Source: Thermotoga sp.
Lineage (GTDB): Bacteria > Thermotogota > Thermotogae > Thermotogales > Thermotogaceae
Assembly: GCF_021162145.1 (NCBI RefSeq)
Contig: NZ_JAGGZH010000044.1
Span: 1-40,458, forward strand
DNA length: 40,458 bases
Direction: 5' to 3'
The notes beneath the pieces are model-generated. The model ran no database searches. It was not told the origin of the DNA and saw only the letters and a list, made by a program, of their open reading frames with translations. Each line of letters starts with the position of its first letter. Within the stretch, counting starts at the first letter, position 1. This document shows, one piece after another, positions 1 to 40,458 of the stretch. The translations under genes and the position numbers were made by a program.

Positions 1-84
1 CTCGAAGAGCTCTCTGCCTCTGCCCAGAATCTCGCTGAACTTGCACAGGATCTCCAGAGGAGGATCGAGTTCTTCAGAATATGA
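1..84 (+). CDS. C-terminal end of a probable methyl-accepting chemotaxis protein (partial)
   Basis: Frame 1 is open from the first base and ends at TGA 82-84, giving 27 residues ending in EFFRI. The stretch EELSASAQNLAELAQ is a Ser/Ala/Gln/Leu-rich amphipathic helix like the extreme C-terminus of bacterial chemoreceptors, after the signalling hairpin. Only this tail is visible, so no sensor domain can be judged. The stop overlaps an ATG at 81, but the next gene more likely starts at 96. Another coiled-coil protein could end this way. Confidence 0.6.
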   Translation, partial: LEELSASAQNLAELAQDLQRRIEFFRI

Positions 85-95
85 GAGGTGGTGTG

Positions 96-2410
<2,315 letters not shown>

Positions 2411-2412
<2 letters not shown>

Positions 2413-2434
2413 GCGGGATTCCCCCGCTCTTTTT
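2411..2434 (+). terminator. Rho-independent terminator of icd
   Basis: A perfect 7-bp stem (GAGCGGG at 2411-2417 with CCCGCTC at 2423-2429), a 5-nt loop and a T5 run form a classical terminator overlapping the icd stop. It sits between convergent genes. The minus-strand version lacks a T tract after the stem, so it should act mainly on the plus strand. Confidence 0.85.
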
Positions 2435-3441
2435 CAATACCTCACTCTCGGGTCTATCAGGGCGTTGATCACATCCACAAGGATGCTTATCATCACGACG
2501 ATCAGTGCAAAGAAGACCACCGTTCCCTGAATGGCAGGGAAATCCCTGTACCTGATCTTCATCACAAGATAGCTTCCGAGTCCTGGCCATGAGAAAGTGG
2601 TCTCAGTGAGGACCGCCCCTCCCAGAAGGAGAGCAAACTGAAGTCCCATCATAGTGAATATGGGAACCAGAGCGTTCTTGAGAGCGTACCTGAACAGGAC
2701 CACCTTTTCCTTCAATCCGCGGGCACGAGCAGCTTTCACAAAGTCTTGGCCGAGCGTCAGAATGGTGTTGTTTCTCACCATACGAACGAAGATGCTGGAG
2801 ATCACGAGACCGAGCGTGAGTCCTGGAAGAAAGAGATGTTCGAAGACGTCTTTCAATGCATCCCAATTTCCCGTCAGAAGAGCATCTATTGAATAGATAC
2901 CTGTTATCACTTTCAGATCTACGGTGGGGGAAATCCTTCCTCCCACGGGAAGCAATCTCAGAACAACTCCGAAGATGTACTGCATCATCAAACCGAACCA
3001 GAACACTGGAACGGCGTACATCACCATTGAGAACATCCTGGCACCTATATCGACACCACTGTCCCTCTTATACGCGGCAAAGCTTCCCCAGAAAATACCT
3101 ACAAGAACGGCTATAACGAAGGAGAAGAGCGTGAGCTCCAGTGTTGCCGGAAATCTCTCTTTGATTTCATCCCAGATGGGTCTTCCGGTCAAGGTGGATT
3201 TTCCAAGGTCACCTTTGAGAAGCCCTCCGATATAATCAAAGAACTGAACAACGATGGGTTTGTCCAGGCCAAGTTCGTGCCTTTTTTGTTCTATCACTTC
3301 CTTTGGAGCCTTTCCCCCGAGAATGGCGATCACAGGATCACCCGGTACGATTCTGAGGATCAGGAATATGAGGGCAAGCAAAATGAGAACCATCGGAACG
3401 GCAAGAATCACCCTTGTTATCACATAGTTCTTGAGAGACAT
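2434..3441 (-). CDS. ABC transporter permease, DppB/OppB family
   Basis: This 335-residue inner-membrane protein is one of two permease subunits of an Opp/Dpp importer. It starts with a transmembrane helix followed by IVPGDP, typical of OppB/DppB. Further helices follow, and the EAA loop DFVKAARARGLKE at about residues 225-240 contacts the ATPases. The C-terminal LGSYLVMKIRYRDFPAIQG and DPRVRY are also family-typical. ATG 3441 follows GGAGGTG at good spacing. It is the last gene of the operon, separated from the binding-protein gene by a strong hairpin. Such transporters in Thermotoga can carry oligosaccharides as well as peptides, so the substrate is open. Confidence 0.92.
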   Translation of the reverse strand: MSLKNYVITRVILAVPMVLILLALIFLILRIVPGDPVIAILGGKAPKEVIEQKRHELGLDKPIVVQFFDYIGGLLKGDLGKSTLTGRPIWDEIKERFPATLELTLFSFVIAVLVGIFWGSFAAYKRDSGVDIGARMFSMVMYAVPVFWFGLMMQYIFGVVLRLLPVGGRISPTVDLKVITGIYSIDALLTGNWDALKDVFEHLFLPGLTLGLVISSIFVRMVRNNTILTLGQDFVKAARARGLKEKVVLFRYALKNALVPIFTMMGLQFALLLGGAVLTETTFSWPGLGSYLVMKIRYRDFPAIQGTVVFFALIVVMISILVDVINALIDPRVRY

Positions 3442-3457
3442 CGTGGCACCTCCAAAA

Positions 3458-3477
3458 GCCGCCCCGGAAGGGGCGGC
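3458..3477 (-). promoter_or_regulatory. Intercistronic GC hairpin between binding-protein and permease genes
   Basis: An 8-bp all-G:C inverted repeat (GCCGCCCC with GGGGCGGC, 4-nt loop) lies in the 42-bp gap between the solute-binding-protein stop and the permease start. On the transcript it is followed by only four U's and then the permease GGAGGTG. It therefore probably acts as a 3' stabiliser or leaky terminator that raises binding-protein mRNA over permease mRNA, as in other binding-protein operons. Confidence 0.6.
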
Positions 3478-3483
3478 AAGGGT

Positions 3484-4989
3484 TCACTCCTCCCAGTAGA
3501 GTATGTAGTATCTAAATATCTGCGTGGGTTCAAGCAGAATTCCCTTCACCTGCTTTTTCGCTGCACAGGTTGCAACACCCTGCCAGAGGGGTATGTAGGG
3601 GACGTCTCTGGCGAGGATTTCCTGCACCTTGTAGTAGATCTCAGCTCTCTTCTCCTGATCGGTGAGTTTTCTAGCTTCTATCATGAGGTTTTCCACTTCT
3701 GAGTTCGAATAGAAGCTTCCCAGAGACTTCGCACCACTTTCGCTCAGGAAGGGCCACACGTAATCGTCTGGATCGAGGTAGTCTGGATACCATCCAAGCA
3801 GGAACAATCCCATGGTGCCGTTCAGGAAGTATTCCACGTAGGTGGACCACTCGGCGTACTTTAGATTCACCTTTATGACCCCTGTTTCCTCGAGGGATTC
3901 CTTCAGCACCTGAGCAACGTCCGCTTCCGTCGTTCCGTAATGCGTGGGTGTGTACCAGAGGTCAATCGTGAGCGGATTGTTTTTGTCGTAACCAGCTTCT
4001 TTGAGGAGTGCTCTGGCTTTCTCCAGATCCCTTTCAGGCAAGACATTTTTGTGTCCCCATATACCCTCCGGGATCATCGAGTACAGTGGTTTTGCGAGTT
4101 CCGCGAACACATCTTCAACGATGACAGATCTGTCGACTGCATAAGCGAGTGCTTGCCTTACCTTCACGTTGTCGAACGGAGGCTGCGTCACGTTTATCAC
4201 GAGATATCTGATTTGTGGGCTGTTCCCTTTGTAGACAACAATATCCTCTCTTCCTTCAAGATCGATGATATCCCTCGGATCGAGATGCCTGTAAGCGACA
4301 TCGATCTCTCCTGTTTCGAGTGCCAGTCTGAGGGTGGAGGCGCTCTCGTAGAAGTTGATCACGATGGTCTTCGTCTTGGGTTTTTCACCGAAGTAGTTCG
4401 GATTGGCCTCAAGAACAATCCTTACGTCTCTGATCCACTCTTTAACCCTGTAAGGGCCGGAGGCTGAGGGCACTCCTTCGTAGAAAGAATCGGCAGGATA
4501 AACTTTCGGGTTCACCGGATAGGCCACGGTGTAACCGAGAACGGAGACGAACGCAGAGAATGGGTACTTCAGTGTCACGCGGAACGTGTAATCGTCAACC
4601 ACCTCTGTTTTCTCAATTATGTCCGAAAGCAGAAACGCAGGATCCCCGTTGAGCTTCATAACTCTGTCAAAAGAGTACTTGAACACGTGTGCGTCGATCG
4701 GTGTTCCATCCTCGAACTGTGCGTCCTTCCTCAGATAGAATGTGTAGACGGTTCCCGTTTCATCGACATCCCATCTTTCTGCGAGCATCGGTTTCAGGTT
4801 GCTGGTTCCTATCTCATAGTCAACCAGCCCAACCATGACGTTTTGGAGTATGTTCGAGGAAAAGTAATCGTAACAGTTGGCAGGATCGAGAGTTCTGATC
4901 TTGTCCGTGGTACCCACCACGATGATGTCTTTCGCCGCAAACGAGAGTGTCACCGCCAAGACCAGAAACAACCAGACAAGCTTCCTCAT
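3484..4989 (-). CDS. Extracellular solute-binding protein, family 5 (peptide/oligosaccharide)
   Basis: This 501-residue secreted binding protein delivers substrate to the permeases. The N-terminus MRKLVWLFLVLAVTLSFA is a Sec signal peptide, with no clear lipobox Cys. The mature part has SBP_bac_5 landmarks: LDPANCYDY, LKPMLAERW, FYLRKDAQFEDGTPIDA and a late YIPLWQG segment. I chose ATG 4989, which lies 8 nt after GGGAGG. The in-frame GTG two codons earlier almost touches the ribosome site. It lies 15 nt downstream of the preceding ATPase gene. The family includes di/oligopeptide, nickel and, in Thermotogales, sugar binders, and the sequence does not settle the ligand. Confidence 0.92.
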   Translation of the reverse strand: MRKLVWLFLVLAVTLSFAAKDIIVVGTTDKIRTLDPANCYDYFSSNILQNVMVGLVDYEIGTSNLKPMLAERWDVDETGTVYTFYLRKDAQFEDGTPIDAHVFKYSFDRVMKLNGDPAFLLSDIIEKTEVVDDYTFRVTLKYPFSAFVSVLGYTVAYPVNPKVYPADSFYEGVPSASGPYRVKEWIRDVRIVLEANPNYFGEKPKTKTIVINFYESASTLRLALETGEIDVAYRHLDPRDIIDLEGREDIVVYKGNSPQIRYLVINVTQPPFDNVKVRQALAYAVDRSVIVEDVFAELAKPLYSMIPEGIWGHKNVLPERDLEKARALLKEAGYDKNNPLTIDLWYTPTHYGTTEADVAQVLKESLEETGVIKVNLKYAEWSTYVEYFLNGTMGLFLLGWYPDYLDPDDYVWPFLSESGAKSLGSFYSNSEVENLMIEARKLTDQEKRAEIYYKVQEILARDVPYIPLWQGVATCAAKKQVKGILLEPTQIFRYYILYWEE

Positions 4990-5004
4990 ACCCACTACCT
5001 CCCT

Positions 5005-5982
5005 TCAGATGTAGAGATGACACGCCACCCTGTGATTTCTCTCCAGTACCTTGAGTTGAGGTTCTTTCTTCAAACATACATCCATTCTGTAGGGACACCT
5101 GGGATGGAATCTGCATCCAGATGGCACGTCTATTGGATTTGGGGTCTCTCCTTCGGGTATGAACTTCCTCTTTTTTTCGAGAGTGGGTTCAGGGACAGCG
5201 GAGATGAGAGCCTGGGTGTACGGATGCTTTGGATTCACATAGATGTCCTCGAAGCTACCTATCTCCACTATCTTTCCAAGGTACATAACAGCTATCTCGT
5301 CGCACACGTACTTTGTTGTGGCAAGGTCATGCGTAATGAAAAGCATGGTGAGGTTGAATTCTTTTCGGAGGTCCTGGAGTAGTTTGAGAAGCTGCGATCT
5401 TACAGACACATCGAGCATGGCCACTGCTTCATCGGCGACCACGAAGCGGGGCTTCAGGATCAGGGCGCGCGCTATGACCACCCTCTGTCTCTGCCCTCCC
5501 GAGAGTTCCTTCGGATACCTCCTGTAGAACTCTTCCGCAGGTTCCAAATTCACTCTCCGAAGCATCTCGAGAACCATTTCTTTCCTCGATGATCTGTCAC
5601 CGATCCCGTGTATCTCAAGGGCGTGTTCTATAGCTTTTCCCACCTTCATGTACGGATTCAAAGAGGCCATCGGATCCTGGAAGATGATCTGCATATCCTT
5701 CCTCAGCTTTCTCATCTCTTCTTTTGAAAGCTTCGTGATGTCCTTTCCATCGAACAGAATCGTGCCGGCCGTCGGTTCTTCCAGCCTCAGAATTACCCTA
5801 CCGGTTGTGGTCTTTCCGGAACCGGACTCCCCTACCAATCCCAGACTTTTTCCTTTCTCGATCTGGAAACTCACACCATCGACTGCTTTCACAAACTTCT
5901 TTGGTTTTCTCAGTATCACGTCGATCGGTCCCCGCCTCACGGGAAAGTACTTCTTCAGTTTTTTCACCTCAACGAGCACCAT
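5005..5982 (-). CDS. Oligopeptide-type ABC transporter ATPase, OppF/DppF family
   Basis: This 325-residue cytoplasmic ATPase energises import. It shows Walker A GESGSGKTT, a Q-loop at IIFQDP, signature LSGGQRQR, an H-loop at THD, and the Opp/Dpp-specific C-terminal tail with Cys residues (GCRFHPRCPYRMDVC...AC), a pattern linked to an Fe-S cluster in some DppD/DppF proteins. Walker B reads VVADEAVAMLD, where most relatives have DEPVSALD, so a Pro is replaced by Ala next to the catalytic Glu. The start ATG 5982 follows GGAGGAG and overlaps the end of the upstream ATPase gene by 14 nt. Confidence 0.93.
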   Translation of the reverse strand: MVLVEVKKLKKYFPVRRGPIDVILRKPKKFVKAVDGVSFQIEKGKSLGLVGESGSGKTTTGRVILRLEEPTAGTILFDGKDITKLSKEEMRKLRKDMQIIFQDPMASLNPYMKVGKAIEHALEIHGIGDRSSRKEMVLEMLRRVNLEPAEEFYRRYPKELSGGQRQRVVIARALILKPRFVVADEAVAMLDVSVRSQLLKLLQDLRKEFNLTMLFITHDLATTKYVCDEIAVMYLGKIVEIGSFEDIYVNPKHPYTQALISAVPEPTLEKKRKFIPEGETPNPIDVPSGCRFHPRCPYRMDVCLKKEPQLKVLERNHRVACHLYI

Positions 5983-6940
5983 TCTGATCTCCTCCGTAGA
6001 GCCAGCATTTCACCCGCGTTCCTTCGATTTCGAGCTCGGGTGGAACCTTTTCACGGCAGATCTCCATTGCTTTTTCACATCTTGGTGCAAACCTGCAACC
6101 CTTCGGTGGATCCGACAGATCGGGGGGAGAACCGGGTATGTACTTTAACTCCCTGTCACTCACGTTAGTGTTTGGTATGGATTTCAGAAGACCGACGGTG
6201 TAAGGGTGAAGGGGATTGGTGAAGATTCTCTCCTTCGAGGCGAGTTCCACCAGATGGCCCGCGTACATCACACCAACTCTATCTGCGGCCTCTGCAACCA
6301 GACCCATGTCGTGGGTTATCAATATCATAGACATGTTGTGCTCCTTGGAGAGTTTCTCAAGTAGTTCCATTATCTGCGCCTGAACTATCACGTCCAGAGA
6401 CGTGGTAGGCTCGTCTGCGATCAACACGTCGGGATTCAAAACGATGGAGAGAGCGATCATCACCCTCTGTCTCATTCCACCGCTGAACTGGAAAGGATAA
6501 TCCCCTAGCCTGTTTCTGTTTATACCGACGTCCTCCAGGGCCTTTGCCGCAAGCTCCCTGGCATCTTCCCTGCTGAGCTCAGGTCTATGTGTGAGGATCA
6601 TTTCCACGAAGTGATCTTCTATCTTGAGGATCGGATTGAGTGACGTCATCGGATCCTGGAATATCATGGAAACCTTTGGACCTCTGATTTGCCTCATCTC
6701 CTCATCCGAGAGTGAAGAAACATCTGTTCCATCTACCTTTATACTTCCTTCCACGATGGTTCCCTTTGGAAGAAGTTTCATGATGGCAAAGCCGAGGGTC
6801 GATTTTCCACAGCCGGACTCACCAACAAGACCCAGCGTCTCCCCCTTTTCCAGATCAAAAGAGACGCCTTCAACAGCCCTCACAAAACCTTTTTCTGTCC
6901 GATACCTTACACTCACGTTCTTCAGCTCGAGTACTTTCAT
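5969..6940 (-). CDS. Oligopeptide-type ABC transporter ATPase, OppD/DppD family
   Basis: This 323-residue partner ATPase forms the heterodimeric motor with the downstream OppF-like protein. It has Walker A GESGCGKST, Q-loop IFQDPMTSLNP, signature FSGGMRQR (the OppD-type variant), Walker B VLIADEPTTSLD and H-loop ITHD. The C-terminal oligopeptide tail carries GCRFAPRCEKAMEIC and a final Cys. The start overlaps the permease stop by four bases and the end overlaps the next gene by 14, indicating tight translational coupling. Confidence 0.94.
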   Translation of the reverse strand: MKVLELKNVSVRYRTEKGFVRAVEGVSFDLEKGETLGLVGESGCGKSTLGFAIMKLLPKGTIVEGSIKVDGTDVSSLSDEEMRQIRGPKVSMIFQDPMTSLNPILKIEDHFVEMILTHRPELSREDARELAAKALEDVGINRNRLGDYPFQFSGGMRQRVMIALSIVLNPDVLIADEPTTSLDVIVQAQIMELLEKLSKEHNMSMILITHDMGLVAEAADRVGVMYAGHLVELASKERIFTNPLHPYTVGLLKSIPNTNVSDRELKYIPGSPPDLSDPPKGCRFAPRCEKAMEICREKVPPELEIEGTRVKCWLYGGDQNGAR

Positions 6941-7800
6941 TTGCTTCTCTCCCCGACATTTGGGTTTATGATCTCGCTCATGCCCTCACTGAACATGGAA
7001 AAACCAAGAACGGAGGTGATGATGGCAAGTCCCGGGAACAGAACACCCCACCAGGCCCTGCTCAGAATAAACCGCTGTCCGTTGCTGAGATCGAATCCCC
7101 AATCCGGAGTTGGAGGTGCTATTCCGAGTCCTAGGAAACTCAATCCAGCTTCTGTCATGATCGCGTCCGCAAGATTCATGGAGAGAACCACCACAACCGA
7201 AGGAAGTATGTTAGGAAGTACGTATCTTACAAGAATTTCCCAGTCTTTTGCACCAAGTGCCCTCGCCGCCTCCACATAAAGTTCGTTCTTCACACTCGCA
7301 ACCTGATTTCTAACCACTCTGAAATAGGTAGGCGCGTAGACAACAGCGATCGATATCGCTATGTTCATTATCCCCGGCCCCAGTACCGCTGCAACCGCTA
7401 TGGCGAGAATCAACCCCGGAAAGGAGTAGATGGCATCCATCACCAGGGTCAAAACGCGATCGAAGACACCTCCAACATAACCGGAAAGGAGTCCTAGAGG
7501 AATGCCTATGGCGGATGCTATGAGAACGGCGAGGAAAGCCACCGTGAGAGCGATTCTCGAACCGTATATCACCCTGCTGAAAATATCTCGACCCAAGTTG
7601 TCTGTTCCGAATATGTGTTTCTCTGAAGGAGGTTGTAGAGATCTTCCTACTCGAACGGTAGGATCGTAAGGCGCAATGAGCGGTGCAAAGATCGCAAGAA
7701 AGATATAAAACAGAAGAATGATCATTCCGGTGAAAGCCAGTATGCCTGTTCTTCGTTTGAACAATTTGAAGACTGGTTTAAAGATTCTTTCGGAGACCAC
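6937..7800 (-). CDS. ABC transporter permease, DppC/OppC family
   Basis: This second permease subunit has 287 residues from GTG 7800. It shows an N-terminal segment ending in a membrane helix (GILAFTGMIILLFYIFLAIF), the DppC landmark HIFGTDNLGRDIFSRVIYG, an EAA loop YVEAARALGAKDWE at about residues 190-205, and TEAGLSFLGLG near the C-terminus. The frame stays open far upstream, with an ATG at 7842. I reject that start because it would put coding sequence over a good promoter and has no ribosome site, whereas GAGGT sits 8 nt before GTG 7800. It is the first gene of the five-gene operon. Confidence 0.88.
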   Translation of the reverse strand: MVSERIFKPVFKLFKRRTGILAFTGMIILLFYIFLAIFAPLIAPYDPTVRVGRSLQPPSEKHIFGTDNLGRDIFSRVIYGSRIALTVAFLAVLIASAIGIPLGLLSGYVGGVFDRVLTLVMDAIYSFPGLILAIAVAAVLGPGIMNIAISIAVVYAPTYFRVVRNQVASVKNELYVEAARALGAKDWEILVRYVLPNILPSVVVVLSMNLADAIMTEAGLSFLGLGIAPPTPDWGFDLSNGQRFILSRAWWGVLFPGLAIITSVLGFSMFSEGMSEIINPNVGERSK

Positions 7801-7830
7801 AGCCCTCGACCTCGCTTTTCTTTTTTCATA

Positions 7831-7859
7831 ATAATACCACATACAGGAATAACATTCAA
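7831..7859 (-). promoter_or_regulatory. Sigma-A-type promoter of the Opp-like operon
   Basis: On the minus strand TTGAAT (7859-7854), a 17-nt spacer and TATTAT (7836-7831) form a good housekeeping promoter. Transcription should begin near 7824, giving a leader of about 24 nt before GTG 7800. The position also helps choose that start codon. Confidence 0.7.
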
Positions 7860-7860
7860 T

Positions 7861-8080
7861 CAAATCGAACGGAGATCTTTTCAGAAGTTGGCCGATCTGA
7901 ACTCCGAACGGTCTGTTCAGCGCAGAGATGAACTTCTCTTCTGGAACCCCAAATATCACGGTTTTGAAGGAACTTTCAACTCTCGTGAAACACTTCAGAT
8001 TCCAACACTTTTTTAGGCGCTCATCCAATCCCAACCCGCGCCTCACTGTCTCATCTTCCCCTGTGTTAGAATTCCCCAAA
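7861..8080. other. Non-coding stretch between divergent operons, possible minus-strand gene remnant
   Basis: No credible gene lies here. On the minus strand one frame is open and includes the protein-like string GVPEEKFISALNRPFGVQIG, which could be a leftover of a lost gene, but there is no start or ribosome site. An inverted repeat AGGCGC (8015-8020) / GCGCCT (8038-8043) with a 17-nt spacer is present, without a T tract on either side. TAGAAT at 8067-8072 could be the -10 box of the PspC gene, but no good -35 is visible. Confidence 0.35.
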
Positions 8081-8092
8081 GGGGGGATGTAC

Positions 8093-8476
8093 ATGAAACA
8101 GCTCAAAAGGTCAAAAAAGAACAGGATCATAGCGGGTGTTTGTGGTGGAATCGCCGAGTACTTCGGGATTGATCCGACGCTTGTGAGGCTCATCTGGGTG
8201 CTCATCACACTTGCCTGGGGTGCTGGCCTTCTACTCTACATCGTCGCGTGGCTTATCATGCCTGAGGAGGGAGAAGAGAGAGAGGAAGAATCTAAACAGT
8301 TTCAAAACACGGAAGGGTTGAAGATCCTTCTTGGTGGTTTACTCATTTTTCTGGGAATTGTCCTCCTTGTTTCAGCCTTTCTTCCGTTTCTCTTCAACGT
8401 ATCCTGGAAGGTGGTACTGGCCGTTCTGCTCGTGATATTCGGCGTTCTTCTACTTTTGAGGAGGAATGAAAAATGA
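8093..8476 (+). CDS. PspC-domain membrane protein
   Basis: This 127-residue protein begins with a typical PspC domain: a basic start, then KNRIIAGVCGGIAEYFGIDPTLVRLIWVL in pieces, one membrane helix and WLIMPEE. Two further hydrophobic segments follow an acidic linker (about residues 80-120), resembling the LiaI/LiaF-type membrane region. PspC proteins sense or transmit envelope stress. ATG 8093 lies 6 nt after GGGGGG, while the ATG at 8087 touches that site. It is translationally coupled (ATGA) to the next membrane protein, suggesting a two-gene envelope-stress unit. Confidence 0.85.
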   Translation: MKQLKRSKKNRIIAGVCGGIAEYFGIDPTLVRLIWVLITLAWGAGLLLYIVAWLIMPEEGEEREEESKQFQNTEGLKILLGGLLIFLGIVLLVSAFLPFLFNVSWKVVLAVLLVIFGVLLLLRRNEK

Positions 8477-9270
8477 GGGTGATATTTGGTATCTTTCTTG
8501 TCTTCATCGGTGTGTTACTTCTCATGTCCATTTTTCTTGATGCTTTCACCTTTTCGTTTTTTGCAAGAATACTTCACAACCTTAGTTTGTTCTGGCCTCT
8601 GATTTTGATAACTCTTGGGGTGTACTTTCTCTACCTTGGTTTGAAGAAGAAATGGGTGTACTTTCTGAGTGTCGGGGTGTTCGTTGTCTTTCTGGTGCTG
8701 CTTCTTGCATGGCCTTATGAATCGGCTTCGACGCTCGAGAAGTCTCAGGTTTTCACAGGTGTGAAGAGAATCCTGTTCAAAAAAGGTGGCTTCACCGTGC
8801 ATCTTTCCGAAGGTGAAGAGTTCAGGATATCCACGTCCGACGGGATAGAAGTATTAAAAATCGGTTCAGATCTGATCGTGAGGGGCTCTCTCTGGAGAAA
8901 ATTGAGTCCGAAGATGGTGGAAATCGAGATACCAAAAGGCACGTTCGAGCTTTCTTTCGAAAACGGTGCTTTCACGATGAAGGGTGAGTTCAGAGAAAAC
9001 AGGTTCACACGCATCGAAGCAAGGGACTGTGTTCTGAACGCAAAATTCAGTTTTCAGAAAGCAAATGTCCCTCTTTACTTCGAGGCGGAAGACAGTGTTC
9101 TGGAAGCCCTGTTCAAAGTGCCAGGTGGAACCTCCTATTTTGTTGAGAAGAAAGATGGTCTTCTTTCAAAAACCATCGAGGGGAATCTTTTCGAGACGGA
9201 TGTCAACCCCAAGCTCTTCTTCAACTTCAAAGATGGAATCTTCCACATTCACCTTGAAGGAAGCTTGTAG
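8473..9270 (+). CDS. LiaF-like membrane protein with C-terminal beta-rich domain
   Basis: This 265-residue protein has three or four hydrophobic segments in residues 1-80 (for example FGIFLVFIGVLLLMSIFL and LFWPLILITLGVYFLYLG), as in LiaI/LiaF-like proteins. A probably extracytoplasmic beta-rich domain of about 180 residues follows, resembling the adhesin-like repeat region of such proteins. ATG 8473 overlaps the PspC gene stop. Co-transcription with PspC supports a role in membrane-stress sensing. The exact family is an inference from topology and context. Confidence 0.7.
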   Translation: MRVIFGIFLVFIGVLLLMSIFLDAFTFSFFARILHNLSLFWPLILITLGVYFLYLGLKKKWVYFLSVGVFVVFLVLLLAWPYESASTLEKSQVFTGVKRILFKKGGFTVHLSEGEEFRISTSDGIEVLKIGSDLIVRGSLWRKLSPKMVEIEIPKGTFELSFENGAFTMKGEFRENRFTRIEARDCVLNAKFSFQKANVPLYFEAEDSVLEALFKVPGGTSYFVEKKDGLLSKTIEGNLFETDVNPKLFFNFKDGIFHIHLEGSL

Positions 9271-9615
9271 CACGAAAGTGCTTGCCTTCGACACGTCGAG
9301 ATAGAGGACCTCGGGATGAAGATATCCTCAAAGAAAAGGGCCGGGGTTTCGAATACCTGGACACCTCCAAAGGAGCAAGGCTCGAAAAACTCAGATGCTT
9401 GCCAGAGTTAGGGATTTGTCTTCGACGAGGCTGTAGGGCTTCAGTTCCACACAGAGGTGGGAGTCAGAACCATGAGATGCTGGATAGAGGCTTACAGGGA
9501 CGGGCTCGAGGAGAAAAAGCTAGATCCCAGAAGTCTTCTTGAAATGGCAGAAAAAGAAAAACCTATTTCGGAAGGCATTCTGAAGTCTCCTGTAGAAAGG
9601 ATGGGGGAAGGTTGA
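9271..9615 (+). pseudogene. Remnant of a class I glutamine amidotransferase-like gene
   Basis: Fragments of one protein appear in order but in different frames: HVEIEDLG (near 9290-9315), then EDILKEKGRGFEYLDTSKG (near 9320-9370), then GFVFDEAVGLQFHTEVG and a C-terminal tail WIEAYRDGLEEKKLDPRSLL ending at TGA 9613. They match my memory of the Thermotoga amidotransferase TM1158, in which the N-terminal part leads to a Gly-Cys nucleophile elbow and QFHxEV is the catalytic His/Glu motif. The roughly 110 residues that should lie between the second and third pieces, including the Cys nucleophile, are missing. At least two frameshifts occur in the first 60 bases. The C-terminal third reads cleanly, so the loss looks fairly recent. 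Confidence 0.85.
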
Positions 9616-9627
9616 GGAGGTGTTTTC

Positions 9628-10350
9628 ATGGCATCTCCTCGTATCTACATCTTGGATTTCGATGGAGTGTACGAGGAGCAGAGCACTTTGAAAAGTCTGG
9701 CCAGTTACGTTTTCTCTGGAAATATGACCGGCGTCAGGTACATGATCTTGCCGGAGAAGGTGATCGAGGTGGAGAAGATACTCCCTGAAAGACCGGGCAT
9801 CACCTTTCTTGGCGATGGGGAGTTCCATCATCTCACCTATCTTTTGCTCAGACGAATAAGGAGGCCATTTGTTCTCATCGTTTTCGATCGACATCTCGAT
9901 GCAAAAAGTAGTGAGGTGCTTAGCTGTGACAGCTGGCTTAAAAAGGCTTTGAAGCTGAAAAATTTGATCAGAGCAGTTGTGGTAGGAGCCCAAAAACAGG
10001 AAAAGATACACAGAATCTTCTTTTCAGATCCCGATCCAGAAAAGATATTGAAACTTTCGGGAAGGTACCGGATTTACCTGAGTGTCGACAAGGACGTGCT
10101 GAACGTGGGTGCAACGAAATGGGACTCGGGAAAGATTTGCCTGAACGAGCTTCTCAACGTGATTCGAAGCATACCAAAAAGAAAGATCCTGGGAGTTGAC
10201 ATCTGTGGAGAGCCTGAGCCTACCAATGTGTGGCGTGTGAAGATGAGTGAGAGGGTGAATCTTTCAATTCTCCATGCTTTGCTTTTTGACGAGCTTCATC
10301 ACGTACCGGGCAATAAGTATCTGAAAGGGAAGCCAGCTCACATGACTTGA
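9628..10350 (+). CDS. Divergent arginase/deacetylase-fold (ureohydrolase-like) protein
   Basis: This 240-residue protein has metal-site-like motifs in arginase order: GDGEFHH (62-68) for GGDHS, DRHLD (87-91) for DAHxD, SVDKD (152-156) for SxDxD, and D191/E195 in GVDICGEPEP. All predicted Mn-binding Asp/His positions are present, but the loops around them differ from arginase, agmatinase and formiminoglutamase, so the substrate is unknown. ATG 9628 follows GAGGAGG at 7 nt. The last 87 bp overlap the 3' end of a convergent hydrolase gene. It follows the amidotransferase remnant and was perhaps once in an operon with it. Confidence 0.7.
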   Translation: MASPRIYILDFDGVYEEQSTLKSLASYVFSGNMTGVRYMILPEKVIEVEKILPERPGITFLGDGEFHHLTYLLLRRIRRPFVLIVFDRHLDAKSSEVLSCDSWLKKALKLKNLIRAVVVGAQKQEKIHRIFFSDPDPEKILKLSGRYRIYLSVDKDVLNVGATKWDSGKICLNELLNVIRSIPKRKILGVDICGEPEPTNVWRVKMSERVNLSILHALLFDELHHVPGNKYLKGKPAHMT

Positions 10351-11214
10351 GGGAATTTTTATCCTCTTAGGCTTTCCCAGATGTTCCCAGAGAATGTCCC
10401 GTGTGCTTTTCGGGAGGGCTCTGTCGAACATAGCTTCCATCATGACTATCCTGGAGGTGTCCACGAACTTCGCGTAGGCAAGGGGATCGATCTTCAAAAG
10501 AGGATGAATATCGGAAGAAAGCATTTCCTGAACGGATGAAAATTCATCCAGTTTCTTCACATCCCTCTGGTAAATGCTATGGAATTCCTCTTCACTCGCC
10601 ATTCTGTGTTTTGTTTCTTTTCCGCTCTTCAGTTCTCGTCTCACAAAAGACAGAGTGGGAGATTTCCAGAACAGAGTGGCAAAGTCTCCTCCTGCCATCA
10701 TGATCACCGTCTTTTTAAAATCACTGCTCAGAGCGTTGAGCAGAACAGCGATCATTCCCCCAAGGCAGTATCCAAAGAGACAGTTTCTCCCGTGCCACAT
10801 TTTTCTTGCCTTCAAAAATTCCATGAGACTCAGCAGGTCCACAACCGCATGCTCCCAGAATCTGGTCATCTTGTCTAGGTCGGAGGAAAAGTAGTCTTTC
10901 CCACTCACAGAGCTACTGGCGACGCGTGTGAAATTCCCTGGAAGGACCGGAAGTATCGCCTCTATTCCTCTTTTGGAAAGATAGTGTGCCATCCAGATGA
11001 GATACAGTACGTTTTGACTTCCAAGCCCCTGAAGTATCATCACCGAACCTTGTTTTCTTCTTTTCGGGGAAAAAATGTACACCTCTACGGGATCCGTGCC
11101 CTTCGTTGCTCTGGAATAGGTTGAATCGAACTTCAGGATGGAAACGCGTATTTTCTTTCCCCTGTGAACGTATCCCACGGAATACTCGGAGGGCATTTTC
11201 ACATCGTCGAACAC
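10264..11214 (-). CDS. Alpha/beta hydrolase with Cys nucleophile motif (dienelactone hydrolase-like)
   Basis: This 316-residue soluble protein has an alpha/beta-hydrolase layout: a strand and oxyanion region (VMILQGLGSQN, about 58-68), a nucleophile elbow GYCLGG with Cys150, an Asp in MFDRALP and a His in SSHVSWLP near the C-terminus. G-x-C-x-G-G is the elbow of dienelactone hydrolases, though polyhydroxyalkanoate-synthase-like proteins also use Cys. The start is GTG 11214, with GAGGTGA overlapping the upstream stop. It is the last gene of the mgtE operon. The substrate is unknown. Confidence 0.7.
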   Translation of the reverse strand: MFDDVKMPSEYSVGYVHRGKKIRVSILKFDSTYSRATKGTDPVEVYIFSPKRRKQGSVMILQGLGSQNVLYLIWMAHYLSKRGIEAILPVLPGNFTRVASSSVSGKDYFSSDLDKMTRFWEHAVVDLLSLMEFLKARKMWHGRNCLFGYCLGGMIAVLLNALSSDFKKTVIMMAGGDFATLFWKSPTLSFVRRELKSGKETKHRMASEEEFHSIYQRDVKKLDEFSSVQEMLSSDIHPLLKIDPLAYAKFVDTSRIVMMEAMFDRALPKSTRDILWEHLGKPKRIKIPSSHVSWLPFQILIARYVMKLVKKQSMEN

Positions 11215-11220
11215 TCCTAC

Positions 11221-12141
11221 TCACCTCTTCAGGAAGGAAACAGTTTCGTAGATAAACCTCACAGTTAGAGGATCCTTCAGGACGAATTCGAAACCGTGTC
11301 TTCCCTTTGGATGAAGTTTCAGCTTCGCCACAGCGCCGTTCTCTCTGAGCTTTTTGTACATTTTAACAGAAGAAATGTAGGGAACGACATCGTCCTTCAT
11401 ACCATGAACCAGCATGGTGGGAGGTGCTTCCGGAGTTACCCAGCGCACAGGTGAATAGAACTCATAGTCTTCTCGCTTTCTTAAGGGAGAACCCTTTAGC
11501 GTGGTTGCAACAGAAAACCTTGCAAAAAGAGAGGTTGTTTCCATGCTCCACAGGTCGAGTAGATCGCCCGGGGCGTACCATACAACCACATGACCATCGA
11601 AATCCCTCTTTCCTTCCTTCGAAGCTCTCATGGCGTGGTACAGAACCAGATGTCCACCAGCGGAAAGTCCCATAAGGTTAAGGGTTTTCATCTTCAACTT
11701 CTCTCTGTTGTTGTTCAGGAAGATGATGGCACTTTTTAAATCTTCCAGAATATCCTCAACGAAGTGAAGATAACCGTACCTGTAATCAAAGGTTGCCACA
11801 GCAAAGCCGCTGGCGTTCAAAAACCTGTACCACGAAACGTTGTTGGGCTGCCTTCTGTAACCGGAGATCCATCCACCTCCGTGTGCAAAGAGAACGAACG
11901 GATACTTTTCCCTCTTCATAGACGGATAGTAGATGTCCATTTTCAGGCCTTCTCTGTACTCGTAAGTGAAGATCCTGCCGGTGACGTTCCTTTTCAGTTT
12001 CACTGGCAATCTTCCAAGAACGGCGTTCCTCACCAGAGGCAGTGAGAGGAGGAAAAAGAAAAATAGCCCGAGGAGGGCGTTGGAAAAGAACACTACGAAA
12101 GAAACTACTAACAAACCGATTTTGATCAAAAATTTGACCAT
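11221..12141 (-). CDS. Membrane-anchored esterase/lipase of the HGGG alpha/beta-hydrolase family
   Basis: This 306-residue enzyme has a hydrophobic N-terminal anchor (residues 4-37) followed by a catalytic domain with HGGGW (87-91, oxyanion hole), GLSAGGH with Ser160 as nucleophile, an Asp in HGMKDDVVP and a His in KGRHGFEF. This is the BD-FAE / hormone-sensitive-lipase-like pattern of carboxylesterases. GAGGGAAGAG lies just before ATG 12141. It starts 12 nt after mgtE and its stop overlaps the binding site of the next hydrolase, so the three genes form an operon. Whether the catalytic domain faces in or out depends on whether the N-terminus is cleaved. Confidence 0.85.
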   Translation of the reverse strand: MVKFLIKIGLLVVSFVVFFSNALLGLFFFFLLSLPLVRNAVLGRLPVKLKRNVTGRIFTYEYREGLKMDIYYPSMKREKYPFVLFAHGGGWISGYRRQPNNVSWYRFLNASGFAVATFDYRYGYLHFVEDILEDLKSAIIFLNNNREKLKMKTLNLMGLSAGGHLVLYHAMRASKEGKRDFDGHVVVWYAPGDLLDLWSMETTSLFARFSVATTLKGSPLRKREDYEFYSPVRWVTPEAPPTMLVHGMKDDVVPYISSVKMYKKLRENGAVAKLKLHPKGRHGFEFVLKDPLTVRFIYETVSFLKR

Positions 12142-12153
12142 TCTCTTCCCTCT

Positions 12154-13494
12154 TCACGTTAAGAAACTGTGAACCACGTAGAAGTATATCATGATCCCGG
12201 TCACGTCGACGATCGTGGTGAGAAGAGGTCCTGCCATGAAGGCCGGGTCTATCCTGAAAACCCGGGCAATGAACGGCAGGAGAGCTCCCATCACGTTCGC
12301 ATACAGTATCAGCACAAGAAGGGCTGTTGCAACAGCGAAGTTCAAAGTGGGATCGGTGGAGATTAGGAAAGCTCTCAGGTACAATACACCTGCGAGAATC
12401 AGACCCAGAGTGGAACCAATCATCGATTCCCTCAACAGAACTTTCCACCAGTCTTTCATAGCTATTTCATTCAGAGTAAAACTCCTTATCATGAGCGCCG
12501 ACACCTGGGTACCCGTGTTTCCAGCAGAATCAATCATAGTGGGAATGAAGGCCGCTATCACCGGTATCGAAGCGAGAAACTCTTTGTAACTCGAGATAAC
12601 GCTAGCGTTTACACTCTCAAGGAGAAGCAACACAACGAGCCATGGGGACCTTTTGAGGATCAACTTCCATGTAGGAGTGTGGAAATAAGACGTGTAGGTG
12701 GCGCTCATAGAGGCCATCTTCTGGATATCTTCTGTTGCCTCTTCTTCGATGACGTCCACGATGTCGTCGAAGGTGATCACGCCTATCAGCCTCTCTTCGC
12801 TGTCGACCACCGGTAGTATGATCAGGTCGTACTTCTTCATGATCTCTGCTGCGATTTCCTGGTCGTCGGTGGCATGGACAAACACGGGATCTTTCTTCAT
12901 GATCTCAGATACCTTCTGACCTGGTTCGGCGACAATCAGGTCTCTGAGTTCAACGGTTCCCTTAAGCTTCCTTGTCCTGTCTATCACCATGAGGGAGTAG
13001 ATGTTCTCTTTTTTCTTTCCCTCTTTTCTCACCTTGTCCAGTGCTTCCTGAACTGTTATGTCTTCGAAGAGCTCCACATATTCGGTGGTAGCAAGTCTTG
13101 CCGCGGAGTCCTCCGGATAGTTGAGAATGTAGAGTAACTCTTCACGCTCCTGAGGCGAGAGATAAGAGAGAAGCTTTTTCACCACGTTCGCTGGCATCTC
13201 TTCGAGTAACTCCACTCTGTCGTCTGGGTCCATGGACTCGAAAATCTCTTTCAAACGCTCCTCTCTGAAGAGCTTTATGAGTTCCATCTGATCATCAGGT
13301 TCAAGCTCACTGAAAACTTCGGCCGCCTTGTCTTTGGGAAGGAGCCTGAAGACTATCACCTTCAAGTCAGGTGGGAGTTTTTCGATCATCTCCTCCACAT
13401 CGGCGGGATCCTGTTGTTCTAGGACTCTCTTCAACGTTTTGAAGTCACCCTTTTCGATCAGTTCCCGAAGATCGATCTCTACTCTGACCTTCAT
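12154..13494 (-). CDS. mgtE: Magnesium transporter MgtE
   Basis: This 446-residue Mg2+ channel/transporter has the standard layout: an acidic helical N domain (about 1-130, with repeated DPxD segments), two CBS domains (about 135-260), a connecting plug helix, and five transmembrane helices from about residue 285. The pore signature is PTMIDSAGNTGTQ. In known MgtE, Mg2+ binds between the N and CBS domains and closes the pore. ATG 13494 lies 6 nt after GGAGGT, while the in-frame GTG at 13500 abuts that site. A short open frame precedes it (see 13497-13595). Confidence 0.95.
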   Translation of the reverse strand: MKVRVEIDLRELIEKGDFKTLKRVLEQQDPADVEEMIEKLPPDLKVIVFRLLPKDKAAEVFSELEPDDQMELIKLFREERLKEIFESMDPDDRVELLEEMPANVVKKLLSYLSPQEREELLYILNYPEDSAARLATTEYVELFEDITVQEALDKVRKEGKKKENIYSLMVIDRTRKLKGTVELRDLIVAEPGQKVSEIMKKDPVFVHATDDQEIAAEIMKKYDLIILPVVDSEERLIGVITFDDIVDVIEEEATEDIQKMASMSATYTSYFHTPTWKLILKRSPWLVVLLLLESVNASVISSYKEFLASIPVIAAFIPTMIDSAGNTGTQVSALMIRSFTLNEIAMKDWWKVLLRESMIGSTLGLILAGVLYLRAFLISTDPTLNFAVATALLVLILYANVMGALLPFIARVFRIDPAFMAGPLLTTIVDVTGIMIYFYVVHSFLT

Positions 13495-13496
13495 CT

Positions 13497-13595
13497 TCAC
13501 ACCTCCCTGCCTTTATTACTACGGGGGAAGACTGGTACCTTCCACTCGATGCTCACCTCCCAGAAAGGATTTGCGCAAAACAATTCTAACATCAT
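13497..13595 (-). CDS. Possible leader peptide upstream of mgtE (32 codons)
   Basis: An ORF starts at ATG 13595 (or 13592) and stops at TGA 13497, inside the space between the mgtE ribosome site and its ATG. It encodes M(M)LELFCANPFWEV then a segment with two prolines and three basic residues. GGAG lies about 11 nt before the first ATG, and an internal GTG next to GGGAGG could also initiate. Mg2+ transporter genes elsewhere (mgtA/mgtL) use proline-containing leader peptides, so control by translation is conceivable. It could equally be chance. Confidence 0.3.
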   Translation of the reverse strand: MMLELFCANPFWEVSIEWKVPVFPRSNKGREV

Positions 13596-13667
13596 AGAAG
13601 AAAAAACTCCAGTTAATAAAAGGAAAAACTTTCTTGTTTTCCCTCAATCGTTAATTTCAAAAAAGAG

Positions 13668-13673
13668 TATAAT
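13668..13673 (+). promoter_or_regulatory. -10 box for the MBL-fold gene operon
   Basis: A perfect TATAAT lies 20 bp before ATG 13693, with GGGGGTGG between them. Transcription would start near 13680, giving a very short leader. No convincing -35 is seen. An A/T-rich stretch (13640-13665) may act as an UP-like element. Confidence 0.55.
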
Positions 13674-13692
13674 TTGAGAAGGGGGTGGTAGA

Positions 13693-14373
13693 ATGAAGAT
13701 TACATTTCTCGGGCACGCAACTGTACTGATAGAAGGAGAAAAGAACATCATCATCGATCCCTTCATAACGGGAAATCCAGTGTGTCCTGTAAAGCTGAAA
13801 GACCTTCCGAAGATAGACTACATTCTAGTGACCCACGGGCATGGTGACCATCTCGGAGACGCTTTGGAGATAGCGAAGGAAAGCGACGCCACGGTGATCT
13901 CCAACTACGAGATCTGCCAGTATCTCGGCAAGAAAGGTGCGAAGACTCATGCCATGCACATTGGAGGGAGTTATCTATTCGACTTTGGGAAGGTGAAAAT
14001 GACACCCGCTCTTCACGGATCTGGAATACTGGATGGAGAAAGTATGATCTACGGAGGAAATCCCGGTGGCTTTCTCGTCACGACGGAAGGAAAGAAGGTG
14101 TACCACGCAGGGGACACCGGTCTGACGAAAGATATGGAACTCCTGAGGGAGGAAAACGTGGACGTTGCGTTCCTTCCCATCGGTGGAAACTTTGTCATGG
14201 ACGTAGAGGATGCCGTCAGGGCAGTTTCGATGATAAAACCCAGGAAGGTAGTACCCATACACTACGGGACCTGGGAAATCATATTCGCCGACGTGAAGCT
14301 TTTCAAGAAAAAAGCGGAAGAAGAAGGTGTCAAGTGCGTGATACTGGAGCCCGGTGAGTCGTTGGAGCTGTGA
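13693..14373 (+). CDS. Metal-dependent hydrolase, MBL fold, UPF0173 family
   Basis: This 226-residue protein has all metallo-beta-lactamase landmarks: an early Asp in [16 protein letters not shown] (HxHxDH motif), a His/Asp in YHAGDTGLT, and a C-terminal PIHYGTWE His. These residues form a two-metal site. UPF0173 proteins resemble UlaG-type lactonases, and their substrate is unsettled. GGGGGTGG precedes ATG 13693. It heads a plus-strand series with a GGDEF protein 12 nt downstream. Confidence 0.9.
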
Positions 14374-14385
14374 GGAGATGAAACG

Positions 14386-15840
14386 GTGCACGTGTTGTTC
14401 TTCTTTTCTATGGCGGCGCTCGGGTTTGCCGCTTTTCTTTTCTTTTTCATAACAAAGCGAACGAAAAACTATTCACAGCTCGAAAAGAGATTCAACACTA
14501 TCGTGGAAAGCCTGTCCAGACTCGATCCGAACATGTTAGAAGAAGATTTTTTTCAAACGATCCTGGACATTGCCATGTCCGTGGTACCCGAAGCGAAAAA
14601 GGGAAGCGTGTCACGCATCACGAGTGAAGGGGACTGGATCTTCGTTGCGTTGAAGGGACACACGATGGATCTCCACGGAAGAAGATTTCCCGCAAGATAC
14701 TTGTTTCGTGCAGGAAGGGAACCCGTCGAAATAAATTTTCTGGAATACGTCAGAAGCCTTTTTCCAGAGGACATGGAGAGGTTTTTCCTGAAGATCCTCC
14801 AGGGTACGAAAAAGAGTCTCGTTGTTGGCCTATTTGCGGGGGATGAGTTCCTTGGAAGCATCGCACTCGATTCTCCACATAGTCAGTTTTCGGAGCTCTC
14901 GAAAAAGACTCTCAAGCTTCTTGGAAGCCTAGCGAACACCTACTTTCTTTTGAAAAAATCTCTGGAAAGTGAACATCATTTTCAAAAGATTATAAGCACG
15001 ATTCTCACACTCTTGCTTCTTTTCAGAAAGCAGGTGTCTATTGAAGATTTCTTGAAAGAATCACTCCAAAAAATGATAGAGGCAAGCGAGATCTTCTCAG
15101 GAGGGGCTGTTTTCAAAGGAAATATCGCTGTCTTTTCTATTGGTCTGAAGAAAACACCCGCGTTCGATTTCAAAGAGACGGCGGAAAAGATAGAGGAGAT
15201 CCAAAGAGAAGGCACCCACTATGTAGCCATTCAACTAAGAGGAGAAGACTCCCCACTCTACCGTTTGGTATTTGCCTCAAAGACAAAGATCCCACCTTCC
15301 ATCTTCGGTGTCCTCAATACTTTTGGCGAGGTAGTATACCTGTACCTCAGAGAATATCAGTTACACAAGAAGTACCGGGAAATGGCGATGAGGGATCCCT
15401 TAACCGGTGCTTACACAAGACACTACTTCAACGAGTGGATCTTCTCCCACATGGCATGGCTGAGAAGGTATCAGAGAAAGTCTGTTCTAGTGATACTGGA
15501 TGTGGATGGTCTCAAGACGATAAACGACACCTACGGCCACCTCATGGGAGACAAGGCTCTCAAGAGATTTGTAAAGGCCTTGAGGGAAACGGTTCGAGAA
15601 TCAGACCTTGTTTTCAGATACGGTGGGGATGAGTTTCTCCTGGTTCTCACAGAGAGCGATAAAGAAAGTGTCCACGATGTTCTGAAAAGATTGAAAGAGA
15701 ATCTGAAAAAACTGGATCTTCCCTTCGAGCTGAACTTTTCTTTCGGATACGAAGAGATAGACGGTTTTGTACCCATAGAAAAAGTTCTTGGAAAAGCCGA
15801 TGATCTTCTTTATAAGAACAAATTCAAAAAGAAAGAATGA
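14386..15840 (+). CDS. Membrane-anchored GGDEF diguanylate cyclase
   Basis: This 484-residue protein has an N-terminal transmembrane helix (about 3-24), a GAF-like region of about 270 residues with a second related segment, and a GGDEF domain from about residue 330 (DPLTGAYTRHYF, then LDVDGLKTINDTYGH). The active site RYGGDEF is at 411-417, and an RxxD inhibitory site (RESD) lies five residues before it, so it should make cyclic di-GMP with product inhibition. The start GTG 14386 has GAGGAGATG upstream. The stop overlaps the start of the decayed oxidoreductase gene (ATGA), implying the latter once formed part of this operon. Confidence 0.9.
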   Translation: MHVLFFFSMAALGFAAFLFFFITKRTKNYSQLEKRFNTIVESLSRLDPNMLEEDFFQTILDIAMSVVPEAKKGSVSRITSEGDWIFVALKGHTMDLHGRRFPARYLFRAGREPVEINFLEYVRSLFPEDMERFFLKILQGTKKSLVVGLFAGDEFLGSIALDSPHSQFSELSKKTLKLLGSLANTYFLLKKSLESEHHFQKIISTILTLLLLFRKQVSIEDFLKESLQKMIEASEIFSGGAVFKGNIAVFSIGLKKTPAFDFKETAEKIEEIQREGTHYVAIQLRGEDSPLYRLVFASKTKIPPSIFGVLNTFGEVVYLYLREYQLHKKYREMAMRDPLTGAYTRHYFNEWIFSHMAWLRRYQRKSVLVILDVDGLKTINDTYGHLMGDKALKRFVKALRETVRESDLVFRYGGDEFLLVLTESDKESVHDVLKRLKENLKKLDLPFELNFSFGYEEIDGFVPIEKVLGKADDLLYKNKFKKKE

Positions 15841-17093
15841 AAGACGCGAGCGTTGGTTTGGGTGGAGAAGCAGGGCAAGGTATTCAAACAGTTGAGCATG
15901 TTCTCGCGCGCATTCTAAAGAACTATGGATTCCACGTGTTTGCCACTAAGGAGTGCATGCCCCACGTGAGAGGCGGAAACAGCACCACTGAGATCAGGGT
16001 CTCCTCGAGGAGAGAGCGTGCGTTCATTGACAGAATAGACATTCTCGTTCCTCTTGGAAAAGGTACAACGAAAAGATTGAAAAATCACATTACAGGAAAG
16101 ACACCTGTGGTTGGGGAAAAGCTGTGGAGGGATACAAAAGAGGTCTTAAGCTGTCAGGTAAGATAGATTTCGTCGCTGAAAAAAATCACCCTCCATAAGG
16201 GAGGAAATTCTTTTGAATGAGGCTGATGCGGTGGGACTGGGTGCAATCGCCGGTGGTTGCAATTTTGTTTCTTCTTACCTCATGTCTCCCTCAACATCTG
16301 TTTTGGTGTTTCTTGCTCAACACAAAAACAAGCAGAAGACGAGATCGCCGCGATGAACATAGTAATTAGGTGCCTGGTATGCGGGAACGTGTGGTCTCGC
16401 TCTCACCTCCGGTGGAAACTTTGCCCTCATGGAAGAGGGCTTGAGCTTTGCTGGAATGATCAAGGCACCGTGACGGGCCTTCTCACAAGAGCAGAGCAGG
16501 GAGATTTGAATCTTGTACTCTACGCTGGGAACGGAGAGTTTCTCAAGGTCATCTACACACCGGAAAATATAGAAGAGGTCTTCTATTTGACCCAGAGAGC
16601 CTTCAACGTGGCACCCGTTTTCGTCCTGACAGATCAGTACCTGGTTGATCTGTTCTACAACCTTCCCGAGTTCGATCTGAGTAAGCTGACCATCAAAAAA
16701 CATTTCATAAAGGCAGCAAAAGGTTACATCAGGTACGCCATAACCGAGGATGATATCTCTCCACGGGGAGTACGGGATACGGCGAAGGACTGGCGCGAGT
16801 GGACAGCGATGAGCACGATGAATTTGGCCACATGATCGAAGATTTCGACATAAGTGTGAGAGTGGTGGGGAAAGACTCAGATTGCACTTTTCACAGGTCT
16901 GGCCACTCGACGATTCTGTGGTAGAGTACCTCGAAAAGGCAGAAAAGACCGTGATAGAGGAAAATGCGACCGAACAGTTTGGAATCTGATTTGCCAGGTG
17001 ACCGGTTTCCACATAAAAGACAGAATACTGAAGTACAGTGGACTTCAGTTTTCTGTAGAGGAACTGAGAAAGAGCATCTCGGAGGTGATGTGA
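15837..17093 (+). pseudogene. Broken 2-oxoacid:ferredoxin oxidoreductase, fused gamma-alpha subunit
   Basis: The first 100 codons encode a gamma subunit: LGGEAGQGIQTVE, KECMPHVRGGNSTTEIR and IDRIDILVPLGKG. The frame stops at 16164. Pieces of the alpha subunit then follow in order across frames: IREEILLNEADAVGLGAIAG (from about 16190), AEDEIAAMN (16339), GAWYAG...NFALMEEGLS (16370-16460), TGLLTRAEQGDLNLVLYAG (from 16473), PVFVLTDQYLVDLFYNLP (16615), HDEFGHMIEDFDI (16820) and an end at TGA 17091. I count at least five frame changes, plus small deletions such as the expected segment before TGLLTR. An intact enzyme would oxidise a 2-oxoacid (e.g. 2-oxoglutarate) to acyl-CoA while reducing ferredoxin. 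It cannot be translated as one product here. Confidence 0.9.
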
Positions 17094-17094
17094 A

Positions 17095-17379
17095 ATGAGA
17101 CTCGGCGAATACATCAGCAAAGACATCGTGTGGTGCCCGAGTGTGGAAACTCTGGAATAAGAACGGCCCTGATGAAGGGTCTAGAGGAGTTGAACGTTGA
17201 TCCGAGAGAAGTGGTCATAGTATCTGGAACCGGCCAGGCGGCATAGATGCCACAGTACTCTATGTGAGCTCAGAAAAAGAAACCAGGAATCCACAAGAAA
17301 AGCTGACAGAACATCCCTTTACAGGTACAGGGTGAACTTCGACAAACTCAAAGAGGTGATCGAAAGCAAAAAATTATGA
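17095..17379 (+). pseudogene. Broken 2-oxoacid:ferredoxin oxidoreductase beta subunit
   Basis: ATG 17095, preceded by GGAGGTGATG, opens with the beta-subunit N-terminus RLGEYISKDIVWCP. A frameshift then continues as CGNSGIRTALMKGLEELNVD and VVIVSGTGQAA. This should be followed by about 200 residues carrying the thiamine diphosphate motif (GDGD...N), which are absent. The remaining bases encode what looks like the C-terminus (RYRVNFDKLKEVIESKKL, stop 17377-17379), again out of frame. So there are a frameshift and one large internal deletion. The stop overlaps the hemW ATG (ATGA), as in an operon. Confidence 0.88.
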
Positions 17380-18500
17380 AACTGGCAGTCTACGTTCACA
17401 TCCCTTTTTGCAAGAATAAGTGCATCTACTGTGACTTCTACTCCGTTGTTTCCGAAGACTTTGAAGAATACTTTTCCTGTCTGTTCAAGGAAATAGAACT
17501 TTACGAACGTGTACTTCAAGAAAGCGAGATAGAAACAGTCTACTTCGGAGGAGGAACTCCTTCCATTGTTTCTCCCTTTTTTCCTGAAAAAGTGATCGAT
17601 TTCTTGGAAAAAAAGTCCCACAGATTTTCGCCCTCCGAAATAACGGTCGAGGTCAACCCGGAGTCCATTGATCGAGAGAAACTGAGATCCTACAAAGCAA
17701 TGGGAGTGAACAGAATAAGCCTGGGTGTTCAGGCCTGTGATGATGTCGTTTTGAAGAAAATAGGAAGGCTTTACAATGAAAAGACTCTCAGGGAAAAAGC
17801 ACGTTTGATATTGAAAGAGTTCGAGAACGTCAACTTCGACTTCATACTCGGCCTTCCGTGTGAGACGAACGAGACGCTGAAGAAAAATCTGAGATTCATC
17901 GAAGAGTTCACCCCACAGCATGTGTCTCTCTACTTCCTTGAAGTGGACGAAAACACGCTCCTTCACAATCTTCTCAAAAAAGGTCTTGTAACCCTCCCAG
18001 AGGCCGAAGAAGTAGAAAGAAGGCACGATATGTTCGTTGAATTTTTGAAATTCAAAAGTTTTGTGAGGTACGAGATCTCGAACTTCGCCAAACCGGGAAA
18101 TGAGTCGAAGCACAACCTCTTTTACTGGAGAAACCGGGACTACCTGGGACTGGGCCCTTCCGCGGGTGGCCACCTTGGAAGATTTCGCTACACCAACGTT
18201 TCCGATCTTTTCGCATACACAAGAATGGTGAAAGAAGGAACTTTTCCGTACGATTACAAACACGAAAACACGGAGAAGGAAGAGGCACTGGAAACACTTT
18301 TCATGGGGCTGAGACTAAAAGAAGGAGTGGAATTGAGGCGCGTGGAAAAACTGATGTCTCTGGTGAAGAAGTTACGAAAAAGGTATTCTTGTTATGTGAA
18401 GATGAAAGATGGTAGAATTTTTTTGAGCGAAGCAGGTATGGATCTGTCGAAAAAGATCTTTGAAGATCTGATCGAGTGGTACAGGGAGGCTGGAAAATGA
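17376..18500 (+). CDS. hemW: Radical SAM protein HemW (coproporphyrinogen III oxidase-like)
   Basis: This 374-residue enzyme has the radical-SAM cluster motif C12-x3-C16-x2-C19 followed by Asp-Phe, the HemW form (true HemN has a fourth Cys there), then YFGGGTPS (SAM binding), VNPES and NRISLGVQ, and a HemW C-terminal region. HemW is a heme-binding chaperone in other bacteria. Thermotogales as I know them lack heme synthesis, so a different cofactor or role is likely. ATG 17376 overlaps the stop of the decayed beta-subunit gene, with only AAGAGGTG farther upstream, so expression may still come through the damaged operon. Confidence 0.9.
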   Translation: MKLAVYVHIPFCKNKCIYCDFYSVVSEDFEEYFSCLFKEIELYERVLQESEIETVYFGGGTPSIVSPFFPEKVIDFLEKKSHRFSPSEITVEVNPESIDREKLRSYKAMGVNRISLGVQACDDVVLKKIGRLYNEKTLREKARLILKEFENVNFDFILGLPCETNETLKKNLRFIEEFTPQHVSLYFLEVDENTLLHNLLKKGLVTLPEAEEVERRHDMFVEFLKFKSFVRYEISNFAKPGNESKHNLFYWRNRDYLGLGPSAGGHLGRFRYTNVSDLFAYTRMVKEGTFPYDYKHENTEKEEALETLFMGLRLKEGVELRRVEKLMSLVKKLRKRYSCYVKMKDGRIFLSEAGMDLSKKIFEDLIEWYREAGK

Positions 18501-19063
18501 CGCACATAATCCACAAGGGACTCGACTTTTTTGTCAGGCCAAAGAAGATCTCGCTCAACCTTAACATGAAGATCGGAAGCGCCAGAGTTCACCCGGAAGA
18601 TCTGAGAGTACTGATGAAGAAAGTACCCGTTTTCATGATGAGTTACTACGACAACAAGGCCTTCATGGAAAGGGAACTCGAGATCTCTTCAGCGGATTTT
18701 CCAAATGGAACAATTTTCTTCTCATATTACGAACCCGTTCCAGCTGAATTGAACTGGGACGTGGACAAAAAGCTTATCTCACAGCTTGCCAGGTACTTTC
18801 ACCTCTATGACCTCATCTCTTCCATAAACTCTCTCATAGACGAATCGAAAGGCCTTTCAATTGGAATATACGAGGAGTGGCTTGAGGCCACCATGGTGAA
18901 AGTGCCGGGCGAAAACACGGAAGAGCTCAGGAACATGCTCTCAAAGTTCTCACTTGTGTACACCACGAAGATCCTCTGGAAGATGTTCCACGGGAATCTC
19001 GAGGAACTGAAAAAGAGAACACACGAGATAGCCTACAAGTTCTACGAAGTGGCAGGTTTCTGA
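18497..19063 (+). CDS. Conserved hypothetical protein, unknown function
   Basis: This 188-residue protein has no signal peptide, membrane helix or motif I recognise. It starts basic (THIIHKGLDFFVRPKKISLN), has a mixed central part with MMSYYDNKAFMERELE, and ends in a helical segment LEELKKRTHEIAYKFYEVAGF. ATG 18497 overlaps the hemW stop (ATGA) and lies 7 nt after GGGAGG, so co-translation with hemW is expected. It is the last gene of the 13693-19063 run. No terminator is visible before the glgP promoter. Confidence 0.75.
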   Translation: MTHIIHKGLDFFVRPKKISLNLNMKIGSARVHPEDLRVLMKKVPVFMMSYYDNKAFMERELEISSADFPNGTIFFSYYEPVPAELNWDVDKKLISQLARYFHLYDLISSINSLIDESKGLSIGIYEEWLEATMVKVPGENTEELRNMLSKFSLVYTTKILWKMFHGNLEELKKRTHEIAYKFYEVAGF

Positions 19064-19130
19064 ATTCCCTCCATTTTGTCCCACCTAGTTTAAAATTTCT
19101 ATTAAGAATGTTGACGGGAATATTTTTTAA

Positions 19131-19159
19131 TTGACACCATCTTATAATCAACGTAGAAT
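19131..19159 (+). promoter_or_regulatory. Strong sigma-A promoter of glgP
   Basis: TTGACA at 19131-19136, a 17-nt spacer and TAGAAT at 19154-19159 give a near-consensus promoter. The A/T-rich stretch just upstream (TATTTTTTAA) could act as an UP element. Transcription would start near 19166, leaving about 32 nt before GTG 19198. Confidence 0.85.
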
Positions 19160-19197
19160 ACTTCTGAAAGAAACCTCTTCGAGAGGAGGAGAAAATT

Positions 19198-21669
19198 GTG
19201 CTGAAAAATCTCCCGGAGAATCTGAAAAATCTGGAAGAACTCGCTTACAACCTCTGGTGGAGCTGGTCCAGACCTGCTCAGAGACTCTGGAGAAAGATCG
19301 ATCCCGGCAAATGGGAAGAACACAGAAATCCCGTTAAAATACTGAAGGAAGTGCCAGAAGAACGTCTGGAAGAACTTTCCAAAGATGATGATTTCGTATC
19401 ACTCTACGAACTCACGTTGGAGAGATTCAAAGATTACATGGAAAAGGAAGACACCTGGTTCAATGTGAACTATCCTGAATGGAACGAGAAGATCGTTTAC
19501 ATGTGTATGGAGTACGGTTTGACAAAAGCCCTTCCGATCTATTCTGGTGGACTCGGGATCCTCGCGGGAGACCATCTCAAATCCGCAAGCGATCTGGGAC
19601 TCCCGCTGATCGCTATAGGCCTTCTCTACAAACATGGGTACTTCTCCCAGCAGATCGACAAGAATGGGAAGCAGGTAGAGATCTTCCCCGATTACAATCC
19701 CGAAGATCTGCCTATGAAACCCCTAAAAGATGAGAGGGGGAATCAGGTAATTATAGAGGTTCCTCTTGGCGACGCTACGGTGAAGGCTCGTGCTTTTGAA
19801 GTAAGGGTGGGAAGAGTGAGTCTGTACCTGCTTGACACGGACTTCGAGGAGAACGAAGAGCAACACAGAAAGATATGTGACTATCTCTACAATCCAGAAC
19901 CTGATGTGAGGCTTTCACAGGAGATACTCCTTGGAATCGGTGGCATGAAACTTCTCAAAGCATTGAACGTAAGACCGGGAGTTATCCATTTGAACGAAGG
20001 CCATCCGGCGTTCTCCTCGCTCGAGAGGATAAAAAGTTATATGGAAGAGGGATTTTCTTTCACGGAGGCCCTCGAGATCGTAAGACAGACGACCGTGTTT
20101 ACAACGCACACACCCGTTCCAGCCGGTCACGACAGATTCCCCTTCGATTTCTTGGAGAGAAAGCTCTCGAAATTCTTTGAAGGATTCGGGGAGAGCAACA
20201 CCCTCATGAATCTTGGAAAAGATGAAACAGGCAGTTTCAACATGACCTACCTGGCACTGAGAACGTCTTCTTTCACAAACGGTGTCAGCAAACTGCATGC
20301 AGATGTTTCCAGAAGGATGTTCAAAAACGTATGGCAGGGTGTTCCTGTAGAGGAGATACCGATCGAGGGAATAACGAACGGCGTTCACATGAGAACCTGG
20401 GTTCACCATGAGATGAGGAAGCTGTACGACAGGTATCTCGGAAAGGTCTGGAGAGAGCACACCGATCTTGAAGGCATATGGTACGGTATCGATAGGATTC
20501 CTGACGAGGAGGTTTGGGAAGCTCATTTGAAAGCAAAGAAGAGGTTCATCGACTATATAAGAGAATCGATCGAAAGAAGAAACAAAAGACTGGGCATCGA
20601 TGAGAGTGCTCCAGACATCGACGAGAACTCGCTCATCATAGGTTTTGCAAGAAGATTTGCCACCTACAAACGGGCAGTTCTTCTCCTCAGCGATCTGGAA
20701 AGGCTCAAAAAGATCCTTAACAACCCGGAAAGACCCGTATACATAGTCTACGCAGGAAAGGCTCATCCAGAGGATGATGCAGGGAAAGAATTTTTGAGGC
20801 GCGTCTACGAGGTTTCACAGATGCCAGAGTTCAAAAACAAAATTATCGTGCTGGAAAACTATGACATAGGAATGGCGCGCTTCATGGTGGCAGGAGTTGA
20901 TGTGTGGCTAAACAACCCAAGAAGGCCCATGGAGGCGAGTGGAACAAGCGGTATGAAAGCAGCGGCCAACGGTGTCCTGAACGCGAGTGTCTACGATGGA
21001 TGGTGGGTCGAGGGGTACAACGGCAGAAACGGTTGGGTGATAGGAGACGAGAGCGTACTCCCAGAAACAGAAGCGGACGATCCCAAAGACGCAGAAGCAC
21101 TTTATGATCTTCTCGAAAATGAAATCATTCCAACCTACTATGGAAACAGGGAAAAATGGATTTTCATGATGAAAGAGAGCATAAAGAGTGTTGCACCCAG
21201 GTTCAGCACTACCAGAATGCTTAAAGAATACACGGAGAAGTTTTACATAAGGGGTCTTGTGAACGGAGAATGGCTCGGCAAGAAAGAGAACGCGAAGAAA
21301 CTGGGTGCGTGGAAGGAAAAAATTCTCCACAACTGGAGCAGAGTATCGATAGAGCGTATTGTTCTCGAGGATACAAAGAGTGTGGAAATAACTGTGAGGC
21401 TCGGTGAACTCACCCCAGAAGAAGTGATCGTGGAGCTTCTCATTGGAAGAGGAGAAAGCATGGAAGACCTCGAAGTATGGAAAGCCATCCAGATCAGAAA
21501 ATACAGGAAAGAAGAAGACACCTACGTATACACTTACGTGAACGGTGTACTCGGTCATCTCGGATCTCCAGGATGGTTCTACGCCGTCAGGGTTGTACCG
21601 TACCATCCGAGGATCCCTATCAAGTTCCTGCCTGAGATACCCGTTGTCTGGAGAAAAGTACTTGGATGA
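19198..21669 (+). CDS. glgP: Alpha-glucan (glycogen/maltodextrin) phosphorylase
   Basis: This 823-residue GT35 enzyme cleaves alpha-1,4-glucans with phosphate to glucose 1-phosphate, using pyridoxal phosphate. It belongs to the short-N-terminus prokaryotic/archaeal type: LEELAYNLWWSWSRPAQRLW at the start, YSGGLGILAGDHLKSASDLG, HLNEGHPAFSSLERI, TTHTPVPAGHDRF and ITNGVHMRTW. The PLP lysine is K587 in EASGTSGMKAAANG. The length fits the family. GTG 19198 follows GAGAGGAGG. It is a single-gene unit with its own promoter and terminator. Confidence 0.95.
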   Translation: MLKNLPENLKNLEELAYNLWWSWSRPAQRLWRKIDPGKWEEHRNPVKILKEVPEERLEELSKDDDFVSLYELTLERFKDYMEKEDTWFNVNYPEWNEKIVYMCMEYGLTKALPIYSGGLGILAGDHLKSASDLGLPLIAIGLLYKHGYFSQQIDKNGKQVEIFPDYNPEDLPMKPLKDERGNQVIIEVPLGDATVKARAFEVRVGRVSLYLLDTDFEENEEQHRKICDYLYNPEPDVRLSQEILLGIGGMKLLKALNVRPGVIHLNEGHPAFSSLERIKSYMEEGFSFTEALEIVRQTTVFTTHTPVPAGHDRFPFDFLERKLSKFFEGFGESNTLMNLGKDETGSFNMTYLALRTSSFTNGVSKLHADVSRRMFKNVWQGVPVEEIPIEGITNGVHMRTWVHHEMRKLYDRYLGKVWREHTDLEGIWYGIDRIPDEEVWEAHLKAKKRFIDYIRESIERRNKRLGIDESAPDIDENSLIIGFARRFATYKRAVLLLSDLERLKKILNNPERPVYIVYAGKAHPEDDAGKEFLRRVYEVSQMPEFKNKIIVLENYDIGMARFMVAGVDVWLNNPRRPMEASGTSGMKAAANGVLNASVYDGWWVEGYNGRNGWVIGDESVLPETEADDPKDAEALYDLLENEIIPTYYGNREKWIFMMKESIKSVAPRFSTTRMLKEYTEKFYIRGLVNGEWLGKKENAKKLGAWKEKILHNWSRVSIERIVLEDTKSVEITVRLGELTPEEVIVELLIGRGESMEDLEVWKAIQIRKYRKEEDTYVYTYVNGVLGHLGSPGWFYAVRVVPYHPRIPIKFLPEIPVVWRKVLG

Positions 21670-21695
21670 GGGGCGCCTGCTCCTCTTTATTTTTA
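21668..21695 (+). terminator. Rho-independent terminator of glgP
   Basis: A 7-bp stem (GAGGGGC 21668-21674 with GCTCCTC 21679-21685, one G-T pair), a GCCT loop and TTTATTTTT form a strong plus-strand terminator starting inside the stop codon. The minus strand has no T tract, so the convergent SDR remnant is not served by it. Confidence 0.85.
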
Positions 21696-21699
21696 CAGC

Positions 21700-22292
21700 G
21701 GAAATTAGTTACATAGGATGCCTTTTCAGAACAGAGAAGAACCACTACGTTCGCTATTTCCTCTGCTTTTGTCATTCTCCTCATAGGAATTTGTGATTCC
21801 ACTCCGTTTCTGTCCAGCCCGGTGCGACACAATTCACTGTGATGTTATACGGCGTCACTTCGAAAGAAAGTGTTTCCAAAAGCTGGTGAGGGCCATTCTT
21901 GTAGAATTCGAGGTGTGGAGGGTTTCCAGAGGAGAAATCACAGAAAAGGACGTGATGGCAACAATCCTGCTCCAACGTTTTTCTTTCATTTTGGGAAGAT
22001 AGTTCCTCATGATGGCATCTCTGAAATCCTCATCATCAAAATATCCTGGTTTAGGACCTTCCATGTTCAGAACCAGTATGTCCACCTCTTTTACATCTTC
22101 GAAAAGCTTGTCCGGTTCTCTTTTCAGGTCACAGACCACGTAGTTGTGTCCCGCCCTCTTCAGTAGATTTTCGTTCCTCGCACGGATCATGACAATAGCA
22201 CCCTCTTCTTTCAGAACGTCCACGATTGCCCTTCCTATTCCTCTGCTTCCTGCAAGAATAAGCGATTTCTTACCCCTGATGCCCAGTTCCAA
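21700..22292 (-). pseudogene. Broken short-chain dehydrogenase/reductase (SDR) gene
   Basis: From ATG 22292 (GGGGGAGA upstream) the frame gives a good SDR start: LAGSRGIGRAIVDVL (nucleotide motif), YVVCDL and VDILVLNMEGPK. About a dozen residues seem missing around FDDEDFRDAIMRNYLPKM. The frame then shifts near 21895, so that LSFEVTPYNITVNCVAPGWT continues in another frame. A third frame carries ESQIPMRRMTKAEEIANVV and LCSEKASYV. The normal C-terminal GxxxxVDGG segment is gone. The first 23 nt overlap the upstream HD-GYP gene. The expected YxxxK Tyr is not seen where LHTSNSTRM stands. Confidence 0.88.
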
Positions 22293-24078
22293 GATCTCCC
22301 CCTTCTCTCAGGAATTCAACGAACTTCTCAACAATCATAGGATCGAACTGTTTCCCAGCGTTTCTGAGAAGCTCCTGGATAGCCTCTTCGACGGTTTTTC
22401 CTTTCCTGTAAGGTCTGTCACTCCTCATCGCCTGATAGGAGTCCGCCACGCACAGCATACGTGCTTCAAGTTCGATCTCTTCCCCTTTTAAGCCGTCGGG
22501 GTATCCCCTTCCATCCCATCTTTCGTGGTGGTGTCTTATCCAGAGCGCCACATCTTCGAAGCCTTCTATCTCCTTGACCAGCTCATACCCTTTCACAGGA
22601 TGTATCTTTATCACATCGAATTCGCGCTCGTTGAGCTTGCCTGTTTTGTTCAGAATAACTTGAGGTACGTATATCTTCCCGATGTCGTGGAGAAGGCCAG
22701 CCCAGTAGAGTTTTTTTAGTTTTTCACCATCCATCTTGAACATTCTTCCGATCTTCACTACGTAGTATGCTACCTCTTCGGAGTGGCCTTTTGTATAGTA
22801 ATCGTAGTACTCGAGAACCCTCACCCACGTTTTCACGATGTCTCTGTAGAGCTTCTTTTCCTTTCTCACCAGATCTCTGTAAGTGTGAATGGCGGAGACG
22901 ATATTCAAAAACGCCCGAAGAACTTCCTTTTCAGTCTCATCGAGATCACCCTCTACCACGACAAGACCGTGCTTTTCATTCGAGTGAGAGATCTCGAAAA
23001 CTTCTCCGGTTGCCTCTCCAGCCTCCTCTCTGTCGAGAATCACTTTCACACTTTTTACCTCGAGCAGATCTTTTATGATCTCCACCAGCTCGGAGGCAAA
23101 CCTTGGAGTATCTTCGATGAAAACCAATTTCGAAAACTCCTCGATCGAGTTTCTGAACCTATCGTTGAGCTCTCTGATTTCATTGTAGAGCCTTTCTATC
23201 TCTTCCTGACTTGCGGACACCTCCTGATAAAGTGCCTCTATCTCCTCGTTCTGGACTCTCAATTCCTCGTTGGCCGATCTCAGTTGAAAGGTCTTCTCTT
23301 CCACCTTTTTGCGAAGAAGGTAGATGAAAGAAATGGCCATCCCAAGGGCGATCACAAAGAAAGAGAGGCTGTAAAAGGCCACTCTGAAAAGCCACGGTGG
23401 TGTTACCGTGATAAGTGGCACGTAGTTCCTTATGATTCTCCGTTTTTCGTCATCGGATATGAGCGAAAGGCCAGAATTTATGAGATTCAGTACACTCTCG
23501 TTCCCCTTCAAAACAGCCACGTGGAGATAGTTTTTCCCAAGATGAAGCGTTGTAAAGTTGGAGAGAATCCCTTCCTTTGCGAGATAGTACCTTACCACCA
23601 GATCATCTCCGAGAAACACGGTGAGTTTTCCGTCCTTTATCGCCTTCATCATCGAGGAATAATTCTCGAAGAGCTCAAGCTTCACATCCGGATTCTTTTC
23701 TTTCAGAGAATCTATCATACCTTCTCCCATGAGGGCGCCAACAACGTAGGAAGAAAGGTCGGAGAAGTTCTTTATAGGAAGATCTTTCCTGAAAAACACG
23801 CAAGATCTCATTTCGAAAACGGGCTTGGAAAAAGAAAGTAACTTTCCTCTTTCTGGGGTTTTGAAGATCTGGTCGATGGCATCCACCTGTCCTTCAAGGA
23901 CCATTTGCTGAGCCAGATGCCACTTTTCAGGGATGAGCTCTACCTCTATCCCTGTTTTTTCTGAGAAGAGCTTCCAGAGATCAACAGAGATACCAACAAG
24001 GTTTCCTCTCTCGTCGTGGAAAGAGAAAGGAGCGTAGTCTTCGTCGAGAGCTATTTTCAGGGGATGAGAAAAAATCAA
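22270..24078 (-). CDS. HD-GYP phosphodiesterase with periplasmic SBP_bac_3 sensor (5' end damaged or atypical)
   Basis: From TTG 24078 this is 602 residues. Residues 5-215 form a family 3 solute-binding domain (LKIALDEDYAPFSFHDERG), followed by a transmembrane helix at about 230-252, a Glu-rich coiled coil (about 255-310), a GAF-like region and an HD-GYP domain with H464-D465 and GYP at 525-527. It should sense a periplasmic small molecule and degrade cyclic di-GMP inside. The frame upstream of the TTG encodes a typical signal peptide core (GIVLFLLFSSVLIFS) but no ATG, GTG or TTG before the TAA at 24135. A GTG with a ribosome site at 24125 is out of frame by one base. So it starts at an internal TTG, uses a rare start, or has a 1-bp deletion. 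Confidence 0.82.
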   Translation of the reverse strand: MIFSHPLKIALDEDYAPFSFHDERGNLVGISVDLWKLFSEKTGIEVELIPEKWHLAQQMVLEGQVDAIDQIFKTPERGKLLSFSKPVFEMRSCVFFRKDLPIKNFSDLSSYVVGALMGEGMIDSLKEKNPDVKLELFENYSSMMKAIKDGKLTVFLGDDLVVRYYLAKEGILSNFTTLHLGKNYLHVAVLKGNESVLNLINSGLSLISDDEKRRIIRNYVPLITVTPPWLFRVAFYSLSFFVIALGMAISFIYLLRKKVEEKTFQLRSANEELRVQNEEIEALYQEVSASQEEIERLYNEIRELNDRFRNSIEEFSKLVFIEDTPRFASELVEIIKDLLEVKSVKVILDREEAGEATGEVFEISHSNEKHGLVVVEGDLDETEKEVLRAFLNIVSAIHTYRDLVRKEKKLYRDIVKTWVRVLEYYDYYTKGHSEEVAYYVVKIGRMFKMDGEKLKKLYWAGLLHDIGKIYVPQVILNKTGKLNEREFDVIKIHPVKGYELVKEIEGFEDVALWIRHHHERWDGRGYPDGLKGEEIELEARMLCVADSYQAMRSDRPYRKGKTVEEAIQELLRNAGKQFDPMIVEKFVEFLREGGDLGTGHQG

Positions 24079-24140
24079 AACAGAAGAGAATAATAGAAAA
24101 AGAACGATCCCCCTGATCCTATCACCCTCTTCTTACGATC

Positions 24141-24749
24141 CTACTGAATTTTACCATCTTCAAGCGGATTCCTCAGAATCCTGATTCTTCTTCCTCTTTT
24201 CTCTATGTACCCCTCTCTTGTGAGCTCCTGGAACACTCTTGACAGGGCAGGACGAGCACATCCGAAAATTCTAGAGAGCTCTTCAACACTAACGGGAAGC
24301 ACCACCTCTCCATTTTCGTTCATGTGATGAACGAGGTAGTGAACTACTTTCTCCTTCAGAGTCTTCGTGATGAGAAAGAAGAGCTTTTCTGAGAGAATCC
24401 TGAAGTGTTCCGAGATATCTTCCAGAAAAAAGATCAAAAACTCTCTATCCTCCATAAGGAGCTCTAGGAATCTGTCTTTTGGCACTGTCAAAATTTTCGC
24501 TTCGCTACCCGCTGTTACATTCACAGGAAACCGAGGATCTCCAGAAAACACCAAACCCGATGCTACAATCTGAACGGGTTTTATCGTATCTACCTCAAGA
24601 ACCTTTCCATTTTCAGAGACGTACTCTGTTCTGAGGACTCCCTCTAGAAGTATCAAAACCTCATCCATTGGATCTCCCTGATATCTGACGATTTCTCCTT
24701 CTCTGTAAGTGAGCACCTGTCCACATCGCAAGAGTTTTTCTAGTTCCAT
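24141..24749 (-). CDS. Crp/Fnr-family transcription regulator (HcpR-like)
   Basis: This 202-residue protein has an N-terminal cyclic-nucleotide-like beta-barrel (GEIVRYQGDPMDEVLILLEG, about 17-36), a long dimerisation helix and a Crp-type helix-turn-helix (SVEELSRIFGCARPALSRVF, about 153-172, then a wing GYIEKRGRRIRI). No cluster of N-terminal cysteines is present, so it is not an Fe-S Fnr. It is divergent from hcp with a perfect palindrome between them, which fits an HcpR-type regulator of nitric-oxide/hydroxylamine stress genes. ATG 24749 follows GGGGGTGG. It probably also drives the downstream HD-GYP gene, 15 nt or so away. Confidence 0.85.
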   Translation of the reverse strand: MELEKLLRCGQVLTYREGEIVRYQGDPMDEVLILLEGVLRTEYVSENGKVLEVDTIKPVQIVASGLVFSGDPRFPVNVTAGSEAKILTVPKDRFLELLMEDREFLIFFLEDISEHFRILSEKLFFLITKTLKEKVVHYLVHHMNENGEVVLPVSVEELSRIFGCARPALSRVFQELTREGYIEKRGRRIRILRNPLEDGKIQ

Positions 24750-24761
24750 CTTTCCACCCCC

Positions 24762-24804
24762 GTAACAATTGTTACAGACAGAATTATCATAACCTAATTA
24801 TAAT
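24762..24804 (+). promoter_or_regulatory. hcp: Palindromic operator and hcp promoter
   Basis: GTAACAATTGTTAC (24762-24775) is a perfect 14-bp palindrome, the size and style of Crp/Fnr sites. A perfect TATAAT -10 is at 24799-24804, with no -35 consensus at the right distance (AGACAG). The palindrome centre lies about 42 bp before the predicted start near 24811, where class II Crp/Fnr activators bind. On the other strand TTTCAC-N17-TATGAT (TATGAT at 24791-24786) could drive the regulator gene, and the palindrome would then lie just downstream of its start, suggesting self-repression. Confidence 0.7.
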
Positions 24805-24839
24805 CTACGTGAAAGCTTTAACAAAAGGAGGTGGAAAAC

Positions 24840-26135
24840 ATGCAGATGTTCTGCTATCAGTGTTCACAAACGGCAAAGGGTGTGGGTTGTACTGAGTACG
24901 GAGTCTGTGGAAAAAGTCCCACACTTGCAAGACTTCAGGACAACCTCATATTCACCATAAAGGGGATATCCGCCTACTACTACCATGCGAGGGAACTCGG
25001 TTACGACGATCCCGAGATCGCAGGCTTCTTGGATGAAGCACTCTACAGCACCCTAACCAACGTGAACTTCGATGTGGAGTCCTTCGTTGAATACGCCCTC
25101 GAAGCGGGGAGAATGAATCTCAAAGCGATGAAACTCCTCAAGAAAGCCCACATTGAAACCTACGGAGAACCCACACCTGTTGAAGTGGAAACGGGAACAA
25201 AGAGAGGAAAGGGTATCATCGTAACAGGACACAACCTGAAAGCCCTAGAAGAACTTTTGAAGCAGGTGGAAGGGACCAACGTCTACGTGTACACACATTC
25301 TGAAATGCTTCCAGCGCACGGGTATCCCGGCCTGAGAAAGTACAGGAACCTTGTGGGAAACCTCGGAAAGGCTTGGTACGATCAGAGGAAACTCTTTGCA
25401 GAGTATCCAGTCGCCATCCTTGGAACATCGAACTGCGTGTTGATTCCGAGTGACTCTTACAGGGACAGGATGTTCACAACGAGCATAGCAAGACTCCCCG
25501 GAGTGAAACACATAGAAGGGTATGATTACTCCGAGGTGATAGAAAAGGCAAAGAGTCTTCCCGATCTAGAGGAAAAACCGGGTGCCTACAGGTTCAGAAC
25601 GGGATACTCCACGTCCGTTGTGGTTTCTCTTGCCGACAGGATAAAGACTCTTGTCGAGGAAGGAAAAATAAAGCACTTTCTGGTCGTCGGTGGTTGTGAC
25701 GTTCCATTCAAGAGGAACGAATACTACAGAGAGTTCGTACAGAAGCTCCCAAAGGAAACGGTTGTGATTACCCTTGCTTGTGGAAAATTCAGGATAAACG
25801 ATCTCGATCTCGGAGACATAGAGGGGATCCCAAGGCTCATCGATGTGGGACAGTGCAACGATACAATCGTAGCCATAGAGATCGCCGAGGCACTCGCAAA
25901 AACCTTCGGTGTTCCGGTCACAGAACTTCCGCTCACACTCGTACTCACCTGGATGGAGCAAAAGGCGATTGCGATTCTGTGGACGCTTCTTGCGCTCGGT
26001 CTGAAGAACATCTACGTCGGACCCGTTCTACCTGCTTGGGTGAACGAAGACATCCTGAAAGTGCTCACCACGGAGTTCGGACTGAAGACGATTTCAGAAC
26101 CCGAAAAGGACATAAAGGAAATTTTGAAGGTATAA
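24840..26135 (+). CDS. hcp: Hydroxylamine reductase / hybrid-cluster protein
   Basis: This 431-residue cytoplasmic Fe-S protein has an N-terminal cluster motif (C5, C8, C17, C23 in [14 protein letters not shown]...GVC) and hybrid-cluster ligand segments GGCDVPF, LACGKF and DVGQCND. Known Hcp proteins reduce hydroxylamine and nitric oxide. At about 430 residues it belongs to the short form, lacking part of the helical region of the roughly 550-residue enterobacterial form. ATG 24840 lies 8 nt after AGGAGG. It is a single gene with its own regulated promoter and a terminator after the stop. Confidence 0.95.
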
Positions 26136-26136
26136 T

Positions 26137-26163
26137 ACCCTGCCGCCCGGCGGGGGTCTTTTT
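26137..26163 (+). terminator. Rho-independent terminator of hcp
   Basis: ACCC-TG bulge-CCGC (26137-26146), CCG loop, GCGG-GGGT (26150-26157), then C and T5. The GC-rich stem and T tract immediately after the hcp stop make a convincing terminator. Confidence 0.8.
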
Positions 26164-26210
26164 ACTCCGTGACAGACACACATGAGAAGCGCCCTCTTAC
26201 CCATCAACGT

Positions 26211-26351
26211 TCAACTCACACACGCGTCCGGATTTGAAACCCGTGGTTTTCCATTTTCGGTCGTGTAAACACCGTGCGGACAGAAGTTCACACAGGTCAG
26301 ACATCCGGTGCACTTACCGCAATCGATCACTGGATACCAGTTCTTTGCCAC
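26211..26351 (-). pseudogene. Truncated ferredoxin-like protein (one 4Fe-4S motif left)
   Basis: From GTG 26351 (GAAGGGAGGG 8 nt upstream) 46 codons read MAKNWYPVIDCGKCTGCLTC then VNFCPHGVY, a clear CxxCxxCxxxCP ferredoxin cluster motif, followed by NGKPRVSNPDACVS and TGA 26211. Relatives continue from NPDxC into a second Cys cluster. Here the following 60 bases hold Cys codons only in a non-matching context (LLMCVCHGV). So it is most likely truncated by mutation, although a 46-residue one-cluster protein could still be made. It lies 3 nt after the ArsR gene and would be co-transcribed with it. Confidence 0.65.
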
Positions 26352-26354
26352 GTT

Positions 26355-26624
26355 TTATTCCCTCCCTTCGGCTATCTTCTCCGCAAATCCTATGAGTTCC
26401 AGAATTCGGGGATCTTTCAGAACCAGCTTCTTTCTCTTTCCTTCACAGATCACGTCCATCAATCTCGCTCTTTTTAGGATGGAGATATGCCTGGAAAGTG
26501 TTGATAGATCAAGATGTTCTGTCGCTTCCAGCTCACGCATACAGAGATCTTTCTGTGCGATCTCTTTGAGTATCTTCACCCTCCACTTGCACGATAGTGC
26601 CTTGAAGATTTCCACGATTTCCAT
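26355..26624 (-). CDS. ArsR-family transcription regulator
   Basis: This 89-residue winged-helix repressor shows an ArsR core: IFKALSCKWRVKILKEIAQK, then CMRELEATEHLDLSTLSRHISIL as recognition region, and wing VICEGKRKKLVL. One Cys lies in the first helix and one in the LCMREL position, close to the ELCVCDL metal site of ArsR, but the second Cys of that motif is missing, so metal sensing is uncertain. ATG 26624 follows GGAAGGTGA. It probably autoregulates through inverted repeats just upstream, and it precedes the truncated ferredoxin. Confidence 0.88.
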   Translation of the reverse strand: MEIVEIFKALSCKWRVKILKEIAQKDLCMRELEATEHLDLSTLSRHISILKRARLMDVICEGKRKKLVLKDPRILELIGFAEKIAEGRE

Positions 26625-26645
26625 TCTCTCACCTTCCTTGTATAT

Positions 26646-26677
26646 TTGTACAATAATGCAAGTATCATTTCAATGAT
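26646..26677 (-). promoter_or_regulatory. Inverted repeats upstream of arsR-family gene (putative operator)
   Basis: TTGTACAA (26646-26653) and ATCATT-TC-AATGAT (26664-26677) are two perfect inverted repeats 20-55 bp before the regulator ATG. ArsR proteins bind such repeats over their own promoters. No single promoter here is convincing. Confidence 0.45.
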
Positions 26678-26703
26678 CAAGTACATTACTTCTGCGTAAA
26701 ATT

Positions 26704-27381
26704 TCACAAAAGTTCCTCCATGATTCTTTCTAGCTCTTCGAAGCTTTTCGCAACAGGGAATTTCGTCGAGACATCACCCCGGGGTGAGAAGAAAATGAAA
26801 TCGATACCGGCATTTTTTGCACCCTCGAGATCACTCTTGAGATCATCTCCCACATAGAGGGCATCTTCTTTTTTCAATCTCATCCTTTCGAGCGCCACCT
26901 GAAAGATCCTGGGATCGGGTTTTTCAAAGCCTGCCTCTTCAGAGGTGAGAACGAACTCGAAGAATCTTTCGAGTTTGAGCTTCCTGCTCCTCTTTTTTTG
27001 AACAAAGTACACACCGTTCGTTATAGATGCCATTCTGATGTTTTTTCTTTTCATCTTTTCAAGAAACTCCTCCGCCCCTGGGAGAAAGTATGCCTCTTCT
27101 GAGAGGAACTCCAGATACTCTTTTGCCACAATCTTCGGATCGAGAGAAACTTCGAGTTCCCTTAGAAACTCTTCGAATCTCGCAACGACGACATATTCTT
27201 TCGATGCCCTTCCCTCCGCGAGCATCCCCCACCATTTTCTGTTTATGTGCCTGTACAATAAAACCTGTTCCTCGGTGAGAGGAATTCCATGGCTCAGGAA
27301 TGTCTTTTTCAACGCCATTTCTTCACTCTTCTCGAAGTCGAGGATAGTGCCATCCAGATCGAACAGTATCGCTTTCTTCAA
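26704..27381 (-). CDS. HAD-superfamily hydrolase (YjjG-like)
   Basis: This 225-residue phosphatase has motif I LFDLDGTILDF, motif II SITNG (about residue 115), motif III Lys in GFEKPDPRIF, and motif IV YVGDDLKSDLEGAKNAG. The four-helix cap between motifs I and II makes it subfamily IA, and its layout resembles the nucleotidase YjjG. ATG 27381 overlaps the stop of the GNAT gene (ATGA). It is the last gene of the smc operon. Confidence 0.9.
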   Translation of the reverse strand: MKKAILFDLDGTILDFEKSEEMALKKTFLSHGIPLTEEQVLLYRHINRKWWGMLAEGRASKEYVVVARFEEFLRELEVSLDPKIVAKEYLEFLSEEAYFLPGAEEFLEKMKRKNIRMASITNGVYFVQKKRSRKLKLERFFEFVLTSEEAGFEKPDPRIFQVALERMRLKKEDALYVGDDLKSDLEGAKNAGIDFIFFSPRGDVSTKFPVAKSFEELERIMEELL

Positions 27382-28217
27382 ACCAGCCTCAGCTCCATCT
27401 CGTACTGTGTGAGCACCCTCTGAAAGCCATTCGCCTCGAGAGCGTGGGAGAGTGGATCATCTTCAGGAACGGCCGTACAGGTCACCAGGTTTTTTTTACT
27501 CTCTTTCTGGACGTGATCAACACACTCTCTGATGAACTCGTCCATGTTACCGCGAAGGGCAAAGGCATCGACGATGAAGGAACTTTGAGGAGTTTTTCCC
27601 CAAACGAGGTACCCCTCTCCGTCCTTCCAGCTTGCCCTTTCCATTCTGTAGCGTCCGTCTGCAAGAAGAAGAGTTGTACACTCCCTTTGCCAGTTTGGGT
27701 TCCTGTTGAAATCCGTTCTTGCCCTCAGAGAGTACATGTGGATCCTTTTTTCATCTGTTTCGAAGAATCTCACATCACCCGTTCCATCGACGATTCTATC
27801 TAAAACGAAGCTGTAAAGATGTCTTTTTCTTTTGAAGCCGTTCTTCTCGTAGAATCGGACTGCCCTTTGATCCGTTGACACCACCTCGAGAACGACGCTT
27901 TTTACACCCTTCCACACGAGGTGTTCCAGCGCGTGCTTCAAGATCATATCGGCAAGACCCGTTCCCCTCTTTGGCTTTATCACTCCCATGGAATCTATCC
28001 TTCCACGGTCCTTTCTTATACACAGCAGAACAAAACCCACCGGTTTTTCTTCTTCGAAGAACACAAAAGAATCTTCCAGAGAAATGGAATTTTCTCTCAC
28101 GTCGAGGTTGAAGTTGTACACATCCCAGTTCACAGGAACCGCGTAGTCCTTGAACACCTCGTTCACCAGATTCACAAGATCGATAGCGGAAACTTCACTT
28201 GCCTTCTTTATAGTCAC
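27378..28217 (-). CDS. GNAT acetyltransferase, two-domain
   Basis: This 279-residue protein has an N-terminal GNAT domain with GFVLLCIRKDRGRIDSMGV and the acetyl-CoA loop PKRGTGLADMILKHALEHL (about 75-98), then FYEKNGF. A second, weaker GNAT-like half runs from about 165 to 279, ending LEANGFQRVLTQYEMEL. Such tandem proteins acetylate small molecules or proteins, and the target is unknown. The start is GTG 28217 overlapping the fliS stop (GTGA). Confidence 0.85.
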   Translation of the reverse strand: MTIKKASEVSAIDLVNLVNEVFKDYAVPVNWDVYNFNLDVRENSISLEDSFVFFEEEKPVGFVLLCIRKDRGRIDSMGVIKPKRGTGLADMILKHALEHLVWKGVKSVVLEVVSTDQRAVRFYEKNGFKRKRHLYSFVLDRIVDGTGDVRFFETDEKRIHMYSLRARTDFNRNPNWQRECTTLLLADGRYRMERASWKDGEGYLVWGKTPQSSFIVDAFALRGNMDEFIRECVDHVQKESKKNLVTCTAVPEDDPLSHALEANGFQRVLTQYEMELRLV

Positions 28218-28627
28218 CCCATGAGGTTCAATCCCCCCCGCTTGTTGTCGGAAGATGGTACATTTCCTGCCTTCTTCATGGCCTCTTTCCAGACCTCTAG
28301 AAGCTCCGAGAGCATTCCCTCGACTTCTCTGATCTTCTCCAGGTCTTTTTTAACGTTTCCTTCAATCAGTCTCTGGAACATGTAGTTGTAAAGCGCCCTC
28401 AGGTTCTGGGCGATGGTTCCCCCTTTTTCCATGTTCAGAGAAAGGTTGAGTTCTGTGATTATGTCCTGTGCACGTGTGACCTTCTTGCTGAACTCAACGA
28501 ATTTCTTCTCTTCCAGCAGTTTTTCCGATTCTTTCAAAACCTCTATCGCTTTCTCGTAGAGCATCTGAACGAGTTTCGCCGGACTTGCAGTCGTGATCAT
28601 CTTCTCAAGATACGCGTTCTCTTTCAT
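28214..28627 (-). CDS. fliS: Flagellar export chaperone FliS
   Basis: This 137-residue all-helical protein begins YLEKMITTASPAKLVQMLYEKAIEVL, the conserved FliS start, and contains ITELNLSLNMEKGGTIAQNL and LYNYMFQRLIEGN, where FliS binds flagellin. FliS keeps flagellin unfolded in the cytoplasm until export. The binding site GAGAGGTGAA spans the gap after the preceding gene. The C-terminal tail (VPSSDNKRGGLNLMG) is a short flexible extension. Confidence 0.93.
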   Translation of the reverse strand: MKENAYLEKMITTASPAKLVQMLYEKAIEVLKESEKLLEEKKFVEFSKKVTRAQDIITELNLSLNMEKGGTIAQNLRALYNYMFQRLIEGNVKKDLEKIREVEGMLSELLEVWKEAMKKAGNVPSSDNKRGGLNLMG

Positions 28628-28643
28628 CCTTTTTTTTCACCTC

Positions 28644-29243
28644 TCAGGATGCCTCTTTTTTGAGAAGATCCTCAACCTTTTTGAAGAACTCCTCGTAGTA
28701 AGCGAAAACGTCTTTCAGCTCTCCATCTATGAGATCGGATATCTTCACAAGATCTTTACTCTGAAGGGCGTTCACAAAGTCCGTCAGGATGCGTACAAGA
28801 TGTTCTTCGTTCACACTCAAACCCAGCTCTTTCGGACTGATGCCAGTGATTCTGATGGTGTTCATCCGAACGTTCTCCATGGCGTTAAGCCCTTCCGCAA
28901 GATCGTTTATGCTTCTGTATCCCTCGCTGGTTCCTGCAATAACGGCGTCTGCTACTCCCCCAAGTAAGGGTTTCACCCTCTCTATGTACCTGAGCACTTC
29001 CTCTATCGTTTCGAGTAGAAATTCCTTCAGAGGAGCAAGTTCGAGCTCTATTTCCATATCGTCACTGATCTCCAGGCGTTTTACCTCTTCCAATCTTGTG
29101 AGGGAGTACTCCTCATCGTTTATCACAATTTTCTTCACCACCAGATTTCCTTTTTCTTCTCTGACACGGTCCAGAAGTTCTCCAAAGGTTCTTACATTCT
29201 CCGTATCGACGGTGATTTCTTCTCCATTCACGATGATCTTCAT
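28644..29243 (-). CDS. Conserved hypothetical protein upstream of fliS
   Basis: This 199-residue acidic protein has residues 1-70 resembling a small beta-rich or ubiquitin-like module (KIIVNGEEITVDTENVRTFG then VVKKIVINDEEY), followed by a helical region of about 120 residues. No membrane segment is present. Its place directly before fliS, 16 nt apart, suggests a flagellar role, perhaps as a partner of FliS or the filament cap, but I know no family name. ATG 29243 overlaps the Nudix gene stop (ATGA). Confidence 0.75.
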   Translation of the reverse strand: MKIIVNGEEITVDTENVRTFGELLDRVREEKGNLVVKKIVINDEEYSLTRLEEVKRLEISDDMEIELELAPLKEFLLETIEEVLRYIERVKPLLGGVADAVIAGTSEGYRSINDLAEGLNAMENVRMNTIRITGISPKELGLSVNEEHLVRILTDFVNALQSKDLVKISDLIDGELKDVFAYYEEFFKKVEDLLKKEAS

Positions 29244-29782
29244 TTTATCACTCCCTTTACAAAGAAATATCGGGTCAAAGCACAGATCGTCTTTGAATCT
29301 TCTATCTCCGCGTTCTTGAGCAAAGACAGCACCTTCTCCACAGGAATTTTCTTTACCTCGATGAACTCATCTGGATCGGTGTTCTGGGAAGTTTCTTCCA
29401 GTTCTTCTGCCACGAATATGTGTATCACTTCCGTGGTGAAGCCGGGCGTCGTGAAGATCTTTCCCAGATAGGAAAATTTCTTCGCCTGATAACCTGTTTC
29501 TTCCTCAAGCTCCCTTTTTGCACACTCTTCCGGTGATTCTCTAGGATCCATCTTCCCGGCCGGAAGTTCAAGAAGCTCTTGCTCAATGGGGTATCTGTAC
29601 TGCTCAACAAAGATGATTTCCTCTCCCAAAACCGGGACGATGACGACCGCACCGGGATGATCCACTACCTCACGGGTCGACTCCTCACCGTTTGGAAGTC
29701 TTACACGATCGACCCTCACACTTATCATCTTTCCTTCGAAAACTCTTTTGCTTTCGATCTTCTGTTCGTAAAATTTCACCAT
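29240..29782 (-). CDS. Nudix hydrolase, ADP-ribose pyrophosphatase type
   Basis: This 180-residue enzyme has a complete Nudix box GKMDPRESPEECAKRELEEE-TG (from residue 76, GX5EX7REUXEEXGU) and the ADP-ribose pyrophosphatase features VEQYRYPIEQELLELPAG before it and TTPGFTTEVIHIFVA after it. It probably hydrolyses ADP-ribose to AMP and ribose 5-phosphate. I use ATG 29782 (4 nt after GGAGG), which overlaps the smc stop. An in-frame GTG at 29785 is too close to the ribosome site. Confidence 0.92.
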   Translation of the reverse strand: MVKFYEQKIESKRVFEGKMISVRVDRVRLPNGEESTREVVDHPGAVVIVPVLGEEIIFVEQYRYPIEQELLELPAGKMDPRESPEECAKRELEEETGYQAKKFSYLGKIFTTPGFTTEVIHIFVAEELEETSQNTDPDEFIEVKKIPVEKVLSLLKNAEIEDSKTICALTRYFFVKGVIK

Positions 29783-32700
29783 CACACCTCCAGTATTTTC
29801 TCTACCTCCACAGGCACGATGGCGGACACGCCATTCACCATGGTTACACCGTGCAGAAGATCCGCTGCCTCCATGACGATCTTATTGTGAGTGATCACGA
29901 TGAACTGTGTTTGCCTGGCATTCTTCTTTAGCAACATCTTGAATCTCTCAGCGTTGTAGTCATCGAGGGGAGCATCCACTTCATCGAGCACGTAGAAGGG
30001 ACTTGGCTTTATCTCCATCAACGCAAAAAGTAGAGCGATTCCCACAAGTGCCTTTTCTCCGCCAGAGAGAAGGTTCAGCTTTTGATCTCTTCGACCGGGT
30101 TTTCTTATGGATATCTCAAACCCTGCGTCGAGAATGCTCTTTGCTTCGGAAACTATGTTGATCCTGCCTTCTCCCCCGAAGAATAGAAGTGAGATCAACC
30201 TGTTGAAACTCTCGTTCACCTTCTGATAAACATCGAAGAGAAGGCTTTCGGCTTCACGGTCTGTCTTCTCTATGATCCCCTCGAGTTTTCTCTTCGCTTC
30301 TTCAAGGTCCTCTTTTTGTTTCAGGATCTCTTCGTACTCTTCCCGAAGCTTTTCGTACTCTTCTATCGCTGTGAGGTCCACCGGGCCAAGGTACTTCATC
30401 TTGTTCTCAAGATCTTTCATGGATCTGTGGATCTCCTCCAGCTTTTCGTCGGGGAGCTCTTCCACCTCTTCTTCATTCCCCGAGAACTCTCCCAGGATGT
30501 TTGCCACTTTCATTCTACTTTCCTGAAGCGCCAGTTCAACTTGATGGAGGTGATTTCTCAGTTTTTCCTTCTCTTCTTTCAGATCGTTCATTCTTCTTTC
30601 TGTCTCTTGAAGTTCCTTCATCTTCTCCTCTTTTCCCGTTCTGTGAAGTCTCATGGTCTCGAATATGCTATCCATTTCTTTTTTGAGGTGCTCTATCTCC
30701 CGTTCGTGCTCTCTTATGGCCTGTCTGTACTTCTCCATCTCTTCCTCGAGTACTCCCATCTGGGATTTCAGGTGTTCCATCTCTTCATCAGAACGTTTTA
30801 TCATTCTCCTTGCGTCTTGCATCTCTTTTTCGTAACGTTCTTTGGTTTCAAGAAGGCTTCCCACTTCCGCTTTGAGGGTGAAGAGCTTTTCGTTTATTTC
30901 ATCGATGATCTTTCTTTCTTTTTCCAGTTCCTCGGAATACTCAGAAAGTGCCTCCTGGAGCGATTTTCTGCGCTCTTTCAGCTTGTCCATTTCCTTGAAG
31001 ATCCTCTCTCTTCTTGCTTTCAGACCTTCCTCCTTTGCTCTGTATTCTGCGAGGAGATTTTCGAGATTCTGTATTTCGCCCTGCAGCTGGCTTATGGATC
31101 TCAGTATTTCAGAGAGAACCGTCTTCGTTGAAGAAGATTTCTTGGAGAGATCAAAGAGTTCCCTCTGGACGATCGTTTCCTGTTTTTTCAGGTCTTCCTG
31201 TTCTGTCATCAAAGAAGCGAGTTCTTCCTTCTTTTCAAGGATCGCTTTTTCTGTCTTTTCCATCTCCTGCTCCACGTGTTTCAATCTTATTCGCCTCTCG
31301 AAAACGTTGCTCGATCTTTCTTCTCTTCCACCCGTGATGGCACCCCTTCCACTTATCAGCTCCCCGCCCAGTGTTGCAATTCTCGTGTTGAGATGGTACT
31401 TCTTTTTCATCCTTATCGCATCGTCAAGTGTCTCCACAACGAAGGAATTTCCAAACAAAAATCCTGAGAGCACTTCCAGATCAGAAGGAAGTTTCACCAG
31501 ATCGACGGCGTAACCGATGAACCCTCTTTCTTTTTCCAGCCCGGACACTCCGCTGAAAGACCCATCTATCAGGTCGAGTGGGAGTATGGTAACTCTTCCC
31601 AATGCGTTTTGTTTCATGAACTCAACGATCATCTTCGCCGTGTCCACGTCCTTCACAACGATGTTTTGTGACATCCCACCGAGAAGGACACTGATGGCGA
31701 GTGAATACTCCTCTTCCACTTCGAGAAGGTTCGCTACCACGTCGATGAGTCCTGGGAATCTTTCTTTCTCGTCGAAAACGGCCCTCACCGCTCTGGAAAA
31801 ACCTCTGTATTCCTTCATTTCCCTTTCCAGCATTTCTTTTTCGAACTGAAGTTCTCTCATTCTCTTTTCCAGGTTTTCTATTTCATGAGAGAGTTCTCTG
31901 ATCTTTCTCTCTGTTTCTTCAATACCCTCTCGAACGACCTTTAGTTCTTCGGTGAGTTTCCTTTCTTCTTCATCGAACTCTTCCGCACGCCTGGATATCT
32001 CCCTGAATTCTCCTTTCTTTTCCTCGAGCTCTCTTCTTCTTGCAGAGATTTGATTCTCGGTGATCTTCCTTCTCTTTTCCAGGTCTTCGAGGTTTTCACC
32101 GATCCTGAGGAGCTCGTTTTCCATCTTGAGGATCTGTTTTTCCATGCTTGAAGCTTCTTCTCTGAGTCTCATGAATTCTTTTTCTTTCTCATCGAACCTT
32201 GAAAGGATGGATTCTTTCTCCTTTTCCAGAGAATCGAGTTCGTTCGACTTTTGCTCATACTCACCTGCTACCCCCTTGAATATGTATTCCATCTCTTCCA
32301 GTCTTTTTGTGTACTCTTTCTTTCTCCTTTCCAGCTCATCGAGTCTTGTAGAGATCTCCACGTACCTGTTTTCACTATTCGCAAGCTTTGAAGAGTAAAG
32401 ATTCTTCATCTCCTGTAGATCACTCTGCCTTTTTTTGTAGTCCTCGAGTAGTTTTGTGTACCTCTCTATTTCCTGATCCATCTCCCCGAATTCACTCCTC
32501 AGAGTGCTCCATCTTGTCTCGAGCTCTACAAGTTCCTTCTGGATCTCCTTTATCTTCCTGTTAGTCCTTTCTTCTTCCTCTCGATAGAATTCAAGCTTTT
32601 TCTTTTCTCTCTTCAGGACGTTTCCATAGTAGAGCTTCTGGAGCTTTTCCAGCTGAGAAGAGTACTCTTTGTACCTCTCTGCCCTCTTCGCCCTGAGATA

Positions 32701-33294
32701 TAGTGACTTCATTTGACGCTCTCTTTCATACAGGACATCCTTTACCCTGTCGAGATTGACCTTTGTTTTCTCCAGGTTTGCTTCTGTTTCCTTCTTTTTC
32801 TCCCTGTAGATGGAAATACCTGCGGCTTCTTCTAGAAGAAGTCTCAGTTCTTCCGGAGAAGCGTTGACCACCCTATCTATTTGCCCCTGGCCGACAATGG
32901 AGTAGAAGTCTACCCCGAGGCCGGTACCCACAAAGCGATCTTTTATATCCTTGAGCCTGACAGGACTACCGTTCAGATAGTAGGTATTTTCCCCTGTTCT
33001 TTTCAATTCGCGGGCAACTGTGATCTCTTCACCATCCTCTTCAAAGACGAGTTCCACATATGCGGCACCAGCGGGTGGTAGGTTCTCCGATCCGGAGAAA
33101 ATCATGTCGAATTTCTCACTTGCGCGCAGCTCTTTCTTTGATTGCTCTCCAAAGACCCATTTTATGGCATCTATGATGTTGGATTTCCCACTACCGTTCG
33201 GCCCGACAATGGCGGTGATCTGATCGGAGAAGGTGATCAGGGAAGGCCTGCCGAACGATTTGAAACCCTTCAAAAAGAGTTTTTTCAACCTCAA
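29782..33294 (-). CDS. smc: Chromosome segregation protein SMC
   Basis: This 1170-residue ATPase organises and segregates the chromosome as a dimer with ScpA/ScpB. It has an N-terminal head with GPNGSGKSN (about 32-40), a long coiled-coil arm, a hinge at about 500-660 (GLIDVVANLLEVEEEY to GGELISGRGAITGG), the return coiled coil, and a C-terminal head with LLSGGEKALVGIALLFAL (signature) and YVLDEVDAPLDD (Walker B). Length and layout are standard. The start is TTG 33294 after GGAGGGGATC. It heads a six-gene minus-strand run whose members share overlapping start/stop codons. Confidence 0.97.
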   Translation of the reverse strand: MRLKKLFLKGFKSFGRPSLITFSDQITAIVGPNGSGKSNIIDAIKWVFGEQSKKELRASEKFDMIFSGSENLPPAGAAYVELVFEEDGEEITVARELKRTGENTYYLNGSPVRLKDIKDRFVGTGLGVDFYSIVGQGQIDRVVNASPEELRLLLEEAAGISIYREKKKETEANLEKTKVNLDRVKDVLYERERQMKSLYLRAKRAERYKEYSSQLEKLQKLYYGNVLKREKKKLEFYREEEERTNRKIKEIQKELVELETRWSTLRSEFGEMDQEIERYTKLLEDYKKRQSDLQEMKNLYSSKLANSENRYVEISTRLDELERRKKEYTKRLEEMEYIFKGVAGEYEQKSNELDSLEKEKESILSRFDEKEKEFMRLREEASSMEKQILKMENELLRIGENLEDLEKRRKITENQISARRRELEEKKGEFREISRRAEEFDEEERKLTEELKVVREGIEETERKIRELSHEIENLEKRMRELQFEKEMLEREMKEYRGFSRAVRAVFDEKERFPGLIDVVANLLEVEEEYSLAISVLLGGMSQNIVVKDVDTAKMIVEFMKQNALGRVTILPLDLIDGSFSGVSGLEKERGFIGYAVDLVKLPSDLEVLSGFLFGNSFVVETLDDAIRMKKKYHLNTRIATLGGELISGRGAITGGREERSSNVFERRIRLKHVEQEMEKTEKAILEKKEELASLMTEQEDLKKQETIVQRELFDLSKKSSSTKTVLSEILRSISQLQGEIQNLENLLAEYRAKEEGLKARRERIFKEMDKLKERRKSLQEALSEYSEELEKERKIIDEINEKLFTLKAEVGSLLETKERYEKEMQDARRMIKRSDEEMEHLKSQMGVLEEEMEKYRQAIREHEREIEHLKKEMDSIFETMRLHRTGKEEKMKELQETERRMNDLKEEKEKLRNHLHQVELALQESRMKVANILGEFSGNEEEVEELPDEKLEEIHRSMKDLENKMKYLGPVDLTAIEEYEKLREEYEEILKQKEDLEEAKRKLEGIIEKTDREAESLLFDVYQKVNESFNRLISLLFFGGEGRINIVSEAKSILDAGFEISIRKPGRRDQKLNLLSGGEKALVGIALLFALMEIKPSPFYVLDEVDAPLDDYNAERFKMLLKKNARQTQFIVITHNKIVMEAADLLHGVTMVNGVSAIVPVEVEKILEV

Positions 33295-33365
33295 ACCGAT
33301 CCCCTCCTACACGTTAGATTTTATCATCCTTTGATGCTAAAATTGACCTAGAAGGAGGTGTAAAC

Positions 33366-34505
33366 ATGCAGTACAGGAGGTTCGGAAAAACAGGGGTGAA
33401 GACTTCCCTTCTGGGTTTTGGAGCGATGAGACTTCCCGTGATAGGAGAAGACCACTCCAGAATCGACGAAGAAAAGGCAATAGAGATGATCAGATACGCC
33501 ATCGATCACGGTGTCAACTACGTTGACACGGCCTATCCATATCACGGTGGGAACAGTGAGAAAGTTGTGGGGAAAGCCCTGAAAGACGGTTATCGAGAGA
33601 AAGTCTTCCTTGCCACAAAATCTCCCGTCTGGCAGGTGGAAAAGCACGAAGACTTCTACAAATATCTAGACGAACAACTCGAAAGACTCCAAACGGATCA
33701 CGTGGATATGTACCTGATGCACGCCCTGAACAAGGACAGATGGGAAAAGATAAAAGAACTCAGGTTCTTCGAATTTTTCGAGAAGATGAAGACGGAAGGA
33801 AGGATCAAATTTGCCGGTTTTTCTTTTCACGACAGGTATCCTGTTTTTAAAGAGATTGTGGACGGGTACGACTGGGATTTCTGCCAGATACAGCTCAACT
33901 ACATGGACGAGAACTACCAGGCTGGTGTGAAAGGCCTCAAGTACGCCGCTTCAAAAGGCCTTGCCGTTGTGATCATGGAACCTTTGAAAGGAGGAAAACT
34001 CGCAAGACTCCCAAAGAGAGTGATGGAAATTCTTGAAAGATCCAGAAGGAACTGGTCTCCCGTTGAATTGAGTTTCAGATGGCTCGGAAACTTTCCCGAG
34101 GTATCAACAGTTCTGAGTGGAATGAGCACACTGGATCAGGTGAAACAGAACGTGGAGATCATGAGCAGAATCACCCCGAACAATCTAACAGAGGAAGACC
34201 TGAAAATGATAGAAGAGATAAAGAGAACACTCGAATCTTTCGCAGTTATAAATTGCACAGAATGCGGATACTGCATGCCCTGTCCGAACGGAGTAGACAT
34301 CCCCGGAAACTTCAGATTGTACAACGAAACCGTGATGTTCGAAGATTGGGAAGGTGGCAGAAGAACGTACAGATGGTTAGAAAGCCAAAAGTCTGCCGCC
34401 TCCTCTTGTGTTGAGTGTGGCGAGTGTCTCAGCAAGTGTCCACAGAAGCTCGATATACCAGGTCTTTTGAAAAAAGTCCACAAGGAGCTGGCAGAAGTTA
34501 GATGA
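33366..34505 (+). CDS. Aldo-keto reductase with C-terminal 4Fe-4S ferredoxin domain
   Basis: This 379-residue protein has an AKR barrel with the catalytic tetrad Asp54, Tyr59, Lys85 and His119 (NYVDTAYPYHGG, FLATKSP, MYLMHAL). A C-terminal domain carries CTECGYCMPCPNGVDIP (three Cys plus one) and CVECGECLSKCPQ, enough for one 4Fe-4S cluster and possibly a second. The family is widespread in anaerobes. It reduces aldehydes or ketones with NAD(P)H or ferredoxin-linked electrons. ATG 33366 lies 8 nt after GGAGG. It is followed by overlapping ATGA with the PAS-GGDEF gene and then mgsA. Confidence 0.93.
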   Translation: MQYRRFGKTGVKTSLLGFGAMRLPVIGEDHSRIDEEKAIEMIRYAIDHGVNYVDTAYPYHGGNSEKVVGKALKDGYREKVFLATKSPVWQVEKHEDFYKYLDEQLERLQTDHVDMYLMHALNKDRWEKIKELRFFEFFEKMKTEGRIKFAGFSFHDRYPVFKEIVDGYDWDFCQIQLNYMDENYQAGVKGLKYAASKGLAVVIMEPLKGGKLARLPKRVMEILERSRRNWSPVELSFRWLGNFPEVSTVLSGMSTLDQVKQNVEIMSRITPNNLTEEDLKMIEEIKRTLESFAVINCTECGYCMPCPNGVDIPGNFRLYNETVMFEDWEGGRRTYRWLESQKSAASSCVECGECLSKCPQKLDIPGLLKKVHKELAEVR

Positions 34506-36463
34506 AGAAAAAACATCTCTGGCTGGTGCTTTCGCTTAGTGCCGCCTTTTTCTTTCTGTATTCCTATCTTCAAGAAACACCCTCGCGGGTGAATCTAGAA
34601 GCTCACTGGGAAGACACTCTCTTCAAAGCCCTGTTTCTCCTTGCCAGCATTCTTTTGAACGTTTTGTTTTCGACGTCGAACATGCACTTGGCTCTCGCCG
34701 GTGCCTTCATTCTTTTTCTGGGTGCATGGATGAACTTCCTCGATACTTTCTTCATGATCTCAGGCTTGTTCTATCTGGTGAGGTTTTTTCTCTACACGGC
34801 TGGTTCTGTGCTGATATTCGTCGAGACATTCAAAGTACTCTCAAAAACGAAAAGGCAGATTTTGATGCTCAGGGGACTCTTTTATGAGAACAACGATATG
34901 GTGATCTTCTACACACCGGACGGAAGAATAGTAGAGATGAATCCTGCGGTTGAGAAGTTTCTTCACTACGAAAGAGTAGAACTTTTAGGAAAGAGCGTTG
35001 AAGACATCGCTTCTTCAAACGATGTGAACTTCGTGGTTCAGATGATGAACCCACTTCAGGGAGATTCCAGAAAAATCGTCCCGGTGCCAGAAAGGGCATT
35101 TCTGAGTAAAGACGGGGAGATTGTCCTGTGTGAGAGCAAGCTGATCCCCCTGTATGAAGGAAACCGGCTGGCCTTGATACAGGAAATAGCAAGGCCCATC
35201 AACGAGAAGATAGAAACAGAAAATCTGTTGAGAAAGGAAAGAAGAAGGTTTCTAACCTATTTCAACAACCTGCCTGTTCTGAGCGTCATTTTGAAAAAAG
35301 ATGGGACGGTGGAGGACGTGAACAATGCAGGGTGTAACTTGCTTGGCGTCAATCGGGCCAATCTTTTGAACAAAAACTGGTTTGGGATGTTCCCCGAGAG
35401 TTTTCCGGAAAAAATCTTCGAGAAGGCATTTCGTGAGAAACTGATTCACGAAGGAATTATCAAAACCTCACAGGGTGAAAGGATCATAAGATGGGTGTTC
35501 ATACCCCTGGGAACTGACAGACTCCTGGTAGCAGGAATGGACGTCACAGAAGAAAGAAAAAACCTGGAGAGACTGAGGAGAGACAGGAAATTCTACGATC
35601 TTCTCCTGAACCTCTCCGGGAACTTTCTTTCTTTGGGATGGAACGACTTTGTGTTCAAAAAGTATGTATCATCGATGGTAGAGATCTTTGGAGCAGAGGA
35701 TTTAGCCCTGTACGAAAAAGAAAACAGCGAGTTCTTCATGAGGGTCTCTTTCAAGAATTCTTTTGATGAAAAGCTGACGAACGCATCGGGTGACATTGTG
35801 ACAGAAGGAAACATTCTGAAGATACCCCTTGAATACGAAGGAAGAGTGTTCTCACTGATTGTTGTCCAGTGTAAATCCCTGGATGAAAGTCTTCTTGAGA
35901 TGGCAAAGTTACTGAAAAACCAGCTGGAACTCATATACTGGAAACTGAAAAGTGAAGAAAGGATCCTCTGGCTTGCCGAACATGATTCTTTGACGGGAGT
36001 CTACAACAGAGAAGCATTCGAAAGCCGACTGGCCTATCTGATAAACCTATCGAGGAGATATGAAAAAAAATTGTCTTTCGTGTTCATAGACCTTGACAAT
36101 TTCAAGCGAATAAACGATACCAAAGGGCATCTAGTGGGGGATCACGTTTTGAAAGAGTTTGCTAAAATTCTCTCCTCGATCTTGAGAAAATCTGATATCG
36201 TCGGAAGACTCGGCGGGGACGAATTTGGAATCGCTCTTCCAGAGACGGGATTTGATGGAGCAGAGACCATGGTCAGGAGAATAAAAGATCGTTTCAGGGA
36301 GCCTGTTGTCATGGGAGAGGATCATTTCGCACTGGAATTCAGCTATGGGATCAGTGTCTTTCCCGACGATGGTGAGAGTATAGAGGAACTTATGAAAATC
36401 GCCGATGAGAGAATGTACGTGGATAAATTCAAGAAGAAGAGGGGGAAAGAAGATGACCGATAA
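34502..36463 (+). CDS. Membrane PAS-GGDEF diguanylate cyclase
   Basis: This 653-residue protein has four or so N-terminal membrane helices (about 7-110: HLWLVLSLSAAFFFLYSYL, LFKALFLLASILLNVLF and others), then two PAS domains (about 125-235 with DMVIFYTPDGRIVEMNPAVE; about 250-350 with NNLPVLSVILKKDGTVEDVN), a GAF-like part, and a GGDEF domain with DLDNFKRINDTKGH and active site RLGGDEF (571-575). RKSD five residues before it is a product-inhibition site. Synthesis of cyclic di-GMP is expected. It is coupled to the reductase gene and overlaps mgsA by 11 nt. Confidence 0.92.
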   Translation: MKKKHLWLVLSLSAAFFFLYSYLQETPSRVNLEAHWEDTLFKALFLLASILLNVLFSTSNMHLALAGAFILFLGAWMNFLDTFFMISGLFYLVRFFLYTAGSVLIFVETFKVLSKTKRQILMLRGLFYENNDMVIFYTPDGRIVEMNPAVEKFLHYERVELLGKSVEDIASSNDVNFVVQMMNPLQGDSRKIVPVPERAFLSKDGEIVLCESKLIPLYEGNRLALIQEIARPINEKIETENLLRKERRRFLTYFNNLPVLSVILKKDGTVEDVNNAGCNLLGVNRANLLNKNWFGMFPESFPEKIFEKAFREKLIHEGIIKTSQGERIIRWVFIPLGTDRLLVAGMDVTEERKNLERLRRDRKFYDLLLNLSGNFLSLGWNDFVFKKYVSSMVEIFGAEDLALYEKENSEFFMRVSFKNSFDEKLTNASGDIVTEGNILKIPLEYEGRVFSLIVVQCKSLDESLLEMAKLLKNQLELIYWKLKSEERILWLAEHDSLTGVYNREAFESRLAYLINLSRRYEKKLSFVFIDLDNFKRINDTKGHLVGDHVLKEFAKILSSILRKSDIVGRLGGDEFGIALPETGFDGAETMVRRIKDRFREPVVMGEDHFALEFSYGISVFPDDGESIEELMKIADERMYVDKFKKKRGKEDDR

Positions 36464-36947
36464 ACCAAAAAGGTACAAGATATTCATGGAAAGAAAAAAG
36501 AGGATTGCCCTCATAGCTCATGATAGAAGGAAGAAAGATCTTCTCGAGTGGGTGAGTTTCAATCTGGGAACACTCTCTCAGCATGAATTGTACGCCACCG
36601 GAACAACCGGTGCCCTCCTTCAGGAGAAACTCGGTCTCAAGGTGCACCGGCTGAAGAGTGGTCCACTCGGTGGTGATCAACAGATCGGCGCGATGATAGC
36701 AGAGGGAAAAATAGATGTGCTCATCTTCTTCTGGGATCCTCTGGAACCTCAGGCACACGATGTCGATGTGAAAGCACTCATCAGAATAGCGACAGTCTAC
36801 AACATACCTGTTGCCATCACAAGATCAACAGCGGACTTTCTGATCTCCTCCCCCCTCATGAACGAGATGTACGAGAAGATCCAGATAGATTACGAGGAGG
36901 AGCTGGAGAGAAGGATCAGAAAGGTAGTTGAAGGTGAGGAGGATTAA
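36453..36947 (+). CDS. mgsA: Methylglyoxal synthase
   Basis: This 164-residue enzyme turns dihydroxyacetone phosphate into methylglyoxal and phosphate. The sequence shows IALIAHDRRKKDLLEWV, GTTGALLQEK (phosphate loop), SGPLGGDQQIGAMIAEGKID (catalytic Asp), and FFWDPLEPQAHDVDVKAL with the conserved His. Length fits the family with a short basic N-terminal extension. ATG 36453 follows GAGGGGG and lies within the end of the GGDEF gene. The stop overlaps the convergent FmdB gene by three bases. Confidence 0.95.
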   Translation: MTDKPKRYKIFMERKKRIALIAHDRRKKDLLEWVSFNLGTLSQHELYATGTTGALLQEKLGLKVHRLKSGPLGGDQQIGAMIAEGKIDVLIFFWDPLEPQAHDVDVKALIRIATVYNIPVAITRSTADFLISSPLMNEMYEKIQIDYEEELERRIRKVVEGEED

Positions 36948-37144
36948 CCACACCCGGAGCAACCACTGCAATTTCCGCCACACGAGGAAGAACCACCTTG
37001 AACGGAAAAGGAGACTTTTCTATACACCCTCTCCTTTTCTTTTGAACTACATCGAGGACACCTCACCTCTTCCACTTTGCTGTAAGATGTAAACACCGTG
37101 TATTCTTCTCCACACTCCTTGCACCTGAAAGTGTAAGTGGGCAT
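36944..37144 (-). CDS. FmdB-family zinc-ribbon protein
   Basis: This 66-residue protein begins with the FmdB signature PTYTFRCKECGEEYTVF. It has two CxxC knuckles (C8/C11 and C29/C32) and a Gly/Ser/Cys-rich tail (GGNCSGCSGCG). Members are putative regulators of unclear role. It lies 4 nt downstream of the AI-2E-family gene, so it is the last gene of that operon, and it overlaps the mgsA stop. Confidence 0.9.
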   Translation of the reverse strand: MPTYTFRCKECGEEYTVFTSYSKVEEVRCPRCSSKEKERVYRKVSFSVQGGSSSCGGNCSGCSGCG

Positions 37145-37148
37145 CGCC

Positions 37149-38114
37149 TCAGCCTCCCATTACGTAGTGTTTCCAGTAGTTTCTCAGGAATATCAGGAAA
37201 GGAAGGGCTATGAGTACACCACCAAAGCTGAAAAGATCACCGAATATGAGTATGGTGATCAGGATTATGAACCAGTGAATATTCAGAGCGTTGCTCTGTA
37301 TCCTAGGTGCCAGCACCCACATCTCCAGCTGGTTTGCCACCACAAGGATGATCGTTCCTATCAAGATCCCGTTCAATCCGTGCACAGAAAAGGAAAGCAT
37401 CAAAAGAGGAATAGCTGAGATCACAACTCCCAGGTATGGAACAAAATCGGTTATGAACGCAAGCATTCCGAGGAAAAAGGCGCTTGGTATCCTGCACAAA
37501 AAGGCACCAACTCCCACAAAAACTCCCACGAAAATCGCAACGAGCACTTGACCACCCACGAATCGTTCAAACTCCCTGTAGACTTCTCTCATGAAACGCT
37601 TCCCATCCTCTGGATCTCTTGGGAAGAGATAATGTACATTGTCTCCGATGAGTCTCTTGAGTGATGAGACAATGAGCGAGGTGATGACAACAATAATGGC
37701 GGCCGTCACGAGAGATGGTACGTACCCGATGAGTCTGTTCACAAGTGAAAGTGCTCCCTCAGAGAACGAGGCACTGAGGTTGTTGAGAATGGAAGATATC
37801 CAGCTTGGTATCTTGAGCTCTTCGAGGCTCGATCTTATCGTGTTGATTTCAGAGAGAACCCTCTGAGCCTCTTTTATGACAACAGGAAAGAAGTTGACAG
37901 CAGAGTAAGTTATCATCAGAAAGATCACAACGTTCGAGATCAACCTTGGAAGGAAAGATGGCCTCTTCACTAGTAGGCCAAGGAATCTTGTCACGTAGTC
38001 GACGATGATCGATAGGTACAGCCCCATTACCAGGGCGGTTATAATGAAAGGAGAGAGCTTTGCAAGGATCAAGAACAACACCAGGTAGGCGAGAGCAGAA
38101 TGCTCGTTTTTCAT
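37149..38114 (-). CDS. AI-2E family transporter (PerM/TqsA-like)
   Basis: This 321-residue membrane protein has the AI-2E architecture: two or three N-terminal helices, a central soluble/amphipathic stretch (ALSLVNRLIGYVPSLVTAAI onwards), and a C-terminal half with FITDFVPYLGVVISAIPLLM, the family hallmark, plus ILVVANQLEMWVLAPRIQSN. Members export autoinducer-2 or act as Na+/H+ antiporters or general permeases. ATG 38114 follows AAAGGAGTG. Confidence 0.9.
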   Translation of the reverse strand: MKNEHSALAYLVLFLILAKLSPFIITALVMGLYLSIIVDYVTRFLGLLVKRPSFLPRLISNVVIFLMITYSAVNFFPVVIKEAQRVLSEINTIRSSLEELKIPSWISSILNNLSASFSEGALSLVNRLIGYVPSLVTAAIIVVITSLIVSSLKRLIGDNVHYLFPRDPEDGKRFMREVYREFERFVGGQVLVAIFVGVFVGVGAFLCRIPSAFFLGMLAFITDFVPYLGVVISAIPLLMLSFSVHGLNGILIGTIILVVANQLEMWVLAPRIQSNALNIHWFIILITILIFGDLFSFGGVLIALPFLIFLRNYWKHYVMGG

Positions 38115-38156
38115 TTTTTCACTCCTTTCGATACCATTCTATCAGAGGTGGGGTCT

Positions 38157-39167
38157 ATGGAAGCTATGAAGGGACTTCTCATACTGTTTGTTCTGATTAG
38201 TCACGCAGTGGTGAGTGTCTACAGGGATCTGACGTTCCTTCTTCCAGTTCTTCGGTTTGTGAGTCCGTGTGTTTTTGTTTTTGTGTACCTCTTTGGCTAT
38301 TCTCAGGGGCGAATGAGAAAATCACCTTTGAAGATCATCAGGAAGTCTTTCTTTTTCTTTTTGTTTTACCTTTTCTGGTCGTCCGTTTCTTTTTTTCTTT
38401 ACTCACTTCTGGACGGAAGATATTCCAAAGTGTGGGTAACAAAACAGGTGTTCAGTGTGGATGGCACTCTGCTTTCGAAGTATCTGATCACAATATTTTC
38501 CTTCACCGGATCATGGCAGTATTATTTTGTCTTTGTTTTCATCATGCTGATGGTGATCTCTGTTTTCATAAAGGATCCAAGAAAAATTTTTCCTTTCTCA
38601 CTGGTGGGAGCCATCCTTAGCTCTTCCTTTGTGAGTGTCTGGTTTTTGACAAAAGACGAGCTTTTACCACCTGTCGAGGGAGCGTTCATCACTTATTTCA
38701 ATCCAGTCCACTGGCTCTTTCCTTTCCTCCTGGGTCACAAGGATGTTCTTGAGAGAAGAGAGCGCTCTTTGAAAAAGCACTCCCTAGCTGTTTACCTGGC
38801 TCTTTTTGGTCTCGGCTCACTGGAGTACTGGAACGCGTATCGAAAATTCCGCAGTCTCATTGGCATCGATCAGTTCTCCCTCCCCGGTGTGCTGCTTGGT
38901 GTGTACAGCGTGGAGGTGTTTTCGTCTGTTTCAAAGAAACTGAGTTTCCCTCTCTTGAAGAGGATGGGAAGGTATTCTTTTCTTCTTTTCATGATACACA
39001 TGCCCTTTCAGTGGATGTTTTACGTATTTCTGGACACACTCATTGACCTTCCAGAATGGTGCTGGGTTTTGATCATGATAGCTTTTTCGGTAGCGTTCAT
39101 GGAGTGTCTTTTGAGATTTGCAAAACATCTTCCAAAACCGTTGAGGAAAGTGGTGATCGGTTTGTGA
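38157..39167 (+). CDS. Multi-pass membrane protein, acyltransferase-3-like
   Basis: This 336-residue protein has about ten hydrophobic segments, starting MKGLLILFVLISHAV and including SWQYYFVFVFIMLMVISVFI and PFQWMFYVFLDT. The N-terminal Leu/Ile-rich helix ending in a His and the placement of Arg/Lys clusters resemble acyltransferase 3 (OafA/YrhL-like) membrane enzymes, but I see no certain catalytic motif. ATG 38157 follows AGAGGTGGGG. An ATG at 38166 is also possible. It precedes tRNA-Asn and is divergent from the AI-2E-family gene. Confidence 0.65.
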   Translation: MEAMKGLLILFVLISHAVVSVYRDLTFLLPVLRFVSPCVFVFVYLFGYSQGRMRKSPLKIIRKSFFFFLFYLFWSSVSFFLYSLLDGRYSKVWVTKQVFSVDGTLLSKYLITIFSFTGSWQYYFVFVFIMLMVISVFIKDPRKIFPFSLVGAILSSSFVSVWFLTKDELLPPVEGAFITYFNPVHWLFPFLLGHKDVLERRERSLKKHSLAVYLALFGLGSLEYWNAYRKFRSLIGIDQFSLPGVLLGVYSVEVFSSVSKKLSFPLLKRMGRYSFLLFMIHMPFQWMFYVFLDTLIDLPEWCWVLIMIAFSVAFMECLLRFAKHLPKPLRKVVIGL

Positions 39168-39173
39168 TACCCC

Positions 39174-39202
39174 TTGAAATCTTCCCTATCATGTAGTACA
39201 AT
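39174..39202 (+). promoter_or_regulatory. Promoter of tRNA-Asn
   Basis: TTGAAA (39174-39179), a 17-nt spacer and TACAAT (39197-39202) make a good promoter. Transcription would start near 39209, seven bases before the mature tRNA. Confidence 0.75.
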
Positions 39203-39215
39203 TATCCATGGAGGT

Positions 39216-39291
39216 TCCGGCGTAGCTCAATCGGTAGAGCGCCTGGCTGTTAACCAGGTGGTTGCAGGTTCGAGTCCTGCCGCCGGAGCCA
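39216..39291 (+). tRNA. tRNA-Asn (anticodon GTT)
   Basis: A complete cloverleaf: acceptor TCCGGCG with CGCCGGA, D arm GCTC...GAGC, anticodon stem CCTGG/CCAGG with loop CTGTTAA (GTT at 39249-39251), T arm GCAGG-TTCGAGT-CCTGC, discriminator G and encoded CCA at 39289-39291. All stems pair perfectly. It stands alone, with its own promoter and a downstream terminator, and marks the edge of an AT-rich region. Confidence 0.97.
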
Positions 39292-39331
39292 GTGAGAGAA
39301 ATCACTTAGGGGTTACGGTACAATGTAAAAG

Positions 39332-39357
39332 GTGGAGCCAGAAGGCTCCGCTTTTTT
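39332..39357 (+). terminator. Terminator downstream of tRNA-Asn
   Basis: An 8-bp stem (GTGGAGCC 39332-39339 with GGCTCCGC 39344-39351, one wobble pair), an AGAA loop and T6 make a clear Rho-independent terminator about 40 bp after the tRNA. Confidence 0.85.
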
Positions 39358-39359
39358 GT

Positions 39360-40022
39360 TTTAACTTTTTGTGACTCGACAAAATACTTAATGCGAAAAC
39401 GAAATTTCAACAATCCATGAACCTGTTATATACTTCAAAAGCAAATTTTGATCGCCCTTCCTCACTCCTTTCCAGCTACTCCGATCTCTTCTAACATATT
39501 TATTGCATTGAATATTACTAAAATGCTATAATTGAATCGTAGTCACTTGTTTAATCAGTGAGAAGAAGAAATATTGTTGGAATTGCACTTTTTCTTGGTG
39601 GTGTTAACGAGATCCCCAAGACTACAGGTGAAAGCAAAATATTCAACCATTTCTTAATCTCACCTATTTTGAATGTAATTTCAGTTTTTTGATCTGCAAG
39701 TAATAATCACCCTGATTTGTTTTGGTTGACATTTGATATATTTGATATATAGGCATTTTTATTCGTTAAAACCTGTCATTTGCTTGTTGTTGCGATCAAA
39801 ATAAAAACTTTCAATACAGCAGTGAATCTTTGCAAACGGGCGTTATTCCTGTAATAGTTCATTGCGCAGATTGTTGTTATTGTTGCTTTCTTTACGTTAA
39901 AAGAGCGAGCGATTAATGATTAGCACTGTGGGACAATAATATGTAGGCTGTAAAATTTTGTATCCCGTAAGTAACCGTAGTGGAATGAAAATGATGTGAA
40001 TCTTCAAAAGGGGCGAGTTGAA
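39360..40022. other. AT-rich non-coding region between tRNA-Asn and cas6-like gene
   Basis: About 660 bp, clearly richer in A and T than the rest of the window, with no intact gene. It holds a decayed ORF (39558-39923), promoter-like pieces (TATAAT at 39527-39532, TTGACA at 39726-39731) and a tandem TTTGATATA repeat (about 39732-39750). No CRISPR repeats are present as perfect repeats. It is probably part of an acquired or scarred island. Confidence 0.6.
39558..39923 (+). pseudogene. Decayed membrane-protein-like ORF
   Basis: One reading frame from GTG 39558 gives VRRRNIVGIALFLGGVNEIP followed by more residues to TGA 39690. The same frame then carries stops at about 39750 and 39840, yet ends in a hydrophobic segment FIAQIVVIVAFFTLKERAIND and TAG 39921. 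Two protein-like hydrophobic ends in the same frame suggest one membrane-protein gene damaged by point mutations. No ribosome site is visible and no family is recognised. Confidence 0.35.
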
Positions 40023-40458
40023 ATGAGATTTCTTTGTGAGTTTGAAACTAAAGATCTGCCTGTATCATACCGTATGATTTTTGTCAGCATGATAAAAGAT
40101 GTTTTGAAGAGGGAAGATGGAAGTCTCTACGAAGAATTATTCACTTATGGAGATGGTAAAAAAAACAAAGCAACGAAGAGTTATACATTCGCTGTATTGC
40201 TGAGAAATCCAAAAATAGATGGTGAAAGGATACGGTTTGAAGGTAACGTAAGATGGTTTTTTAGCTCTCCTGATCCAAAAATTCTGATCAATGTATACAA
40301 TGGTTTGAAAAGGTTAAATACCTTCAGCTACAGAGAAGAAAAACTAGACTTGAAGAAAATCACCCTCCTTCCTCAAAAAGTTATAGGTGATGAAATAGTG
40401 GTTTTTAAGACATTATCCCCAATACACATAAAGGATAAATTCAGGAAAACCTTTAAGC
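40023..40458 (+). CDS. cas6: CRISPR-associated endoribonuclease Cas6-like protein (5' part)
   Basis: ATG 40023, after AAGGGGCGAG, opens a frame that stays open to the window end (145 codons). The N-terminus RFLCEFETKDLPVSYRMIFV, the region LYEELFTYGDGKKNK-ATKSYTFAVLL and the end VVFKTLSPIHIKDKFRKTF have the Cas6 pattern: a first ferredoxin-like fold starting from the N-terminal strand, and the f.T.SPi.i strand. Cas6 cuts CRISPR precursor RNA within repeats. The Gly-rich C-terminal loop lies outside the window, so this call rests on the N-terminal half. Composition is AT-rich compared with the main block. Confidence 0.7.
   Translation, partial: MRFLCEFETKDLPVSYRMIFVSMIKDVLKREDGSLYEELFTYGDGKKNKATKSYTFAVLLRNPKIDGERIRFEGNVRWFFSSPDPKILINVYNGLKRLNTFSYREEKLDLKKITLLPQKVIGDEIVVFKTLSPIHIKDKFRKTFK

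Follow-up and report, generated by a model that had tools for sequence, protein, structure and literature searches.

The DNA analyzed here (the window, 40,458 nucleotides) is one entire contig, G000:C44, in a draft assembly of 152 contigs from a Thermotoga genome, and position 40458 is thus a contig end. Approaching that end, an acyltransferase gene and a tRNA-Asn gene are followed by a terminator-like hairpin, a stretch of AT-rich noncoding DNA, and the first part of a cas6 gene (Table 1).

Table 1. Features at the right end of the window
Feature	Position	Strand	Remarks
Acyltransferase gene (PF01757)	38157..39167	+	Conserved left flank; Pfam match at 6.8e-17
tRNA-Asn (GTT)	39216..39291	+	Island edge; ARAGORN and Rfam tRNA, 76 bits
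Terminator-like hairpin, 13 pairs, with T-run	39327..39356	+	Also read directly in the sequence
AT-rich noncoding left end of island	39357..40022		GC 0.33-0.35
cas6, 5' part, 145 codons, cut by contig end	40023..40457	+	TIGR01877; PADLOC Cas6b

AT-rich DNA and a truncated cas6 gene beyond tRNA-Asn

The GC content was 0.467 in the window up to tRNA-Asn and fell to 0.346 between positions 39292 and 40022. Reference tiles of 700 bp starting before position 38500 had a mean GC of 0.467, a standard deviation of 0.022, and a minimum of 0.417, and the eight lowest-GC tiles of that size in the window all lay within 39301-40350. The longest run lacking an open reading frame (ORF) of 60 codons was also found here (39375-39995, 621 bp; runner-up, 264 bp). 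A preliminary description of this DNA had placed tRNA-Asn at the edge of an AT-rich, coding-poor stretch, and the tRNA call, the hairpin, the drop in GC, and the ORF-free run all bear this out. The AT-rich left end of the island had no DNA match among the relatives' loci compared.

The truncated last ORF clears the NCBIfam cas6 cut-off, with 59.5 bits against 58.65 for its N-terminal part only, and it matches the PADLOC Cas6b family at 4.7e-41. Its ATG start yields an N terminus that matches the MR(F/I/L) of its relatives, and the glycine-rich loop typical of the RAMP C terminus would fall beyond the break at codon 145. Judged by these matches, the ORF is a real Cas6; it had been called Cas6-like before, and the counterproposal that it is not a Cas6 fails. 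No Cas6 above about 35% identity to the window protein was found in 45 genomes of the order, and a scan of a wider genome-contig collection returned no close relatives. Plasmid records gave distant Firmicutes Cas6s only (29 to 34% identical), and there was no match by sequence to solved structures. Given the low GC and the absence from the order of a Cas6 closer than about 35% identity, the island appears to have been acquired from outside the genus Thermotoga.

A CRISPR array beside galK and its relation to the window Cas6

The galK gene of the same genome sits on a small contig, C40, which starts with a CRISPR array and continues with a flavodoxin gene and then galK. The array has six identical 29-nt repeats, GTTCCATATTAACTATGTGGGATGTAAAG, each of which folds into a 9-pair hairpin, and spacers of 36 to 39 nt. 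The repeat was absent from all other genomes of the genus examined, and no match was obtained in a degenerate scan of the wider genome-contig collection or in an exact scan of IMG/VR, where three spacer cores likewise had no match. Within 2 to 3 mismatches, one copy each was found in two genomes of another family in the order. Repeats close to that of C40 occur singly or in short degenerate arrays, lacking adjoining cas genes, at L094 13093-13320 (G028:C11) and L095 8413-8441 (G033:C5).

In relatives, tRNA-Asn leads to the galactose genes, and with galK on C40 this order places tRNA-Asn with cas6 at one edge of the locus and the array with galK at the opposite edge. The array itself is present; what ties it to C44 is synteny and not shared sequence: C44 and C40 have no end sequence in common, and no 16-nt match ties the end of C44 to any other contig. 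The suggestion that a strain-specific CRISPR locus begins in the window is supported by this array, found beside galK in the same genome with a repeat absent elsewhere in the genus. Of the further cas genes and repeats foreseen past position 40458, the array turned up on C40, but the assembly lacks the genes that would stand between cas6 and the array.

The same genome has a type I-B operon on another contig, C48, running from the end of cas7 through cas5, cas3, cas4, cas1, and cas2 to an array with the repeat GTTTTTATCGTCCTAAGAGGAATATGAAC; cas6, cas8b, and the start of cas7 are missing from it. Its genes are orthologous to the operons of two other Thermotoga species, G002 and G003 (69 to 92% identity), and its repeat differs by one base from that of Thermotoga RQ7 locus 4 (PMC5637354). 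Between G002 and G003 the cas6 genes share 70% identity; with the window cas6, each shares only 30 to 35%.

A Cas6 tree was built from a small set of Thermotogales N termini (145 columns of a fast-evolving protein, deeper branches weak), and in it the window protein groups with the G033 protein (support, 0.88) and next with that of G010, whereas the Cas6s of C48-type operons, together with those of G040 and G044, make up a clade of their own (0.998). The repeats follow a similar division. Aligned with the repeats of G010, GTTTGATCTGAACTATGTGGGATGTGAAC, and G033, GTTATTAATTATCCATAGTGGAATGTAAAG, the C40 repeat scored 17 and 13, respectively (0 of 5000 shuffles as good), versus 2 with the C48 repeat. 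Some clade-A repeats, too, gave better-than-chance scores with it (for G044, 8), which makes the contrast between repeat families a matter of degree. The operons of G010 and G033 read cas6-cas8b-cas7-cas5-cas3-cas4-cas1-cas2-array on one strand, with genes named by order, size, and, for some members, family scores, and the window cas6 and the C40 array point in the same direction, as in those operons. The repeat kind at C40 is thus, as far as the alignments go, in agreement with the Cas6 clade of the window (G010 and G033), and together they give the same pairing of cas6 with the C40 array that synteny gives.

Searches of the assembly found no second cas8b, cas7, cas5, cas3, or cas1 beyond the C48 set, so a full operon at tRNA-Asn would need several unassembled kilobases. 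Either such a stretch is missing from the assembly, or cas6 and an array make up the whole locus. Cas3-like matches on C91, C78, and C69 were far under the Cas3 cut-off and were judged from ORF appearance to be other helicases. RAMP genes were not found in the window's genome. CRISPR repeats lie at the end of C7 (L044 11749-11843, G000:C7) and at the start of C48 (L064 154-443, G000:C48), and since they share family and orientation, the two contigs may join via one array, in which case the C48 operon would be inverted relative to that of G002. The second cas6 of this genome, which is complete, lies on C7 and is followed by a gene for a CARF-domain (Csx1/Csm6-like) protein (L044 9635-11571), despite the lack of type III RAMP genes; this pair may be what is left of a type III locus of the sort found in G002 and G003.

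Contents of the tRNA-Asn site across Thermotoga

The site was compared in the window's genome and six other Thermotoga species. In all six, the acyltransferase gene adjoins tRNA-Asn, with 68 to 71% DNA identity to that of the window, and the pair is followed by a variable segment and then by the oppositely oriented galactose operon. The segment consists of a diguanylate cyclase gene only in G002, G004, and G005, with a frame change splitting the G002 copy; this gene was not found at this place in the window's genome. G003 has an IS605 OrfB/TnpB gene at the site and retains the last 116 codons of the cyclase. In G001, which is probably T. maritima (MSB8), tRNA-Asn is immediately followed, in AT-rich DNA, by a gene for a PifA-type KAP NTPase of 735 amino acids (L041 3355-5562), and the cyclase is reduced to a piece matching its first 50 codons. 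According to the preliminary description, this neighborhood leads to galactose genes in T. maritima. That holds insofar as the galactose operon follows in the six other species, but in G001 the KAP/PifA-like gene intervenes.

The segment in G006 holds a type III-F effector set (cas10f, cas5f, cas11f, and cas7f) with a copy of tRNA-Asn on either side (L042 2570-8840, G006:C1). The two tRNA copies show 98% identity over 82 bp, the duplicated unit being the entire 76-nt gene and 5 bp upstream. In the first of them the acceptor end is damaged, with CCGTTGCCA in place of CCGGAGCCA. Beyond the effector set come Mrr and GmrSD-type restriction genes, then the cyclase, and then galK. The flavodoxin gene of G006 is 69% identical in DNA to that of C40, so the islands of the two genomes have a gene in common. 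The tRNA duplication makes recombination at this tRNA likely, at least in G006. The window's genome yielded neither a second tRNA-Asn nor a tRNA fragment on C40 beside galK; the duplicated tRNA 3' end that had been looked to as a mark of integration was therefore missing there and was seen at the same tRNA in the sister species G006. No integrase was recognized among the scanned ORFs of the G006 island or in the assembled part of the window's island.

What follows tRNA-Asn thus varies across the genus, and the objection that the same order might be present in all strains falls away. Three of the seven species have three different defense systems at one tRNA-Asn site. The flanks of this tRNA-linked site are conserved in Thermotoga and its contents change, and what lies between tRNA-Asn and the galactose operon looks like a turnover site where defense systems come and go. 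We suggest, tentatively and as a view that is open to considerable doubt, that this is a genus-wide site of defense exchange, at which unrelated systems (type I-B and type III-F CRISPR, a PifA-like NTPase, and restriction enzymes) would replace one another with no integrase involved, through homologous recombination and duplication of the entire tRNA gene.

The nature of the locus and known systems

Since the window Cas6 groups with the Cas6s that go with C40-like repeats and not with those of the C48 type, a separate, species-specific CRISPR locus, probably of type I-B, probably starts at about 39.3 kb. We hold it to be very probable that an acquired CRISPR-Cas locus, most likely of type I-B, extends at this turnover site from cas6 to the array by the flavodoxin gene and galK on C40. 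It would have been acquired horizontally between tRNA-Asn and the galactose operon, with the cas6 at 40023 as its first gene, and by analogy with G010 and G033 its most likely layout would be their gene order, all on one strand, with the array end represented by C40. Guide RNAs would be released by Cas6 cleavage of the array transcript within its hairpin repeats, and the processed array would give crRNAs with an 8-nt tag, ATGTAAAG. Because the assembly has none of the middle cas genes, type I-B membership is something we infer by analogy, and the presence and order of those genes, the facing of C44 and C40, and activity of the locus are likewise put forward as predictions.

A smaller locus, of cas6 and the array alone, with interference supplied in trans by the C48 operon, would suit the lack of a second cas8b, cas7, cas5, cas3, or cas1 in a genome rated 99% complete. 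We consider it unlikely: Cas6s of this kind head a full operon in G010, in G033, and in the other Thermotogales loci seen, and AT-rich or repetitive stretches of such a size are often missing from draft assemblies. The sharp break in composition just past the tRNA, with the contig end soon after, might also be taken as a sign of an assembly artifact or contamination, with the AT-rich end misjoined to Thermotoga sequence. However, C40 independently has foreign CRISPR sequence at the other side of the same site, AT-rich defense inserts are present at the same tRNA in sister species, and assembly contamination is given as 0.04%, so this is very improbable.

The window cas6 might instead be the missing first gene of the C48 operon, moved to tRNA-Asn by a chromosomal rearrangement, with the C40 array unrelated. 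C48 lacks cas6, cas8b, and the start of cas7, and joining it to C44 as one operon needs the smallest gap, about 2.3 kb. A moved gene is also favored by published work that attributes chromosomal recombination in Thermotoga to CRISPR loci (PMC5637354, with reference to Mongodin 2005 and DeBoy 2006). Yet the C48 genes are 69 to 92% identical to those of G002 and G003, whose cas6 genes are so distant from the window's; the C48 repeat is of the kind that goes with the other Cas6 clade; and the array beside galK is left without explanation. On Cas6 clade, repeat family, and synteny, we place the link to C48 second and regard it as quite unlikely.

With a separate acquired locus as the preferred reading, what was a truncated contig end can be placed as a CRISPR locus whose repeat is new to Thermotoga, and one tRNA-Asn site is seen to hold different antivirus systems in different species. 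The site is a defined place to seek new defense genes in hyperthermophiles, and it offers a way to test how defense genes move without an obvious integrase.

Among known systems, the locus resembles the Thermotogales type I-B operons of the Cst2/Cas5t ("Tneap") kind, such as the cas6-cas2 cassette of Thermotoga RQ7 (PMC5637354) and loci L067, L066, L098, and L065, in having cas6 first, an expected downstream array on the same strand, and hairpin repeats of 29 to 30 nt; in Cas6 and repeat it is nearest to the operons of G010 and G033. Unlike the other Thermotogales type I-B loci, it lies at tRNA-Asn by the galactose operon, its Cas6 is only 30 to 35% identical to the nearest in the order, no other genome of the genus examined had its repeat, and its middle genes were not seen. 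Type III-F, whose prototype is Tlet_0097-0100 of Thermotoga lettingae TMO (PMC8036902), occupies the same tRNA-Asn site in G006, but the window's genome lacks RAMP genes, and its system is a different one. Defense islands and hotspots associated with tRNA genes, for example in E. coli (PMC10121019), likewise have conserved flanks that include a tRNA gene and exchanged, antivirus-rich contents, whereas here no integrase was recognized, the window's genome has no tRNA-end duplicate, and G006 duplicates the entire tRNA gene. The window locus belongs to known kinds of system; its repeat is new to the genus, and the turnover of the site is the point of interest.
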